From: Gelidibacter pelagius
GTDB lineage: Bacteria > Bacteroidota > Bacteroidia > Flavobacteriales > Flavobacteriaceae
Length of the DNA: 64,000 bases
Assembly (NCBI RefSeq): GCF_017581925.1
Contig: NZ_JAGEVG010000005.1
Location: forward strand, 124,001 to 188,000
Direction of reading: 5' to 3'
Shown: piece by piece, positions 1 to 64,000 of the stretch
How the letters are laid out: the number at the start of each line of letters is the position of its first letter
Position numbering within the stretch: the first letter of the stretch is position 1
Program-made: the position numbers and the translations under genes
Notes under the pieces: model-generated
Databases searched by the model: none
Told to the model about the DNA's origin: nothing
Seen by the model: only the letters and a program-made list of their open reading frames with translations

Positions 1-2786
1 TAAGTACTCAATTTTTGGTTCCAGCCTTTTCTTAATCCGGCTGAAGATGGGTAAGAATTGGAAGTTCCCTCACCATGCCAACGATTGACGGCCAAATCAG
101 CATCGATATTAGTACCACTGGTGAAAATAACTTCACCTCTTTTACGGTTCAAAATTTTGTTTCCCGATTGTCCTGAAAAATTCACAGAAAAATCGAAACC
201 TTTATAACCTACACCCAAATTACCTCCATACATAAAGTTCGGTAGATAAGAACCTAAAATGACGCGATCATCAGCGTCTAAAACACCATCACCATTGACA
301 TCTTTATATCTCAAATCGCCTGGCACTAAATTATTGGCCATTGCTATAGGGTCATTTTGAACCTCTTCATTTGTTTGATATACCCCAAGTACTTCGTAAC
401 CAAAAAAGGATCGAATTGGATCTCCAACGCGCGTACGCTGACGAAATTCAAAAGATCCGCCATCAATATATTCCTGGTTATCAGCCAATGTAATCACCTC
501 ATTCTTAAGAGTTGACACATTGGCGCCAATATTAATTCTCCAATTATCATTCAAATTTTGGTTATAATCTAGACTCACCTCCAAACCTTGGTTTCTAATT
601 ACACCGGCATTTTTTCTCACAATTTCGTTTGAAATCGGTTGAATGACAGGTATCACAGCATTATTTGTGGTTCGTATAAAATAATCGGCCTCCAAGCTCA
701 AACGACTGTTGAACATTCTTGCAGAAATACCAAAGTCTTTTTCTTCTGTAACCTCCCATTCTAAGTTGGAGAAATTACTTGTAGAGACAATTCCACTTAC
801 AGGCTGATCGCCAATATCTGTTTGGACGATGCTTACCGTTCTGGTGCCAGAACTTCTACCAAGACTTCCATTTCCAAGCTCACCATAACTGGCTCTTAAT
901 TTCAAGAAATCAAAAACACCATTGTCTTGCATAAAATTTTCTTCAGTTAATACCCAACCCAATCCTACAGCATAAGTGTTCAACCAATTGTTGGCGGTAA
1001 ATTTTGAATCCCCTTCCCTTCGAAAGGTGGCGTTGATAAGATAGCGATCCATATAGCTATATTCCGCTCTACCGAAATACGACACCCCATATATACGTCC
1101 ACCATTATCACTAACATTTCCACTAAAGGATTCTTTATCTGCAAAGTCCAAGTACCAAGAACTTTCAAAAGCAATACCCGTTATATCCTCACCCGTAGCG
1201 GAAAGATTATGAACCGCCTCATCTCTATACGATGTACCACCAATTAAAGTTAAATTATGAGCTCCAAAGACATCTTTATAAGTGATAACATTATCCCAAA
1301 TTTGATTGGAATAGGTGGCTTGTGCCTTTCTAATAGACGAAGTCTCTCTTTGCGAATTTTCAGAAATAAAATATGGCAATCTGACGTTACGCTCTTCAAT
1401 AGAAGAATAATCATGATAATAAGACGACTTAATAGACAATTTCTCAGGTACAATAAAATACTCAGCGTAAATATTGGTCAACAATTTTCTAATCTTCAAC
1501 TGATTTTCATTGTATCGCATGGTCGGAAATGGATTTTGGGAACCTCTGTAGCCAATTTTGGTAGCATCAGAATACGCCACAGGGGTTGCTTCCGTATTTA
1601 AGGAATCATACACAGGTAATGTTGGTACCGCAAAATAGGCCTGAAACCAAGCGGCATTTTCTGCATTATATTTGGTGGCATTACTGAATACCATATTGGT
1701 TCCCATTTTAAAACGTTCTGATAACTTAATATCTACATTAGATCTAATGTTAAAGCGCTCGTACTCATTCTTCATATCCATAATACCATCTTGAGAAAAA
1801 TAATTGGCACCTACGGAATAGGTGACATTTTCACCACCCCCATTAACACCAATGCTGTGACTGGAAATAGTGGCAGGACGTAAAATCTCCTTGAACCAAT
1901 CTGTATTCACATTTGGAAGATTTGGATTGACTCTACTCCTTCCAAAACGCTGTATTGCGCTTTGAATATTGTTAATATCCGTTTGTGAACCTGATTCATA
2001 AGCCATAGTTGCAAACTGCTCAGCATTTGCCATTTTCACAACATTTTGGGCAAATTGATAGCCTGAATATCCGTTATATACAAATTCAGGGGCTTTCTCA
2101 AATTTTCCCGATTTGGTTTGAATAATAATGACTCCACCCGCAGCCTTCTGTCCAAAAATTGCTGAAGATGACGCATCTTTCAAAACAGAGACAGATTCAA
2201 TATCACTGGTGTTTAAAAAGTCAATATTATCATAAAACATCCCATTGACCACATACAGCGGATTATTGTTTCCGTCAAAAGTTCCAACACCACGTAACCT
2301 TACTTTCGGGGAATCGCCCGGAGAACCAACACCGACTACTTGCACACCCGCCACTTTTCCTTGAAGCGATTGCATGACGTTACTTGTTGGTGTTCTTTCA
2401 ATGTCTTCCGCCTTTACAGTTGTAATGGCACCCGTTAAGTCGGCCTTTTTCTGAGTTCCATAACCAACAACAACAATTTCACCTAAAGCTTCAATGTCAG
2501 CTTCTAAATTGATGTTAATAGTCGTTTGATTGGAGATGGTCACTGAGACCGTTTTAAAACCCAAAGATGAAAATTCTACAATTTCACCTCTATTGACTTT
2601 CAAGGAGTAATTCCCGTCAAAGTCAGTACTTGTTCCTCTGGACGTCCCTTTAATCAAGACATTGACCCCGGGGACAGGAAAACTATCTTCTGCACTCGTT
2701 ACCGTTCCTGTAACAGTGGTCTCCTGAGCCTGGGAAACCGTATAACTGAAAAGAAAAAATAAGAATAAAATTAGTCTTGCTTTCAT
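1..2786 (-). CDS. SusC/RagA-type TonB-dependent outer-membrane receptor (C-terminus beyond window)
   Basis: Barrel subunit of a SusCD-type outer-membrane importer for glycans or other oligomers, energised by TonB. The frame opens at ATG 2784-2786 and stays open to the left edge, giving about 928 residues of a family normally near 1000-1050, so only the last barrel strands are missing. Visible parts are a signal peptide ending SQAQ, a carboxypeptidase-regulatory-like domain (about 22-105, with TVTGTV and DFDGNYSL), a plug domain (RLRGVGTFDGN, SVSVLKDASSSAIFG, AAGGVIII) and a barrel with typical SusC phrases (DVNGDGVLDADD, RWHGEGTS). The partner SusD is expected next, to the left, but is not in the window. 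The substrate cannot be read from sequence. The gene lies directly downstream of a sensor-regulator and carries a box array upstream, so it is probably controlled by that regulator. Confidence 0.96.
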   Translation of the reverse strand, partial: MKARLILFLFFLFSYTVSQAQETTVTGTVTSAEDSFPVPGVNVLIKGTSRGTSTDFDGNYSLKVNRGEIVEFSSLGFKTVSVTISNQTTININLEADIEALGEIVVVGYGTQKKADLTGAITTVKAEDIERTPTSNVMQSLQGKVAGVQVVGVGSPGDSPKVRLRGVGTFDGNNNPLYVVNGMFYDNIDFLNTSDIESVSVLKDASSSAIFGQKAAGGVIIIQTKSGKFEKAPEFVYNGYSGYQFAQNVVKMANAEQFATMAYESGSQTDINNIQSAIQRFGRSRVNPNLPNVNTDWFKEILRPATISSHSIGVNGGGENVTYSVGANYFSQDGIMDMKNEYERFNIRSNVDIKLSERFKMGTNMVFSNATKYNAENAAWFQAYFAVPTLPVYDSLNTEATPVAYSDATKIGYRGSQNPFPTMRYNENQLKIRKLLTNIYAEYFIVPEKLSIKSSYYHDYSSIEERNVRLPYFISENSQRETSSIRKAQATYSNQIWDNVITYKDVFGAHNLTLIGGTSYRDEAVHNLSATGEDITGIAFESSWYLDFADKESFSGNVSDNGGRIYGVSYFGRAEYSYMDRYLINATFRREGDSKFTANNWLNTYAVGLGWVLTEENFMQDNGVFDFLKLRASYGELGNGSLGRSSGTRTVSIVQTDIGDQPVSGIVSTSNFSNLEWEVTEEKDFGISARMFNSRLSLEADYFIRTTNNAVIPVIQPISNEIVRKNAGVIRNQGLEVSLDYNQNLNDNWRINIGANVSTLKNEVITLADNQEYIDGGSFEFRQRTRVGDPIRSFFGYEVLGVYQTNEEVQNDPIAMANNLVPGDLRYKDVNGDGVLDADDRVILGSYLPNFMYGGNLGVGYKGFDFSVNFSGQSGNKILNRKRGEVIFTSGTNIDADLAVNRWHGEGTSNSYPSSAGLRKGWNQKLST

Positions 2787-2866
2787 ATAAATAAATTTTA
2801 TTGTGTTAGTTAATCGAAATATATAATGAATTTGAAGCGTGTCCATAAATTCATTTACACTTTAAG

Positions 2867-2974
2867 TACGTCAACGTTAAAAAAACCTTAAATTTCAAGA
2901 ATGACGTAGCCTTAAGTTACTAAAAAATGGCCGAAAACGTTTGAGAAATAATGATTTGACGTAGTATTGACGTA
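2867..2974. promoter_or_regulatory. Four-copy TTGACGTA box array upstream of the SusC-type gene
   Basis: The 223-bp gap between the SusC-type gene and the regulator holds TTGACGTA at 2956-2963 and 2967-2974 (direct repeats 11 bp apart, one helical turn), ATGACGTA at 2901-2908, and the reverse complement TACGTCAA at 2867-2874. A possible -7-like element for the SusC transcript, TATATTTCG on the minus strand, sits near 2815-2823. The arrangement is what an activator binding upstream of the SusC promoter would need. The neighbouring LuxR-type regulator is the obvious candidate binder, by inference only. Confidence 0.6.
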
Positions 2975-3009
2975 TAAAAAAACATGAATATGCCAGTGGT
3001 GAAGTTGAA

Positions 3010-5826
3010 TTATTTGAAATTAAGCAGGTAATCAGTTAAAGATTGATCAGAATCCAACATTAATTTGCTTCTTAGCCGATATCTTTGAGTCTCTACGCCT
3101 CTTAAAGAGATATTTAATAATGGCGCAATTTCTTTTGTGGATAAATTCATTTTGATGTAGGCACAAATCCTCAAATCTTTAGCGTTTAGTTTGGGGTGTT
3201 TGCTCTTTAAGTCTTTAAAAAACTCTTCATGAACTTGATTGAAGTTGTATTCAAATACTTTCCATTCATCTTTATGACTGATAGACGAATCTATTTTTTT
3301 AATAAGATTTTTGTATGAGAAGTAATTCTCAAAGGAATTTCTATGTAATAAAATTTCCCTTTTAAGCTCCAATAGTGTTTCATTCTTTTTCACCAGCGCC
3401 ATGGCCGTATTGGCAAGTTGTTTACTTTTTAATTTGACTTCATTTTGCAAGGATTCATTTTTAAGCTCAACAATACGCCTGTCGTTTTCAATCGCCTTCT
3501 CCTTGAGAAGGATCTTTTGCTCTGCTTCAAATTTGAGCTGCAATAGTCTTTGTTCTTTTTTTATCTTTCTTCGATGGAGTATATAGAACAAGACAACTGT
3601 TAACATTAATAAAGCTAAGAACAACAGATATCCTTGCGCAGATCTGTACCAGGGTGGCAGTACCTTTACCATCAAACTGCGGGGCGCTGATGTCTCCCCC
3701 AGAGCGTTGGCCGTCCTGAAAAGAAATTCATAATCGCCGTAACTTATATTGGAAAACTCCAACTTGTCGTTTTCCATTTTATACCAATGTAGGGTATCCT
3801 GTGACGCTATGGCGTATTCAAAAAAATGATCTTTGGATTTTGGCGAAGTCAATACCATGGTAAATGCTTGAAACCTGTTGGGCAATTCAATAGTCTTAAT
3901 GGTGTCTATGGCTATGCGTTGTTTGTCTATGAATATGCTCTCAAAATAAGGCTGGTACAACGGCACTAAGTCTGGATTTAAAATATTGTCAAACAACATA
4001 AATCCGTTATTCAGACTTAAAGCGAATAAAGAATCTCTAAGTTTTGAAATGTTCTCATAACCTAAAATAAGTCGATTCTCAAAATATTTATTACTCAGTG
4101 ATGATTTTAAACCATTATCTGGAAAGGTCTTAAAATTGATTTGATTTTTATATTTGACGGCATATGTAGAGATGTCATCTTCTGAGATGATGTATGAATT
4201 CTTCCCAAAATTCTTATTCAACAAAGGGTACGGAACAATCGAATCCAATAGCGGTTCATACTTTTGCCATCCCTCGTTGGTTTTGATACTGATATCATTC
4301 TTTAGGGCATTGACACGAACGTTATAAGGCGACCATAATCCTTTATTTTCATAACTTCGAACCTCAAGAATGGTATCATAGGTACTATCAAACTTCACTT
4401 TATACAGGCCTTTATAGGCATGTGCCACCCATGCGGTATAAGCATCTTCAAAGACCAAAAAACGAAAGGGCATGGTGGTTTTTCCTAAATGCTTAACCGT
4501 CCATCCTGAAGCTTCCTTTTTGAATTTGACCAGTCCTGCGTACGTCCCTTGAATGTAGGTTTTTGATGTTCCCAGCACTTTTTTTATTACCCAGCCTCCT
4601 GTGTGCGGAGAAATAAGCTCAAGCCGTTTATTCTTGACAAGGTAAGTGCCGTTGTTATGTCCACAGAGTAGATCGCCCTCAATTTCATTAAGATCCCAAA
4701 CCTGACCTTGAGAACCATCAATAAACTGTAGGGCGTTGTCTGCATCCAAATAATATAAACCAGTATTGCTTCCTATATAAACGGTGTTATTATATTCTAT
4801 GACATCGTAAACAGCACCCAAGTTTCCAGAAACATCATTATAAAATAAGTACGGGCTTCTCAAATTTGCCGATGCCAATCCATTATCAAGCCCTAGCCAT
4901 AGTTGGTCATCATCGTCAACATATTGGGACAAGACCGTATTATTGATAAGACCATTTTCTTTATGAATATGGAAAAGTAAATTTCCATCGGGATCTGTAA
5001 TATATACGCCATTCTTAATGGTTCCGAAAATCATATTTCCGTTTCCCATCTCTGAAAACTCGTTGAGTTGTTGTTCTTTTATAATTGGATTTATCTCAGC
5101 TTTTAAAGGACTTAAAACACCATTGGTATATTTAAAGATACCGCGTAGAGAGGTGGTGATCAAGAATTTACCGTTCTTTTTGGTTACGGAAATGATCTTA
5201 GCGTCAACCAAATCCTTATGATCAATAAAAGAGATTAGTTGGCCATCATTTAAGGTAAAAATCCCGTTGGTTAATGTTGAAATGTACAATACTCCATCAA
5301 TAACAGAACATGAAAGCACAGTTGACGGCGGTTCAATTTTCTTTATCTCACTATTTTTGTAGACATATATATTTAAAAATGATCTGAAGATGATGGCATC
5401 TTCCATATTGATGATTTGCCAAAATTCTTCGTTTAAGATTCCATTTGGTTTCAGGCTTTCACTTAAAGATGTGTATCTTAATTGTCCGAAGTTATTCCGT
5501 TCCCAAAACCCAAATTCTTCATAGGAGCCTATATAAACTCTTTTGTCTACAGCATGGACGGAACGCATAGTGGTTTTATTGGGAAGCGTACTCAAAGTCC
5601 ATTTTACCCCATCAAACTCCAACAAACCCTTACTATTGGCTACATAAAGGCGACCGTCATCGGCTTTAGAAATACCCCAGTTTTGGTTTCCGGCATTATA
5701 TTGTGAGAGGTCATAATTTTGAAAATAGGGCGCGTATTGTGCCATTAACCTATTTTGAAAAAATAAGCAAAATATAAATGCCATCCACATGGGCAAGCAC
5801 AATAGTATCGGTCTATTCGATTTCAT
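3010..5826 (-). CDS. Membrane-anchored propeller/Y_Y_Y sensor with cytoplasmic LuxR-type HTH (predicted SusCD regulator)
   Basis: Predicted one-component transmembrane transcription regulator of 938 residues. A signal peptide (1-29, ending LMAQ) precedes a long two-component-regulator-propeller region (about 30-640), a Y_Y_Y Ig-like domain (about 640-722), one transmembrane helix (about 728-748), a basic/acidic coiled coil (about 750-830) and a C-terminal HTH of the LuxR/GerE kind (about 879-925; LSTKEIAPLLNIS then VETQRYRLRSKL). No histidine-kinase or receiver domain is present, unlike hybrid two-component systems with the same sensor. Proteins of this architecture sit beside SusCD loci in flavobacteria, where the periplasmic part is thought to sense an oligosaccharide. 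Here it is transcribed towards the SusC-type gene 223 bp away. No clear consensus promoter was found upstream. Confidence 0.9.
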   Translation of the reverse strand: MKSNRPILLCLPMWMAFIFCLFFQNRLMAQYAPYFQNYDLSQYNAGNQNWGISKADDGRLYVANSKGLLEFDGVKWTLSTLPNKTTMRSVHAVDKRVYIGSYEEFGFWERNNFGQLRYTSLSESLKPNGILNEEFWQIINMEDAIIFRSFLNIYVYKNSEIKKIEPPSTVLSCSVIDGVLYISTLTNGIFTLNDGQLISFIDHKDLVDAKIISVTKKNGKFLITTSLRGIFKYTNGVLSPLKAEINPIIKEQQLNEFSEMGNGNMIFGTIKNGVYITDPDGNLLFHIHKENGLINNTVLSQYVDDDDQLWLGLDNGLASANLRSPYLFYNDVSGNLGAVYDVIEYNNTVYIGSNTGLYYLDADNALQFIDGSQGQVWDLNEIEGDLLCGHNNGTYLVKNKRLELISPHTGGWVIKKVLGTSKTYIQGTYAGLVKFKKEASGWTVKHLGKTTMPFRFLVFEDAYTAWVAHAYKGLYKVKFDSTYDTILEVRSYENKGLWSPYNVRVNALKNDISIKTNEGWQKYEPLLDSIVPYPLLNKNFGKNSYIISEDDISTYAVKYKNQINFKTFPDNGLKSSLSNKYFENRLILGYENISKLRDSLFALSLNNGFMLFDNILNPDLVPLYQPYFESIFIDKQRIAIDTIKTIELPNRFQAFTMVLTSPKSKDHFFEYAIASQDTLHWYKMENDKLEFSNISYGDYEFLFRTANALGETSAPRSLMVKVLPPWYRSAQGYLLFLALLMLTVVLFYILHRRKIKKEQRLLQLKFEAEQKILLKEKAIENDRRIVELKNESLQNEVKLKSKQLANTAMALVKKNETLLELKREILLHRNSFENYFSYKNLIKKIDSSISHKDEWKVFEYNFNQVHEEFFKDLKSKHPKLNAKDLRICAYIKMNLSTKEIAPLLNISLRGVETQRYRLRSKLMLDSDQSLTDYLLNFK

Positions 5827-5914
5827 CGCTATAAAAATATCAATTATAGATTAGAAAACATAAATGTAAGAGATATGGATCAAAATAGAGTCTAAGTAAA
5901 ATGATTATAAACCA

Positions 5915-5952
5915 AAAAGCTCACATACTTAATTATAGTAATGTGAGCTTTT
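5915..5952 (-). terminator. Perfect 12-bp hairpin, likely terminator
   Basis: AAAAGCTCACAT (5915-5926) and ATGTGAGCTTTT (5941-5952) are exact inverted repeats around a 14-nt loop. On the minus strand the 3' arm ends in a short U run just downstream of the stop of the 5989-7650 gene. It separates that gene from the regulator gene that follows. Confidence 0.75.
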
Positions 5953-5988
5953 CAATGCGTTCGATTTAATAAATAATTAATTCATAAC

Positions 5989-7650
5989 CTATATTTTTAC
6001 AAATTTGAATGTTTTCGCTTCTACATTTAAAAGGTATACGCCTGGTTGTAATGTATTTAATTTAACACTTGGATTTTCTCTAGACAATTCTACTTCTAAA
6101 ATTCTTCTCCCATTCAAATCGAAAATTGCTGCTTTTGAAGCCATTGAGATTCCTGAAACAAAAATTTCATCTGAAGCAGGATTAGGGTATATTTTATATT
6201 TTAAAGATTCAGCATTAACATCTGAGATACTTAATGTAGATTTCTTAACGGAAATACGTACACCATCAGCGTCGCTATACTCAACTGCGTCCCATTCCTT
6301 ATCTGATGAAAGCGTAGGTAAATTTACTGTAGCAAATGAACCTGTAATCCCATTCCCCTGATACAACACAGTAAATACATCACCTATAGCAGGCTCAAAA
6401 CCATTTATCAATGTAACATTTAAAGCGCCACCTAAGGTTGCTGATCTTCTGACGATAACTTGATCGTAGGAATCCCCTGCGACAGTACCACCCAATTCAA
6501 TATTTAATGACCCAGTAGCAGTTTGGGTGTATTTCGTTATAATACCATTTAAATTATAGGTGCCGGTAGCCTTATTTGTGTTTCCTGGAGATAAAATTCC
6601 ATCATTCGCAAAGTTAGAACCATGCTCTATATTGATTCCACTTAGAATACCAGTATTAGTGATCTGAGCTCCTATATTTATTAGAGTACCATTGTTTTCT
6701 AATTCTGCTGCTTCACGAATAAATAGTTCAGTTTCATTATTTATAGTACCATTATTAGTGAATTTACCTCCTTGTAATTCAAATAAATCTGCTCTATTTT
6801 GAACATAACCGTTGGCCGCCACTATAACACTACCCGTTGTTTGATTAATAAATGTACTGGTACTGGACATAACAAATCGACAAAAATCTCCTACTTCAAT
6901 TGTGTTCCAATTGATCAAGCTACCAGAATTACCTAACCCGGAGGTAAATCCTTCAATTGCAATTTGTCCCATATTTGTAAGTAAAGCGGTTGATTCATTT
7001 GTGAAATATTTTGAAACGTTTAACACCGCGTCTTCATCATTATAAAAGCCGCCTCTATTTATAACTTCCCCACCTGTAATATTAAATGTTCCTATATTAT
7101 TTATTCCACGTTCTATGGGAGCATTATTTTCAAATTCACCGTTTATAACCTCTATAGTTCCTAGGTTCGTAATATGACCGTTTGCTTCATTTATAATTGA
7201 TGACACTGAATTGACCAAACGAAGTAATCCTCCTCCGATAATGGTAATGTTACCTGAGTTAACTAAATTGGAGCTATTGGTGATTACCGTTTCCGACCCA
7301 GGAGACATTGTTATGTTTCCCGAACTAACGATACTTATTTGTATTCTGCTAAAACTAATAGAATTATTATTGGTCAGATTACCCAGAACTGATAAGTCTG
7401 GAGCATTTCCATTTGCCGAACTAAAACTTACAATAGTTCCATCATTAGTCACCGATATACCCTCTGGAATTATAAGTTTCCCAAGAATCTCAACAGTATC
7501 ATTCAAATTTACCGTTAGTCCAGGATAATTTCCATCTCTCCATTGAGCTTCATCAGTCCAGATTCCATCTCCATCGAAGCTAAATGTAGTTTGACCAAAG
7601 GTGTTAAATGTTACCAGTGCAATAAGTAATAAAAGTAGTTTACATCTCAT
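5989..7650 (-). CDS. Secreted beta-repeat protein with T9SS type A sorting domain
   Basis: Predicted cell-surface or released protein of 553 residues. I place the start at ATG 7648-7650, which gives a clean signal peptide (MRCKLLLLLIALVTFNTFGQ); an ATG 66 nt upstream adds an unlikely leader. The mature part opens with a segment rich in FDGDGIWTD-like phrases, followed by many short repeats of the form 'N-x-G-x-I/L' (NNSNLVNSGNITI, ITNLGTIEVI), suggesting a parallel beta-helix. A region near residues 365-460 (NIELGGT, YDQVIV, GDVFTVLY) resembles segments of autotransporter-type adhesins. The last 75 residues form a type A T9SS C-terminal domain (KIYPNPASDEIFV ... GVYLLNVEAKTFKFVKI). No catalytic motif is apparent; adhesion is a guess. 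Confidence 0.88.
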   Translation of the reverse strand: MRCKLLLLLIALVTFNTFGQTTFSFDGDGIWTDEAQWRDGNYPGLTVNLNDTVEILGKLIIPEGISVTNDGTIVSFSSANGNAPDLSVLGNLTNNNSISFSRIQISIVSSGNITMSPGSETVITNSSNLVNSGNITIIGGGLLRLVNSVSSIINEANGHITNLGTIEVINGEFENNAPIERGINNIGTFNITGGEVINRGGFYNDEDAVLNVSKYFTNESTALLTNMGQIAIEGFTSGLGNSGSLINWNTIEVGDFCRFVMSSTSTFINQTTGSVIVAANGYVQNRADLFELQGGKFTNNGTINNETELFIREAAELENNGTLINIGAQITNTGILSGINIEHGSNFANDGILSPGNTNKATGTYNLNGIITKYTQTATGSLNIELGGTVAGDSYDQVIVRRSATLGGALNVTLINGFEPAIGDVFTVLYQGNGITGSFATVNLPTLSSDKEWDAVEYSDADGVRISVKKSTLSISDVNAESLKYKIYPNPASDEIFVSGISMASKAAIFDLNGRRILEVELSRENPSVKLNTLQPGVYLLNVEAKTFKFVKI

Positions 7651-7809
7651 GTTTTTTGTTTTTAATATTAGTTGTTTGTAAAGAATAAGACTATAACAGG
7701 TAACACTATTTAACATATTTTTAATGATGTTGTGGAACTCTATAGTTATAAAAACTGCGAATTGAAATTATATATCTTGGCTGTTAATCGATATGTTCTA
7801 AATTATAGA

Positions 7810-8790
7810 TCAATGGATGGGGCTCATAGTACATGGACAATTGCTAATGCCCTGCAAGAAATCGATCCCTATAGTAACCATGTGGGTCCCGGAGTTATAG
7901 CCTGCCATCGCATTGGTTGTAATTTGATAGGAATAAGCAAAATAAAATTTAGATTTCATAATCCCGACCATTGGACCGATGTTTAATGGCTTGAGGAATT
8001 GATCGTTCAAGAAGCGATAAGATATACCTGCCCAATAATAATCGCCAGAATCATTTCTACCTGTATATTTTCGATATTTAAAGTTGACATCGGTACTAGA
8101 ACGCTTGTCACTACTGAACATTTGATAATACACAGAAGGTTCAAATTCCACGCTATTATCGTTTTTGCTCGGAATGACAATTCCTGAATAGATTTGATAA
8201 TTTAAAAGTAGTTTCGGCTCAATTCCAGTGAATATGTCAATGTCCTTTTTAAGAAAGTTGTTGGCGTTAAAACTGAAATAATAGCCCTTATTTCTATAAA
8301 GAACTCCTGCATCAAAGTTATGGTTAGTGGTCGCCCTATCATCAATGACACTTGGATCAATTGATGGACTGCCATAATGGGGTTCAAAATTCTCAATGTC
8401 AATCCTGAAACTGTTGATATTATACGAAACTCCAAAGGATAGATATTGCTTTGAGTAATAGTCTAAGATCAAATGGTGCGCAAAAGAAAACTTGGCTCCT
8501 TTTTGTCTGGTGTTTCCATTTTTATCATTGTACAAGGACACCCCAACTCCTGAGCGATCAGAAATCCTGAAATCTGCATATAATGATTGATTATCCGGGG
8601 CACCTTTAATACCAACCCACTGAGTCAAACCGTTTGCCCTGATTCTAAAATTATCACCAATACCCGCATAAGTAGGAGAAATAACAAAATCATTATCCGC
8701 CAAATATTGCGTAAATACAGGTAGGTTCAACTCTTGGCCATAGCCGTAAGTAACCACTAAAAAGAACGTATATACTATAATTTTTTTCAT
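7810..8790 (-). CDS. PorP/SprF-family type IX secretion outer-membrane protein
   Basis: Predicted outer-membrane beta-barrel of about 326 residues. The start at ATG 8788-8790 gives a signal peptide MKKIIVYTFFLVVTYGYGQ; ATGs at 8823 and 8817 would add 9-11 polar residues. The mature N-terminus (LNLPVFTQYLADNDFVISPTYAG) is the PorP/SprF hallmark: alternating strands, 'NP-type' start and a C-terminal GxDFL strand followed by a short Cys-containing tail (NCPCTM). In Flavobacterium johnsoniae SprF is needed for export of the adhesin SprB, and type B sorting domains generally pair with such a protein. This gene starts just downstream of the giant type B adhesin gene (stop at 8833), so it is most likely its dedicated partner in the same transcript. 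Confidence 0.93.
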   Translation of the reverse strand: MKKIIVYTFFLVVTYGYGQELNLPVFTQYLADNDFVISPTYAGIGDNFRIRANGLTQWVGIKGAPDNQSLYADFRISDRSGVGVSLYNDKNGNTRQKGAKFSFAHHLILDYYSKQYLSFGVSYNINSFRIDIENFEPHYGSPSIDPSVIDDRATTNHNFDAGVLYRNKGYYFSFNANNFLKKDIDIFTGIEPKLLLNYQIYSGIVIPSKNDNSVEFEPSVYYQMFSSDKRSSTDVNFKYRKYTGRNDSGDYYWAGISYRFLNDQFLKPLNIGPMVGIMKSKFYFAYSYQITTNAMAGYNSGTHMVTIGIDFLQGISNCPCTMSPIH

Positions 8791-8832
8791 CTGAATAGCT
8801 TTATTTTTAAACCTCATCTTCATTAGTTCTTA

Positions 8833-11800
8833 TTACCTGTAAAGTGTAAAGTGTCCTACAAAATCACGATCATCTTTTTCATCATTCAATTTAATGATGT
8901 ACCAATAATCTCCAGTAGGAAGTTCTCTATTTCTATATTTCCCATCCCAAGATCCTCCTTGGCGATAAGAGCCTACCTCCCGACCATAGCGATCAAATAT
9001 CTTGAACTCTATATTTGGATAGTTTTCATCACATCCTGGTGCCCAAGTTGGATGATCTCCATTAGGGGTGAAGTAATTTGGAATACAGATTGGAATGTAT
9101 TCAAAATATCTAGTGTCACTGGCAATACATCCACTGCTATCGGTTACGGTCACCGTATAATTACCAGACTCGGTAATAATGAACGTATTCGTGCTTCCAT
9201 AATCCTCACCATTGAACGTGAACTCATAGCCTTCTGTACCTCCGGTAGCGGTGGCTACAATTTCATTCATACCGCCATCAGTCAATACAAGCGCTAATTG
9301 ATCAATATGACCGATATCAAATAAAGGCGTTCTTTGGACGCAGCCATTCGTATGTCTTACATCAATATAATGACCCGTTCCGGAAACTATATTGCTGAAC
9401 ACATTACTTGATTGATACGTTCCGCCATTCAAAGCGAAATCCAAATCAGACATATCCTGAATACTATCGTCGAAAGTTACTGTGACTCTATTTGCTGGTA
9501 AATTATCTTCACACAGATACTCTATAACAGCTATTGGATCGATCTTAACAGATTCTGGGAACGTGATGTTCCATTCCGACTCGCATCCTTCGCTGTCACG
9601 TACAAAGACACTGTGGTCTCCCCCTTTTAGTCCTGTGAAATCAAATTGAGTTTGAGTACCTGTTCCTGTGGTATATGGACCATCGTAATCATCCAAACTC
9701 ACGCTATAAGGTGCTGTTCCTCCAGAAATGGTAATGCTGAACATGCCATCAGTATCACCTTCACAAATTTCAGGTATGATTGAACCCGGGATTAGGCTTA
9801 CAACTACCGCATCTGGTTCAGTGATGGTGACATTCAGAACTTCAAAACATCCTGCTGCATCCTGAACGATGATATCATAAGTACCTGGTGCTAAATCCTC
9901 AAATACATTTTTTTCAAAAAACTGGTTTAACTGTGGAGAAATAGCATATTTGATAAGGCCTGTTCCACCTGTGGCAGTAATTTCAACAGAACCGTCATTG
10001 CCTCCATAACAACTTACATTTGAAACCACAGCAGCTGCTTGAAGCGGTGCCAATGGTTCTTTAATTTCTATTCTTTGTGACGTTGAATCACAATCACCAC
10101 TTTCAACATGTACATAATAAATGCCCGCAGGAAGATTTGTAAATACACCTTTAGTCATTTGGATGGCTGAAGGAATTGGATTCCTCGAAGCATCCTGTAA
10201 GGTATAGATGTAATTGCCCAATCCACCCTGTGCAGTTGCGGTTATCGTACCATTATTATCACCATAACAATTGATGGAAATATCGGTTGCGCTTAAGTTC
10301 ACAAGCAATGGTGGTACTGGATCAATCTTAATCTCATTGGTTACGGTTGCCACACATCCGTTGGCGTCTCTTACATAATATTTGTAAGTCCCAGCAGATA
10401 CATCAAATGTTGTAGAGGTGGTAAACGTTCCTAATATACTTGCAAATGTCTCGCTGTTACTATAAGTATATAGACCTGTTCCTCCAGAAGCACTCAAAGT
10501 AACGCGGGCCTGAGTTGTACAAGTCAGATTTGTGACTGCCACTAAGTTCGCCTCTATCCTTGTTGGTTGTTCAATCACGATGTCCGTCGAACTGAAACTA
10601 CAATTATAAGCATCAGTTATGGTGACCGTGTAAGTTCCAGCCCCCAAGCCACTAAATACTGGTGAGGTTTGTGGACCAGAAGAACTTGGCGTTGGTAATA
10701 CCGTATTTAAAGTATAGGTATAGTTGCTGCCTTGTCCACCAGTCACATTGCTTACCGTGATACTTGCAGTTTGATCACCAAAACATGGTAATGTGGTCGC
10801 ACTTGCAGTAAAATCTGCGGCGATTGGTGTTGGTACCACGAGCGTAACGGTTTCCGTTTCTATACAACCTCCAGCATCTCTCACATTGACGGTGTAAACG
10901 CCAGCCGATAAGCCCGTAAAAGTTCCATTTGAGGAATAAGCAACCGTTGCCGCTCCTGTCAATTCATATTCGTAGCTTCCCCATCCACCACTTGCAAGAG
11001 CCGTTATAGTGCCTTGATTGTCATCACAAGTGACATTGGAAGTTTCAGAAACTTCAAGTAATAAAGGCGTAGCAGGCGATGCAATGGTCACCACATTGGT
11101 AACCGTAGCACAGAAAGGACTGTCCGTTTCAGTTACAACAATGGTATAATTGCCGCCAGTCAATCCATTTATGACTTGTGGGTTGGTAGAGGTGTTTGCA
11201 TTTGTTGGTGCAATAACTGAAATACCTGCACTATCCAAAACTTCATAAGTGTAATTGCCAGTGTAATTTGAAACATTGATTTCCAAAGCCCCATTAGTGC
11301 TTCCAAAACAGGTTACCGCAGTTGTAGGCGTTGCCACAACATCAATCAGGTCAAAAAGATCTACTGTAAATACAAGGGTTTCAATATAACATCCTGTAAC
11401 AACATCGGTCACTTGGAAATAATAATCACCTGGTAATGTGATGTTAAAACTATTGGAAGCTTGAGGCGTTCCAATTGGAAGCATTTGGTATAGGAAATCT
11501 CCTGAACCTCCAGTAACATCAATTCTTACCGAGCCTGTGCCGTTACAATCAATAGCATCGACAATAGCTACAGCAGCAGCGCTTAATTCTGGTAACGGAT
11601 TAATTGTCACTGTATCTGTTGCTTCGCATCCGTTGGCATCCTTTACAAAGATGTTGATGGTTTGTACAACTCCCGTGTCAATAATATCAAACGTATTTGT
11701 AGTAAAATAATTCGTGCCGTCAATACTGTAAACATAATCGGTGGTTCCTCCCACCGCCGTAATGGTCAGTGTTGAAACACTTTTAGAATTATCCAAGGCA

Positions 11801-14800
11801 CAGGCAAAGTCAGTAGCAACGCCAGAAACCGTCAATTCAGTAGGTTCGGTAATCGTAACATCTACTGGTGACGAACACCCTCTTCCAGAAGTGACTTCGA
11901 CTGTGTAATTTCCTGCTACAAGTCCTGTAAACACTTTTGAACCTTGAGCTGAGACCAAAGATGGCCCTGCAATTATTGCATAGGTGTACACTGGATTATC
12001 ATTGGTTGCTGGAAGATTGACCGTAATAGTTCCATCGGAACCGCCATGACAAGAGACATCAGTTTTTTCAGTAGTAAATGTTACTGGCGTTGCAGCTTCT
12101 AAGCTTACAGAAACATCAGCAGTACATAACGTATTTGTGTCTGTTACCGTAATCGTGTAAGTACCAGATGGTACTCCGGAGAATACGCCTCCAGTCAACA
12201 CTATGGAGCCCGCATTAGGACTGATCGCATAGCTATAACTACCTGATCCGCCAATGGCATCGACCGTAATCACACCATCATCATTCTCACATGAAGGAAG
12301 TGCGGTGATGGCTGGAGTTATTCCGATAGGAGGCTCAATTGTAATCGTGTCTATGTTTCCGCAACCATTGGCATCTCTGACCTCAACCGTATGAGTACCT
12401 GAGTTTAAATTTGATATGGTGAATGGCGCCGTTCTTGTTTGGAAGGCACCTCCGTTGATACTAAAGCTGTATGGTGCAATTCCTGCGGTTGGAAGTGTAA
12501 CCTCTATTTCGAAACTCCCTTCGTCAGTATCACATTGGTTGGTTAAGTTAAGAGCGACAACTGGCGTAGGATCTTGCGGTAAAACTACCACAGGACTTGA
12601 AACAATACAGCCATAAGCATCCATGACATGAACATAATAATCACCAGCATCTCTGTTAAAAGTATTTGCTGAAGCCCAAGCTGGATCCGTTGCCAATGGC
12701 GCGCCAGGGGTAGTTGTTAATTGGTATGTATATGGTGCTGTTCCGTCACGACCCACTGCGCTGATTAATCCAGAGTTGGCATTACAGTTCGCATTTTGGT
12801 CGACTGAAGTCGTCAATCTTAATGGAATTGCAGATTCTGTGATATTGAAAGGCACAGTAACCACACTACATCCCGTATTTGGTCCTGAAGTTTCAGAAAT
12901 CAATACATAGTAATTTCCGAACGGTAATGGACCTAAATCTGAGACCTCTAAAATACCATTGGCAGGCACACTTCCAGAACCACTCACTCCTGTTGAAACT
13001 AACGATAAGGAATTAAATATTTCATAATTGACAGTCGTAGCTATGCTGTAAGGACTGTTTATTGTGAAGGTGACATTTCCATCGTCACTTCCAGTACAGG
13101 TGATGTTATTCTCGGTAACTGCTGATGCAGTTAAGTTAGAGTTCGTTGGAATAGGCTCAGAAGCTATTTCATAATGGCTACAGCCTGTAGATTCATCATA
13201 GACAATAAAGGTATAAGTAACACCAGGGGTTAAATTGGTGAATGTTGTCGATTTTGATCCCACAGTATCCTCAGCAATCCATGAGCCTCCAGGAGCAGTA
13301 CCCGTTGCTGGATAGGTACTAAAATAGAATGGTCCAGCACTTGCCAAAGCAGTACCTACACTGACGATCGCTTCACCGCCATTGGCACAATCCACTGTTG
13401 TCTGAATTACGATATCCAAATCATCTGGTGGAGATGCCACTAACACATTTTGAACTAAAATTGAACAACCGTTATCATCTACCACGTTAATTTGATACAA
13501 ACCAAAATCAACAACATCAAAGGTATAAGAGGTTGACCCGTCCGTATTTAATTCAGACTCATCATAACCATTGGTTCCTGTCACAAAATAGTTATAAGGC
13601 GGTGTACCACCGGTGACGCCATCAATAATGACCGATCCTTTGGATATTCCTCCCACAGGATCACAAGTAATATCTTCAGAATGATAATCTACTACAATGG
13701 CATCCGGTTGGTCAATTACAACAGTTTCAGTTACTGTACAAGATTTAGCATCCGTAACTGTAACCGTATAGGTTCCTGCGGCTAAGCCAGAGGTTTGGGT
13801 ACCATAGTTTGTTCCAGTAGTGTCGTTGTTAATATTAATCACAAAAGGAGCTGTTCCTACTGATGTATCTATCGTCACCTTAATACTGCCATTATCATCA
13901 CCAAAACATAGAATATCCTGTGTTTGTACCGCTGCGCTAATCGCTGGTAGCGAAAGCGGATCGATTGTGGTAATACCAGATTCTATAGTACATCCTTGTG
14001 CATCAGTCACTCTAAATTGGTAAGTACCTGAGTTGGCGGTAGTATATACAAATGGAGAGCCTGTTGCTCCTAAAGTCGTATAAGAACCACCGTTAATGGA
14101 TACTTCATGGGTAAATGGCGCATAGCCTCCAATGATCGTCCCAGTAATGACGGCATCTGGCGATGCAGTACAATCTAAATCCTTTGTAAATACTGTGCTC
14201 ATTGACAGCTGAGGTTCTATAACTTCAGCAGGTAGAGTCAATTCGCAACCATAAGCATCTCTTACAATAATGGTATAAGACCCTGGGACAAGATTTATAA
14301 AAGTATTACTGTTTTGAAATGCATTCCCATTGATGCTATATTCAAATGGTGCTTCCCCTGTGGTTACGTTCACTTCAATAGTTGCACCAGTGCTCGCATT
14401 ATAACAAAGGTTAGCGCCTTTTTCAATCGTTGCAACGATATCATCAGGAGTGACTAAAACAAAAGTCTCAGTCACTATGCAATTTTTAGAGTCAGTAACG
14501 CTCACTGTATAAGTTCCATCTTGAGTTAAATTGGAGAACGTGTTATTTGCCTGTGCAGGTAAAACCGTGCCGTTTGGCAAGGTTAAACTGTAGGTGTTTC
14601 CTCCCCAGCCCCCAGAAGCATCAATTTTGACACTACCATCTTGCAAGCAAGTGATCGGTTCGATAGTTGTGGCCATTGTCAATGCTGCGGTTGATCCGTT
14701 GATTGTAACAGAAGCTGTAGCGGTACAATTAGTTGTAGTATCTGTCACCACAATGGTATGTGTTGCTACCGTTAATCCTGTTAAAACAACCGGAGAAGTT

Positions 14801-17800
14801 CCTGAAGTAGCACTTCCACCATTAATAGTATAGGTGAAATTTGTAGTTCCTGAAACTGTAAATCGCGCTGAGCCATCATCAGCTCCAAAACAGGTCTCAT
14901 CACTTATAGGTTGTGCCACGACTTGAATTATAGGTAATGGTGCAATTGTATATGATTCACTATAGGTACAATCATTGGCATCCTTTACTTGAAACGTGTA
15001 AGTTCCTGGGGCCAATCCTGCAAATGTTGCTGAGGATTGGTAGGCCGTTACAGCTGCTGCTGGAGCGATAATTTGATACTCCAAGGCTCCAGTCCCTCCT
15101 GTAGTTCCTGTAATGGTCACTTCAGAAGTGTTACTTGGACAGGTTAAAAGTGTATTATTGAACGTTAAGTTTGTCGGTGGATTTAACGCATCAATTGTAA
15201 TGCTATTGGTTGCAAACGTACATTCGAGTGCGTCTTTAACGGTAACGGTATAGTTACCTGCGGTCAAATTGGAGAAGGTTGGTGAAGCTTGGAAATTGAC
15301 CCCATCAATACTGTATTGATGTGGTGCTGTGCCTCCACTAACTCCTGAAACTGTAATGGTACCATTAGTGTCACAAGTAAATGGCGCTGTTAAAGTTGCA
15401 ACACCTTCCATAGCCACTGTAGGATTTATAATCACCGTTTCTGGCTCAGTCCAACAGGAAGCAGTTCCAATCATATATTCAACCACTACCTCATAAGAGC
15501 CCGCTGTAAGTCCCGAAAACGTGCCTGAATTTACAAAAGTTACACCGCCATCAATACTATACTTTAAAGTCGTTCCGTGAGCATTGGTAACATTGACATT
15601 AATTGTTCCAGAATTAGGGTCGGCACACAGAATGTCCGTTGATTCAACAGTAAAATCTGGGGCTGGTGTTTCTTCAATTACAATAGTCGTTTCAGTGCTA
15701 CAATTGTTGGCATCGACCACCCTAATCGTATAAGTGTCAGGTGCTGTTACAATGATTTCTGGTTCAGACTGGAATTCGGTAGCTCCATTTACAAAATAAT
15801 AGTAAGGTGCAGTTCCACCATTCGGATACACGGTGATTATGCCGCCTCTCACTTGCTCCTCACTCGAACCATCACTGTCACCTTCACCTTCCTTATCGTC
15901 ATTATTATCATTATCCGGATAGTCACAAGCTAAAAAAGGTCTTGTTATTGCGGAGGTTGCTGTTAGTAAGGCTGGATTGATGATCTCAAAATTCACTATT
16001 TCAGTACACCCATCTTCGGTTGAAATAGTTGCTGTATAAGATCCTGCATTTAGATTGTTAAACGAATAATCGCTTTCCATGACTGGACCAACTTCATGTA
16101 CTAATGTCGCTCCTTTTGAAAGTGAGTAAAAGTACTGTGCACGGGCGTCATTGGCAGCCAATTTCACACTTCCTTTATCATCATGACAAAGTGGTTGTGA
16201 GACCTCAGCCGTACCTGTAAAGCTGCGCGCTCTTATTTGTATATCCGGTACTGAAAAAATACACGGACTTGAATCAACACCAATTTGTTTTACGTAAACG
16301 CTATAAACACCCGGTGTAGCTATTGAAAATGTACTATTAGTTTGATAGTTAACACCATCAATACTATATTCGTAACCATTTGGCACGCCACCTACTGCAA
16401 TTTCGCCTGGTGTGTCACAAATAATATCTTTTGAAGTTGCCGTTGGAATCAAAACGTTTGAATAGACATTGAAATAGTATTGACTAAAACATCCACCTTC
16501 ATAGTTTAAAGTGATACGATATTGTCCCGCAAGATCAATATTATAATTAGGGCCCGAAGCCACTTGATTCCATTGACAGGAGCCGTCTTCATTGGCGCAA
16601 TCCTCTATAGGAACAGCTGCACAACTGGTTTCATCCAATTTCTCCCAGATAATGGATGAAGTATCCGTAATATTGGTTTCTATGTTTCGGATATCATTGG
16701 CACCACATAAAAAGAAATTTGGTAATTGTTTTCCATCGTTTGGACAGGTCACAATTTCATCAGCAAACGGAAGGAGAGGATTGACGGCGTTTTCACCATA
16801 GGTCACCACAACGAATCTTTGGTCTATGGATTGACACGGCGCCGTAGCCGTATTATGAACATAATAAGTGCCTGTAGCTGTTACGGTAATAGATTGCGTG
16901 GTTCCTATTACCGGTGAACCCGTTGGACTTGTTGACCATCTATAGGCGTCATAACCACTACCCGCTGTTAATGTTACGCTTGTACCACACAATATCACTT
17001 CTTCTTCAAAATCGCAAGTAATATCTGCCAAAAAGTTAGTCGCTCCAGGTGTCAATAAACAGCCTGTATTTGAACTAAAACTTGGATCATCTGAAATGGT
17101 AAAGTTCGGATTGTCTGTACCATTATATGTCGAATAGGCCTGATTGCTAATAATATTAGAACAGGCATCATTTAGCAGACTACAGGTTTTCACTACGGTC
17201 ACCTTAAACCGAATTTCTTGTACTGGATCATTTATTTCAACTACAGAGTTGTCAACCTCAAATATGATTTCTCTCGTAGCCGAATTATAACTTTGAACAC
17301 TAACTCCTGCAGGGAGCAATCCCATATCTTCCGGATAGTTAAATACAATATTTTGGGGAAGAACGTCCCTAATAATTAAGTTTGTGGCATCATCATTTCC
17401 TACGTTCTGAAAACCGATCACATAGTTCAGTTCATCACCTAAATTAACCAATTGACCTCCGATGTCATTACCCGCAGTATCTTCGACAATTTTAGTGAGG
17501 ACAATTTTAGGCGCAATGATTTCAATGGCAAAAGCATTAAAATAGAAATAGTAAATATCTGTACGTGTTCCCAGCTTAATAGTCGCGGAAGTGTCGCCAT
17601 TTCCAATAACACTATTTCCCGCATTGGGTATGTTGATAATTCCCGCATCAAACCCCAAAGTATTGGAACTTGCCGGATTTCTATCCGTAAAGGGCATGGG
17701 TGAATTGGTATTGGGATCAACGATAGACACCGAACTATTAAAAAAGTTATTGCTCGGTCTTATGGTGGTTCCACCGGCAGTGGTAGCGCTGATTCGCGTG

Positions 17801-18627
17801 CCATTGATTTCTAAATAATCCCCTGTCCAGCTCTTATCTCCTTCCAAGGCACTAAAAGCATATTTTGCCCGAACCGGGCCTACAGGTATCGTTCGAAATC
17901 CAACGATATCAAAACTTTGTTCCCTGTCCGCAACAGGACCAGTATTATTGATTTTTGTAAACCCATCAAAGGAAGTGATGTATTTACTTGGCAACAATGG
18001 ATCTTCATAGATGACAAAAAGAGACCATCCCGCAGACAAACCTTCTGTGTTGCGCCCTGAGGTCATCGTGGCAGAGGTCGTCGATGAGATATTAGCAACG
18101 GAATACGTTCCGTCTGCATCGCTCAATCCTGATATGATGTCCGTTACATTTTTATAATACACATAGGCATTGGAATTTCTGTTGCTTGACGAATTTTGAT
18201 AATAAATCTGCTCTCCAGTAATGTCAATATAACTACCGCTTTCTGGCGTTTTAAATTTAATATCTGACATTGGGGTATCCCCTTTTACAACAGCTGTCCA
18301 ATATAAGGCGGCATAGACCACTTGATAACAATTGGTATCACTTGGCACGTTCAAATTGGCACTACTGGAATTAAAAGTACTGTTGTCATTATCAATGTCA
18401 ACATACACCATATTATCTCTATGGGAGCTGCTCTCATTATTCGTGCTCCCGTTATAATTATTTGATCGGTGCACACTTAAATTGTTGTTTCCAATTAAAA
18501 GCATATCGCCTTTAATGGCCTCATCATATCGAGGCACAAACGGAACATAATTTTGCGCTATGGATTCCAGACCCATAAATAGCAACAATGCAATAAAGGC
18601 AATTCTAGAAAAAGTAGGTTTTTTCAT
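8833..18627 (-). CDS. Giant SprB-like surface adhesin, T9SS type B (gliding-motility-associated C-terminal domain)
   Basis: Very large secreted protein of about 3264 residues. The start at ATG 18625-18627 gives a signal peptide (MKKPTFSRIAFIALLLFMGL...IAQ); the frame extends 14 codons further upstream. In order: a conserved N-terminal region (about 30-370), a DUF11-type repeat (about 375-480; NLGDELNYVIGFQNVGNDDATN), an Ig-like module with paired Cys (about 530-630), then about 29 SprB repeats up to roughly residue 3120. A repeat runs 'T-x-x-x-C-x-G-x-x-DGSIxxxxxGGxxxYxYxI' to 'xGxYxVxVxDxxGCxxxxxxxIxxP'. The protein ends in a CHU_C type B sorting domain (CIPNYFTPNGDHPTWAPGCD ... GDYWYIIKL). 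An acidic Asp/Asn/Glu/Ser insertion lies in one repeat near residues 900-925. SprB of F. johnsoniae is a mobile gliding adhesin; a role in adhesion or gliding is inferred. Confidence 0.95.
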   Translation of the reverse strand: MKKPTFSRIAFIALLLFMGLESIAQNYVPFVPRYDEAIKGDMLLIGNNNLSVHRSNNYNGSTNNESSSHRDNMVYVDIDNDNSTFNSSSANLNVPSDTNCYQVVYAALYWTAVVKGDTPMSDIKFKTPESGSYIDITGEQIYYQNSSSNRNSNAYVYYKNVTDIISGLSDADGTYSVANISSTTSATMTSGRNTEGLSAGWSLFVIYEDPLLPSKYITSFDGFTKINNTGPVADREQSFDIVGFRTIPVGPVRAKYAFSALEGDKSWTGDYLEINGTRISATTAGGTTIRPSNNFFNSSVSIVDPNTNSPMPFTDRNPASSNTLGFDAGIINIPNAGNSVIGNGDTSATIKLGTRTDIYYFYFNAFAIEIIAPKIVLTKIVEDTAGNDIGGQLVNLGDELNYVIGFQNVGNDDATNLIIRDVLPQNIVFNYPEDMGLLPAGVSVQSYNSATREIIFEVDNSVVEINDPVQEIRFKVTVVKTCSLLNDACSNIISNQAYSTYNGTDNPNFTISDDPSFSSNTGCLLTPGATNFLADITCDFEEEVILCGTSVTLTAGSGYDAYRWSTSPTGSPVIGTTQSITVTATGTYYVHNTATAPCQSIDQRFVVVTYGENAVNPLLPFADEIVTCPNDGKQLPNFFLCGANDIRNIETNITDTSSIIWEKLDETSCAAVPIEDCANEDGSCQWNQVASGPNYNIDLAGQYRITLNYEGGCFSQYYFNVYSNVLIPTATSKDIICDTPGEIAVGGVPNGYEYSIDGVNYQTNSTFSIATPGVYSVYVKQIGVDSSPCIFSVPDIQIRARSFTGTAEVSQPLCHDDKGSVKLAANDARAQYFYSLSKGATLVHEVGPVMESDYSFNNLNAGSYTATISTEDGCTEIVNFEIINPALLTATSAITRPFLACDYPDNDNNDDKEGEGDSDGSSEEQVRGGIITVYPNGGTAPYYYFVNGATEFQSEPEIIVTAPDTYTIRVVDANNCSTETTIVIEETPAPDFTVESTDILCADPNSGTINVNVTNAHGTTLKYSIDGGVTFVNSGTFSGLTAGSYEVVVEYMIGTASCWTEPETVIINPTVAMEGVATLTAPFTCDTNGTITVSGVSGGTAPHQYSIDGVNFQASPTFSNLTAGNYTVTVKDALECTFATNSITIDALNPPTNLTFNNTLLTCPSNTSEVTITGTTGGTGALEYQIIAPAAAVTAYQSSATFAGLAPGTYTFQVKDANDCTYSESYTIAPLPIIQVVAQPISDETCFGADDGSARFTVSGTTNFTYTINGGSATSGTSPVVLTGLTVATHTIVVTDTTTNCTATASVTINGSTAALTMATTIEPITCLQDGSVKIDASGGWGGNTYSLTLPNGTVLPAQANNTFSNLTQDGTYTVSVTDSKNCIVTETFVLVTPDDIVATIEKGANLCYNASTGATIEVNVTTGEAPFEYSINGNAFQNSNTFINLVPGSYTIIVRDAYGCELTLPAEVIEPQLSMSTVFTKDLDCTASPDAVITGTIIGGYAPFTHEVSINGGSYTTLGATGSPFVYTTANSGTYQFRVTDAQGCTIESGITTIDPLSLPAISAAVQTQDILCFGDDNGSIKVTIDTSVGTAPFVININNDTTGTNYGTQTSGLAAGTYTVTVTDAKSCTVTETVVIDQPDAIVVDYHSEDITCDPVGGISKGSVIIDGVTGGTPPYNYFVTGTNGYDESELNTDGSTSYTFDVVDFGLYQINVVDDNGCSILVQNVLVASPPDDLDIVIQTTVDCANGGEAIVSVGTALASAGPFYFSTYPATGTAPGGSWIAEDTVGSKSTTFTNLTPGVTYTFIVYDESTGCSHYEIASEPIPTNSNLTASAVTENNITCTGSDDGNVTFTINSPYSIATTVNYEIFNSLSLVSTGVSGSGSVPANGILEVSDLGPLPFGNYYVLISETSGPNTGCSVVTVPFNITESAIPLRLTTSVDQNANCNANSGLISAVGRDGTAPYTYQLTTTPGAPLATDPAWASANTFNRDAGDYYVHVMDAYGCIVSSPVVVLPQDPTPVVALNLTNQCDTDEGSFEIEVTLPTAGIAPYSFSINGGAFQTRTAPFTISNLNSGTHTVEVRDANGCGNIDTITIEPPIGITPAITALPSCENDDGVITVDAIGGSGSYSYAISPNAGSIVLTGGVFSGVPSGTYTITVTDTNTLCTADVSVSLEAATPVTFTTEKTDVSCHGGSDGTITVNLPATNDNPVYTYAIIAGPSLVSAQGSKVFTGLVAGNYTVEVTSGRGCSSPVDVTITEPTELTVSGVATDFACALDNSKSVSTLTITAVGGTTDYVYSIDGTNYFTTNTFDIIDTGVVQTINIFVKDANGCEATDTVTINPLPELSAAAVAIVDAIDCNGTGSVRIDVTGGSGDFLYQMLPIGTPQASNSFNITLPGDYYFQVTDVVTGCYIETLVFTVDLFDLIDVVATPTTAVTCFGSTNGALEINVSNYTGNYTYEVLDSAGISVIAPTNANTSTNPQVINGLTGGNYTIVVTETDSPFCATVTNVVTIASPATPLLLEVSETSNVTCDDNQGTITALASGGWGSYEYELTGAATVAYSSNGTFTGLSAGVYTVNVRDAGGCIETETVTLVVPTPIAADFTASATTLPCFGDQTASITVSNVTGGQGSNYTYTLNTVLPTPSSSGPQTSPVFSGLGAGTYTVTITDAYNCSFSSTDIVIEQPTRIEANLVAVTNLTCTTQARVTLSASGGTGLYTYSNSETFASILGTFTTSTTFDVSAGTYKYYVRDANGCVATVTNEIKIDPVPPLLVNLSATDISINCYGDNNGTITATAQGGLGNYIYTLQDASRNPIPSAIQMTKGVFTNLPAGIYYVHVESGDCDSTSQRIEIKEPLAPLQAAAVVSNVSCYGGNDGSVEITATGGTGLIKYAISPQLNQFFEKNVFEDLAPGTYDIIVQDAAGCFEVLNVTITEPDAVVVSLIPGSIIPEICEGDTDGMFSITISGGTAPYSVSLDDYDGPYTTGTGTQTQFDFTGLKGGDHSVFVRDSEGCESEWNITFPESVKIDPIAVIEYLCEDNLPANRVTVTFDDSIQDMSDLDFALNGGTYQSSNVFSNIVSGTGHYIDVRHTNGCVQRTPLFDIGHIDQLALVLTDGGMNEIVATATGGTEGYEFTFNGEDYGSTNTFIITESGNYTVTVTDSSGCIASDTRYFEYIPICIPNYFTPNGDHPTWAPGCDENYPNIEFKIFDRYGREVGSYRQGGSWDGKYRNRELPTGDYWYIIKLNDEKDDRDFVGHFTLYR

Positions 18628-18699
18628 GATTTTGGTAGATTTGTATGTTTCGTTTTCTTCAAGGGGCATTGATAAAAAACAAATGGGCTTTTAGTTTTT

Positions 18700-21399
18700 T
18701 TAGTTCTCTATTTTAATGATTGACATTTTACCGTTATAAGGTTGGTTTCCTTTAGTTTTCATTGCTTCACTTGCGGCATCTATACTATCCAATTTTTTAT
18801 AGTAAATGAAATATCTACTTGTGTTGACGTCATAAAAGAAATCAATATTAGATTGTCCCGCAGCTACTGCTTTTCTTAAAAACTCATCTCTTTTCGCAGC
18901 ATCATTGTGGACAGCAACGACGACGTAATAACCACTTTCAATATTTTTAACATTTTTAATAATTTGAATATTATTACCCTGTTCTTCACCAAAATTAAAA
19001 TCTTCAGCTTTTAAAGACACTGGGCTCAGCGGTGTACTTTCTTTAATCATTTTGAGTGCTGCCCTATCTTGCACATATCTATCTTCTTCATTGGTAAAGG
19101 CAGCGCGTTTGATTCTTCGTTTTCTCTCAAACTCGGTGGCTTCATTAATTTCTTTTAAAGTTGTACTCAATTGAGCTCTGGTCTGTATGGCTTTTGCTTG
19201 TTCGGCTTTTAAAGTTTGAATAGTCTTTTGGTAATATACTGTGACCTCATCATTTCTAAGAGTTGGAATTTTAATACGCTCGTTATATAGACTCTCCAAT
19301 TCTTTAATTCGCTCAGTATTGGTGTCTATCATCTTGTCCAAGTCTGAGCGAATGGCTAGAAGTGCATTATTTTCTTCCGTGATGCTCTTAAACGCTTTTG
19401 GTGCACTGTAAATACCTTGCTCACTCAAGTCATTTTCTTCTTTCAAATCCTTAAGGTCTTGATCTTTACTGACCACCATCGCATTGAATCTGGCCAACAA
19501 TTCATCTTGAGTGTTTTTTGAAGCACTCGTAACATCAGCCAGAGATTTCATTGACATACCAATGGCATCTGTTGGATTCACTTGTACCTCTTCTTCAATA
19601 TCCTCTTCCTTAGCCAGCGCAGCACTTTCTGTTTCAATCTTAGCTAAAGCTTCAGCTTCTTGGTTGGTTTTTGCTTGAGTTAAAGCCACTGCTTCCGCTG
19701 TTTTTGCTTCTTGGCTCGCCTTTTCTTCTGCGGCCAATTTCGCAGCTTGTTCAGCTTCAATCTTCGCATTTGTTTCTAGTGCCAACTGGGCTTCAGCATC
19801 TTGTTTAGCTTTTGCTGCTGCAGCCAATTGCGCTGCGGCTTTGGCGTCAGCATCAGCCTTAGCTTGGACCTCAGCTGCTAATTTTGCCTTAGCCTCCGCC
19901 TCTTCTTTGGCTTTGTTTTGTGCCGCCACTCTTTCTTTGGCCTCTTGTTCTGCCTTGGCTTTTGCTTCAGCAGCTAATTTAGCTTGTGCTTCTGCTTTAG
20001 CTTTTGCCTCTGCTTTGGATTTATCTTGGAGCGCTAATGCTGCTTTTGATTCTGCAGCACGTTTGGCTATAGCTTCACTTTCAGCCTGAGCTTTATTTTG
20101 AGCATCTAATTTTTCCTGAGCTTCTCTTGCTTTTTGTTCAAGGGGTTCAGTTGCTGCTATCTCTTCTGTTTTTGATTTTGCAAGGGCATCAGCAGTTGCT
20201 TTAACTGCAGCTGCACGTTCTTGTTCTTCTTGTTTGGCTTTGATTTCTGCCGCTATTTTTGCCTCTGATTGACGTTCTATTCTGGCTTTATTTTCAGCCG
20301 CTATCTGTGCACGTGTTTCTGCTTTCCCTTGTGCTCTTTCTCTTATTTCTTCTCTTCTGGCTGCTGATTCTGCCAATAACTGCGCTCGGGTTTCAGCATC
20401 CATCCTTGGTTTGCTTGACGCTAAGACACGTTTATTATCGGAATTGATAAGTGCAGACATTTCATCTTCGGCACTATAATCATAATGAGAGTTGTTATTG
20501 AGTTTAAATGCCAAAGTAATTTCATGGGAAGGTCCAAAATGGGTCAGATCGCCAATTGCTTTTTCAAAATTATATTCGATGGCTATTTGTTTCGTAATAT
20601 TAATACCTAAACCTGCAGATGCTCCGTAAAGTGTATTATATCCTACTTGCGCCCAAATTCCTTTCGGAACGGTCAACATGGCAATTCCGGAAATTGTAGT
20701 ATCATCTTTTCCAAATTCAGACCTCAGCAATCCTGAAAATTTGGATTCATCAAAAAATCCATCACTATAGATGTAACCAGTATACATCATATGAGCTTGA
20801 AGGGTTTGGCGTGGATCGTCTTGAAGAAGTTCTGACGCTTGTACATTATAAAGTACCAGGTTGTTGATCGAAACACCAAAATCCATGAATTTGGTACCAT
20901 AGTTAATTCCTGGATTTACGGTAAGTAGAAGATGCGACGGAACATTATCCAAAGATGGGTCAGCAAAGTTGGTGATCACCTTACCTGTATTTAAACCGCT
21001 TTTATAAACCCCTAAATTTAATCCGAAAGTCAAATTGCTATCGCGCTTCAATCTCGCGTTATATGCAAAGTTCAAAATCCCACCAAAAGTAGTGAGCACA
21101 CCATAGTCTTGTTGGAATACCCCAACTCCTGCTCCAATATTTTCTGCAAAACGACCTGAATATCCTGCCAAATAGGTTTGAGGAGCATCATCAAATTGAA
21201 CCCATTCTTTCTTATTATAAATACTGATATATTTATTTTGCTCTCTAACAAAACTGAAGGTTGGGTTGATAGTATATCTATTGAATGTAAGCGAATTTCT
21301 TACAGGTAGCGCAAGTGAGACCACTCCATCTTCTTCTTGGGAATAGAACATCTGTATGGAACAGAAACTACATATTATGGTCAGTAAAAATGTTTTCAT
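18700..21399 (-). CDS. PorP/SprF barrel fused to a TolA-like Ala/Glu/Lys helix and a SPOR-like C-terminus
   Basis: About 899 residues from ATG 21397-21399 (signal peptide MKTFLLTIICSFCSIQMFYSQ); a longer frame to 21492 adds 31 polar residues. Residues about 25-300 form a PorP/SprF-type outer-membrane barrel (LPVRNSLTFNRYTINPTFSF). Residues about 325-605 are an uninterrupted Ala/Glu/Lys/Gln-rich stretch (repeated 'AEAKAK' and 'LAAE'), predicted long helix or coiled coil like TolA. A second helical part (about 620-780; LARFNAMVVSKDQDLKDLKEEN) follows, and the end (about 805-899; GYYVVVAVHNDAAKRDEFLRKA, SRYFIYYKK) looks like a SPOR-type peptidoglycan-binding module. Canonical PorP/SprF proteins are near 300-340 residues, so the extension triples the size. 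The gene lies between two type B secreted proteins in one leftward run. A barrel-to-peptidoglycan link is inferred. Confidence 0.85.
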   Translation of the reverse strand: MKTFLLTIICSFCSIQMFYSQEEDGVVSLALPVRNSLTFNRYTINPTFSFVREQNKYISIYNKKEWVQFDDAPQTYLAGYSGRFAENIGAGVGVFQQDYGVLTTFGGILNFAYNARLKRDSNLTFGLNLGVYKSGLNTGKVITNFADPSLDNVPSHLLLTVNPGINYGTKFMDFGVSINNLVLYNVQASELLQDDPRQTLQAHMMYTGYIYSDGFFDESKFSGLLRSEFGKDDTTISGIAMLTVPKGIWAQVGYNTLYGASAGLGINITKQIAIEYNFEKAIGDLTHFGPSHEITLAFKLNNNSHYDYSAEDEMSALINSDNKRVLASSKPRMDAETRAQLLAESAARREEIRERAQGKAETRAQIAAENKARIERQSEAKIAAEIKAKQEEQERAAAVKATADALAKSKTEEIAATEPLEQKAREAQEKLDAQNKAQAESEAIAKRAAESKAALALQDKSKAEAKAKAEAQAKLAAEAKAKAEQEAKERVAAQNKAKEEAEAKAKLAAEVQAKADADAKAAAQLAAAAKAKQDAEAQLALETNAKIEAEQAAKLAAEEKASQEAKTAEAVALTQAKTNQEAEALAKIETESAALAKEEDIEEEVQVNPTDAIGMSMKSLADVTSASKNTQDELLARFNAMVVSKDQDLKDLKEENDLSEQGIYSAPKAFKSITEENNALLAIRSDLDKMIDTNTERIKELESLYNERIKIPTLRNDEVTVYYQKTIQTLKAEQAKAIQTRAQLSTTLKEINEATEFERKRRIKRAAFTNEEDRYVQDRAALKMIKESTPLSPVSLKAEDFNFGEEQGNNIQIIKNVKNIESGYYVVVAVHNDAAKRDEFLRKAVAAGQSNIDFFYDVNTSRYFIYYKKLDSIDAASEAMKTKGNQPYNGKMSIIKIEN

Positions 21400-21493
21400 T
21401 GGGCTATGCCATACGTTATTATTAATGCACACTTGGAACATTCCCGAGAGACCTTGTCTTGTCTGATTGCTATTTAGGAACGTCTGTTTCATA

Positions 21494-22957
21494 TTATTTT
21501 ACTACGGTAATGGAACCTTTTTTTGTTTGTTGATCTTCAGTGATTATGACATAGTAAAACACTTTGTTGATACTGTTCAGATCTAATGAGGTTTCAGGCC
21601 AATTGTTTAAATAATCCTTAGTTTGCAATACTACTTTACCTTGACTAGTCATAATGATCACTTCTGTATTGGTACCGCTCACATATTTTGTGGGGATGAT
21701 CCAAGTGTCATTGATGCCATCTCCGTTAGGACTGATAAGATTGGGGATGTGCTCCACCTCCGGAAAAGGATCCTGAGCTTCACTAATCGAAAAATTAAAT
21801 TCTTGAGAAACCACACAACCTGAAGTCTGAATGACCTTCACCTTATAATTACCGAAAGATGTGGCTTCATAAAAATCATCCTGAGCTCCAGAAATAAGAA
21901 CATCATTGAAGTACCATTCAAAATTCGGATTGTTTGCACTGGTAGTTACTGTCGCCCATAAACTATTTCCCGACTCCATAATATTGACATCATCGACATC
22001 TATTGTACTCTCAAAGCCTTTACTTTCTAAATCAATTGATCCAGATGCCGTACAACTTCCCAAATCAACCTTTACTGAAAAGGTGCCAGATTCGTTTGTT
22101 TGGTACATTTGATTGGTAGCGTCTGCTATGGCAGTTCCATCTTTAAACCATTGGTAACTTACACCACCAAGCGTACTCAACGTAGTCATGCCGTCGGCTG
22201 GACAAAAAGGATTCCCTAAGCTTGAAACGATAGCAGCATCAGCCTCTCCTGAAGTGACCTCACTTATCTTTACGCGGTTCGAAAACGAACTTGAAGTACA
22301 GGTTCCATAATTGGTTTTTACAAAATAGGTACCTTGTTGGTTCACAGATAAAGAAGACCCTTCTCCAACATATACCGAGGTTGTTGGGCTTGTTTCTCTA
22401 TACCATTTATAGGTAAGCGATGGATAGTTCAACGGTGAATCATTAGATCCGTTTCCAGGGTTGTCAATCGTCAGCAAATAACTTCCACCGGAACAATATG
22501 CTCCAGAAGACACTAAATTATTGATCGTAAACGGACTGTCCTGAAGTTTGTAGTAAGCTGCAAAAGCCACAGAATTTGAACTGCTTGCCACAGGTCCGGA
22601 ACTTTTTATTCTGATTCTATAACCTTCTCCTGCGGTTGTTTCAGGAATACCAAAGTTTAATGTAGCTGGAGAGGCGGTCACAGCTCCGGGTTCTGAAGTG
22701 AAGACTATTGTAGGGTTTGCAAAATTTCCGGTAGCGTCAGACATTTCAACCGTAAACTGATTGGTTGGACTAAGCTCAGATTCTGGTGAAAATACAAAGG
22801 AGACGTTATAGCTGTTAAAAGAGTCACTTGCACAGGCTCGCGTGTATGCTAAATTAGGCGTACCAATAACCACTTGGGCGCTAATTTGTCCAGATAGGAG
22901 AAAGACAAAAATACCAAGTAGAAAAAAACATCTTTTTAGAGTAGTAGTTTTACGCAT
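21494..22957 (-). CDS. Secreted Ig/PKD-like protein with T9SS type B sorting domain
   Basis: Predicted surface protein of 487 residues. It has a signal peptide (MRKTTTLKRCFFLLGIFVFLLSGQISAQ), several Ig/PKD-like modules (YKWYRETSPTTSVYVG, YQWFKDGTAIADA, FEWYFNDVLISGA), each ending in a 'GTYxVK' strand, and a type B C-terminal domain from about residue 405 (IPNLISPNGDGINDTWIIP ... FYYVIITEDQQTKKGSITVVK). It is the first gene of the leftward run leading into the PorP/SprF-helix fusion and the giant adhesin. Its stop at 21494 lies 94 nt before the chosen start of the fusion gene. The fusion protein is its likely secretion or anchoring partner. No enzyme motif is visible. The 181-bp region upstream shows no strong consensus promoter. 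Confidence 0.92.
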   Translation of the reverse strand: MRKTTTLKRCFFLLGIFVFLLSGQISAQVVIGTPNLAYTRACASDSFNSYNVSFVFSPESELSPTNQFTVEMSDATGNFANPTIVFTSEPGAVTASPATLNFGIPETTAGEGYRIRIKSSGPVASSSNSVAFAAYYKLQDSPFTINNLVSSGAYCSGGSYLLTIDNPGNGSNDSPLNYPSLTYKWYRETSPTTSVYVGEGSSLSVNQQGTYFVKTNYGTCTSSSFSNRVKISEVTSGEADAAIVSSLGNPFCPADGMTTLSTLGGVSYQWFKDGTAIADATNQMYQTNESGTFSVKVDLGSCTASGSIDLESKGFESTIDVDDVNIMESGNSLWATVTTSANNPNFEWYFNDVLISGAQDDFYEATSFGNYKVKVIQTSGCVVSQEFNFSISEAQDPFPEVEHIPNLISPNGDGINDTWIIPTKYVSGTNTEVIIMTSQGKVVLQTKDYLNNWPETSLDLNSINKVFYYVIITEDQQTKKGSITVVK

Positions 22958-23138
22958 TCAGGGTGTATTAGTAATTATCTGTTTTATTGTTCTTAGTTGC
23001 TTTTTGCAGAAAGAATGCCTTACTAAAATTCAATACCACTGTCTTATATCAGGAAAACTTGCCAGACATGTGACAAGTGTTTAAGATGGAAAGCGTGTAA
23101 AGATTTGGGGCCATATCTATAACTACAAAACTCTCAGG

Positions 23139-24443
23139 TTAATCTTCTCTATCATTTGATGCAATAATCTTGTTTATGCGGAGTCTAAAGTCCGGACGTC
23201 TTGTGTTCTTAACATCAATAAAGGTCTCGGCGTCATTGCCTTTTGAATACACATTGAAAAAGACGCTGTTACCATACCAATTCTCTAAATCGGCATTATT
23301 GGAGTCGTTTTCAGTAAAAATGTTTCCATTACAATTATTGAAATACATGTCACTGAATTTTATACGGTCTAAATTCATGGCGTTGATTTTAACTTTATCG
23401 TCAATAATAACCGCCGGATTAAAACCTGAAATCACACTTTTACGAATGTCCAAAGAAGCATTTTCAGAAATGTACAGAGCTTCTTTAACCAAACCTACCT
23501 TTATATCTGATGCTAAATTTTCACTGACATTGATTAAGGTTAAGTTTTCAGCACGTACAGACGTACCTTTCTTACTAAAGTCTACTTCATCTTTTTTGTC
23601 ATAAGACGCTATATACATAGATCGTGATCCATCTGAACCAGATACATAAGGAGATCTTATAGCCAAAGAATTGCTAATATTACATTGTGTTCCAAAATTA
23701 AATTCGTAGTCGTTGCTCTTGGTTCTAAACGAGATTAGCTTTTCTAAATTGACCTCGCCTCCTATAACGTTAAAGGAATTGCCATCAGAATAACTCACCA
23801 TGACATTTTCTATAATCGTCCTATTTCCAACTCCAGCCAATGTCAATGCGTTAAAGTAGCCAAAGTCTTTTGTACGCTTTCCGGCAAATTCAATTCTTAC
23901 ATATTTAAAAACACCAGAATTGCTTTGAGTGTTTTCACCTCCATAACTGATGTTTTCAAAAGCAGATGGGCGCAATCCATAATTAACCGTAGAAGCATTA
24001 CCGAATTTATTAATTGGGGCATCTCCTAAAATAAAAACACCTCCCCAATCACCTTCCTTCTTCACACTTCTATTTGAAGTAAAAATTATAGGATCAGTTT
24101 CCAATCCTTCCGCCATAATTTTTGAACCTCGGGAGATGATCAACGCTCCATTAGTTTTGAAATCGCCTATGATAACAGTTCCAGGTTCGATGGTCAGGGT
24201 TGTACTATCTGTAACGAATACACTTCCCAATAAGAGATAAGTGTCTCTTTTAACAAGTTTGGTATCTTGAGTAATATTTCCGCTTAAGATTTGGGTTGGT
24301 TCACCATGCTCAACTTGATTAGGTCTAAATTCCGTCCAGTTGTTTAGCCAGTTATTCTTTCCTATAATTCCCTTTTCCTGCTGGGCAAAACTGCTGCTCA
24401 CAATCAAAAGAAATAAGCATATGGTTTGAGTAATGTTTTTCAT
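23139..24443 (-). CDS. Secreted right-handed beta-helix protein, function unknown
   Basis: 434 residues with a signal peptide (MKNITQTICLFLLIVSSSFAQ). The body has beta-helix character: TLTIEPGTVIIGDF, GALIISRGSKIMAEG, DPIIFTSNRSVKKEGDWGGVFILGDAP, then repeated short strands with Asn at turns (VRIEFAGKRT, LTLAGVGNRTIIENVMVSYSDGN). The phrase 'IIFTS...GDWGG(V)' recurs in Bacteroidota surface proteins of unknown role. There is no type A or B sorting domain at the C-terminus (it ends KIIASNDRED), so it may stay periplasmic or be exported differently. It has its own consensus promoter (24491-24522). The leader is about 40 nt. No catalytic residues can be assigned. Confidence 0.85.
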   Translation of the reverse strand: MKNITQTICLFLLIVSSSFAQQEKGIIGKNNWLNNWTEFRPNQVEHGEPTQILSGNITQDTKLVKRDTYLLLGSVFVTDSTTLTIEPGTVIIGDFKTNGALIISRGSKIMAEGLETDPIIFTSNRSVKKEGDWGGVFILGDAPINKFGNASTVNYGLRPSAFENISYGGENTQSNSGVFKYVRIEFAGKRTKDFGYFNALTLAGVGNRTIIENVMVSYSDGNSFNVIGGEVNLEKLISFRTKSNDYEFNFGTQCNISNSLAIRSPYVSGSDGSRSMYIASYDKKDEVDFSKKGTSVRAENLTLINVSENLASDIKVGLVKEALYISENASLDIRKSVISGFNPAVIIDDKVKINAMNLDRIKFSDMYFNNCNGNIFTENDSNNADLENWYGNSVFFNVYSKGNDAETFIDVKNTRRPDFRLRINKIIASNDRED

Positions 24444-24490
24444 AAGTAATGGAATTAGTAATAGATTTAGGATTCTTTAACTATTTGATT

Positions 24491-24522
24491 CAAACATATA
24501 AACAAATCCTATGAAATACAAA
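24491..24522 (-). promoter_or_regulatory. Consensus Bacteroidota promoter for the beta-helix gene
   Basis: On the minus strand TTTG (24519-24522) is followed after exactly 20 nt by TATGTTTG (24491-24498), matching TTTG-N19-21-TAnnTTTG. The expected start site is near 24484, about 40 nt before the ATG at 24443. Confidence 0.75.
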
Positions 24523-24686
24523 TAAAGTCGATGAAATGCATAAATTAATTTCATCACGTATAATTTTTCCTACAATTAAAATTATTATCAAGAAACTACC
24601 CACCAAGGATCTCGTAGTTCTGCATCGCACATTATTTATTTTTATGGTTTTAAGTCTGAATAATTCAGCAGTTTAAACTCCATAAA

Positions 24687-24712
24687 AAATCCCAGAAAAT
24701 ACTCCAGGATTT
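24687..24712 (-). terminator. Probable terminator of the 24769-25215 gene
   Basis: On the minus strand AAATCC ... GGATTT form a short stem directly followed by a run of T, about 60 nt past the stop codon. The stem is only six base pairs without mismatches, so confidence is moderate. Confidence 0.5.
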
Positions 24713-24768
24713 CGAAAAAGCGGATTCGTTAAAATAGGTATCTTGCAGTTATTGAATGTCAGCAGAAC

Positions 24769-25215
24769 TTAATACTGGTTGAACTCACTATAGGTATGAA
24801 GTGATTTCAAGGTTTCTTCATAAAATAAAATGGCAGCAATCAAATTGGTTTTATCAGAGTATGGCAAGACCTTATTCTGGAAAGACATGGTACTTTCAAA
24901 ATAAGTATTGACTGCCTTCACATTCTCCTCTAAAGCTTTCCTGTTGTCTTTAGTGTCAGGAATACCTAAGGAGGACATCGTTACACCTGGTTTTGTGGCA
25001 AAAGCAATATTTGGTAGGATTTTAACTATAACTTCAATGCGTTCATTATATAAGGTTAAAAGATCTCCTTTAGGCAATTGATCCAATTCAGAACGATCAT
25101 GATATTTTGCAATGGATACTTTTCCTGTGATAATGCTCTGAGGTTCCTTTTGTGCAAAACCATAGCTTGTCATTAGTAAAAACACCATACAGAATAAAGT
25201 AAGTTTAGTTTTCAT
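24769..25215 (-). CDS. Small secreted protein of unknown function
   Basis: 148 residues from ATG 25213-25215, chosen because it gives a signal peptide MKTKLTLFCMVFLLMTSYGFAQ and sits about 20 nt behind a consensus promoter; an in-frame ATG 39 nt upstream would lie on or before that promoter. The mature part is mainly helical and polar (GKVSIAKYHDRSELDQLPKGD, KALEENVKAVNTYFESTMSFQ). I recognise no domain. It is monocistronic: promoter upstream, hairpin downstream, and the hydrolase gene 25554-26552 is divergent from it. Confidence 0.75.
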   Translation of the reverse strand: MKTKLTLFCMVFLLMTSYGFAQKEPQSIITGKVSIAKYHDRSELDQLPKGDLLTLYNERIEVIVKILPNIAFATKPGVTMSSLGIPDTKDNRKALEENVKAVNTYFESTMSFQNKVLPYSDKTNLIAAILFYEETLKSLHTYSEFNQY

Positions 25216-25241
25216 AACTGAGATTTTAGGGGTTGTCGAAG

Positions 25242-25271
25242 CAAATTTATGCAATTAAACGAAAAAAACAA
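25242..25271 (-). promoter_or_regulatory. Promoter of the small secreted protein gene
   Basis: Minus strand TTG (25269-25271), 19-nt spacer, TAAATTTG (25242-25249), a good match to the Bacteroidota consensus. The predicted leader is about 20 nt. Confidence 0.65.
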
Positions 25272-25536
25272 GCGTTTGGTCGATTATTTTGACTTTTAAA
25301 TTGCTAAAAATCGCAATTGACTGAAATATAGTTTCTTCATTTGGAAAAAAAACTGTATCCAACCGATGTTCGTCTTAAAAAAAAAGATGATTGGGACTAA
25401 CAATATTTAAAAGTTGTGAATACGAATTCGAAATAAAAAAACAAGAACACTGGACATTAAAACCCACTGATAGTAATCAATTTAAAATGTTTCACTATCG
25501 ACTTTATTCAACGATGGTTTAATCTAATATTTGGCT

Positions 25537-25544
25537 TACTTTTG
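25537..25544 (+). promoter_or_regulatory. TAnnTTTG -7 element just before the DUF457 gene
   Basis: TACTTTTG lies 10 nt before ATG 25554-25556, so the transcript would be nearly leaderless. The -33 element is not obvious. This position also argues against the alternative TTG start at 25542, which lies inside the element. Confidence 0.6.
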
Positions 25545-25553
25545 CCGAAGTTT

Positions 25554-26552
25554 ATGGATTCACTTACACAAATTATATTAGGAGCGGCGGTTGGCGAAGC
25601 CGTTTTAGGAAAAAAAGTAGGCAATAGAGCTATGTTATATGGTGCTATTGCCGGTACAATACCAGACTTGGATATTTTTTCGTCGCATTTTACTGATACC
25701 GTTACTGCTTTAGAGATACATAGAGGATTTACACATTCCATCCTGTTTTCTGTAATTTTTGCGCCTATTTTCGCGTGGATCGTAACCCGCTATGAAGCCT
25801 ACAAGGATTTTAAAGGATGGGCTTGGTTGTTTTTCTGGGCATTTTTTACCCATCCGCTTTTAGATGCTCACACAACTTGGGGTACACAATTGTTTTGGCC
25901 ATTGGATACAAGGCTTGCCTTTAAAAGCATTTTTGTGATTGATCCCCTATACACCTTACCCTTTTTGGTGTTTTTAATTTTGGCAATGTTTCAAAAAAAA
26001 ACCTCTCCCAAACGCCGTATGTATAATAACATCGGTTTAATTGTGAGTTCCTCCTATTTGGCGCTGACACTGGTTTTGAAATGGATTGCATTTACAAAAT
26101 TTGAATCCGCTTTGAATGACCAAAATATTACCTACAAACAGATTGATACCCGACCGTCTCCCCTCAATACAATTCTTTGGAGTGCTAATATTGAAACTGA
26201 GGATGCCTATTTATTAGCCTATTATTCATTTTTTGACACGCAGCCCATTACTTTTGAAGCCTACAAAAAGGATCATCAACTCTTGGGTGATCTTGTCAAA
26301 GATGAAAAGGTCCAACGCATGATCACCATCTCAAAAGGTTGGTACACTATTCTTAATATGGACAATAAACTTTTGTTCAACGATTTGAGATTTGGTTTAC
26401 TTAGCATGGAAGAGGGCGCCCAAAACTTCGTGTTTCAATATGAAATCGTCAGAGATGAAAATGGGCAAGTTCAGTTTATAGAACAAGAAAAAAGTCCGCG
26501 CGATGGCAAAAAACTGATGAGTGACTTATGGACCCGCATAAAGGGGAATTAG
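25554..26552 (+). CDS. Membrane-bound metal-dependent hydrolase (YdjM/DUF457 type)
   Basis: 332-residue inner-membrane protein. The first half carries the family's metal-ligand motifs between hydrophobic helices: GAAVGEAVLG, IPDLDIF, HRGFTHSILF and THPLLDAHTTWG. These match the YdjM/LexA-regulated hydrolase group, whose substrate is unknown. The membrane helices (about residues 65-180) include IFAPIFAWIVT and FLVFLILAMF. The C-terminal 140 residues are soluble, a longer tail than the minimal family. ATG 25554 is chosen over TTG 25542 because the latter overlaps the -7 element. The gene appears monocistronic. Confidence 0.88.
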   Translation: MDSLTQIILGAAVGEAVLGKKVGNRAMLYGAIAGTIPDLDIFSSHFTDTVTALEIHRGFTHSILFSVIFAPIFAWIVTRYEAYKDFKGWAWLFFWAFFTHPLLDAHTTWGTQLFWPLDTRLAFKSIFVIDPLYTLPFLVFLILAMFQKKTSPKRRMYNNIGLIVSSSYLALTLVLKWIAFTKFESALNDQNITYKQIDTRPSPLNTILWSANIETEDAYLLAYYSFFDTQPITFEAYKKDHQLLGDLVKDEKVQRMITISKGWYTILNMDNKLLFNDLRFGLLSMEEGAQNFVFQYEIVRDENGQVQFIEQEKSPRDGKKLMSDLWTRIKGN

Positions 26553-26800
26553 ATCATACTCGGTCAATTATATGAACTGCGTTCCTCTATTTCTAATACA
26601 TTGCTTTGCAATTTTTAAATTTGAGTTTCACTAATTAAAATCCACTGCTAGAAATAAAAACTTGTACCCCTCTAAGTTTATTGGTAAATTACATCAGCAA
26701 CAAACAATTTATTGCATTGTTTGGTAATTATAAAGATATTAGTTTTATACCAACCTTTTTTCTTTTTGGTAACGACATCTTTAAGTTGTTATAAGTCACG

Positions 26801-26839
26801 TTATATATAGAGATAAAGCCTTTTATATATAGAGATAAA
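26801..26839. repeat. Two direct repeats, 22-bp period, abutting a promoter
   Basis: TTATATATAGAGATAAA occurs at 26801-26817 and again at 26823-26839. The 22-bp period is two helical turns, so a dimeric protein would meet both copies on the same face. The second copy ends 4 nt before the -7 element at 26844, placing the pair over the -33 zone. Confidence 0.6.
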
Positions 26840-26843
26840 ACCT

Positions 26844-26851
26844 TAGTTTTG
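26844..26851 (+). promoter_or_regulatory. TAGTTTTG -7 element of the first universal stress gene
   Basis: Matches TAnnTTTG and gives a leader of about 45 nt before ATG 26903. The -33 region is occupied by the direct repeat rather than a clear TTTG, which fits an activator-dependent promoter. Confidence 0.6.
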
Positions 26852-26902
26852 TACTGTACGTAAAATCGTAATTCCATTTAAGAAGAATAAACCGACACAA
26901 GC

Positions 26903-27739
26903 ATGAGACATCACATATTAATACCGACAGATTTTTCAGATAATGCATGGAGCGCAGCGCGCTATGTTCTAAATTTATATGCTGATGAACCTTGCACATT
27001 TTATTTCTCCTATGCTTGGACATTTCTAAATTCAGGAGCGAGAACCCATATTTCTCAAAGTTATATAGATCCACTTATAGAGCAATCCAAAGAACAATTA
27101 GCTGCAGTTAAGGAGCGTGCGGACAAGGAAAGTACAAATCCTGACCATAAGTTTGAAACCATTTACACTGTTGGTTCCTTGGAGGATTGTATAGAAGTTT
27201 CGATTAAAAAGCACAATATCGATTTGGTGGTGATGGGCACAAAAGGTGCTACAGGTGCGAAAAAATATATTCTTGGAAGTAATACCGTATCGGTTATTAA
27301 CAAGATAAGGCTCTGTCCTATATTGTTGGTACCAACTAAATGCGAATTTGTAAAACCAGATCAAATTGCCTTCCCTTCTGATTTTAGTAGATTTTTTGGC
27401 GAAGATCTATTGCCAATAACACAATTGGCGGAAATGACCAAGGCTACCATCAACGTGCTTCACATCAAAGGCAAGGACGGGTTAACAGAAGTACAAAACA
27501 CTAATTTCGAAATGCTTAAAGCGCATTTAAAAGACTATTCACATACTTTTAATTGGCTACCAAGTCATCGTGCTAAAGCCGACGTTATAGCTGATTTCAT
27601 TAAGGAAAACAACGTCAAGATCCTTACCATGATCAATTATGAGCATAGCTTTATCGAAAATATCATCAAAGAGCCCATCATAAAGAAATTAGGATTCAAA
27701 TCTAAAATCCCTTTTCTGGTGATTCCACGTAAAGATTAA
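26903..27739 (+). CDS. Tandem-domain universal stress protein (copy 1)
   Basis: 278-residue cytoplasmic protein with two UspA-like halves. The first half starts ILIPTDFSDNAWSAARY and contains the nucleotide-loop motif VVMGTKGATGAKKYILGSNT (G-2x-G-9x-G-S/T/N type). The second half starts IAFPSDFSRFFG and is degenerate, lacking the glycine loop. The second domain ends PFLVIPRKD. It is closely similar along its whole length to the gene at 29057-29893. The two flank a predicted propeller gene in the same orientation, suggesting local duplication. ATG 26903 follows the promoter at 26844. The family responds to starvation and other stress; the exact role is unknown. Confidence 0.92.
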   Translation: MRHHILIPTDFSDNAWSAARYVLNLYADEPCTFYFSYAWTFLNSGARTHISQSYIDPLIEQSKEQLAAVKERADKESTNPDHKFETIYTVGSLEDCIEVSIKKHNIDLVVMGTKGATGAKKYILGSNTVSVINKIRLCPILLVPTKCEFVKPDQIAFPSDFSRFFGEDLLPITQLAEMTKATINVLHIKGKDGLTEVQNTNFEMLKAHLKDYSHTFNWLPSHRAKADVIADFIKENNVKILTMINYEHSFIENIIKEPIIKKLGFKSKIPFLVIPRKD

Positions 27740-27947
27740 ACACTATTATATATTAAAGGAGAATTGTTCTAATGCCAATGCTGATAAATTTAGGTTGTCA
27801 TTAGTTTCATTATAATGAAGCACTTATTTCAGGCGACCGTTTCGTAGGTATTCATAAAATCATTTCTATAGGCCATTCTATTATTGACCATTTTCATTGA
27901 TTTCATCATAATTCTACCGTAAAAAAAACAATTCCTTGCAACATCTC

Positions 27948-28844
27948 ATGTTAGACATTGAAATATTGAGTTGGCAGATTTTGGAAGACATACCAAGTGC
28001 TTCCGGAATTGTAAAATTTAAAGAAGGTTTCTATGTGATTGGTGATGATTCGCCTTATCTATTTCACATCGATAGGAATTTTGATCTGCTTTCAAAAACT
28101 TCGATTTATTCTTCTGAAAATTTACAAGGCCCTATAATTCCAAAAGTCAACAAACCTGATTTTGAGGCGATGGAAATGATAAGTCCCACTGAAATCCTTG
28201 TTTTTGGCTCTGGTTCAAAATCGCCTGAACGTGATGTATGCGTATTGGTTGAGCTCGGAGACCAAATTAGCTATCAGGAATATGACATGTCGTCATTTTA
28301 TGGCCATATAAGAAAGATGGATATCATGCAGGGCCATGAACTGGATATTGAAGCTCTCGCCTCTGCAGAAAACTTGCTATATCTTTTTAACAGAGGTCGA
28401 AATATTATCTTTAGCTTTTCACTTCACAACTTTTTAGCTTATTGTAAAACAAAAGCGCCCTTCCCTATTCCTAAAACCCATTTATTTTCATTACCTAAAA
28501 TTAAAGGGTTACAAGCTGGGTTTTCTGGTGCAACTTCATTTCAAGATCATCCCTATCTCATTTTTACGGCTTCCGTTGAAGATTCACCCAATGCTTATGA
28601 TGATGGCGATATTTTAGGCAGTTATATAGGTGTTATAAAAATGGAGAACGGACAGCTTCACAATGACTATTTAATTCTGCAGATTCCCAATCCGGGATTT
28701 CCTTTAAAAGTGGAATCTGTAATCATTGATAAGGTGATTTCTGATACTGAAACCGATCTGGTTCTTGTAACAGACAATGATGGAGCCCCTTCTGAAATAT
28801 TGAAGTTACGAATGACCTTAAATAAGAATCAGCATAAAAACTGA
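27948..28844 (+). CDS. Predicted beta-propeller protein of unknown function (DUF6929-like)
   Basis: 298 residues from ATG 27948; the frame reaches an upstream TTG at 27936. There is no signal peptide, so it is probably cytoplasmic. The sequence reads as a small beta-propeller: ASGIVKFKEGFYVIGDDSPYLFHID, ILVFGSGSKSPERDVCVLVEL, HELDIEALASAENLLYLFNRGRN, GLQAGFSGATSFQDHPYLIFTASVE. The 'LDIEAL ... LYLFNRG' phrase resembles phytase-like and SdiA-regulated-type propellers. I believe databases name this group DUF6929, but this is from memory. Located between two stress-protein paralogues, with 200-bp gaps on each side and no visible consensus promoter. Confidence 0.75.
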   Translation: MLDIEILSWQILEDIPSASGIVKFKEGFYVIGDDSPYLFHIDRNFDLLSKTSIYSSENLQGPIIPKVNKPDFEAMEMISPTEILVFGSGSKSPERDVCVLVELGDQISYQEYDMSSFYGHIRKMDIMQGHELDIEALASAENLLYLFNRGRNIIFSFSLHNFLAYCKTKAPFPIPKTHLFSLPKIKGLQAGFSGATSFQDHPYLIFTASVEDSPNAYDDGDILGSYIGVIKMENGQLHNDYLILQIPNPGFPLKVESVIIDKVISDTETDLVLVTDNDGAPSEILKLRMTLNKNQHKN

Positions 28845-29056
28845 TAAGAATCGTCATAGACAGAAAGTATAGCTATGCTCTCCATGGAAATAAAATTGGC
28901 TAAAAATTTAACCTTCTGAGAATAAGCCGATAAGACTATTATACAACAACCACTCTGCCCTTCTACTTTAAATCAACATCGTGAGATGACAAAAATCATG
29001 GTATTTCTTCGTATGAACTATTATGTTTACATCATAAGATTAAATTGATAATAATT

Positions 29057-29893
29057 ATGAGACATCATATTTTACTACCGACAGATTTTTCGGAGAATGC
29101 ATGGAGTGCGGCCATATATGCCATAAAACTTTATGCTAAGGTACCGTGTACATTTTATTTTTCACATGCATGGACGTTTGTGAACACGGGGTCAAGAACT
29201 TACATTTCCCCAACTTATATTGACACCCTTCAAAACACATCCAAAGAACAATTGAAGGCGCTAAGAGAGCGTGCTCAATTTATAAGCCCAAATAGCGAGC
29301 ACGAATTCGAAACAATTTTTAGTGAGGACTTCCTCACTGAATCCATTAAAACTGCCATTAAAGATCACGCAATTGATACCGTAGTTATGGGCACAAAGGG
29401 TGCTACAGGAGCAAAAGAGTTTCTTCTTGGGAGCAACAGTGTCACCGTAATTAAAAAAGTAAAACTCTGCCCTATCCTATTAGTGCCTAATCATTATGAA
29501 TTTGAAACACCGGAGCACATTGCTTTTGCCACTGACTTCAATAGATCCTATGGTGATGAAATACTCGCAATTACGAAATTAGCCAAGTTACAAAAGTCCA
29601 ATCTTGAAATTATACATATTAATGGCCGAGATGATCTATCGGAAGGACAAAATGACAATTTGAAAACCCTTTCTAATTTTTTAAAAAACCATCCTCACAA
29701 TTTTAATTGGATTTCAGGAAAAGGCACAAAAAAACAATTGATTTCTACTTTTATTGAGGAAAACAGTATCCATCTTATTTGCATGGTTAACTATGAGCAT
29801 AGCTTTCTCGAGGATTTACTTAATGAGCCAATTATAAAAAAACTGGGATATCAGTCCCAAATTCCTTTTATGGTGATACCTCATATAGAATAG
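29057..29893 (+). CDS. Tandem-domain universal stress protein (copy 2)
   Basis: 278 residues from ATG 29057, the same length as copy 1; an in-frame TTG at 29045 is not used here because alignment to copy 1 starts at MRHHIL. It shares long identical stretches with copy 1 (MRHHIL-PTDFS-NAWSAA, PCTFYFS-AWTF, VVMGTKGATGAK, INYEHSF-type end). The nucleotide loop VVMGTKGATGAKEFLLGSN is intact in the first half. The upstream gap lacks the tandem repeat and the TAGTTTTG element of copy 1, so the two may be regulated differently. A strong convergent terminator follows. Confidence 0.92.
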   Translation: MRHHILLPTDFSENAWSAAIYAIKLYAKVPCTFYFSHAWTFVNTGSRTYISPTYIDTLQNTSKEQLKALRERAQFISPNSEHEFETIFSEDFLTESIKTAIKDHAIDTVVMGTKGATGAKEFLLGSNSVTVIKKVKLCPILLVPNHYEFETPEHIAFATDFNRSYGDEILAITKLAKLQKSNLEIIHINGRDDLSEGQNDNLKTLSNFLKNHPHNFNWISGKGTKKQLISTFIEENSIHLICMVNYEHSFLEDLLNEPIIKKLGYQSQIPFMVIPHIE

Positions 29894-29951
29894 CATTGGC
29901 CCATTATCAATCGATAATTAAACATCAATTTCAATTGCAGGCCAATTGAAT

Positions 29952-29987
29952 ATAATCCCAGTTTATGGTTAGTCGAACTGGGATTAT
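29952..29987. terminator. Convergent bidirectional terminator
   Basis: ATAATCCCAGTT (29952-29963) and AACTGGGATTAT (29976-29987) are perfect 12-bp inverted repeats around a 12-nt loop. They lie between the stops of the stress protein gene (+) and the GH9-CE4 gene (-), so the hairpin can serve both. Confidence 0.8.
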
Positions 29988-29995
29988 TACTTTAT

Positions 29996-32515
29996 TCATT
30001 TCTTTAAATTCAAATTATTAGTCAAGGTATCAAATTCATAACCCCGTTCTTTTAAGATTGTTATGAGACTGTCAAGTTTGTCGTAAAACTTGTCAGTACG
30101 ATCAGGATGTGTACCTATATGGGAAAGCAGCAAAAATCCATTCAATCCTTCTGTTTCTTCCAAAGTAAGGATAGAGCTTACTATTTCTTCGGTAGTTCTA
30201 TAGTTCTCCATCTCTGGAGTGGTATAGTCTGCATGCGAGATTGAACCTGGACTATAATTGATCATTGTAATGCTCATTTGATCTGCCCATTGGGTAATGA
30301 TATTATCGTTCCATTCAAAAGGTGGTAAAAAGTAGGGTACGTCTTCCTTTTGGACGCCAAACTTTTCCATTTCTGAATAATTAGCTTTTAAATCGCTTTT
30401 GAACTCATCCTGGGTAACCAAGCGCTTCTTTTCTTTTGTCCAATCGTTATAAAGCAGGTGCTTATCGGAATGTGCACCAAGATAGTGCCCTGATTTCTTT
30501 GTTTTTTTGATGAATGGCGCAAAGGTTTCATTCCTGTAGAAATCTCCAGTAAGAAAAAAAGAGGCTTTTATGTTATGCTTATCCAAAACTCTTAATATTT
30601 CTACTGCACCATCGGCGTATTCATGACCTGAAAACAGTAAACTGATTTTCTTTTCGGATCTGTCTCCTCTAACAATCGACCCACTTAAATCATAAGTATA
30701 TCGCTTCTTTTGATTTCCAGTCTTCATGCTTTCACTTTCTAAGTAAGACAGATAATAGACCAAAGAAGCCGTACCATCCATGGTTGGCTCGTTGGTAGAG
30801 TAGCTTCCCACATCATCCTGATATACGACCAAATCTGATTGGAATTGGGCATATTCGTCTTCCTCGTGAAGTTCGACACCTATTAAGCTGTTCGCAATAG
30901 ACGCATAAACCGGTCCATCGATCAAACCACCATTTGTTTGGTAACCTTCCAAAAGATAAAGCGACGAGTGTGGATCTGTAGGCGTATCGCCATGAGCAGG
31001 AATACCTACTATCATGGAAGTGCCCCAAATATTACAGCCAAAAAGCCAATCCCGTAGCGCTGCCTCCATTTCAAGATAGGTATCATCATCTGTAAGTTTA
31101 TGATATAGTCTGCTCTGTGTAACCGCGGCAGTGACAAAATTATTCGAGCACCAAACAAAAGGAATTCCGATATAAAAAGGATTGCCTTTACCACGCTCAT
31201 GAAGCATCTGTAGTCCCTTTGCGTAATAGGACGTTACTTCCTTTCTTTCATTGGACTCTACTGCCGAAGCCAATTCATAATGGCCAGCGTTCAAGAAGGG
31301 ATAATATTGGTAATGTAAGATGGTATCACGACCAATCCAAGGTGTTATTTTTTCTTCAGAAGCATACTTCAGCGCACTCTTTTTAAAGCTTTTATCACCT
31401 GTAAGCTTATAAAGACTACTCGCCGCCAACTCCATATCATCAATCCAATTGTCCTCTTCATAGAAATAAGGGGAGCGTCCAGGTGCGGTCTGGCTTACCC
31501 CTGGATGTAATTCGCCATACTTATAAGCCTCCTCTGCCCGTTTGGCCAGGTCATCTGTATATTCAGGATAAAACTCCTTTAAAACGGTAGCACCAATGGC
31601 AAAAGCAGAAGCATATTTTCCTACGGTAGAGGCCACTCCTGTAGATCTATTCTTATATTTTAAAACGCCTTGCTTTTCAGCGCTGGCTAAATACACAGGA
31701 CGCCCTAATCGATTCGGATCATATACAACGGAATCGTTGTTGGGCAATCGGTATCCAGAATGATCACGATCATCGGCAATTTGATTATAATATTCTGTGG
31801 AAGACGGATTCATTTTTTTAAGCCAATCCATGCCAAATTTTGCTTCATCCATAACATCAGGAATCCCATTTGATCCAGGCAATCCATCAGCTCCATAAGC
31901 ATCATCAAACGCTTCGGGGTTGTCACGGTAGGCAAACAGCAATTGAAAAACAGCATTGGCTGAAGTGGCGGTATATTGTAAATAATCGGAGGCATCATGC
32001 CAACCACCGGACACATCAACACGCTCTCCTTCTTTCTCTGGATTGTATAATATATAACCATCGTCCAAATGACAGGTAGCAGTTAAATATGGATTATATC
32101 CGCAACGTTGCTGACGCATATATTCCAATAGAAAATCGGCAGTATGGTCATAAACATCAGTGTTAATTCTAAATTCAGGCGATTTTATACTGCCTGCAAG
32201 AAGATAGTACTTCCCTGGGGTTTCAAATGCGCTGAAATTCAATCGATACGAAGATTTAAACGGCCCATAAGCTCCTTTTGAAATCGGTGTTTTGGATTTA
32301 AAAACTTCTTTGTCCGTATCTGCATCATGAAGTGAAAAGGAGTCAATCTCGATTTGCTCAATGGCACCAAAGACGGCAACTTTTATGGAGCTTGGTGTAT
32401 ATCCCAATTGATTGATCCGAATAACAGAAACACCTGCATTCCTTTCAAATGGGGGTTTTGCGACCGCAGAGAAAAAGATAAAACAAAGACTAATAACCAA
32501 AAAAATATTTTTCAT
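29996..32515 (-). CDS. GH9 family glycosidase fused to a CE4-like polysaccharide deacetylase domain
   Basis: 839 residues with a signal peptide (MKNIFLVISLCFIFFSAVAK). An N-terminal Ig-like CelD_N domain (about 25-120; IRINQLGYTPSSIKVAVFG) is followed by a GH9 (alpha/alpha)6 domain (about 125-590). GH9 markers are VSGGWHDASDY near residue 170 (Asp pair) and STNEPTMDGTAS near 575 (Glu acid). Residues about 610-835 form a NodB/CE4-like domain with HSDKH (metal His pair), PPFEW and LLLSHIGTHP. The first CE4 motif (normally TFDD) reads LLFSGHEYADG, so a metal-binding Asp is displaced. Bacterial GH9 includes exo-beta-D-glucosaminidases, which would fit the amino-sugar operon; cellulose is the other possibility. 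Last gene of the leftward operon. Confidence 0.88.
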   Translation of the reverse strand: MKNIFLVISLCFIFFSAVAKPPFERNAGVSVIRINQLGYTPSSIKVAVFGAIEQIEIDSFSLHDADTDKEVFKSKTPISKGAYGPFKSSYRLNFSAFETPGKYYLLAGSIKSPEFRINTDVYDHTADFLLEYMRQQRCGYNPYLTATCHLDDGYILYNPEKEGERVDVSGGWHDASDYLQYTATSANAVFQLLFAYRDNPEAFDDAYGADGLPGSNGIPDVMDEAKFGMDWLKKMNPSSTEYYNQIADDRDHSGYRLPNNDSVVYDPNRLGRPVYLASAEKQGVLKYKNRSTGVASTVGKYASAFAIGATVLKEFYPEYTDDLAKRAEEAYKYGELHPGVSQTAPGRSPYFYEEDNWIDDMELAASSLYKLTGDKSFKKSALKYASEEKITPWIGRDTILHYQYYPFLNAGHYELASAVESNERKEVTSYYAKGLQMLHERGKGNPFYIGIPFVWCSNNFVTAAVTQSRLYHKLTDDDTYLEMEAALRDWLFGCNIWGTSMIVGIPAHGDTPTDPHSSLYLLEGYQTNGGLIDGPVYASIANSLIGVELHEEDEYAQFQSDLVVYQDDVGSYSTNEPTMDGTASLVYYLSYLESESMKTGNQKKRYTYDLSGSIVRGDRSEKKISLLFSGHEYADGAVEILRVLDKHNIKASFFLTGDFYRNETFAPFIKKTKKSGHYLGAHSDKHLLYNDWTKEKKRLVTQDEFKSDLKANYSEMEKFGVQKEDVPYFLPPFEWNDNIITQWADQMSITMINYSPGSISHADYTTPEMENYRTTEEIVSSILTLEETEGLNGFLLLSHIGTHPDRTDKFYDKLDSLITILKERGYEFDTLTNNLNLKK

Positions 32516-32651
32516 GTTCCTAAAATTGGTTTATAAAAATTATAAGGTTTGGAGATCAAAATATTAGTTTGGAAAACCGCGAAAGCAAGAGATGCCAATA
32601 CTTTAAATATTTAATTTGTCTGCTACTAAAAACTTTTTATTCTTTATACCA

Positions 32652-33869
32652 TTAGTTATACATCAAATACTTTGATCTGGTTTTTGCAAAAGACTCTAAT
32701 CCTGGTTTCCAGCTTTCTTTGATGCCTTCAACAGACACCCCTTCTTCAATTTGTTTTTGCAGCTTTTTAGTCCCGGCCAGTTTAGAAAAGAAATCGTTGA
32801 AGAATGAATTTTGGTCTGGTGATGATGTGTAAGCCTCAATCAACCAATCCAATTTGACCTCATTGAGACGTTCAACATTTCTTAAGTCCCTTCCGTAACA
32901 TACTTCGCCTTGGTGCTTTGGAGTTTTCGCTCCAAAATTGGGTTGTGGCGTAAAGCTGAAATCGAATTGATTTTCTGGCAAAAACGGTGCTCCAAAAATC
33001 TGAAATTGCATTTCCGTACCGCGTCCACAACTTACCGTAGTCCCTTCAAAAAAGCAAACACTTGGGTATAGATTGATGGATGTGGCATTAGGGAGATTTG
33101 GTGAAGGTTTTATCGGCAAATCATATTCAGAATCATAAGAATAATTCTTTAATGGAATTACAGTAAGCTCTGATTGAATTTCGTTTTCAAGCCATTTCTC
33201 GCCATTGATCATCTTTCCGTATTCACCAATGGTCATCCCATATACAATAGGCACAGGGTGCATGCCCACAAAACTTTTAACCTCACTTTCCAGAATCGGG
33301 CCATCAATATAATGGCCATTCGGATTTGGACGGTCTAAAATAATGACTGGAATATTGAGCTCCGCAGCAGTTTCCATCACATAATGAAGTGTGGAGATAT
33401 AAGTGTAAAAACGAACGCCAACATCCTGAACATCAAAGAGCATCACGTCGATATCCTTTAAAAACTCAACTGGGGGCTTTCTGTTTTTTCCATAAAGTGA
33501 GAAGATGGGTAAGCCAGTTTTTTCATCAATACCATCCTCAATATATTCGCCAGCATCAGCTGTACCACGGAAGCCATGCTCAGGTGAATAGACTTTAGTT
33601 ACCTTGATGCCCAATGCCAATAACGAATCTACCAGGTGGGTGTGGTTTTGTTCGCTTGCATCCTTAAAAATGACACTTGTTTGGTTTGCAACTACACCCA
33701 CATTCTTTCCTTCTAAAAGTTTGAGATAAACGTCGGTTTGATTGGCACCGGTCAAAATGGCTGATTTCTCAACATCAGCGAGGACCATGTCGTCATTTTT
33801 AGCTTGATTTTTTTTAGTCGTTTCATTACAAGCGAAGAGGCTAATAAAACATAATAAAAGATATTTCAT
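32652..33869 (-). CDS. namZ: Exo-beta-N-acetylmuramidase NamZ-type (GH171, former DUF1343), lipoprotein
   Basis: 405 residues. The lipobox LFAC places the lipidated Cys at 14, so it is a membrane-anchored periplasmic enzyme. The hallmark YSPEHGFRGTADAGE (about 85-100) and TGLPIFSLYGKNRKP follow the family pattern; the Glu of PEHG is the catalytic candidate by analogy with Bacillus NamZ. Further conserved parts are FDVQDVGVRFYTYISTLHYVME, ILDRPNPNGHYIDGP and the C-terminal SVEGIKESWKPGLESF. NamZ releases MurNAc from non-reducing ends of glycan chains. Its neighbours NagZ and MurQ are the enzymes that work with NamZ in Bacillus and in Tannerella-type salvage, which supports the call. Confidence 0.92.
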   Translation of the reverse strand: MKYLLLCFISLFACNETTKKNQAKNDDMVLADVEKSAILTGANQTDVYLKLLEGKNVGVVANQTSVIFKDASEQNHTHLVDSLLALGIKVTKVYSPEHGFRGTADAGEYIEDGIDEKTGLPIFSLYGKNRKPPVEFLKDIDVMLFDVQDVGVRFYTYISTLHYVMETAAELNIPVIILDRPNPNGHYIDGPILESEVKSFVGMHPVPIVYGMTIGEYGKMINGEKWLENEIQSELTVIPLKNYSYDSEYDLPIKPSPNLPNATSINLYPSVCFFEGTTVSCGRGTEMQFQIFGAPFLPENQFDFSFTPQPNFGAKTPKHQGEVCYGRDLRNVERLNEVKLDWLIEAYTSSPDQNSFFNDFFSKLAGTKKLQKQIEEGVSVEGIKESWKPGLESFAKTRSKYLMYN

Positions 33870-33973
33870 AATATTTGAGTTTTAATTTGTGAATAGACAA
33901 CAGAGAAACAAGGCACTCTTATTTTTTAAAATTTGGTATGTTTTTTCTGTTCTCTGCAAGCTTTTAAAATGAT

Positions 33974-35443
33974 TTAATTGGATTTTAAAATTTTAAACGT
34001 GGCTTGGGCACCTCTATCATCTTCAACTTCTAAAAAATATAATCCGTTTTCTAATTGCGTCATGTTCATGTTTTCAAAATGGGAAATCACTTTTAAAACA
34101 GAAGCTCCCATAACATTGAAAAGTTCCATTTTAGTGAATTTCACAGAGTCATTATTTGATATGGACACGTAACCAGTAGTCGGATTGGGATGGATTTTAA
34201 TCTGATTTAAATTCGCATCATCAACAGAAGCAGTTGCACCAAACTTAGTGTTGATCAATTCCCAAAGCTCTGGGCGACCACCGTCATAATTTAAGGCCCA
34301 CATCCCTACACCTCCTAAATTGTTAGCTATGGCCAAATCAAACTTTTTAGAGATGCTCAATTCGTTATCCGTCCAAACTTGGTTCCAATTGGTGCCATCA
34401 TTCCATCGGTACCATGGGTATTCAAAATCTGAATTCCAAATAAAACCACCGTGGTTATCTGCCTCACTTACCGTATTTCGATAACGTGTGGAGGACACAT
34501 GTGAAATGGTGGCCGATTCGGAAACGCTGGTAGCAGTCTTCCAATGTTGCCCGTAATAAGGCACTGCCATTATCAATTTCTCAGGATTATTTGCTGTAGG
34601 TACGGCATAGGTGCCTGTTTCTATGGTACGTTTAACAAAACGTTTCCATGAGGTGTGATGTGTCAAGGGAGCAATCGGACCAGAATTCGCTCCGTTTGCG
34701 GAGGTGTAATCATAAGCCATTATGACTACATAGTCAACACTGTCCACTAATCCTTCTATATCCCATCCGCCCCAATTAACGGCAGGTCCGTCAAACGAAA
34801 CTTCCTTACCAGGCAGTTCAGTATGGATAAAAGTAGTTAGGTCAGCCAAAAATGCATTCAGTTCTGCACCACGATGTGCTGAGGACATTCCTTCAAAATC
34901 TATATTGACCCCATCTAAATTGTAAGTTTCAATTAAATTTTTAACATTGGTGAAAAACTGGGCTTTTTTGGTCGGATTGGTAATCAACTCCCAAACCACG
35001 GCATCAGCGCCATTGGCTCCACCAAAATTAACTACCGTCATTATCACTTTAACTCCTTGTGCATGAGCGGCATTAATTTCAGCCGTCCATGGCCATCCCG
35101 TAGGTGTGGCTATAGAAGCATCCAATTGCACCAAAAAATCAAAGCATGCCAAATGGGTCAATAAATCATAGCGGATATTGTTATGAGCACCGGAACTCTG
35201 CTCCCAATAAGGCAAGAAGCCAAATACTTTTTTATTTAAGGCGGGGGCTCTTAAAGCATTTAAACCAATTATCTTTTCAACTTTTTTACTCGCATCTCGT
35301 TGGGTGGCATCTGCCGTAACTTTACCAAACTCTTCTTTTTGCAGTTGGTGTGGACCTTCCATAATAACCTCTTGCGAAAACATGGTTTGAATCGTCATAC
35401 AGGCCAATAAAACGATGAGCTTTTTGTGTAGAATTCTTTTCAT
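33974..35443 (-). CDS. GH18 family glycosidase with T9SS type A sorting domain
   Basis: 489 residues with a signal peptide ending MFSQ. The GH18 barrel (about 60-390) has KVFGFLPYWEQ, VIMTVVNFGG and the catalytic strand LDGVNIDFEGM, in which Glu184 is the proton donor. The middle position of DxxDxDxE is Asn, as in the YaaH/SleL-like branch that acts on peptidoglycan or cortex as well as chitin. VVIMAYDY and the C-terminal GGVGMWALNYDGGRPELW complete the barrel. A linker (TASVDDANLNQ) and a type A T9SS domain (IKIHPNPTTGYVSI ... ATFKILKSN) follow, so the enzyme is sent to the surface or medium. In this operon it is the likely endo-acting enzyme feeding NamZ and NagZ, on peptidoglycan or chitin. 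Confidence 0.92.
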   Translation of the reverse strand: MKRILHKKLIVLLACMTIQTMFSQEVIMEGPHQLQKEEFGKVTADATQRDASKKVEKIIGLNALRAPALNKKVFGFLPYWEQSSGAHNNIRYDLLTHLACFDFLVQLDASIATPTGWPWTAEINAAHAQGVKVIMTVVNFGGANGADAVVWELITNPTKKAQFFTNVKNLIETYNLDGVNIDFEGMSSAHRGAELNAFLADLTTFIHTELPGKEVSFDGPAVNWGGWDIEGLVDSVDYVVIMAYDYTSANGANSGPIAPLTHHTSWKRFVKRTIETGTYAVPTANNPEKLIMAVPYYGQHWKTATSVSESATISHVSSTRYRNTVSEADNHGGFIWNSDFEYPWYRWNDGTNWNQVWTDNELSISKKFDLAIANNLGGVGMWALNYDGGRPELWELINTKFGATASVDDANLNQIKIHPNPTTGYVSISNNDSVKFTKMELFNVMGASVLKVISHFENMNMTQLENGLYFLEVEDDRGAQATFKILKSN

Positions 35444-35475
35444 ATTTATCTATTTTAGGTTGAATTATTAATCGT

Positions 35476-37167
35476 TTACTGTTCAATATCAATCCCTAAT
35501 CGTACTGGAAAATCATTTGAAATTGACGCAGGCAAAGTGCCATGCACCCCCGATTCTCCGAAAATAATTTCAGCGGTAGCCTTGTTTGCTGCCTCTGAAT
35601 TTTCATAAGAAATGAGTACACTTTCCACATCGTCCAAATTGGTTTCCTTTAAACTGTACTGACTGGCAAAGACGGTCAGAATGGTTTTATGATCTTTTGA
35701 AATGTTCTCAATGATTTTCTTATCTGCGGCTGAAATAGCTTTCGTAATCCTACTATTTTTTCGGTGGTAGCCTATAATGACTTTATCATACTGACTTAGC
35801 TCCTCTGACAACTTTATAGGAGATAGATTAGAGATATCGGTAATGTTGCTTTTTAACTTTAAAGACTCTAAGAATAGTCCGGGGGAGTCGTCACCCAACT
35901 TCAAAAACGCAATCCTTTCTTGGGTGTTTTTTTCCAAAGGCACTATTTGATGCTCATTTTTAACTAAGGTAATGGCATTTCTAATGGCTTCTTCGTACAG
36001 AAGAGTGTTTACATCCTGGTTCAAATCGTTTATAAGACCCTCCGTTTCAATAGGTTCATAGTGATTTAATCCTGCGTCAAATTTAGCGGCAAGGATTTTC
36101 TTTACAGAATGTGCCAAACGCGCTTCAGAAATGTCAGCTTGATCATAAGCTTCCATGACTTTTAAAATCGCCTTTGGTGCATCTTCCGTAAAGAGGAGCA
36201 CATCGTTACCAGCTTTAAAGGCTGCCAAATCAATATCGCCAGGCTGTCCATAATCAGCCACACCTTTCATATTTAAGGCATCCGTAAAAATAAGGCCTTC
36301 ATAGCCCAAGCGTTCTTTTAGCAACTCTGTAACAATTTTGTAGGACAGTGATGATGGCAACCCCTCTTGACTTTCTAAATTGGGTACATTTAAATGCGCC
36401 ACCATAACTCCTGCAACGCCTTTATTGAATAATTCTTTATAAGGATAGAGTTCTATCGCGTCAATTCTTTCTTTTGAAAACGATACCGTTGGTAGCGTTT
36501 TATGCGAATCGGAAGCTGTATCCCCATGTCCAGGAAAATGCTTTGCACAGGCGAGAACTCCAGCGCTTTGTAGTCCATCGGTAAATGCCCAAGCTTTTTC
36601 TGTGACATTAACTTTATCTTCACCAAAAGAGCGCACGCCAATTACTGGGTTTTTTGAATTGGTATTGATGTCAACTACGGGCGCAAAATTGATATGAATA
36701 CCCATTCGCTTACAATCTTTTCCTATTTGCTCTCCTATTTTTCTAATGGTTTTATTATCAGTTATCGCTCCTAAGGTCATGTTATACGGATACCTTGACG
36801 TGCTATCCAAACGCATATTTAGACCCCATTCGCCATCAATTCCAATAAATAAAGGAATTTTAGAAATCGATTGGTAGTGATTGGTCTGTGTGGCCTGTCG
36901 GATTGGTCCTCCTTGAAAAAAGATAAGTCCGCCTAAGTGATAGTCATTGATCAGTTTTTGGATAGAATCGGTATGGGAATTATTTCTATTGGAATACGCG
37001 CTGACCATGAATAACTGTCCCACCTTTTCTTTAAGCGACATGCCGCTATAAACACTGTCGACCCATTGGGCCCGTTCGTCAATTTCGATAGGACGCTTGC
37101 TAGTGACCTTTGCACAGGACGCTACCATGAGAAGCATAATGCTCATTATCGTCAAGAGCTTTTTCAT
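35476..37167 (-). CDS. nagZ: NagZ-type beta-N-acetylhexosaminidase (GH3), lipoprotein
   Basis: 563 residues; lipobox VASC with lipidated Cys18. The GH3 barrel has the NagZ signature KHFPGHGDTASDSHKTLP (about 207-223), supplying the Asp-His acid/base dyad, and the nucleophile region LIFTDALNMKGV (Asp near 297). A GH3 C-terminal alpha/beta domain follows (about 385-560; EEAIRNAITLVKNEHQIVPL). E. coli NagZ is near 340 residues and cytoplasmic; this longer lipoprotein form acts outside the inner membrane. Some Bacteroidota NagZ-like proteins carry a fused beta-lactamase domain, which is absent here. Its first codons overlap the MurQ stop by 4 bp, so the two are translationally coupled. Confidence 0.93.
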   Translation of the reverse strand: MKKLLTIMSIMLLMVASCAKVTSKRPIEIDERAQWVDSVYSGMSLKEKVGQLFMVSAYSNRNNSHTDSIQKLINDYHLGGLIFFQGGPIRQATQTNHYQSISKIPLFIGIDGEWGLNMRLDSTSRYPYNMTLGAITDNKTIRKIGEQIGKDCKRMGIHINFAPVVDINTNSKNPVIGVRSFGEDKVNVTEKAWAFTDGLQSAGVLACAKHFPGHGDTASDSHKTLPTVSFSKERIDAIELYPYKELFNKGVAGVMVAHLNVPNLESQEGLPSSLSYKIVTELLKERLGYEGLIFTDALNMKGVADYGQPGDIDLAAFKAGNDVLLFTEDAPKAILKVMEAYDQADISEARLAHSVKKILAAKFDAGLNHYEPIETEGLINDLNQDVNTLLYEEAIRNAITLVKNEHQIVPLEKNTQERIAFLKLGDDSPGLFLESLKLKSNITDISNLSPIKLSEELSQYDKVIIGYHRKNSRITKAISAADKKIIENISKDHKTILTVFASQYSLKETNLDDVESVLISYENSEAANKATAEIIFGESGVHGTLPASISNDFPVRLGIDIEQ

Positions 37168-37985
37168 TTCTTTTTGGAATTATAGCTATCAATCGCCTTT
37201 CTAACATTTTTATGCTCGGCCAACAATTTACCAGCCATGCCTTCATCCACTTGAAGTTCGTTCATGATCATTTGAACTGCTCTATTGACCAATTTCTTAT
37301 TTGATAGCTGCATGTCTATCATTTTATTGCCTCGAACCCTACCCAATTTGATCATAACTGTTGTTGAAATCATATTTAAGGCGAGCTTTTGGGCGGTTCC
37401 TGCTTTCATTCTGGTGCTACCCGTGACAAATTCTGGACCTACGACCAACTCGACAGGAAAATCAACCTCAGCGGCCAATGGCGAGTTTTTATTACAGGTA
37501 ATACAGCCAGTAATTATTCCATGTTTTTTAGCTTCCTTAACCGCGCCGATGACGTAAGGCGTAGTTCCTGAGGCTGCAATCCCAATGAGCACGTCATCTT
37601 TACTGATCTTATATTCCTGCAGGTCTTTCCAACCCAATTCAGAATTATCCTCGGCATTTTCAACCGCTTTCCTCATGGCCACATCGCCCCCTGCAATGAG
37701 CGCTATCACCATATTTTGCGGAACGCCAAACGTTGGTGGACATTCAGAGGCATCCAAAATACCCAAACGGCCACTGGTACCTGCACCGATATAAAACAAG
37801 CGTCCACCATCTTTCATTTTATAATATATGGCATCTACCAATCGTTCAATGTGAGGGATGGCTTCTTCAAGGATAACAGGTACCGTTTTATCTTCTGTAT
37901 TCATATTTGAAAGCAGCTGGAACGTGTCCATCTTCTCTAAATTATTATATGCAGAACTCTGCTCAGTGGTCAATTTATTTTCCAT
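37164..37985 (-). CDS. murQ: N-acetylmuramic acid 6-phosphate etherase MurQ
   Basis: 273-residue cytoplasmic SIS-domain enzyme that removes D-lactate from MurNAc-6-phosphate to give GlcNAc-6-phosphate. Signatures are YIGAGTSGRLGILDASECPPTFG (about 65-88, with the catalytic-type Glu), AVENAEDN and GSTRMKAGTAQKLALNMIST. The C-terminal UBA-like helices end ...AEHKNVRKAIDSY. It is slightly shorter than the E. coli enzyme (near 298). It lies in the operon between the symporter (44-bp gap) and NagZ (4-bp overlap). It requires phosphorylated MurNAc, yet no sugar kinase is encoded in this window. Confidence 0.96.
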   Translation of the reverse strand: MENKLTTEQSSAYNNLEKMDTFQLLSNMNTEDKTVPVILEEAIPHIERLVDAIYYKMKDGGRLFYIGAGTSGRLGILDASECPPTFGVPQNMVIALIAGGDVAMRKAVENAEDNSELGWKDLQEYKISKDDVLIGIAASGTTPYVIGAVKEAKKHGIITGCITCNKNSPLAAEVDFPVELVVGPEFVTGSTRMKAGTAQKLALNMISTTVMIKLGRVRGNKMIDMQLSNKKLVNRAVQMIMNELQVDEGMAGKLLAEHKNVRKAIDSYNSKKK

Positions 37986-38029
37986 AATGGCTAAGGTGGG
38001 TTTAATTTCTTATTTAGTATATATATCGA

Positions 38030-39493
38030 TTATAAAGGTTGATTGGATTTCTTTCTCGCCAATAACAGACAGATCACAGTGAGTGCAGCATTCACAAATA
38101 TATTCATGAATCCAAAGTCAAAATTGTACCATTCTATAAATGCGTAGTTTAAAAAATAGGTGACCAAAGGCATTGCAATGCAGATATAAGGTACGGCCCT
38201 GTCATAAACATTCACTTTGGTAAAAATGCCCATCATATATAAGCCTAGCAAAGGACCATAAGTATATCCTGCCACCTTAAAAATAGTGGAGATGACATCG
38301 CCCTTACTTTCTGAAAACAGCATAATGATTAAAAAGATAAATGCAGAGAAACCAAATAAGGTGCGGTTTTTTAGTTGTATTTTTTTCTTGGCGGTCTTCG
38401 TCTGAATGTTCAAAAAATCATGTGTAAATGAGGTAGTCAGGGCTGTTATGGCTGAGTCTGCACTTGAAAAAGACGCTGCAGTTATCCCTAAAATAAAACT
38501 GACCCCAGCAATCATTCCGAAATTGTTCAACGACAACATCGGAAAGAGATTGTCGGTGTTGATAAATTGTCCATTTTCTATTTCCAACGAAATTCCCATT
38601 TGTTCGGCATACAGATACAACATCACTCCTAATCCCAAAAACAAAAACTGGGCAATAGCGAGGAAAATGCTGAAGGTGAGAATGTTTTTCTGTGCCTCTT
38701 TTTTGTTTTTACAGGTCAAGGTCTTTTGCATCATATTTTGATCAAGGCCCACCATAGCTACAGCAATTAACATCCCAGATATGAATTGTTTAAAAAAATT
38801 GTTTCCTGAATGGGAATCCCAATCAAAAATTTTAAAATATTCGTGATCTGTCACCGCAGTTATCGTTTCTGAAACATTTAAATTCAACGATGTCTTCACC
38901 ACATAAATTGAAACAAAAACTGCCAATAGTAAGAAAAACGTTTGCAGGGTATCTGTCCAAACGATGGTTTTAATTCCGGATTTGTTGGTATATAACCAGA
39001 TAAGTGCCAAGATGAGAATGACGGTTACAAAAAACGGAATATTGAAGGCATCAAAAACAGCATATTGCAGAATCTTTGCTGCGAGCATCAATCGCAAAGC
39101 GGCACCAAATGATTGTGAAATCAAGAAAAACATAGAGCCCGTTTTATAAGTCTTAGCTCCAAAGCGTGTTTCTAAATAAGTGTAAATGGACACCAACTTT
39201 AAATCATAATAAATAGGAACTAGGACATAAGTTATAAAAACATAGCCCACAACATTACCAAAAACAAACTGCAGATAATAAAAATAGTTATTGCCCACCA
39301 TTCCAGGAATGGATACAAAAGTGACCCCTGATAAAACGGCACCAATCATCCCAAAGGCAACAATTTGCCATGGGGATTTTCTGTCTCCGGTATAATAAGA
39401 TTCATCGCTTGTGTTTTTGGAAACAATGTGGGATATCAACATCAATAGTCCAAAATAGCCGGCTATGATTATTAGTATTAAAGTTGCGCTCAT
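38030..39493 (-). CDS. Sodium:solute symporter (SSS family), probable amino-sugar/MurNAc importer
   Basis: 487-residue inner-membrane protein with about 13 hydrophobic helices and an inward-facing short C-terminal basic tail (RKKSNQPL). SSS features include IVAFGMIGAVLSGVTFVSIPGMV in the first helices, VSIYTYLETRFGAKTYKTGS, and SFSSADSAITALTTSF near residues 340-355, the region that carries the sodium site. Placement directly upstream of murQ suggests it imports MurNAc, GlcNAc or the disaccharide. A comparable Tannerella transporter (MurT) is known next to murQ, although I cannot confirm orthology. Bacteroidota lack the PTS transporter used by E. coli, so the imported sugar would arrive unphosphorylated. 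Confidence 0.9.
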   Translation of the reverse strand: MSATLILIIIAGYFGLLMLISHIVSKNTSDESYYTGDRKSPWQIVAFGMIGAVLSGVTFVSIPGMVGNNYFYYLQFVFGNVVGYVFITYVLVPIYYDLKLVSIYTYLETRFGAKTYKTGSMFFLISQSFGAALRLMLAAKILQYAVFDAFNIPFFVTVILILALIWLYTNKSGIKTIVWTDTLQTFFLLLAVFVSIYVVKTSLNLNVSETITAVTDHEYFKIFDWDSHSGNNFFKQFISGMLIAVAMVGLDQNMMQKTLTCKNKKEAQKNILTFSIFLAIAQFLFLGLGVMLYLYAEQMGISLEIENGQFINTDNLFPMLSLNNFGMIAGVSFILGITAASFSSADSAITALTTSFTHDFLNIQTKTAKKKIQLKNRTLFGFSAFIFLIIMLFSESKGDVISTIFKVAGYTYGPLLGLYMMGIFTKVNVYDRAVPYICIAMPLVTYFLNYAFIEWYNFDFGFMNIFVNAALTVICLLLARKKSNQPL

Positions 39494-39508
39494 TGGTGTA
39501 TTCGGTTT

Positions 39509-39613
39509 TTATAAGTTAAATCCAATAGTATAGATTTCAGGATTAGTATATAATTGCTCATTGATCTTCGCCATTTTCAACCAAGCATTTACAATTAAAA
39601 TTTCGGGTGCCAT
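39509..39613 (-). CDS. Possible 34-residue ORF between acetyltransferase and symporter genes
   Basis: ATG 39611-39613 to TAA 39509-39511 encodes 34 residues (MAPEILIVNAWLKMAKINEQ and a 14-residue remainder), 15 nt before the symporter start. Composition is protein-like. It could be a small operon peptide, a remnant of a lost gene, or chance. I recognise no family. Confidence 0.3.
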   Translation of the reverse strand: MAPEILIVNAWLKMAKINEQLYTNPEIYTIGFNL

Positions 39614-39638
39614 AATATAAAATTATTCACTATAGATT

Positions 39639-40748
39639 TTATATTTTAATAAAAATTTTCTTTCTGTACAACAAGTAACAGATCAGCCAAAAGACAATGA
39701 TGTGGCTGACGGCAAACATTAACGACCCATTCATATTGCCAAATAAAGGAGCAAACACTTTGGAATACAGATAATTATATAAAGAGATTGGATTTGAACT
39801 TCCAGAAACCGGAATTTTGATCAGATAACTGATGGTCTTAACATAAATTCCTGAAAACACAAAAATAAACAATGGATTAGATCCAAAGTGTACGAATGGT
39901 TTGGCCCAAATTTTATACTGCCTATCGTCTATAATAAAAATTAAAAGAGCTAAAAACAGTGTTCCCAACCCTGCAGTGTACAATACGTAAGAACTTGTCC
40001 ATAATGGTTTGTTGAGAGGAAATACTAAGGACCAAGTCCATCCTAAAATAACCATAACCACACCATAAATCAATAATTTTTTAATTTTTAATTTAAGAGA
40101 TGTTTCGATATCCACAACCTGGCCAATCAGATAGCCAATAATTACAGTACCAACGGCTGGAAGGGAAGACAGTACACCTTCTGGGTCAAACGGAATGCCA
40201 AAACCTTTATAAATGTGATTTTCTCCAAATAGAAAAAGATCAAAACGTCTCGCTATGTTTTCTTCCAAGGAATACGGATCAGAGGCTGCTCCAAAGTACA
40301 AAAGTGCCCAATATCCTAACAAGATAGTGGTCAATACAATCAACAACCGTCGTCTATTCAGTGCTAAACACAACATTGCACCGACGCCATAAGCCAAAGC
40401 TATGCGCTGTAGGACACCCATAATTCGGACCTTTTCAAAGTTGAAATAGGGATATAAATTCAGGGCAAGTCCGATTAAAAATATAATGATCGTTCGCTTA
40501 ATTATTTTTAAAGCTGCGGACTTGGTTAAAGTGGTATCATATTTTTTAAACGAAAAAAACACCGACATACCAACAATGAAGAGAAAAAACGGAAATACGA
40601 GATCGGTTGGAGTGCAACCATGCCAAGCGGCATGTCTTAAAGGGGCGTAGATAAAACCCCAACTCCCAGGCGTATTGACCAAAATCATCAATGCTATAGT
40701 GAGCCCCCTTAAAACATCTAGTGAGATCAATCTTTTAGAACTCCCCAT
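39639..40748 (-). CDS. COG4299 membrane acetyltransferase (HGSNAT/NagX-like)
   Basis: 369 residues with about ten membrane helices. The N-terminus MGSSKRLISLDVLRGLTIALMILVNTPGSW and the adjoining HAAWHGCTPTDLVFPFFLFIVGMS are the signature of the COG4299/DUF5009 group related to heparan-alpha-glucosaminide N-acetyltransferase, which passes acetyl from cytosolic acetyl-CoA to glucosamine on the far side of a membrane. The His in HAAWHG is the candidate acetyl carrier. Such genes occur in amino-sugar loci. Here it is the first operon gene, 145 bp upstream of the symporter. It could re-acetylate glucosamine released by the GH9-CE4 protein before import; this is an inference. Confidence 0.9.
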   Translation of the reverse strand: MGSSKRLISLDVLRGLTIALMILVNTPGSWGFIYAPLRHAAWHGCTPTDLVFPFFLFIVGMSVFFSFKKYDTTLTKSAALKIIKRTIIIFLIGLALNLYPYFNFEKVRIMGVLQRIALAYGVGAMLCLALNRRRLLIVLTTILLGYWALLYFGAASDPYSLEENIARRFDLFLFGENHIYKGFGIPFDPEGVLSSLPAVGTVIIGYLIGQVVDIETSLKLKIKKLLIYGVVMVILGWTWSLVFPLNKPLWTSSYVLYTAGLGTLFLALLIFIIDDRQYKIWAKPFVHFGSNPLFIFVFSGIYVKTISYLIKIPVSGSSNPISLYNYLYSKVFAPLFGNMNGSLMFAVSHIIVFWLICYLLYRKKIFIKI

Positions 40749-40785
40749 AATTACCTATTTTAGCGACGTTTAAAATTAAGTTCCT

Positions 40786-40793
40786 CAAATATA
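40786..40793 (-). promoter_or_regulatory. -7 element of the amino-sugar operon
   Basis: TATATTTG on the minus strand (40793 to 40786) gives a leader of about 30 nt before ATG 40748. The -33 zone falls within the inverted repeat 40803-40827, which implies repression by whatever binds there. Confidence 0.65.
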
Positions 40794-40802
40794 GAATATT
40801 TT

Positions 40803-40827
40803 AGCACTTATTGCTATATTAAGTGCT
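40803..40827. promoter_or_regulatory. Inverted-repeat operator candidate in the divergent region
   Basis: AGCACTTA (40803-40810) and TAAGTGCT (40820-40827) are a perfect 8-bp inverted repeat with a 9-nt spacer. Flanking bases extend it almost symmetrically (TTAGCACTTA / TAAGTGCTTAA). It lies between the outward promoters at 40786 and 40878 and is a natural binding site for the adjacent DeoR-type regulator. Confidence 0.6.
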
Positions 40828-40877
40828 TAAACATGCAGTTTTTTGCAGATATTTAAAAAATATTCGCATTCTATTGC

Positions 40878-40885
40878 TATTTTTG
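40878..40885 (+). promoter_or_regulatory. -7 element of the DeoR-type gene
   Basis: TATTTTTG lies 19 nt before ATG 40905, so the leader is about 13 nt. This supports 40905 as the start rather than the in-frame TTG at 40887, which lies almost on the -7 element. Confidence 0.6.
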
Positions 40886-40904
40886 TTTGGATAATACAGT
40901 TGGT

Positions 40905-41654
40905 ATGAAGAAAAAAGAGCGTCAGCAAAAAATAATTGATGAAGTTAGCATCAACAGAAGGGTCAGTTCTAGTTTTTTGTCGGAAAAGTTAAATGTGTCC
41001 GAAGATACTATAAGAAGAGACATTAAGGAGTTGGATGAACGGGGCCAACTTACTAAAGTGCACGGCGGTGCGATTTCAACCATTCAAAAACTATATCATT
41101 ATAATGAAGACATTATCTATAATAGGGAAAACAAAGTCCGTATAGCCCTTAAAGCGATCAATTTGGTAGAAGATGGGATGGTGATCATCATGAGTGGAGG
41201 TACCACTAATTTAATGCTCGCCAAGATGTTGCCTAAAACCCTGAAAGCTACCATCTATACCTATAGTTTGCCGATAGCCATGCAATTAACGGAGCACCAT
41301 TCAATCGAAACGATCTTTATAGGAGGTAAAATCCATAGAAGCTCGATGGTGACCACCGGAATTGATGTCATCCAATACCTCTCCAACTTAAGAGCCAATA
41401 TCTGCTTTATAGGCGTTAGTGCTTTGAGCCTTGAACAGGGTATTACTGACGAGGGCTATGAAGTCTCCTTAGTCAAAAAAGCAATGATAAACGCCTCACA
41501 GCATACCGTCTTTTTAGCAACTTCCAACAAATTAAATTCCATACTCAATTATGATGTGTGCAGTATCAATGACATTGACACAATAGTCACCGATTTTGAC
41601 CCAAAAAATCCTAAGATAAAAGCCTATAAAAATGCTGGTCTCAACTTCGTGTAG
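40905..41654 (+). CDS. DeoR/GlpR-family transcriptional regulator of the amino-sugar operon
   Basis: 249 residues from ATG 40905 (MKKKERQQKIIDEV). The N-terminal winged helix has the DeoR signature: VSSSFLSEKLNVSEDTIRRDIKELDERGQLTKVHGGA (about 19-55). The C-terminal DeoRC sugar-phosphate sensor domain has VIIMSGGTTNLMLAKML, IFIGGKIHRSS and ANICFIGVSAL. Family members are usually repressors released by a phosphosugar such as GlcNAc-6-phosphate or MurNAc-6-phosphate. Divergent placement from the operon, with an inverted repeat between them, makes it the likely local regulator. The effector is an inference. Confidence 0.93.
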   Translation: MKKKERQQKIIDEVSINRRVSSSFLSEKLNVSEDTIRRDIKELDERGQLTKVHGGAISTIQKLYHYNEDIIYNRENKVRIALKAINLVEDGMVIIMSGGTTNLMLAKMLPKTLKATIYTYSLPIAMQLTEHHSIETIFIGGKIHRSSMVTTGIDVIQYLSNLRANICFIGVSALSLEQGITDEGYEVSLVKKAMINASQHTVFLATSNKLNSILNYDVCSINDIDTIVTDFDPKNPKIKAYKNAGLNFV

Positions 41655-41690
41655 TGAAGCATTTTTCCTATTCTTTGAATTATTTTTTAT

Positions 41691-44600
41691 TTACTCTTCC
41701 ACAGTTTTTAAATTGTCGTCAGAGTTTCTGTCAATCAACTTGTTATAAGGATCAATCCCTGCTTTTAAAGGTTTTTTATCAGTGATCACCGTAAACGTAT
41801 TGTCATCAGACTCTAACCATTCCAATTCAAAGTACAACGGATCTTTAATGGTAACTCCATCTGCGTTGACCACATCTTCGCCAAACAAGCCAATGTCCAC
41901 CAAGTTTTTCTTGTCGTCCACCCGATCTTCCTTGCCTTTGTTGTCATAATAAATTTTCTTTGAATTTACCGTAAACGTCGTTTCCCATTTGCCATTGTCC
42001 AAAGCTTTTGTTTTGGCATTCATCACCCTGTTTTCATACAATACGATCTCTTTGAACCCATCATCAACTTTGTATTTTAAAGAATCTGGCGTCACGGCGT
42101 ACAGTGCGTTATACAGATCTTCAGAAGTAGCATACACCCCTTTCTTATTATATTTAAATTCTTCTAAAAAGTTTTTCAACCCACCATTGACAACGTCCTC
42201 TCCCATGACATCTTGTAGATCATACATAATCATAGAGCCTTTTTCGTACACAATATAGCTGCCTGTTTCTACGTCCATTAAGGTGCGTTCTGGTTTAAAA
42301 CTGAATTTACGACCAGCTAAATAAGTGTCCAACGAGTTTTTCAAAAACGATTTTATTCCATTTTCACCGTACTCTTGTTTCATGGTCATTAACGATGCAT
42401 ATTCTGACAGAGTCTCTGAAATGACATTACCTCCGGTAGTTTTACTTGGCGTGACAATATGACCCCACCACTGGTGAGCAACCTCGTGGGACGTTACTCT
42501 AAAAGCATAATTATAACTGTCAGCTTTTGAGAAATCGGCAGCAAAGCCAAAATCTTCAGAATACGGAATCGTGGTCGAAAAAGACTGCGCAAATGTGGAG
42601 TGTGCCGGGAATTCTATAATGCGAATCACCGAATTCGGATATTCCGTAAAGTTTTTAGAATTATAATCCAGCGCAATTTTCACCCCTTTGATAAAATATT
42701 TCAAATTCCGCTTATGCTTAGGGGAATGGTAAATTTCTATGGCTACTTTTTTGCCACTCGGTGCTGTCCAGCTATCCTTCTCAATGTCATAAGCGGCCGA
42801 AACAAAACTGAAGAAATAATCGGTTTTTTCGTCCAATTTATACTGAAAATAGCTTCTTTCATTCTCCTCCCATTGTTTTGTGAGTGTTCCTGGGGCTACG
42901 GCTATTTGTCCTTTTGAAGTGCTTAATACAGCTTCAAAATTGATATAATCTGCATCCTCATTAAACAAGTTTTTCCTTAGTGCAATACTATCTGTTCGCG
43001 GGGCTAATAAATAATCAAGTTTCTCTAAACCATACTTTTTACGAACGCCATTATCAATTATGGTGCGATCGTAATGAAAAGAAGGAAAAATAGCATCTCT
43101 AAAAAAAGTACCATTATCTAAGATTGCATTTTCAGAATCCATAGAAAATCCGTGCGTATTCACTTTTGTTTCAATGACCAAAGATGCCGTTTCTTTGGGC
43201 TGCAAACTTGTTGGCAATTTGTAGATGAACAGTCGATACTCCTCATCCGATAAAAACGGTTTTAATTCAGCGCCATTATAAACCACTTTGGTGATTTTTG
43301 TATCTGCAATTGGGAATTTCACTTCCATCAATAGCGTATCAATTGGGACTTCGTAATTATTAATCACCTTAAATTCGCCTTTGGCCTCGACGCGCCTATC
43401 TTCAGGAAAAATATCGATAAACGCCTTGAGATCGGTGATTTGAATATGTGGTTGGTCAATATATTTGCCATACTTCTTTTCAGCATTGGCATTGAGTTTT
43501 TGACTGTAGTTACCATCTTCCAATTGGTTCAAGACTTTCAAGTTGTAGTAACTATATGCTCCCACCGACACAAATGCCAAAACAAAGAACAGCATCAGAC
43601 CTAAAGTTCTCCCGCTAAAACGCTGTTTTGCAATTTTCAAACGCTCCCTGGCCGATGACAAGAATCCACGGTTCCAGAAAACGATGCCAACAGTTGCCAG
43701 AATACAGGTCAATAGAATCCAATATAGGTTCAACCAGAATTTTCCGTATAAGTAATGTCCAAAGCCATTTAAATCGCTCAAAAAACCTCCTGGTGTTGCT
43801 CCAAAAATCACCAATGGGTTCGATGTTTTAAGCGCCAATGCCAATAAAATTGGTAAACCGACATAAATAATAATGACTATAAAATGTCCCAAAAACTTAT
43901 TATTGACCAACACATGAATGAAAAATGCCAAAAGCACGGTCATCACATAATTGGGAAAGACACTTGTGAAATTGTAGGTCAGGTACATGCCCAATTCATA
44001 ATGGAAGTAGCCATTAAATGTTTGGTACAAAACACCAACGACCACATTGAGCAAAGTTAATACTACTGCTACGCCAATGAGTGAAATAATCTTAGATAGA
44101 TATAAGGTGATATTGCTGACGGGTAAAGCGTCATAAAATTCAAAAGTTTTATTCTGTTTGGTTCTATGTACCGCTTCCCCTGCATAAATCACTAAAATAA
44201 TGATTGAAAACAATGATATTCCAGCTGGAATTTGGGTCACCATATAGCGCGTCAGCGGCAATGACGGTGTTCCATAAGTTTGATTGGATAGGTAGGCAAT
44301 AAATCCTGCAACGATAATGCCCATGACAATCAAAATGACAAAGACGGTTTCTTTCACAATCGATAAAAACTCAATTTTGCTCAAGGACAACAGATTTTCT
44401 CGACGCGCTTTCGCATTAAAAACCTGAGTGATGTTTGGTATAAAGGCAGAAGGCACATAGGCTTCCTTGCTTTCTTTTGACGATTTCTGCTTCGACCCAG
44501 TCAAAAATCCTTTGTACGAAAACTTAAATAAGGTAAAAAAGAAAATTGAAAAAGCAATGCCCAACCATAATAAACGGTTGAGTCCAAATTTACCTGAAAG

Positions 44601-45296
44601 CGACAATTGGGTGTTGTTTAACTCATCCACAGTCCAATATTTTGTAAGATACGCATGGGCAGTTTCCCCAAACGGATCCACATACACACTTAACCACTCG
44701 GTATCCAATCCAGAAAGCAATTGCGCAGATGCAATAGTCAGGATAAGAATGACAATACCTCCTAAATATAAGATGGACATGCGTTTGAAAAATGTCATCA
44801 AACAAAAGAACAGACTGCCTATAAAAAAGGCGTTGAACATTAATAAATACACAAAAGGCAAAGCATATGAGGTCAAGTTAAAAGACGTGTAGACCCCATA
44901 ATCAGGCCGTTCCAAAAAAGCACCAATGCTGAAGCCAATCATGGCACCGATAACGGCACCAATATTCATAATCGTAACGATGGTAAAACTGCCAAAAAAT
45001 CGTCCTAGAATATAATTTTTTTCCGAAACTGGAAAAGTAAAGTACGTTTGGGCTGTTTTATGCTCCTCGTCCCGATAGACCGCGACGCCCATGATTGCGG
45101 CATAAAAAAACAAGCTTATGATACTCATTGCTCCCAAAACACCTACAATGGCATTGGGACTATTGGTATATTGAGCGGTAGCAGAATTAGCAAAAACACT
45201 CATCAAAAGTGGGATAACAAACATCAAAAAAATGTAGATGTAGGTGGCTGGTCGTCTTAACCGATATTTCAGTTCAAATAAAAATATTTCCTTCAT
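41691..45296 (-). CDS. ABC transporter permease fused to an M1-family peptidase domain
   Basis: 1201 residues. Residues 1 to about 600 contain about 13 membrane helices arranged as two ABC-2-like permease halves (first half 1-270, second from about 315). A periplasmic M1 domain occupies about 610-1130, with the zinc motif HEVAHQWWGH (about 933-942) and the third ligand in SETLSEYAS, 19 residues later rather than the 18 of classical M1 enzymes. The usual GAMEN exopeptidase motif is not seen; the matching stretch reads TIPYSEDFGFAADF. This fusion family is widespread in Bacteroidota and some Proteobacteria, but its substrate is unknown. The gene starts 2 nt after the stop of the ATPase gene, so the two are coupled. 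The stop faces the DeoR gene convergently with a 36-bp gap and no clear hairpin. Confidence 0.93.
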   Translation of the reverse strand: MKEIFLFELKYRLRRPATYIYIFLMFVIPLLMSVFANSATAQYTNSPNAIVGVLGAMSIISLFFYAAIMGVAVYRDEEHKTAQTYFTFPVSEKNYILGRFFGSFTIVTIMNIGAVIGAMIGFSIGAFLERPDYGVYTSFNLTSYALPFVYLLMFNAFFIGSLFFCLMTFFKRMSILYLGGIVILILTIASAQLLSGLDTEWLSVYVDPFGETAHAYLTKYWTVDELNNTQLSLSGKFGLNRLLWLGIAFSIFFFTLFKFSYKGFLTGSKQKSSKESKEAYVPSAFIPNITQVFNAKARRENLLSLSKIEFLSIVKETVFVILIVMGIIVAGFIAYLSNQTYGTPSLPLTRYMVTQIPAGISLFSIIILVIYAGEAVHRTKQNKTFEFYDALPVSNITLYLSKIISLIGVAVVLTLLNVVVGVLYQTFNGYFHYELGMYLTYNFTSVFPNYVMTVLLAFFIHVLVNNKFLGHFIVIIIYVGLPILLALALKTSNPLVIFGATPGGFLSDLNGFGHYLYGKFWLNLYWILLTCILATVGIVFWNRGFLSSARERLKIAKQRFSGRTLGLMLFFVLAFVSVGAYSYYNLKVLNQLEDGNYSQKLNANAEKKYGKYIDQPHIQITDLKAFIDIFPEDRRVEAKGEFKVINNYEVPIDTLLMEVKFPIADTKITKVVYNGAELKPFLSDEEYRLFIYKLPTSLQPKETASLVIETKVNTHGFSMDSENAILDNGTFFRDAIFPSFHYDRTIIDNGVRKKYGLEKLDYLLAPRTDSIALRKNLFNEDADYINFEAVLSTSKGQIAVAPGTLTKQWEENERSYFQYKLDEKTDYFFSFVSAAYDIEKDSWTAPSGKKVAIEIYHSPKHKRNLKYFIKGVKIALDYNSKNFTEYPNSVIRIIEFPAHSTFAQSFSTTIPYSEDFGFAADFSKADSYNYAFRVTSHEVAHQWWGHIVTPSKTTGGNVISETLSEYASLMTMKQEYGENGIKSFLKNSLDTYLAGRKFSFKPERTLMDVETGSYIVYEKGSMIMYDLQDVMGEDVVNGGLKNFLEEFKYNKKGVYATSEDLYNALYAVTPDSLKYKVDDGFKEIVLYENRVMNAKTKALDNGKWETTFTVNSKKIYYDNKGKEDRVDDKKNLVDIGLFGEDVVNADGVTIKDPLYFELEWLESDDNTFTVITDKKPLKAGIDPYNKLIDRNSDDNLKTVEE

Positions 45297-45298
45297 GA

Positions 45299-46174
45299 TT
45301 AAACGGTTTGAGGTTGGTTAATACTATAGAAGTAAAAGTCTTCCAAATTGTTATTGACCACTTCAAAGCCGTCACCAGGGTGAACATCACTGAAGACATT
45401 GACGTTCATATTGCCACTTCGCAAATAGGTAGAAAGCACGGTATATTCTGATTGGTATTTTTCAATCTCATTCTTTTCGATGCGTTTGCGATATATTTTG
45501 TCGTTCAACGACTCCGATAATTCTTGCGGGTGTCCCTGCACCACAACCTGCCCATCATTAAAGACCGCCATGTTGGTACACAAGTTCACGACATCATCGA
45601 CAATATGGGTGGATAAAATCACCACGGCATCCTCGCCCAACTCACTTAACAGATTATGAAAGCGATTGCGTTCCAAAGGATCCAATCCAGCGGTCGGTTC
45701 ATCAACAATTATTAATTTAGGATTTCCGATCAAGGCTTGGGCAATCCCAAAACGCTGTCGCATCCCACCAGAATAATCACCCAAATTCCGCTTTCTGAAT
45801 TTGTAGAGATTCACCTGATTTAAAAGATCGGCCACATAGGCCTTGCGATCATTGCTGCTATGGATGCCTTTGATCTTTGCGATATGGTTTAGCATCATTT
45901 CTGCGGATACTTTCGGATAAACACCAAAATCCTGAGGTAGATAACCCAGTACTTTTCTTAGTTCTTCAGGTTGATTGAACACATCAATCCCATCAAATTC
46001 AATGCTGCCGCTGTCGGCAACTTGCAAGGTAGCGATGGTACGCATCAAGGTCGATTTGCCGGCGCCGTTGGGACCTAAAAGACCAAACATTCCCTTTTGA
46101 ATTTCAAGGTTGACATTGTTTAAAGCCTGGGTCCCGTTAGGATAGGTTTTATTCAGGTTTTGGATAGAAAGCAT
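45299..46174 (-). CDS. ABC transporter ATP-binding protein, partner of the permease-peptidase fusion
   Basis: 291-residue ATPase with Walker A GPNGAGKST (about 35-43), Q-loop LPQDFGVYP, signature YSGGMRQRFG, Walker B LIIVDEPTAGLDP and switch His in ILSTHIVDD. A C-terminal extension of about 70 residues (DKIYRKRIEKNEIEKYQSEY) is typical of ABC-2-type ATPases. It is the first gene of a two-gene operon with the fusion permease. The family suggests export or membrane-protein handling; no substrate can be assigned. Confidence 0.96.
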   Translation of the reverse strand: MLSIQNLNKTYPNGTQALNNVNLEIQKGMFGLLGPNGAGKSTLMRTIATLQVADSGSIEFDGIDVFNQPEELRKVLGYLPQDFGVYPKVSAEMMLNHIAKIKGIHSSNDRKAYVADLLNQVNLYKFRKRNLGDYSGGMRQRFGIAQALIGNPKLIIVDEPTAGLDPLERNRFHNLLSELGEDAVVILSTHIVDDVVNLCTNMAVFNDGQVVVQGHPQELSESLNDKIYRKRIEKNEIEKYQSEYTVLSTYLRSGNMNVNVFSDVHPGDGFEVVNNNLEDFYFYSINQPQTV

Positions 46175-46631
46175 AGTTATTTGTTTTGAAGGTTGATGAT
46201 TTAATGGTATTAGTAACTGTTTTTTAAAATTTGTTACAATGTAGGCTTTTTAAAAGTTTTGAAATGAGGTAGATTTTTTACAGTTGAGTTCTATTGCGAT
46301 ACCATCAGATCGAAATAAAGGCCATGCATGCCAAACCCACTTATCGCTGATTGATGTTGATATTCAGGTATGTGGAAATGACGAAATAAATGCTAAGAGC
46401 ATGTATAACAAAGGATGAAAACGAGAAGGGCCGGGGCAAGCCATCAAGGTATAAATACGAACGATTTTTTCAATTGCGACAAGTTTCGGGATTTTAAAAC
46501 CCATTGGTAAGAATTAAAAAAGCCCACCATAATGGCGGACTTTAATAAATCCAATTTCTTGAGCAAGAAAATCGATTGGAATTAATTTACGATCTGGTAT
46601 TTTTTAAAAATTTTCAAAATAATAACGTGGA
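46175..46631. other. Intergenic gap with one terminator; otherwise featureless
   Basis: 457 bp. It contains the terminator hairpin 46515-46543 and, around 46425-46450, a small G+C-rich patch (AGGGCCGGGGCAAG). No ORF or RNA gene is supported, and no consensus promoter for the ABC operon was identified. Confidence 0.55.
46515..46543 (-). terminator. Terminator of the 46632-47135 lipoprotein gene
   Basis: On the minus strand GTCCGCC-ATTAT-GGTGGGC forms a 7-bp stem with two G-U pairs, followed by six T. It lies about 90 nt past the stop. Confidence 0.7.
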
Positions 46632-47135
46632 TTAGTACGCAATGTTTTTAAATGAACCCGTCATCGTTACAATAGAAGCCGTATTGGAAACCGTAGTAAC
46701 GTTGAAGGTTCCACTAATAAGTCGACCGCTATCTGATGCTGGATTTTTTTTATTTTCCTGTAAATTTATGTTTCCTTCAGTAGAGTTATATGAGATTTCT
46801 TCCGCCTGATCCCTGATGACGACACCGGTATAAAACCCATTATTGTCTATCTCTCCAATTATTTTGTTAACGCCACTATCAAAACCTCCTTTATCATTTA
46901 AAAAGACACGGACAACATTTTGATTGGCGTCAGTTATCACAATAGTTATCCCAGCACTTGTATCGGTATAGTAGCTTCCAAAGGTTGATGTATAATTGTC
47001 GCCAAAAGTTCCACCCTTTATAGTAGCCTTAAATTCTGCTTCTGGAGCACTTCCACCGCCATCGTCATCATTACTTGAACAGGAAATAATTAATAGAGAA
47101 AGAAAAAGAATGCTAAGTGTTTTTAAATTTTTCAT
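46632..47135 (-). CDS. Small surface lipoprotein of unknown function
   Basis: 167 residues from ATG 47133-47135 (MKNLKTLSILFLSLLIISC); an in-frame ATG 33 nt upstream adds a polar leader before the signal. The lipidated Cys19 is followed by SSNDDDGG, an Asp-rich stretch resembling the export signal for surface exposure in Bacteroidota lipoproteins. The mature part looks beta-rich (FKATIKGGTFGDNY, ITIVITDANQNVVRVFL, GTFNVTTVSNTASIVTMTGSFKNIAY), resembling DUF6252-type flavobacterial lipoproteins. I am not certain of the family. It is monocistronic with a terminator. Confidence 0.8.
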   Translation of the reverse strand: MKNLKTLSILFLSLLIISCSSNDDDGGGSAPEAEFKATIKGGTFGDNYTSTFGSYYTDTSAGITIVITDANQNVVRVFLNDKGGFDSGVNKIIGEIDNNGFYTGVVIRDQAEEISYNSTEGNINLQENKKNPASDSGRLISGTFNVTTVSNTASIVTMTGSFKNIAY

Positions 47136-47550
47136 GTAATTTGTTTTAGATAGGATTGATTTATACAATTGCTCAAACTACACATCGCAATGAAATGAAT
47201 ATGTCATCACTATATTTCAAATTAAAAGATAAGAACACCGTCCGACCAAGCAGGGCCGGCAAGGACAGGAGGTTTTTAAAATTCCAAATTCCCAAAAAAT
47301 CAAAATGAGATAGAACTTCGAATGATTAAAACCGAAAAAGGATTAATACCTGTTATGATTTTAAATGTGATATAAGTGTCTCTTAAAATCTATATCGGCA
47401 TTACATATATTTTGAAAATATAATGGCTATTGGAGATGTGTGTGATAGTTTCTAAAAGAATCAATCCATTTAGAGCATTAAAACTGCATATTGATTTTCA
47501 ACAACTAGTGTCTAAAAAAAGTATATAAAGACATTTAATGTCTATGAGTT
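47136..47550. other. Intergenic gap, no gene seen
   Basis: 415 bp. A G+C-rich patch at about 47236-47268 (GTCCGACC ... GGCCGGCAAGGAC) interrupts otherwise AT-rich DNA, and AGACATTTAATGTCT at 47529-47543 is a short palindrome just past the GTPase stop. No coding frame or RNA gene is supported. Confidence 0.55.
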
Positions 47551-48663
47551 TTAGAAGTTCCGTTTAATTTTTAGTGATTTCAGTGCATTATAATTTTCCG
47601 TGGCAATGCTCTCGGCATCCTTAACCATATCTTTACCTATTGAGGAGGTCAAGAAAAAGCCAACTGTTGATGAGATGGCTATGCCAATAAAAGGAAAGTA
47701 TTTAGAAGCAGATTTAGCGGCTACCGTTGCTCCTGCTCTTTTCAACAGCAGCATAATGGCATCTTTTCCTAAATATTTGACACTAAACTGTACGGCTTTG
47801 GCGGTCAATACTTTGGCGTTATTTTTATCCAATAAATCCATTATAAAATGCTGTTGCTCATCGCCCAGGCAATAAATATCCCTGACATGGACCCCCATTC
47901 TTGTGAGCAAGGATATATCCACGCCAACGTCAAGTCCGGGAATAGGATTGACACCATTCACTGCTGATAAGGCAGCATGCATACCTACAATCTTATTTGC
48001 GAGTTCTTTTTTTTTTGAAAGGATTTTTTGGCTGGTGATGTTGATATCCGCAACAAACCGTTGTTGTTTGATCCTCCCCAAACTTGAGTAAACATCATCC
48101 AAAAGCTGGCCTAAATCATATTCCTGTGGATAGTCTGCAGAAGTTAAATAAATACCATTGAGCCGGTATCCTTTAAGATTTTGTTCAAGGTCATTGAAAA
48201 CGGTATTATAGGTTTCTTCCTCAGAGATATCGCGTCTTAAGGCACGATCAATTGAGAAGTCTATTTTTGTCCGAACCGCAAAAACGGGCATTTTTATTTT
48301 TAAAAGTTCATCTATTAAGTATAGATCATCTTCGTAAAACCGGTCGGCAGTCACTAAAATGACGCAATCAAAATGGCTGATATTAAATGTCTCAAGATAT
48401 TGCTCCTTGGGAAAATTGATGGTGGAGCATCCCGGTAAATCATAAAAGCTCAAACCCCTATGTTCAATCGGCTTCCCAACCTCCATAGTCGTTTCTACTT
48501 CGCCCACCTCAGCAATATGTTCACCAACAATGGCATTGATCAGAGAGGATTTTCCAACCCCGCTCCTACCGATGATGCCACACTTTATTTTTGCGGATTC
48601 GAACTTATCCAGATCGGCTTTAAGCTTTTTCTCGAGACTTGCAATTTCTTTGTTTTTGCTCAT
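47551..48663 (-). CDS. IRG-like (immunity-related) GTPase
   Basis: 370 residues. A short helical lead is followed by a GTPase domain: P-loop GRSGVGKSS (32-40), switch Thr pair near 58-59, G3 DLPG (75-78) and G4 TKID (132-135). The TKxD form of G4, together with VILVTADRFYEDD before it and the NGIYLTSADYPQEYDLGQLLDDV segment after it, follows the pattern of vertebrate IRG (p47) GTPases rather than Era, HflX or dynamins. After about residue 200 comes a helical domain with VNGVNPIPGLDVGVDISLL, reminiscent of the IRG phrase around PVPGLS, and a hydrophobic helix (YFPFIGIAISSTVGFFLTSSIG, about 325-346) that may insert in membranes. It stands alone with no partner gene. Function in bacteria is unknown. 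Confidence 0.85.
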   Translation of the reverse strand: MSKNKEIASLEKKLKADLDKFESAKIKCGIIGRSGVGKSSLINAIVGEHIAEVGEVETTMEVGKPIEHRGLSFYDLPGCSTINFPKEQYLETFNISHFDCVILVTADRFYEDDLYLIDELLKIKMPVFAVRTKIDFSIDRALRRDISEEETYNTVFNDLEQNLKGYRLNGIYLTSADYPQEYDLGQLLDDVYSSLGRIKQQRFVADINITSQKILSKKKELANKIVGMHAALSAVNGVNPIPGLDVGVDISLLTRMGVHVRDIYCLGDEQQHFIMDLLDKNNAKVLTAKAVQFSVKYLGKDAIMLLLKRAGATVAAKSASKYFPFIGIAISSTVGFFLTSSIGKDMVKDAESIATENYNALKSLKIKRNF

Positions 48664-48835
48664 TTTTTTGATGGGACTAACAACGGTATTAAATAGAATT
48701 GTTTGTGGATTGTAAGCTGCGAATTTAATACATTTTAAATAAACATTATCCGTGCTGAGACCCGCCTTTAAATACGGGAGTTGATCGTCAGGAAGTTATA
48801 GTAGAACTCGGGCTGACTAACTATTGCCTATTGTT

Positions 48836-49858
48836 TTAATTGTCACCGTTTAATATTCTATCAATAGTTTTTAATTCTTCCTTTGAAAAGCTCAAATTCT
48901 CAATCGATTTTACATTCTCACGGACTTGCTCAGGACTGCTCGCACCAACCAACACTGAAGTAATGCGATCATCTCTTAAAAGCCAGGCTATCGCCATTTG
49001 CGCCAAACTCTGGCCTCTTTCTGTCGCTATCACATTCAACTGCTTTACCTTTTCCAATTTACCTTTAGTCAGCTGCTCAGGTTTGAGATATCTTTTGTCC
49101 TTTCCTGCTCTTGAGTCTTCTGGAATTCCCTTCAGATATTTATCAGTTAATATACCTTGATTCAAAGGTGAGAAAGCGATGGCTCCTGTCCCTTGCTTTT
49201 CAAGTTCATCTAATAAAGCGTTTTCTACCCAGCGATCCATCATATTATAGCGTGGCTGATGGATCAATAATTTGGTGCCCATTCGTTCCAAAATCTCACT
49301 TGCCTGTCGGGTTAAATCGGCCGGATAACTAGACACGCCCACATAAAGCGCTTTTCCTTGTTGCACCATTTGATGCAAAGCGCCCATGGTTTCCTCCAAA
49401 GGCGTATCGGGATCAGGACGATGGTGATAAAAGATATCCACGTACTCCAATCCCATTCTTTTTAAACTTTGATCGAGACTTGCAATCAAATATTTTTTAG
49501 AACCCAAATCGCCATAAGGACCATCCCACATATCCCAACCAGCTTTGCTCGAAATGAGCAACTCATCGCGGTACTTTTTAAAGTCCTTTTTTAAGATTCT
49601 ACCAAAGGTTTCCTCTGCCGAACCATAAGGCGGGCCGTAGTTATTGGCTAAATCAAAATGTGTGATGCCGCAATCAAACGCCGTTCGCACGATGTTTCTG
49701 GCAGTTGTAAAATCATCGGCATGCCCAAAATTATGCCATAACCCTAGCGAAATCGCTGGCAACAAAATACCGCTCTTACCGCAACGTCGATACGTCATAT
49801 CAGTATAGCGAGTTGGTTTTGCTTCGTAGACTGGAATTGATTGTTGATTCGTATTCAT
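48836..49858 (-). CDS. Aldo/keto reductase, YghZ/GprA (L-glyceraldehyde 3-phosphate reductase) type
   Basis: 340-residue NADPH-dependent reductase. The N-terminal run YRRCGKSGILLPAISLGLWHNFG and FDLANNYGPPYGSAEETFG are very close to E. coli YghZ. The catalytic tetrad can be placed: Asp and Tyr in FDLANNYGP, Lys in ISSKAGW and His in FYHHRPDPD. The C-terminal cofactor region is LLRDDRITSVLVGASSPEQV. The start lies 4 nt after the stop of the upstream deacylase, so the two form an operon. The native substrate need not be glyceraldehyde 3-phosphate. Confidence 0.93.
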   Translation of the reverse strand: MNTNQQSIPVYEAKPTRYTDMTYRRCGKSGILLPAISLGLWHNFGHADDFTTARNIVRTAFDCGITHFDLANNYGPPYGSAEETFGRILKKDFKKYRDELLISSKAGWDMWDGPYGDLGSKKYLIASLDQSLKRMGLEYVDIFYHHRPDPDTPLEETMGALHQMVQQGKALYVGVSSYPADLTRQASEILERMGTKLLIHQPRYNMMDRWVENALLDELEKQGTGAIAFSPLNQGILTDKYLKGIPEDSRAGKDKRYLKPEQLTKGKLEKVKQLNVIATERGQSLAQMAIAWLLRDDRITSVLVGASSPEQVRENVKSIENLSFSKEELKTIDRILNGDN

Positions 49859-49862
49859 TTAA

Positions 49863-51641
49863 TTATACCGCTTTTTGTAAGTGTTTATTTCTTTGTCCAA
49901 CTTTCTCTAAAAATCGTCCGTACTTTTCTGTTTTTCCATAATTTTCTACAAAGACCTCATTTTCGAAAATTGTTTTCCCTCCAACCATAACTCTTGAGAC
50001 CACGCCTTCATTTCTATTGACCAATCTATCATAGTTATTGAACTCTTGTATAGGTTCAATTTCAACATTTTCTGTGATATTCTTAAATTTTTCAGGATCT
50101 AAAATCACTAAGTCAGCCATTTTTCCTTTGGCCAAATAGCCACAGTCAAGATCAAACCAATCACCTTGCTCTTTAGAAAGTCGCCAAATACATTTTTCCA
50201 TCGTCATGATCGGATTTCCTTGATCAATGGAATCCTGTACGATTTTGATCATTTTTAAAGGGAAATTGTAGAACGCCATATTATTAAGATGGGCGCCGGC
50301 ATCTGAAAAACTGATCAAATTGTATTTGAAATTATATAGGTCTTTATACTTTTCCTTTCTATCATTGGCGATCGTCGTGGTCCATCTTATTTTCTTATCA
50401 TATTTTATGATGGTATCTAAAAATTCATCCACCGGATGCTTATTGTTTTCTTCGGCAATTTCATAGAAGTTTCTTCCAATTAAGCTGGCATCAGGACAAT
50501 CGATGATGACCGCTTTACTCAAGTCTTTGTGCCAGACTTTTGGCGCAAACTTTTTCTTTATTTCTTTCTTGAAATTCTCTCTAAACTCACTATCATTTAT
50601 GAGCTCATTCCTTTGATCCAATTCTTTGGCCAGATGTCTCAAGGCCTCTCCACTGGGGAATTCCTCAAACATGACCGAATCTACGCCATCGTAATACACG
50701 GTAAACGGGCATGGCGGCGATTGCATTCTGAAATTTGCATTTCCCAAACTATTTATGGCTTTGGAACCGAAGGCCACCATTGGATAAATATAGCGATCTC
50801 CAATTAAATCCATCATGGCAATCATGGTCGTTTTTAGCGGTTTTCGGAAAATACCTGCACTGGCCAACATATAATTAAGCGCATTGATCCGAGTGACCAG
50901 ATTGGGAGCCCCTTGAAGAATCGCATCACGTTCTCGAAGTAGATTAATCAAGCTTCTTCTTTCTTTCCAAGAAGCGTAAAAAGAAGGTGTTTTATGTGAC
51001 CAATATCTGTCGCCGTCCATTTTATCCCAAGGATTATCCATGGTAGACAACCCAATAAATCCTTCGTCTAAGGCATCGTTCAACATGTTCAACATCATCT
51101 CCCTTTCTTGAGGTGTAGCCGATTCATTATCGGTTAGAGAACGTTTGATTCCCATCGCCTTCATCCGTATATCGGAGTGACCTATAAAAGAAGCGATATT
51201 GATTCCTAAAGGCAGATTGCCAATATATGTCTTCCATTCCTTTGGCGTGTTCCAAGTTTTCTCCTTTTCCAACAAGGGCAACATGACATCTCTTGGAATC
51301 GCTTCGACCCTGGTAAATGAATCGGCGGTGTCTTCCGCCGAATTATATACCGCCGAAACCGAACAACTTCCCAAAATGATGGTGGTCACGCCATGCCGAG
51401 CCGATTCTTTAAGTCCGGGAGAAGCAAGAAGTTCAGCATCGTAGTGGGTATGCGAATCGACAAATCCAGGAACAATCCATTGCCCTTCAGCATCAATTAT
51501 GTTTAAACCCTCTTCAGAAAACGAATTGCTTAAACCTATTTCCAAAATGCGACCGTCATCATCAATTAGCACATCTTGTTTAACAGCTTTTTCATCGGGC
51601 ATTCCAGAAAAAAACAATCCATTTTTGATAAGTGTTTTCAT
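49863..51641 (-). CDS. N-acyl-D-amino-acid deacylase-like amidohydrolase
   Basis: 592-residue cytoplasmic metal-dependent hydrolase of the amidohydrolase_3/D-aminoacylase group. The metal motif is VDSHTHYDAE (His64-x-His66), followed by GVTTIILGSCSVS with Cys93 matching the zinc-bridging Cys of D-aminoacylase. Further motifs are ASFIGHSDIRMKAMG, NMLNDALDEGFIGLSTMDNPW and the C-terminal GYLAKGKMADLVILDPEKF. At 592 residues it is longer than classical D-aminoacylase (near 480), with an insertion in the middle third. It is the first gene of a pair with the aldo/keto reductase. The true substrate may be a D-amino-acid derivative or a related amide. Confidence 0.88.
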   Translation of the reverse strand: MKTLIKNGLFFSGMPDEKAVKQDVLIDDDGRILEIGLSNSFSEEGLNIIDAEGQWIVPGFVDSHTHYDAELLASPGLKESARHGVTTIILGSCSVSAVYNSAEDTADSFTRVEAIPRDVMLPLLEKEKTWNTPKEWKTYIGNLPLGINIASFIGHSDIRMKAMGIKRSLTDNESATPQEREMMLNMLNDALDEGFIGLSTMDNPWDKMDGDRYWSHKTPSFYASWKERRSLINLLRERDAILQGAPNLVTRINALNYMLASAGIFRKPLKTTMIAMMDLIGDRYIYPMVAFGSKAINSLGNANFRMQSPPCPFTVYYDGVDSVMFEEFPSGEALRHLAKELDQRNELINDSEFRENFKKEIKKKFAPKVWHKDLSKAVIIDCPDASLIGRNFYEIAEENNKHPVDEFLDTIIKYDKKIRWTTTIANDRKEKYKDLYNFKYNLISFSDAGAHLNNMAFYNFPLKMIKIVQDSIDQGNPIMTMEKCIWRLSKEQGDWFDLDCGYLAKGKMADLVILDPEKFKNITENVEIEPIQEFNNYDRLVNRNEGVVSRVMVGGKTIFENEVFVENYGKTEKYGRFLEKVGQRNKHLQKAV

Positions 51642-51888
51642 GATGTTATTAATTCTTTATAGTTGATTATAGGTAGCTAAATATACCAATTATCCGATAT
51701 TATCTTTAGGACAAAAGAGGTTTTTCTAACAATATATCTAATTTTCTCAAACCCTCGAAATCGAAAACACCTGAATTTAAACAAACACAACACAGCAATT
51801 GCTCATTTGCGATATATCTACGGCCGATTTATTTTCACTAATTTCGTGATCAAGACAACTCATGTAAACCCCACAACGGTAAATTAAA

Positions 51889-53451
51889 ATGAAATACGAT
51901 TATATTATAGTAGGCAGTGGTTTTGGAGGGTCTGTGAGTGCCTTAAGGTTATCCCAAAAAGGCTACAAAGTTTTAGTGATTGAAAAAGGAAAATGGTACG
52001 CTGCCAATGACTTCCCCAAAACCAACTGGAACTTCAGAAAATGGCTGTGGATGCCTGGTTTACGTTTTTTTGGCATTATGAAACTTTCCGTTTTTAAACA
52101 TATTGCCATCATATCTGGGACTGGTGTTGGGGGCGGATCTTTGGTTTATGCCAACACCTTACCCACCCCAAAATCGGCTTTTTTTAAATCTGGAAGCTGG
52201 AGAGACCTAAACGATTGGGAAAACGAGCTGAAGCCTTACTATGATGAAGCCTTACGGATGTTGGGCGCTACGAAAAATCCAAAATTGTTTGATGGCGATT
52301 TGGGACTCAAAAAAATGTCGGAAGATTTAGGCATTGCGGAGAAATTTGATGCCACGCGTGTTGCGGTATTTTTTGGAACCCCGAACCAAACGCAAAAAGA
52401 TCCCTATTTTAATGGTGAGGGACCAGAACGTTCTGGATGTAATTATTGCGGGGCCTGTATGACGGGCTGTCGCTATAATGCTAAAAATACGCTGGATAAA
52501 AACTACCTCTACTTGGCCCAAAAAAGCGGCGCGGAGATCTTGGCCGAAAACGAAGTCTATGATGTAAAACCGATCAACGTTGCCGATGGTTCTCAGGGCT
52601 ATGAGGTTTATTTAAAAAACAGCACCAAATTCTTCAAAAAACATCAAAAGATAAAAGTCAAAGGAGTCATTTTCTCGGGCGGCGTTTTGGGTACGGTAAA
52701 ATTATTACTCAAGCTCAAAAAATCATCTTTACCCAATTTATCAGATAAGTTGGGCGAAGATATCCGCAGTAATAATGAAACCCTGGTCAGTGTTTCTGGA
52801 CTTGACACAGACAAAAACTATTCAAAAGGAATTGCCATCGGCAGCATCCTGAATACGGATGAAAACAGTCATCTTGAAATCTGCAGATATGGAGAAGGCT
52901 CCAACGCTTGGAAATTGGTACATTTACCATACGTCACTGGATCGAATGTCATCTCTCGTCTGTTTAAAATTTTGGCTAAATTCCTAAAAAACCCAGTCGA
53001 CTATTTTAAAATTTATTTTGTGAACGGCTGGGCAAAAAACACGGTCGTTTTACTTTTTATGCAAACTTTGGACAGCACTTTAAAATTCAAACGCAATGTT
53101 TTTGGGCAAATGACTTCAACAGTAAGTACAGGTTTGGCCCCTACGCCATTTATCCCAGAGTCCATAAAACTTGTAAAAGCATACCGAAAAGCCATTGACG
53201 GCGTGAGCACCTCCTTTGCTTTAGAAACACTGGCGGGAATACCATCGACAGCTCATATCTTAGGTGGTGCTGTCATGGGAAAAGATCACAGCACAGGCGT
53301 TATTGATAAGAACAACAGAGTTTTTGGATATCAGAATCTGTTTGTCATCGATGGTGCGATGATTTCAGCCAATCCGGGTGTCAATCCGTCATTATCAATA
53401 ACCGCCATTGCGGAGCATGCTATGGCTCAAATTCCAGATAAAACGGATTAA
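51889..53451 (+). CDS. GMC-family FAD-dependent oxidoreductase (cholesterol-oxidase-like)
   Basis: 520 residues. The N-terminal Rossmann motif IIVGSGFGGSVSALRL binds FAD, and SGTGVGGGSLVYANTLPTP fits the group. A Cys cluster (GCNYCGACMTGCRYNAKN, about 183-200) has the spacing seen in cholesterol-oxidase-like and some dehydrogenase GMC proteins and could bind a metal or cluster. The C-terminus FVIDGAMISANPGVNPSLSITAIAEHAM carries the conserved Asn-Pro region of the active site. The gene is divergent from the deacylase gene (247-bp gap) and converges on the lipoprotein gene with only 13 bp between stops. A TAATTTCG element at 51839-51846 may be its -7. The substrate is unknown; a sterol or alcohol is possible. 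Confidence 0.9.
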   Translation: MKYDYIIVGSGFGGSVSALRLSQKGYKVLVIEKGKWYAANDFPKTNWNFRKWLWMPGLRFFGIMKLSVFKHIAIISGTGVGGGSLVYANTLPTPKSAFFKSGSWRDLNDWENELKPYYDEALRMLGATKNPKLFDGDLGLKKMSEDLGIAEKFDATRVAVFFGTPNQTQKDPYFNGEGPERSGCNYCGACMTGCRYNAKNTLDKNYLYLAQKSGAEILAENEVYDVKPINVADGSQGYEVYLKNSTKFFKKHQKIKVKGVIFSGGVLGTVKLLLKLKKSSLPNLSDKLGEDIRSNNETLVSVSGLDTDKNYSKGIAIGSILNTDENSHLEICRYGEGSNAWKLVHLPYVTGSNVISRLFKILAKFLKNPVDYFKIYFVNGWAKNTVVLLFMQTLDSTLKFKRNVFGQMTSTVSTGLAPTPFIPESIKLVKAYRKAIDGVSTSFALETLAGIPSTAHILGGAVMGKDHSTGVIDKNNRVFGYQNLFVIDGAMISANPGVNPSLSITAIAEHAMAQIPDKTD

Positions 53452-53464
53452 GATATCTACTTGG

Positions 53465-55540
53465 TTATTGCACATATAATTTCTCCACAAATAAGTCCTT
53501 GGTATAACGGAAGCTTTCGTGGAGATGTGATTTCTTTAATCCGCTAGATATCGAAATGACCTCTCCTTTATGGTTTTGAAAAATAAGCAACGGATACCCA
53601 ATAGTAGATAGCGTTTGAATTTGTTGCGTCCTTCTGTTGTAAACAACAGCTTCTTTGGTATGTGCGCTCATGTCGTTTATTCCCCAACTCGGATCATTAT
53701 TGGTTCCGTAGATATGATCTCCGTTTCTACTTAAGCCACTGATAAAATGAGGTTGCTGGATAGTTCCCATAGAAGAAAAATCAAGAGTGGAATACCAACT
53801 GTTGTCCTCAAAATTAACTATATATTGTCCAGAGGCATTGTATTGGGCTTGGTTCACACCATAATCTTTAATGGGCATAGCCACGGTTTTTAGATAGGAT
53901 AGCAACCCGTTGTTGTCTATTGAATAGACCATGCTTTTGGATTCGTTTTTGTGGCCAACTATAATCTGATTGTTTTCAATTTCGAAGACGCTGTAATTAT
54001 ACTCTGATTGATGGTTTGAAAAATGTGGTTTAGAATCTACTAAACTCAGATTATTGCCATCTCTAAGGTAGCTGTATAGGTGATCGGTATCGGTCAAAAT
54101 CCAATATCCGGTTTTTGAAAGACGGAAATCATTCACGCGTCTTGATGCTGTAGGGTTTAAGGAATATTTATACTCCAAGGTTGCAGCATCATAGATCTGC
54201 AATTCTCCAGCTTGCTCTAAAAACAGTTCTTTACCATTATCTGAACTGAAGAGCTCAATGGGTAAATAGGTGGATGTGTTTATTTCACGACTCGAAATTG
54301 CTTCGGTAATATTGGTTTCATAATTATAACGCAATATTCTAAGTTTATGAGTGTCTTCGGTCTCGTGACCATACAAATAAACAATCGGCTCAATGGAGTC
54401 AGTCGCATAAGAAGACAATCGGTGGATGGGCAAAAGTCCGTCTCTTTCGTAATTGACTTCGTAAGTGGTTTTATAGCCCTGGGGATTATTAAAAGTTTCA
54501 TTTCCAAAAATATCAAACACGCGAATACCGTAAGTTGGGTTTTTAAGATAGGGCGGATTTTCATCTATAAAAGTAGTCACATCCCGATCGGAAATGTGTG
54601 CAATCTTAACCACTTGTTTGCCATGACCCGTTATTCCGCTCGGAAAATTGGAATACGAAATCTCATAATGTGAAAAATAAGGCATGTCACTTTTTTCCCA
54701 TTTTAACAGGATCGTATTGTTGGCCACTACGGGCTCACTTAAATTCACAGGTTTTGCTTCAAGTGTATAGGTGTCTAAGCTATGTAAGTAACTTTCGCCC
54801 AAAGTTCCAGAACGGATTTTGGTTTTTAGATAGTAACAAAGTCGTTCTTCGCCTGGTGGATTAAGATCTGTAAACTCAGTGGCGTCCACATCGGTTATTG
54901 TGCTTATCAGAACCGCATTCTCCTTTGCGCAATTCTGGCCTACACTTCTATAAATTTCGTAGGCAACAAACGATGAGGCGTCATAATAAGGCTGCCAAAT
55001 AAAACTGATTAGATTTCTAGCTGCTTCTGTAGTGTTTCGCGCAAAGCTTCCAGAGACCATATCAAATTTGGTCGGTGTATAACGCTTAAGATGAAGCGTT
55101 ACAATATCCAGCTTTCCATCCTCATCAACATCCAATCGCGCTTTAAAAGTAAGCTCATTGGCAGAAACCTGGGTGATGACCAACACATCAGATTGATTAA
55201 ATGGATTAGATAAAGTAATGACACCATTATTTAAAGTCCATTTCAAACTATTTGCATCATAGTCGCAATGACTACTTTGAAATAGGTATTCCGTATACTT
55301 TCCGTCTTCCGTAAACACCAAAAAATCCCTTCCACAGTTGTCGTAGTTTACCGGGACTTCAGATGTTTGGCCATTAAAGCCTACATTATAAATTGCCCAT
55401 GTGCCTACCAATTGATTTGATGAAGCTGAAGTTTTTGCACCTGCATAAAAATCTGAGGCTGAATCCATATCATCATCATTGCTACATGAAAAAAACATGG
55501 TAAATCCGAGAAATAAAAGTACTAAAGCTCTCAAGTTCAT
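53465..55540 (-). CDS. Lipoprotein with lipocalin-like and fibronectin-III-like domains plus a propeller-like C-terminus
   Basis: 691 residues. The lipobox FFSC gives lipidated Cys19, followed by SNDDDMD, which resembles a surface-export signal. Residues about 40-155 are lipocalin-like (LVGTWAIYNVGFNG, FLVFTEDGKYTEYLFQ, WTLNNGVITLSNPF). Two fibronectin-III-like modules follow (about 165-370; ISFIWQPYYDASSFVAYEIYRSVG, ILLKWEKSDMPYFSHYEISYSN). Residues about 380-691 are repetitive beta segments (VVYNRRTQQIQTLSTIGYPLLIF) that may form a propeller. No enzyme motif is visible. Probably a surface binding protein; it is not clearly linked to its neighbours. Confidence 0.82.
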   Translation of the reverse strand: MNLRALVLLFLGFTMFFSCSNDDDMDSASDFYAGAKTSASSNQLVGTWAIYNVGFNGQTSEVPVNYDNCGRDFLVFTEDGKYTEYLFQSSHCDYDANSLKWTLNNGVITLSNPFNQSDVLVITQVSANELTFKARLDVDEDGKLDIVTLHLKRYTPTKFDMVSGSFARNTTEAARNLISFIWQPYYDASSFVAYEIYRSVGQNCAKENAVLISTITDVDATEFTDLNPPGEERLCYYLKTKIRSGTLGESYLHSLDTYTLEAKPVNLSEPVVANNTILLKWEKSDMPYFSHYEISYSNFPSGITGHGKQVVKIAHISDRDVTTFIDENPPYLKNPTYGIRVFDIFGNETFNNPQGYKTTYEVNYERDGLLPIHRLSSYATDSIEPIVYLYGHETEDTHKLRILRYNYETNITEAISSREINTSTYLPIELFSSDNGKELFLEQAGELQIYDAATLEYKYSLNPTASRRVNDFRLSKTGYWILTDTDHLYSYLRDGNNLSLVDSKPHFSNHQSEYNYSVFEIENNQIIVGHKNESKSMVYSIDNNGLLSYLKTVAMPIKDYGVNQAQYNASGQYIVNFEDNSWYSTLDFSSMGTIQQPHFISGLSRNGDHIYGTNNDPSWGINDMSAHTKEAVVYNRRTQQIQTLSTIGYPLLIFQNHKGEVISISSGLKKSHLHESFRYTKDLFVEKLYVQ

Positions 55541-55958
55541 AGGTATATTTTTGGGTATAAATGTAGCTTATTTTTTATTTGATAAAACGATTGATGCGTT
55601 CATTTTTTCAGCACTATGAATCGAAAAACAGTCCAATTTTATGTTTAATACTTAGCGCACAGCGACTCGGTTGGTTAGTCTTTATGAATCCTGTATCGAC
55701 AAATTTTCAATTAAATCAAGAACCTCGGGGTCCATCCGACCGGCACGGACGTTCAAGTCCACGTGATATGTATAAGGGATCGTCCTTTGGGTCGAGGCAC
55801 GCCGCAGGCTATTATAGCCCACTGAAGGGAATAAAGGTTCTTTTTTTAAGCATTTTTCATTATTTCAATGTTGCCGTGATTTTAGCTAAATTTTAATAGA
55901 TCTTTTTACCGTAGAGCTCTCAAAATGAGTTATTTTTGCCGCACCAAATTACAAAAAC
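55541..55958. other. Intergenic gap with an unusual G+C-rich, structured patch
   Basis: 418 bp. Bases about 55725-55830 are much richer in G+C than the surroundings and hold GGCTATTATAGCC (55807-55819), TCCG-ACCGGCA-CGGA and GGAC/GTCC pairs that could fold. On the minus strand a frame is open from about 55845 to TAA at 55682-55684, ending VDLNVRAGRMDPEVLDLIEN and a few more residues. It could be a short coding relic, a repeated element or a structured RNA; I cannot decide. A plus-strand 105-codon frame across it lacks protein character. Confidence 0.35.
55931..55938 (+). promoter_or_regulatory. -7 element of the small membrane protein gene
   Basis: TATTTTTG matches TAnnTTTG and ends 20 nt before ATG 55959, giving a leader of about 13 nt. 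Confidence 0.6.
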
Positions 55959-56417
55959 ATGATATCCGACTTATTCATCGCCATGCTATGGAGTGTTTCA
56001 CCTTTAGGAGAAGCTAAAGTAGGTATTCCTTACGCGCTACTGAATGGGGTAGATATTTATGTGACCTTTCTTTTTTGCTTCTTGGCCAATCTGATGGTGT
56101 TTCCAATTATGACTTTCTTTCTGGATGTGATCAATCGCTATTTTATTAGATGGTATTACTACAAGAAAGCAGCCATTTTTGTAGCGCGGCGCGCCAAAGT
56201 AGGCGCTGGAAACAATGTGAAAAAATACGGATTTTGGGGACTCATGATTTTTGTACTGATTCCGCTTCCTGGAACTGGAGTTTACGCAGGTACTATTGCG
56301 GGTTACCTATTTGGGCTGGAGAAGAAACAAGCTTTTTTGGCAAATTCCATTGGAATATTTATTTCTTGCGCCATTGTATGGGTTACCACTATTGCGGCTA
56401 TGAAAGGGTTTAATTAA
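55959..56417 (+). CDS. Small multidrug export-like membrane protein (COG2426/PF06695)
   Basis: 152 residues with about four membrane helices. The opening LWSVSPLGEAKVGIPYALLNG and the central LMIFVLIPLPGTGVYAGTIAGYLFGLEKK are hallmarks of the Sm_multidrug_ex group; the 'PLPGTG' turn resembles the re-entrant motif of DedA-like transporters. The family name reflects an early annotation, and its transport substrate is not established. It has its own promoter at 55931. The convergent neighbour is the alpha-fucosidase gene, with a weak hairpin in the 43-bp gap. Confidence 0.9.
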   Translation: MISDLFIAMLWSVSPLGEAKVGIPYALLNGVDIYVTFLFCFLANLMVFPIMTFFLDVINRYFIRWYYYKKAAIFVARRAKVGAGNNVKKYGFWGLMIFVLIPLPGTGVYAGTIAGYLFGLEKKQAFLANSIGIFISCAIVWVTTIAAMKGFN

Positions 56418-56460
56418 TACGTGTTTCTTCTAAACCTAATAAGGTTGAAAACCTTCGATT

Positions 56461-58188
56461 TTATTTTATAATAATTTCTAATCTTTCAATCGACAATCCT
56501 TGGTGTGGATTAGATGGATCCACCAAACTCAATTCTATTTCATTTAATTTTTCGTTATTGAGATTTATAGAAGGGATGATCAACTCGTATGAGTTGCTGT
56601 CTTGATGGTGATCAGAACTTAGTGAAGAGACTGTATGTTCCTCATTGTTTATAGCAAGTTTATACCTCTTGTTTTTCTGAGCAGCAAATACAACTTTCAA
56701 TTCAGATGGCGCTTCTGAATCATTCCTTATATACCATTTCATTTTAATCACCGTCGCCTTAGTCGAATAATAATCATGTCCGCTGTAGCTGTGGTACTTC
56801 TCGGCATTCTCCTTGGTCAGAATGACTTCTTTGTTTTCATTAGCTTCTATAACCTGAGCTGGAGTAATTAAAAGTTCATTTTCATATTCAAGAACAATGG
56901 TCGTCGCGTATTTATCTTTGGTCAGTTGATTGGTCAAATCAATTTCATAACCTGTGTCCGTCATTATACTTTCTAACGACATAGAGATGTCGGAGAATGG
57001 ATAAGCTTTCTTGACCTCTAAGTCTAAACCTTTAATTTTTAATTTATTGTTCTCTGGAAAATCGATAATATGAAGATACAATTTCCCAGGCTTGCTGGTA
57101 ATCATTCCCCAATCTTGCTCTTGTATCGCTGTACTTCGTGTGCCATATATAGATTCACCATTTTTGTCCAGCCATTCTCCAATACCTGCAAGCACTTGTT
57201 TTTCGAACGGAATCACTGTGCCATCTCCTTTTGGTCCAATATTTAGCAAATAATTTCCTCCAGCACTTACTACTTTTAGCAAATCATTGATTTTCTCAGC
57301 CACTTTATCGGCAACACTCCCTCGCTCCTGCCATGAACGGTAACTCCAGGTTTCATTAAACATAGATGCAGGCGTTTGCCACGGCACTCCCATTTTAAAA
57401 TCAGGTTGCTTATTATCACCCATGACCACAAAATCGCCCTGGTCATTCCAAATTCTCCCACTGATCATGCAGTTGGGTTGTAGTTTTTTGACCAATGCTG
57501 CCATTTCTTTACTTTGCTCGTAAGTTGGAGATCCCATATCAAACCAAATTTCAGAGATGTCACCATAATTGGTCAATAATTCTTCAATCTGATTCAAGTT
57601 GTATTGGTGGTGCAATGCAGGGATGGCATCCGAATTGTCAACAGATTCAAAAGGCAGTGCTCCTTCATAATCCCAGTCAATCAGAGAAAAATACACGCCA
57701 AATTTAAGATTATGGCGTTTAGAGGCTTCCGCCAATTCTTTAACGATATCCTTTTTATACGGCGTTGCATCAACCACATCAAACGTTGTGTATTCAGAGT
57801 CGAACAGGCAGAAACCGTCATGATGTTTAGCGGTTAAAACTATAGATTTCATTCCGGCCTGTTTCGCCAAAAGCGCTACGGCATCAGCATCCCAATGTAT
57901 GGGATCAAACTGAGCAGCCAATTTCCTATAGTCTTCAGTTGGGATTTTTGCGTGTCCTTTTATTTGCTCACTGTAGCCCGTGATTTCCTGACCATTCCAA
58001 ACCCCAGCAGGAATTGCGTAGAGTCCCCAATGGATAAACATAGAAAACTTATGATCCTCCCAGGTATCATCGACTAATTCGGCATCCGTTTCCGCTAGTT
58101 GATCAGATTTTGAAGGATCCGTTTTACAGGAGCTTATCAATAAAAAAACACATCCGATCACTATAAATTTTGAAATGAAATGAGGCAT
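56461..58188 (-). CDS. Alpha-L-fucosidase (GH29), lipoprotein
   Basis: 575 residues with lipobox ISSC (lipidated Cys21). GH29 markers are WEDHKFSMFIHWGLYAIPAGVWNG, VLTAKHHDGFCLFDSEYTTFDV and KFGVYFSLIDW, with the nucleophile Asp in EIWFDMGSP near residue 215. GGNYLLNIGPKGDGTVIP follows, and a beta-rich C-terminal region (about 330-575) carries a carbohydrate-binding-like end. It acts outside the inner membrane, probably releasing fucose from algal or host glycans. It is a lone gene with no sulfatase or transporter next to it, unlike fucoidan loci. Confidence 0.94.
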   Translation of the reverse strand: MPHFISKFIVIGCVFLLISSCKTDPSKSDQLAETDAELVDDTWEDHKFSMFIHWGLYAIPAGVWNGQEITGYSEQIKGHAKIPTEDYRKLAAQFDPIHWDADAVALLAKQAGMKSIVLTAKHHDGFCLFDSEYTTFDVVDATPYKKDIVKELAEASKRHNLKFGVYFSLIDWDYEGALPFESVDNSDAIPALHHQYNLNQIEELLTNYGDISEIWFDMGSPTYEQSKEMAALVKKLQPNCMISGRIWNDQGDFVVMGDNKQPDFKMGVPWQTPASMFNETWSYRSWQERGSVADKVAEKINDLLKVVSAGGNYLLNIGPKGDGTVIPFEKQVLAGIGEWLDKNGESIYGTRSTAIQEQDWGMITSKPGKLYLHIIDFPENNKLKIKGLDLEVKKAYPFSDISMSLESIMTDTGYEIDLTNQLTKDKYATTIVLEYENELLITPAQVIEANENKEVILTKENAEKYHSYSGHDYYSTKATVIKMKWYIRNDSEAPSELKVVFAAQKNKRYKLAINNEEHTVSSLSSDHHQDSNSYELIIPSINLNNEKLNEIELSLVDPSNPHQGLSIERLEIIIK

Positions 58189-58309
58189 AATAAAATTCTA
58201 TTTTTAATATTCTGTTAGCTTGCCAATTAGGCGTCATGAGTAAAAATACGGTCACTTTTTATAATCATGGCTCTGTTTTATGAATATTTTATTCTTTCAA
58301 GAATTAAAG

Positions 58310-59569
58310 CTAATAAATAATAGCTAAGACTTCCTTTCTACTTTTATCATCTAAAAAAATATAGACGATATTGGTCATGAAATGGCTCAACAAAACTGCA
58401 ATCGCTGCGCCATTGACGTGCCAAATGGGTATTAAGAAATAACATAAAATGACGTTTGACACACATCCAAGTATAAACCGGTAGACATTTTTCTGTAGAT
58501 CGTTGGTGTTGACTAAGTGTTTTTCGTAAATCATGCCTATAAAAACAAAAAGCGGTGCCCAGCAAAAAATCAATAGAGGTGTTTTGGCTTCGGCATAAGT
58601 TTCGATGAAAAAAGAATCTAAAATGAAGTTTCCAAACAATGAATAAAACACACCAATAAAAAGCCCAATAACCAACATGATTTTAAAAAGCACTTTGATT
58701 TTATTTTGATAATGTATGGTGTTTTTCTGAAAGGATTCTGCTAAAGAAGGATATAAGGCATTGATGATGGCAAATCCGATATTCCAACTCAAACCGATCA
58801 CTAAAAACTGTACAGTGGCAAAAATTCCGTTGGCATGATCGCCATGATAAAATTTTAGAAATAACTCATCAATGGTAATATAAAACATGATCAAGCTATT
58901 AGAAAGTATTAAAGGAAAAGACATCTTTAATAACGATTTCCCTAAGGTCCAAGAAAACTTCCATTCCTTAATTATGAGCAGTTTTTTATGTTTAAGAATG
59001 ATGCTATAAATCAAGCCTTGAATAAAGAAGTCCAGGGCAATGAGTTTGGCAAAATAATACACGTCAAATTGGTTTTTAACACCATAATATTGAAGGACCA
59101 CAATAACACTTAAGCTGGTAATTTTACTTATGAATATTATTTTGGTCCACTTTTTTGCCAGTAAGTAATATTCAAAAACATCGGTAAGTTTAAATAAATA
59201 ACTAAAAGCAATAATCAGGTACAACCCCTTCAACGGACTGTTTTCTGTTAAACTAAAATAGAAGATAATGCCAATAAGCACCGCTGTCCAACTGATCAAT
59301 CGCAGATAGAAGGCTGTGGCCAGTATGAGCTGGTAACGTTTCGGATTAAAAACAATTTCCCTGATACAGATGGCGGATAAGCCAAGAAAGAATATAGGCG
59401 TCAACATTCCTAAAACCGACTCGACAAACTTAAGTTTGCCAATATCAACCGTGCCCAAAGCACTAAAGATTTTAGGAACAATATAAACGCCAGTAACAAG
59501 TTGTATTATTTTTTCGAGCGTAAACCATTTGGTAGCAACAAAATCTTTTTTACTAAAAACGGAGGTCAT
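58310..59569 (-). CDS. Polysaccharide flippase (Wzx/MATE-like membrane protein)
   Basis: 419 residues with about 12 membrane helices. ATG 59567-59569 is chosen; the frame extends to a TTG at 59590 that lies on the promoter element. Typical Wzx features are the N-terminal ATKWFTLEKIIQLVTGVYIVPKIFSALG, repeated pairs of hydrophobic helices, LILSNSLIMFYITIDELFLKFYHG in the middle and the C-terminal YFLIPIWHVNGAAIAVLLSHFMTNIVYIF. Such proteins flip undecaprenyl-linked sugar repeats. No glycosyltransferases or polymerase are adjacent, so the linked glycan is unknown. Probably monocistronic, divergent from the WYL gene. Confidence 0.87.
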   Translation of the reverse strand: MTSVFSKKDFVATKWFTLEKIIQLVTGVYIVPKIFSALGTVDIGKLKFVESVLGMLTPIFFLGLSAICIREIVFNPKRYQLILATAFYLRLISWTAVLIGIIFYFSLTENSPLKGLYLIIAFSYLFKLTDVFEYYLLAKKWTKIIFISKITSLSVIVVLQYYGVKNQFDVYYFAKLIALDFFIQGLIYSIILKHKKLLIIKEWKFSWTLGKSLLKMSFPLILSNSLIMFYITIDELFLKFYHGDHANGIFATVQFLVIGLSWNIGFAIINALYPSLAESFQKNTIHYQNKIKVLFKIMLVIGLFIGVFYSLFGNFILDSFFIETYAEAKTPLLIFCWAPLFVFIGMIYEKHLVNTNDLQKNVYRFILGCVSNVILCYFLIPIWHVNGAAIAVLLSHFMTNIVYIFLDDKSRKEVLAIIY

Positions 59570-59587
59570 GAGCTTAATTAAGGTCGT

Positions 59588-59595
59588 CAAATATA
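59588..59595 (-). promoter_or_regulatory. -7 element of the flippase gene
   Basis: TATATTTG on the minus strand, about 19 nt upstream of ATG 59569, matches TAnnTTTG. A TAAATTCG element at 59635-59642 on the plus strand may serve the divergent WYL gene. Confidence 0.55.
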
Positions 59596-59659
59596 TATAA
59601 ACCGATTCCCTTTAGCTTTATGAAAGTAAATTATTAAATTCGTTTTTACAAACAATTAT

Positions 59660-60640
59660 ATGACTCCAGAGTTTCTTCGACGTTATTATATTTTACGTAT
59701 TGTTTCAAACCCAAAAGTTTACGGGATTGAGAAAAATGGTTTTGTACCGCTTACAGATCTGCAAAGTGCACTCGATCATTTACGTGCAGATAACATTGAC
59801 GATCCGCTTTACGAAAAATTAAGCCAGAATGGCCAAAAAACCATTAAGCGTGATTTGAGTAAAATAAAGTCCTATTACCAAACTATAATTGCACATAAAC
59901 GCAACTACGGTTACTTTGTAGAAGAAACTGAAATGAGTGAATCCCTTCAGGAAATTTACGAAAAAACCGAAATCTATCTCCTACATCATCATGCCCATTC
60001 CTGGAAAGATTATATCACTACATCACGTAGTTCCTTAAGTTCTCAAGTGGACTTAGTGCCACTGATCCATGCCATAGAACAACAATTTTTAGTCGAATTG
60101 GAATATCAAGGTTGGTACGATGACAATGGCTTTCAGACCATTGCGGGCTTTTTTCAACCGCTGCATCTTAAAGAAATAAACAAAGCCTGGTATTTAGTAG
60201 CGCACAATGAGCAATATGGTAACTATGCATTTTGTTTGGACGATCGGATAAAAACCTTTAAAATCAACAAGCAGCAAGTTAAACAGCCCATAACTTTCAA
60301 TGCATTTGACTATTATAAAAACGCCATTGGCATTTTAAAAACAGGGATGCCACCGGAATGGATTCATATTCAAGTGGCGAATCATCATTTCAAATATTTA
60401 ACAAATAATCCCTTACATCATTCCCAACAAATTGTTGCGCTTCCCAAAGAAGTTGATACACATGAATTAGAATACAGCAATCCAGACATTTGGGGCGAAA
60501 TAAAAGTGCATATCGAACCAAATTATGAATTTCTGATGGAGGTTTTAAAATATAATCTATGGGTGAGAGTCGTTAGTCCCAAACATGTGAAGGATTATGT
60601 GAAGGAACATATAGGCATGATGGTTGAATATTATAAGTAA
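59660..60640 (+). CDS. WYL-domain transcriptional regulator
   Basis: 326 residues. An N-terminal winged-helix-like part (about 1-75; MTPEFLRRYYILRIV, FVPLTDLQSALDHL, TIKRDLSKIKSYYQ) precedes a WYL domain (about 125-205) with NKAWYLVAHNEQYG near 173-186, and a WCX-like C-terminal region (about 230-320; WIHIQVANHHFKYL, YNLWVRVVSP). WYL proteins are ligand-sensing regulators that often repress anti-phage and other conflict genes (BrxR, CapW groups). Its stop lies 160 nt before a palindrome that overlaps the promoter of the downstream mini-operon, so local repression is the best inference. Strand, spacing and the operator support a functional unit with 60874-64000. Confidence 0.9.
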   Translation: MTPEFLRRYYILRIVSNPKVYGIEKNGFVPLTDLQSALDHLRADNIDDPLYEKLSQNGQKTIKRDLSKIKSYYQTIIAHKRNYGYFVEETEMSESLQEIYEKTEIYLLHHHAHSWKDYITTSRSSLSSQVDLVPLIHAIEQQFLVELEYQGWYDDNGFQTIAGFFQPLHLKEINKAWYLVAHNEQYGNYAFCLDDRIKTFKINKQQVKQPITFNAFDYYKNAIGILKTGMPPEWIHIQVANHHFKYLTNNPLHHSQQIVALPKEVDTHELEYSNPDIWGEIKVHIEPNYEFLMEVLKYNLWVRVVSPKHVKDYVKEHIGMMVEYYK

Positions 60641-60802
60641 TAGGATTTAGATGAATAAGCATCCTTTTGGTTTATCATTTGGATTATGTTACACACTCAA
60701 ACTTCAGATATTTTATAAATAATTCTTTCCACGCCTTACAATCCCACTATATGGGAAAAGCAACTTCTATTATTGCAGTATAAATGAAATAGTTTTTCAA
60801 AC

Positions 60803-60835
60803 GGACAGGTTTTGTCCATTTAAAAAATAGCTTTG
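60803..60835 (+). promoter_or_regulatory. Palindromic operator plus TAnnTTTG promoter of the dynamin operon
   Basis: GGACA-GGTTT-TGTCC (60803-60817) is a perfect 5-bp-arm palindrome sitting over the -33 zone. TAGCTTTG (60828-60835) is an exact -7 element, giving a start site near 60842 and a leader of about 30 nt to ATG 60874. A repressor on the palindrome would block the polymerase. The WYL protein is the likely ligand-responsive binder. Confidence 0.65.
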
Positions 60836-60873
60836 ACTCATTACAAAATATGATTAACCCTAAACCTACAACC

Positions 60874-61032
60874 ATGGCAACCTATAAATGTCGAAAATGC
60901 GGCGTTCGCAAAAACGATACCCTAAATTCCCAATTAAATACGAGTGTCACCTGTACAGCTTTAGAAAAAGATACTGAAGTGGTATTTCATAGTTGGGAGA
61001 AACTCTCTGAGGAAGATTTGGTCTGCAATTAA
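60874..61032 (+). CDS. 52-residue Cys-rich (zinc-ribbon-like) mini-protein
   Basis: The body starts MATYKCRKCGVRKND. Four Cys are present (CRKC, then one in VTCTAL and one in VCN at the C-terminus), which could make a small zinc site. I prefer ATG 60874 because it begins at the CxxC region and leaves a normal leader; ATG 60850 would add eight residues (MINPKPTT) only about 8 nt from the predicted start site. It is the first gene of the operon, 16 nt before the next. I recognise no family; it may be an adaptor or small regulator. Confidence 0.7.
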   Translation: MATYKCRKCGVRKNDTLNSQLNTSVTCTALEKDTEVVFHSWEKLSEEDLVCN

Positions 61033-61048
61033 AATAAAGCAATTAGTA

Positions 61049-61258
61049 ATGGCAACATTTGAAATAAAAACGAAGCACGCCATCAATGTGCAAGGCGAAT
61101 ATGTGGATGCCGGTTTAGCGGTGCAAATCAGCAGCATGTTTGCCAATCCTTTTGATGACGTAGATAAAATTCATAAAGCATTTATCAGAGTTCATGGAAT
61201 TGACTTGAAGCCGGAGGGATATTTGAGTTTGGGGTGGTTGGGGTATGAATTGATTTAA
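61049..61258 (+). CDS. 69-residue protein, DUF6140-like
   Basis: The sequence (MATFEIKTKHAINVQGEYVD ... YLSLGWLGYELI) is a compact alpha/beta protein with no signal peptide. Its opening 'MA-F-I-TK-A-NV-G' pattern resembles the small Bacteroidota family that I recall as DUF6140, of unknown function; this is from memory. It begins 16 nt after the mini-protein stop and ends 10 nt before the GTPase start, so all three are co-transcribed. Confidence 0.7.
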   Translation: MATFEIKTKHAINVQGEYVDAGLAVQISSMFANPFDDVDKIHKAFIRVHGIDLKPEGYLSLGWLGYELI

Positions 61259-61268
61259 TAAATAAAAA

Positions 61269-63527
61269 ATGACAATAAAAATAGATTATAATACATTCTC
61301 GTTTGCTTGTCAAATTGAGTGTGATGACAAAACAATTCAGAGTAATTTAGAGCAATCCATTACGGATAATGATGGTAAAAGAATTATTGATTGGTTTGAG
61401 AAGTTTATAAACCGCGTTAAGGAAGAGAGTAATTATGACAATTTTTCCATTGAAATAGGTGGTTGCGATTCTTATGAAAAAGTTTTTATCGAATCTGTTT
61501 TAGAGATAGAGAAAAACTTTATTAATGAAAGTAAAATTCACTTTGTAAATGACAGTAAAGTAAAAGAAAGACATAGAGCCATTGATGATTTTATAAATTA
61601 TACTTTGAATTCTAATGAGATAATTATAGCAAACGCAATAAAACCTAATAAGGATAGAATTGAAATTTTAAGAAAAAATAAGGTTGAAGTTCCTGTCATT
61701 GCCACAATGAGCTCTGGAAAGTCAACATTGTTAAATGCTATTTTAGGGAAAGATATATTATTTGAAGATACCCGGACAGCAACTGGAACTATTTGTACCA
61801 TTAAAAAAAATGATTCTGAAAAATTCATTGCTAGGGCAATTAAAGGTGATAATATTCTTGATGAGGCAAGTAGTGAAATAAGAGAGTTTTTTGCAAAATG
61901 GAATACCCATGCTAACAAAGAGAAAGATTCGGATTTAGAATTAACCTTGGAAGGACCTATTAAAGATTTAAATTCATCCGGAATGGAATTAAACTTTATT
62001 GATACACCAGGACCAAATAGTGCACAATACGAAAATCATAAAGTAAAAACACAGGGGTATTTAAAAGATAACCAAGACCTCCCGATTGTACTATATGTTT
62101 TAGACCCTGAAAAAATGGATTCTAATGATGATGATTTCACATTGAAGGCAATAAGTAATCAGTTTAAAACACAAAAACAAAATCTTGATAGAATCGTATT
62201 TATTTACAATAAAGTAGATCGTGAAAAACTTGGTAATAAGTCATTTAGCGAGATTTTAGAGAAGGTTTATAAATTTTTGGGAAGATATGGAATAGAGAAC
62301 CCCAGGGTTTTTCCTATAAGTTCGAGTTACGCTAAACTAGCACAATTAAATGGAACCCTTGATGATGATGATGAAGGTGAGTTAATTAATTATAGACGTA
62401 AGTTTACTCCAGTTCCCGAAAAAAACAAAAAAGGCTATCAACTTATTGACTATGCCCCTCTAACTATAAAACAAAAAACACACTTACAAGAAAGAATTTC
62501 AAAAAGTGAACTAGATGCAGACATAGTGTATTCAGGCCTTGCAGGTTTAAAGTTATATATAGAAGATTATATTGCAAATCATCATCAAAAAATTCAATAT
62601 AGAGGTTTGATGAGCATTGCAAATACTGTGTTCGATCATATTAAGTCAACTATAGACCTAGAAATAGAAAAACTAGAAGAGAAAACAGTTGACGAACAAA
62701 AAAAAATTGAAGAAAGAAAAAAAAAGGAAGATGAGGAATTAAATAGTCGAAAAAATCAAGCATTGCAAGAAATAGCTAAAGTTAAATTTAATAAAAAATT
62801 TATTCGTGATGCGACTAAAAAGACGGATGGCTCTTTTGATAGCCTGAAAGCTGAATCCACAAGAACTAATCTTAGTCCTTTTGAAGCAAAACGATTAGTT
62901 AAATGGGCCAATAATACAATTTCGGATTTAGAAGTAAGTATAAAAACAGATCTAGTATCAAAAATAAATGATGAGGGTCAAAATTATTTGCAAAATCTAA
63001 AAAAGAAGGTTGGTGATAAGTTTAATATCAAAAATAAAAGTCTAGAACAAAAAACATTTAATGCTCAATTACTTAATAAAATTAATGTTTTAGATGTAAG
63101 AAATATAGAAGCCTATAAAACATCGCAAATAGAACAAAAAGAACGAGTGATAGAAAAAAAGGTTAAGAGTACAAATATTTTCAAAAGAATTTTTGGTATA
63201 AAAGACACTAAAATGGTTCCTGAAACTTATATAGTAACTAATACAGTAATTAATGTATCAAAATTTTACAATGATAAGATTGTTCCCAAAATCAAAGAGT
63301 TTGATGCTCTAATTAAAAGATGTGATAGTGAATCTGAAAAGATATTTCAGGAATATAACATTTCCTTTCAAAACCTTGTTAAGTCTTCTTTTGAAGAGGC
63401 TAAAAATAGTGTTTACAAAAACTCCGATTACGAACATGCCAAGAATGAGGGAGAAATAAAGGAAGAGTTGCAGAAATTAAATGGAACATTCAATAATATC
63501 TTAAGATTAAAAAATAAAATAGAGTAA
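61269..63527 (+). CDS. Dynamin-like large GTPase
   Basis: 752 residues. An N-terminal region (about 1-135) precedes a dynamin-type GTPase: P-loop ATMSSGKST (145-153, Ala replacing the first Gly), switch Thr in RTATGTICTI (about 169-178), G3 DTPG (245-248) and G4 NKVD (314-317). The 'MSSGKST' loop is characteristic of bacterial dynamin-like proteins. A long charged coiled coil (about 455-510; EIEKLEEKTVDEQKKIEERK) and a helical C-terminus rich in Lys follow, including basic hydrophobic IFKRIFGIKDTKMVPETY near 635-655 that could touch membranes. The gene is strikingly AT-rich. It ends TAATG, overlapping the next start by 1 nt. Bacterial dynamins act on membranes, including in phage and stress responses; the exact role is unknown. 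Confidence 0.88.
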   Translation: MTIKIDYNTFSFACQIECDDKTIQSNLEQSITDNDGKRIIDWFEKFINRVKEESNYDNFSIEIGGCDSYEKVFIESVLEIEKNFINESKIHFVNDSKVKERHRAIDDFINYTLNSNEIIIANAIKPNKDRIEILRKNKVEVPVIATMSSGKSTLLNAILGKDILFEDTRTATGTICTIKKNDSEKFIARAIKGDNILDEASSEIREFFAKWNTHANKEKDSDLELTLEGPIKDLNSSGMELNFIDTPGPNSAQYENHKVKTQGYLKDNQDLPIVLYVLDPEKMDSNDDDFTLKAISNQFKTQKQNLDRIVFIYNKVDREKLGNKSFSEILEKVYKFLGRYGIENPRVFPISSSYAKLAQLNGTLDDDDEGELINYRRKFTPVPEKNKKGYQLIDYAPLTIKQKTHLQERISKSELDADIVYSGLAGLKLYIEDYIANHHQKIQYRGLMSIANTVFDHIKSTIDLEIEKLEEKTVDEQKKIEERKKKEDEELNSRKNQALQEIAKVKFNKKFIRDATKKTDGSFDSLKAESTRTNLSPFEAKRLVKWANNTISDLEVSIKTDLVSKINDEGQNYLQNLKKKVGDKFNIKNKSLEQKTFNAQLLNKINVLDVRNIEAYKTSQIEQKERVIEKKVKSTNIFKRIFGIKDTKMVPETYIVTNTVINVSKFYNDKIVPKIKEFDALIKRCDSESEKIFQEYNISFQNLVKSSFEEAKNSVYKNSDYEHAKNEGEIKEELQKLNGTFNNILRLKNKIE

Positions 63528-63955
63528 TGAGAGAATTTAAGGAAAACGAAGACTTTATTGCTAGTATTAAAGACAATGATATATATGAGATTAAAAGAAC
63601 TTTAATTGACAATATATTTTTTCTTCAAGGAAATAAAAATGAGATTAAGGAGGCAGTTGAATATACAATACTAAATAGTGACTTTAATTTTGAAGAACAC
63701 AAAGTACTAGAAGTCTCAGACAAAACTAATAAAGAAGATTGCTTTTCTGACGAGAAATGGAACCTACGTGAAAATTTTTCAAAACAGCGCTATGACCTTT
63801 TAGTGGAGCTATACAATGAAACTTTTGCCAAAAAAGAGTTCACTTATGAATCTGGCACAACTTCTAATAATGAAAATAATGACTTATTGAAAAAGGTAAT
63901 GATTGGTGGTGTTGTATTAATTGCAGGATATTTAATATATAAAGCTTTAAGTTAA
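63527..63955 (+). CDS. Tail-anchored partner protein of the dynamin-like GTPase
   Basis: 142 residues. A helical, acidic cytoplasmic part (MREFKENEDFIASIKDNDIY ... WNLRENFSKQRYDLLVELY) ends in a single hydrophobic helix (MIGGVVLIAGYLIYKALS, about 125-142), so the protein is probably anchored at the C-terminus with the rest in the cytoplasm. Its ATG overlaps the GTPase stop by 1 nt and its own stop overlaps the next ATG (63955) by 1 nt, giving strict translational coupling. No known domain recognised. A membrane receptor or effector for the GTPase is a reasonable inference. Confidence 0.78.
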   Translation: MREFKENEDFIASIKDNDIYEIKRTLIDNIFFLQGNKNEIKEAVEYTILNSDFNFEEHKVLEVSDKTNKEDCFSDEKWNLRENFSKQRYDLLVELYNETFAKKEFTYESGTTSNNENNDLLKKVMIGGVVLIAGYLIYKALS

Positions 63956-64000
63956 TGAGTGAAGAATTAGTAAACCTAGAAGCAAAGGTAACGGCACCTG
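63955..64000 (+). CDS. Start of a further operon gene, cut by the window edge
   Basis: ATG 63955-63957 overlaps the previous stop by 1 nt and opens MSEELVNLEAKVTAP before the sequence ends. The coupled start makes it a likely member of the same system, possibly a second dynamin-like protein, but 15 residues do not allow a family call. Confidence 0.6.
   Translation, partial: MSEELVNLEAKVTAP

Follow-up and report, generated by a model that had tools for sequence, protein, structure and literature searches.

Mouse immunity-related GTPases (IRGs) break open pathogen compartments, and the Pfam IIGP family already includes bacterial entries. The closest described proteins are the vertebrate IRG (p47) GTPases, such as Irga6/IIGP1, IRGB10, Irgb6, and GM4951. 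IRGB10 is reported to mediate membrane disruption (PMC7815755), and the mouse IRG GM4951 is reported to have a lipid-metabolic function at lipid droplets (PMC9288484); thus, IRGs need not be immune effectors. Like the protein analyzed here, GTPases of Cyanobacteria and Caenorhabditis elegans show IRG-like features outside vertebrates (Bekpen et al., 2005, PMC1297648), and bacterial IRG-like GTPases have been in print since 2005. In the same paper, the kinship of bacterial IRG-like GTPases is considered not provable by sequence alone, and evidence for the IRG fold is named as the stronger case.

Bacterial dynamin-like proteins (DynA, BDLP, LeoABC, and IniA) act as GTP-driven membrane oligomers, to which the action proposed below may be likened. 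DynA of Bacillus subtilis forms membrane clusters and postpones lysis after phage infection (PMC8844932). A bacterial origin was also described for AIG- and AP-GTPases in immunity (PMC8195603), and the word "IRG" was not found by a word search in the text of this paper. The listings of the literature searches, covering few subscription journals, showed no whole-chain bacterial IRG fold, no IRG-like phage cargo, and no IRG in a BREX cluster; among the papers listed, only that of Bekpen et al. (2005) was recognized as treating bacterial or phage-borne IRGs.

The analyzed stretch of DNA, herein referred to as the window, comprises 64,000 nucleotides of a Gelidibacter genome. An ORF with an ATG start was found at 47551-48663 of the minus strand and encodes a 370-aa predicted IRG-fold GTPase, herein referred to as the window GTPase. 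Orthologs with 86-98% identity were found in five named Gelidibacter species, and a relative with 60% identity in Brumimicrobium mesophilum. The same search yielded seven loci in all, the seventh being a G-domain match only, in Hydrogenobacter. For the six Gelidibacter copies, dN/dS was 0.017-0.064 in all 15 pairs, which identifies the frame as a selected gene; for the adjacent aldo/keto reductase gene it was 0.05-0.06 in two pairs, similar to the GTPase gene or slightly higher. The gene is thus real and not a chance ORF.

All features of the window GTPase described below are encoded on the minus strand. An N-terminal helix (residues 2-23, 48595-48660) was assigned by DSSP of the predicted model, and alignments with IRG structures start at model residue 1-3 and at Irga6 residue 44-47. 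It is followed by the G domain (residues 24-195, 48079-48594, bounds approximate), assigned by Pfam, PDB, and structure matches. Three nucleotide-binding motifs were found in this domain. The G1 motif, or P-loop, GRSGVGKS (residues 32-39, 48547-48570) is of the GKS type, and G32, G35, G37, K38, S39, and the following S40 are invariant in nine sequences. The G3 motif DLPG (residues 75-78, 48430-48441) was recognized in the sequence and in alignments. The G4 motif TKID (residues 132-135, 48259-48270) is part of VRTKID, mouse IRGs having VRTKxD, and VILVTADRFYEDD stands ahead of it. DLPG is followed by C79, at the position of Ras Q61, and then by FPKEQYLETF, resembling FPPDTYLEKM of Irga6. The position of Ras Q61 is occupied by Y or C in the relatives and by I or V in mouse IRGs; as an IRG feature, this residue is "far from diagnostic" according to Bekpen et al. 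(2005, PMC1297648). The combination of a GX4GKS P-loop and a TKxD G4 motif, used as a criterion for IRGs, is present here as GRSGVGKS and VRTKID. TKxD is not exclusive to IRGs, and TKxD together with G-domain resemblance alone is not diagnostic of them.

The C-terminal helical domain (residues 197-362, 47578-48075, bounds approximate) was assigned from the IRG helical fold of the model and from a sub-threshold similarity to DUF697. It includes the NPIPGLDVGVDISLL motif, NPIPGLDVG...DISLL (residues 239-253, 47905-47949), found by sequence alignment and modeled with pLDDT below 50 at residues 238-244. It also includes a hydrophobic segment (residues 325-343, 47635-47691; mean Kyte-Doolittle hydropathy 1.6 over 19 residues), which may face the membrane and is preceded by low pLDDT at residues 315-327. 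All the motifs quoted in the sequence-only reading, including the segment ahead of TKID and the hydrophobic stretch, were located in the translation. The GKS P-loop, DLPG, VRTKxD, and, in the model, the helical domain are common to the window GTPase and the vertebrate IRGs. Unlike them, the window GTPase is bacterial, lacks interferon control, has no Gly2 (it starts with MSKN), and is shorter, and its C-terminal NPIPGLD motif is common to DUF697-like domains.

The window GTPase matched the Pfam family IIGP (PF05049) with 106 bits (cut-off 24, E 3.1e-30), residues 5-279 being aligned to profile positions 15-301 of 375. The next Pfam match was MMR_HSR1, with 41.8 bits. Only a high IIGP score is telling, because a TPR-histidine kinase (about 23-24 bits), two dynamin-like proteins (31-36 bits), and a small GTPase (32.5 bits) also match this profile. 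In a phmmer search against PDB sequences, 13 IRG sequences led (E 1.4e-21 to 6.2e-14), with Irga6 at the top (residues 17-254), followed by Era (E 4.2e-7). Profile A4, built from six proteins of bacteria and phages, matched mouse IRGB10 over nearly the full length (residues 51-401, E 1.2e-34); its matches to other IRGs stop at residues 286-338. The C-terminal part, used as a profile by itself, matched no IRG in PDB, so it is the full-length alignments that support the helical domain at the sequence level. The best 25 of 53 NCBIfam rows were all general GTPase or P-loop models, with no IRG model among them, and the best one was the small_GTP domain (42.8 bits, cut-off 42.5).

The structure of the window GTPase was predicted by AlphaFold2 without templates from a nine-row alignment of this protein and its relatives; this alignment is thin, and the AlphaFold2 training set may have held IRG structures. 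The mean pLDDT values of the five models were 79.3, 78.8, 71.7, 57.6, and 47.7, and the first model (pTM 0.78) had low confidence in the two segments mentioned above. In the Foldseek comparison that the sequence-only reading had proposed, the 38 top PDB matches were all IRG chains (E 2.2e-14 to 5.5e-10). VIA-align 2 aligned the model with GM4951 (Z 29.3, rmsd 3.2, 330 residues) and Irga6 (Z 27.8), the IRG alignments extending from model residue 1-3 to 364-365. All 18 listed IRG entries, including GM4951, Irga6, Irgb6, and IRGB10, had Z 21.4-29.3 with 304-343 residues aligned. The best non-IRG protein among the entries listed was YsxC (Z 15.7), which matched only the G domain (model residues 21-197), and Era also matched only this domain. 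BDLP (Z 14.5) and mitofusin 1 (Z 14.4) reached further than YsxC but with rmsd above 7. An alignment of the helical part with Era, YfjP, or septin, the outcome that the sequence-only reading had set against its own assignment, did not appear, and YfjP was absent from the entries listed.

As in Irga6, the G domain of the predicted model is flanked by N- and C-terminal helices, an arrangement taken as the criterion of the IRG fold. The stalk of dynamin-like proteins differs from that of the model, as judged from BDLP (rmsd 7.4) and IniA (Z 13.4, residues 1-202); models of LeoA and LeoBC had only partial similarity to the window and phage proteins. For a related phage protein (from contig L049, see below), the low-confidence model (pTM 0.52) matched mitofusin 2 (Z 15.1) above the IRGs (13.4 and below), and this result counts against an IRG fold shared by the whole bacterial group. 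The best matches among the viral structures of BFVD were GTPases of giant viruses, with TM-scores of about 0.3. Taken together, the IIGP score, the profile match to IRGB10, and the whole-chain structure match of the predicted model support the assignment to IRGs made from the sequence, and the window GTPase is very probably a bacterial member of the IRG family and fold. Its predicted whole-chain IRG fold distinguishes it from the set of Bekpen et al. (2005), as that set is described in their paper, and the prediction provides, for one bacterial family, fold evidence of the kind that this paper asked for.

The C-terminal part of the window GTPase is similar to DUF697 (PF05128) below the cut-off of 27.7 bits (15 bits, E 0.021). 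Sub-threshold similarities were also found for the relatives from Brumimicrobium (20.2 bits, E 0.00055), Azospirillum (E 0.11), and phage contig L049 (E 0.019), and no match was listed in the DUF697 scan of the relatives from Deinococcus and phage contig L050. By hhalign, profile A4 was aligned with two GTPase-DUF697 proteins: L034 from Bacteroidota (298 columns, E 1e-15) and WP_004889328, encoded by the Acinetobacter plasmid pXBB1-4 (309 columns, E 9e-17). These PF05128-like proteins have a G domain and the same kind of C-terminal domain as the window GTPase. Unlike it, the L034 protein had a marginal IIGP match (19.6 bits), the pXBB1-4 protein had none at E 0.1, and both form a clade apart from the IIGP proteins. 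The window GTPase might accordingly be viewed as an ordinary GTPase-DUF697 protein with an IRG likeness confined to the G domain, as suggested by the C-terminal similarities (E 0.0006-0.11), the full-length profile match to such a protein, and the failure of the C-terminal profile alone to match IRGs. The match to IRGB10 over residues 51-401, the whole-chain structural match far above other folds, and the phylogenetic tree make this view highly unlikely. The two assignments would agree if DUF697 and the IRG helical domain were relatives, and we infer that these two domains are related.

The phylogenetic tree was built for 12 rows, including three mouse sequences and two GTPase-DUF697 rows as outgroup; these remained after five of the initial 17 rows had been left out as long or uncertain. 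Mouse IRGs, a Bacteroidota group, and a group of phage, Azospirillum, and Deinococcus proteins were placed together opposite the GTPase-DUF697 rows by a 100/100 branch. The 17-row tree contained the same groups with many long, unsure branches. In the best tree, mouse IRGs are on the outgroup side (68/71, with a warning of long-branch attraction), and neither a clade of mouse and Bacteroidota sequences (p-AU 0.257) nor one of mouse and phage-group sequences (p-AU 0.251) was rejected. If bacteria had recently acquired an IRG gene from animals, this would fit the predicted fold common to both. Such a transfer is extremely improbable given the long branches between them, the native GC content in Gelidibacter, and the best trees, in which the three mouse sequences are not nested beside Gelidibacter, the clade with Bacteroidota nevertheless not being rejected. 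As far as these sequences go, the data are compatible with a descent of animal IRGs from bacterial ones.

IIGP matches were found in six of the nine genomes of the genus. In the three genomes without the gene, the two flanking genes were also unmatched, both at E 1e-30, in a search without a positive control, and at E 1e-50, in a search that matched the other five genus genomes, which left no flanks by which to show an empty site. Two IIGP matches were found among 249 genomes of the family, one of them spurious: the second match (L014, 24 bits) is a TPR-histidine kinase and was rejected as an IRG. In the phylum of Hydrogenobacter, six genomes were over the IIGP cut-off; the three that were scanned (L099, L100, and L101) contained two dynamin-like proteins and one small GTPase, which were not counted as IRGs. 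Among 395 genomes of the class, with five candidates scored per genome, profile A1 matched 47 at E 1e-10, and only the window's own protein passed profile position 169. The window protein matched 170 of 395 genomes of the phylum, and the best score after its own was 35 bits among the matches listed. From these counts for genus, family, class, and phylum, the IRG-like gene is rare and scattered in this sample, which spans few bacterial phyla and excludes Cyanobacteria.

Among 72,556 plasmid records, the window protein matched three, two of them over at least 80% of the length (Azospirillum thermophilum and Deinococcus sp. QL22). A query with the phage protein matched nine, six over at least 80%, the four additional ones being more distant GTPases of Acinetobacter and Klebsiella. 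No match covering 80% was found for either query in 50,697 phage records. In IMG/VR, the window protein alone found no close relatives, and profile A1 found seven loci, two of which it matched along most of their length; three additional scans yielded no new relatives. PADLOC contained no strong full-length match to the window GTPase, the best being LeoA over residues 7-79 only (23 bits, E 8e-6), and LeoBC matched part of the G domain, at best with E 3e-10 for the L049 phage protein. Matches of the IRG-like proteins to PHROGs were weak and partial.

The two IMG/VR loci are related phage contigs, L049 and L050, in which the IRG-like gene appears as cargo, reversed relative to the tail genes (L049 6617-7723, full-length; L050 1266-2291, nearly full-length with a frame break near the start). 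In both contigs, it is convergent with an adjacent tail tube gene (PF18906), whose deposited sequence in L049 is broken into two frames. The gene on the other side encodes a tail assembly chaperone, recognized as such in L050, and a similarly placed ORF in L049 looks alike by eye; a tape measure gene, identified in L049, lies beyond it. The GC content of the IRG-like gene is 0.519, about 19 points below the flanking means of 0.710 and 0.711 (sd 0.015 and 0.020), and none of the 57 and 37 flanking windows is as low.

Opposite orientation and foreign composition are typical of cargo expressed from prophages, not of lytic genes. The phage copies might instead serve the phage itself, in lysis timing, counter-defense, or host takeover, with the bacterial copies as domesticated remnants, and the same kind of site in two phage contigs and the foreign GC content favor this possibility. 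It is unlikely, since orientation and composition fit prophage-expressed cargo and the Bacteroidota copies form their own clade and occur in the window genome and five named Gelidibacter species with mostly kept gene order.

The plasmid copy of Azospirillum, with a GC content of 0.454 between genes of 0.680 and 0.676, was counted on this basis as a single-gene transfer. Genes for phosphatidylserine synthase and decarboxylase were found nearby on the other strand. In Deinococcus sp. QL22, the plasmid copy is located inside a BREX cluster (brxL, pglZ, N-6 methylase, and brxC), and a second small GTPase gene starts one base downstream of it (L046 7977-9726). These two GTPases possibly form an accessory pair of BREX. 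The GC content of the copy (0.49, mean 0.583) is not unusual for the locus, six of 69 windows being as low. A DarT-like gene is also present in this cluster.

Acinetobacter and Klebsiella plasmids (pXBB1-4, L086 166-1966; L087 5923-7723) carry, beside sul2, the gene of a GTPase whose end resembles DUF697; it overlaps another GTPase gene, which is septin-like. In the tree, this more distant GTPase falls on the DUF697 side. Between Deinococcus and Acinetobacter, the partner GTPases have just 21% identity, and a conserved two-gene system is therefore a lead rather than a result.

Overall, the IRG-fold GTPase is best explained as a dynamin-type membrane oligomer, plausibly a late anti-phage or superinfection-exclusion factor, to which we assign a probability of roughly 0.4. 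The computed basis consists of the intact G1, G3, and G4 motifs, the predicted IRG-type N- and C-terminal helical domain, and the hydrophobic C-terminal segments. The protein would rest in the cytoplasm in a GDP-bound state. On binding of GTP, the G domains would pair, and the helical domain would meet the inner membrane via the hydrophobic NPIPGLDVG and FIGIAISSTVGFFL segments. Oligomers formed in this way might protect, stabilize, or remodel the damaged inner membrane, the trigger being phage attack or another membrane stress. The mobile copies might then act as late anti-phage or superinfection-exclusion cargo. Within this scheme, the GTP-driven membrane oligomer, drawn by analogy with IRGB10 and DynA, is the best supported element, and a dynamin-like action at membranes is reasonably probable; we infer membrane binding, oligomerization, and a phage-related role. 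The settings in phages and in the BREX cluster favor defense and supply a concrete functional hypothesis. A defense role for the Gelidibacter copy is tentative. This defense context consists of a single BREX locus and a pair of related phage contigs, taken without a control for the background frequency of such placement, which counts against it, as do the PADLOC matches, confined to part of the G domain.

The chromosomal setting of the window GTPase gene gives a different picture. The sequence-only reading had described the gene as standing alone in an accessory-looking stretch. The first part is true as far as tested, as none of the eight neighboring proteins scanned with Pfam is a GTPase or a known defense protein; they are an aldo/keto reductase, an amidohydrolase, a GMC oxidoreductase, an ABC ATPase, a DeoR regulator, a lipocalin-like protein, and two proteins without a Pfam match. 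A defense island around the gene was rejected for the scanned neighbors, which are mostly metabolic. The second part stood only partly: three of nine genus genomes lack the gene, but the neighbors are metabolic, the base composition is native (GC content 0.398, window mean 0.378), and the aldo/keto reductase gene adjoins the IRG gene in four of the five other Gelidibacter loci (L002, L003, L004, and L005). ABC transporter genes adjoin it in L002 and L005, and L003 and L004 end 1.0 and 2.7 kb past the IRG gene. Gene order differs in Gelidibacter algens (L007), and none of the window's neighbor genes was found near the IRG gene of Brumimicrobium.

These data bear on an alternative function, that of a housekeeping membrane or lipid GTPase, which would organize or repair the inner membrane, or bring a partner to lipid surfaces, and would not act specifically against phages. 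For the Gelidibacter copy, it is almost as likely as the membrane-oligomer explanation and stays below an even chance. Quiet evolution and a metabolic neighborhood speak for an older, general membrane function: purifying selection is strong, the aldo/keto reductase gene is retained, the GC content is native, and no defense neighbors were found among the scanned proteins. In addition, GM4951, an IRG with a reported lipid role (PMC9288484), is among the nearest structures, and the Azospirillum copy lies near the phospholipid genes, though on the other strand. The dN/dS values, the mostly kept gene order, the native GC content, and the metabolic neighbors mean that the Gelidibacter copy is without signs of an arms race, which counts against defense. 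Against a housekeeping function, three of nine genus genomes lack the gene and no other full-length relative was found in the 395 class genomes with five candidates scored per genome, which is unusual for a core function, and four relatives are located on phage or plasmid DNA.

Some other genes of these loci were also observed. In G. algens, a stretch of about 6 kb (L007 11114-17026) separates the IRG gene from the ABC transporter genes that stand near it in the window, L002, and L005, and holds a glycoside phosphorylase-like gene (GH130) and a gene for a 1082-aa protein. In the window, a 1201-aa gene at 41691-45296 of the minus strand, with an ABC-transporter permease part and an M1-type aminopeptidase part recognized by eye, pairs with the ABC ATPase gene at 45299-46174. 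At E 1e-50, this 1201-aa gene has no match in any of the three genus genomes that are also without the IRG gene.

If the membrane-oligomer explanation is extended to the whole group, bacteria and temperate phages would have a mobile IRG system of single-gene, membrane-acting GTPases with a DUF697-type helical domain that guards against phages, in the form of superinfection-exclusion cargo of prophages, BREX accessories with a partner GTPase, and settled chromosomal genes. Animal IRG resistance proteins would descend from the same stock, and cell-autonomous IRG immunity would have begun as anti-phage defense. This broad scenario is rather doubtful. The predicted fold and the phage and BREX copies make the old question of the origin of vertebrate IRG immune proteins testable. 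If borne out, the scenario would root another vertebrate family of cell-autonomous immunity in bacterial anti-phage defense and tie the IRG helical domain to a bacterial domain of unknown function, DUF697.

Relatives of the C-terminal domain were also found free-standing, without the GTPase domain. The first, of 162 aa, is encoded beside an integrase gene on a Chimaeribacter plasmid (L047 4998-5486). The second (L048 2941-3444) is from OR845008, an unverified phage record that may be host DNA; this protein matched DUF697 with E 1.5e-4 and IIGP with E 0.026 at profile positions 239-324. The PG and the two Asp residues of the NPIPGLDVGVDISLL motif are retained in these free-standing relatives.
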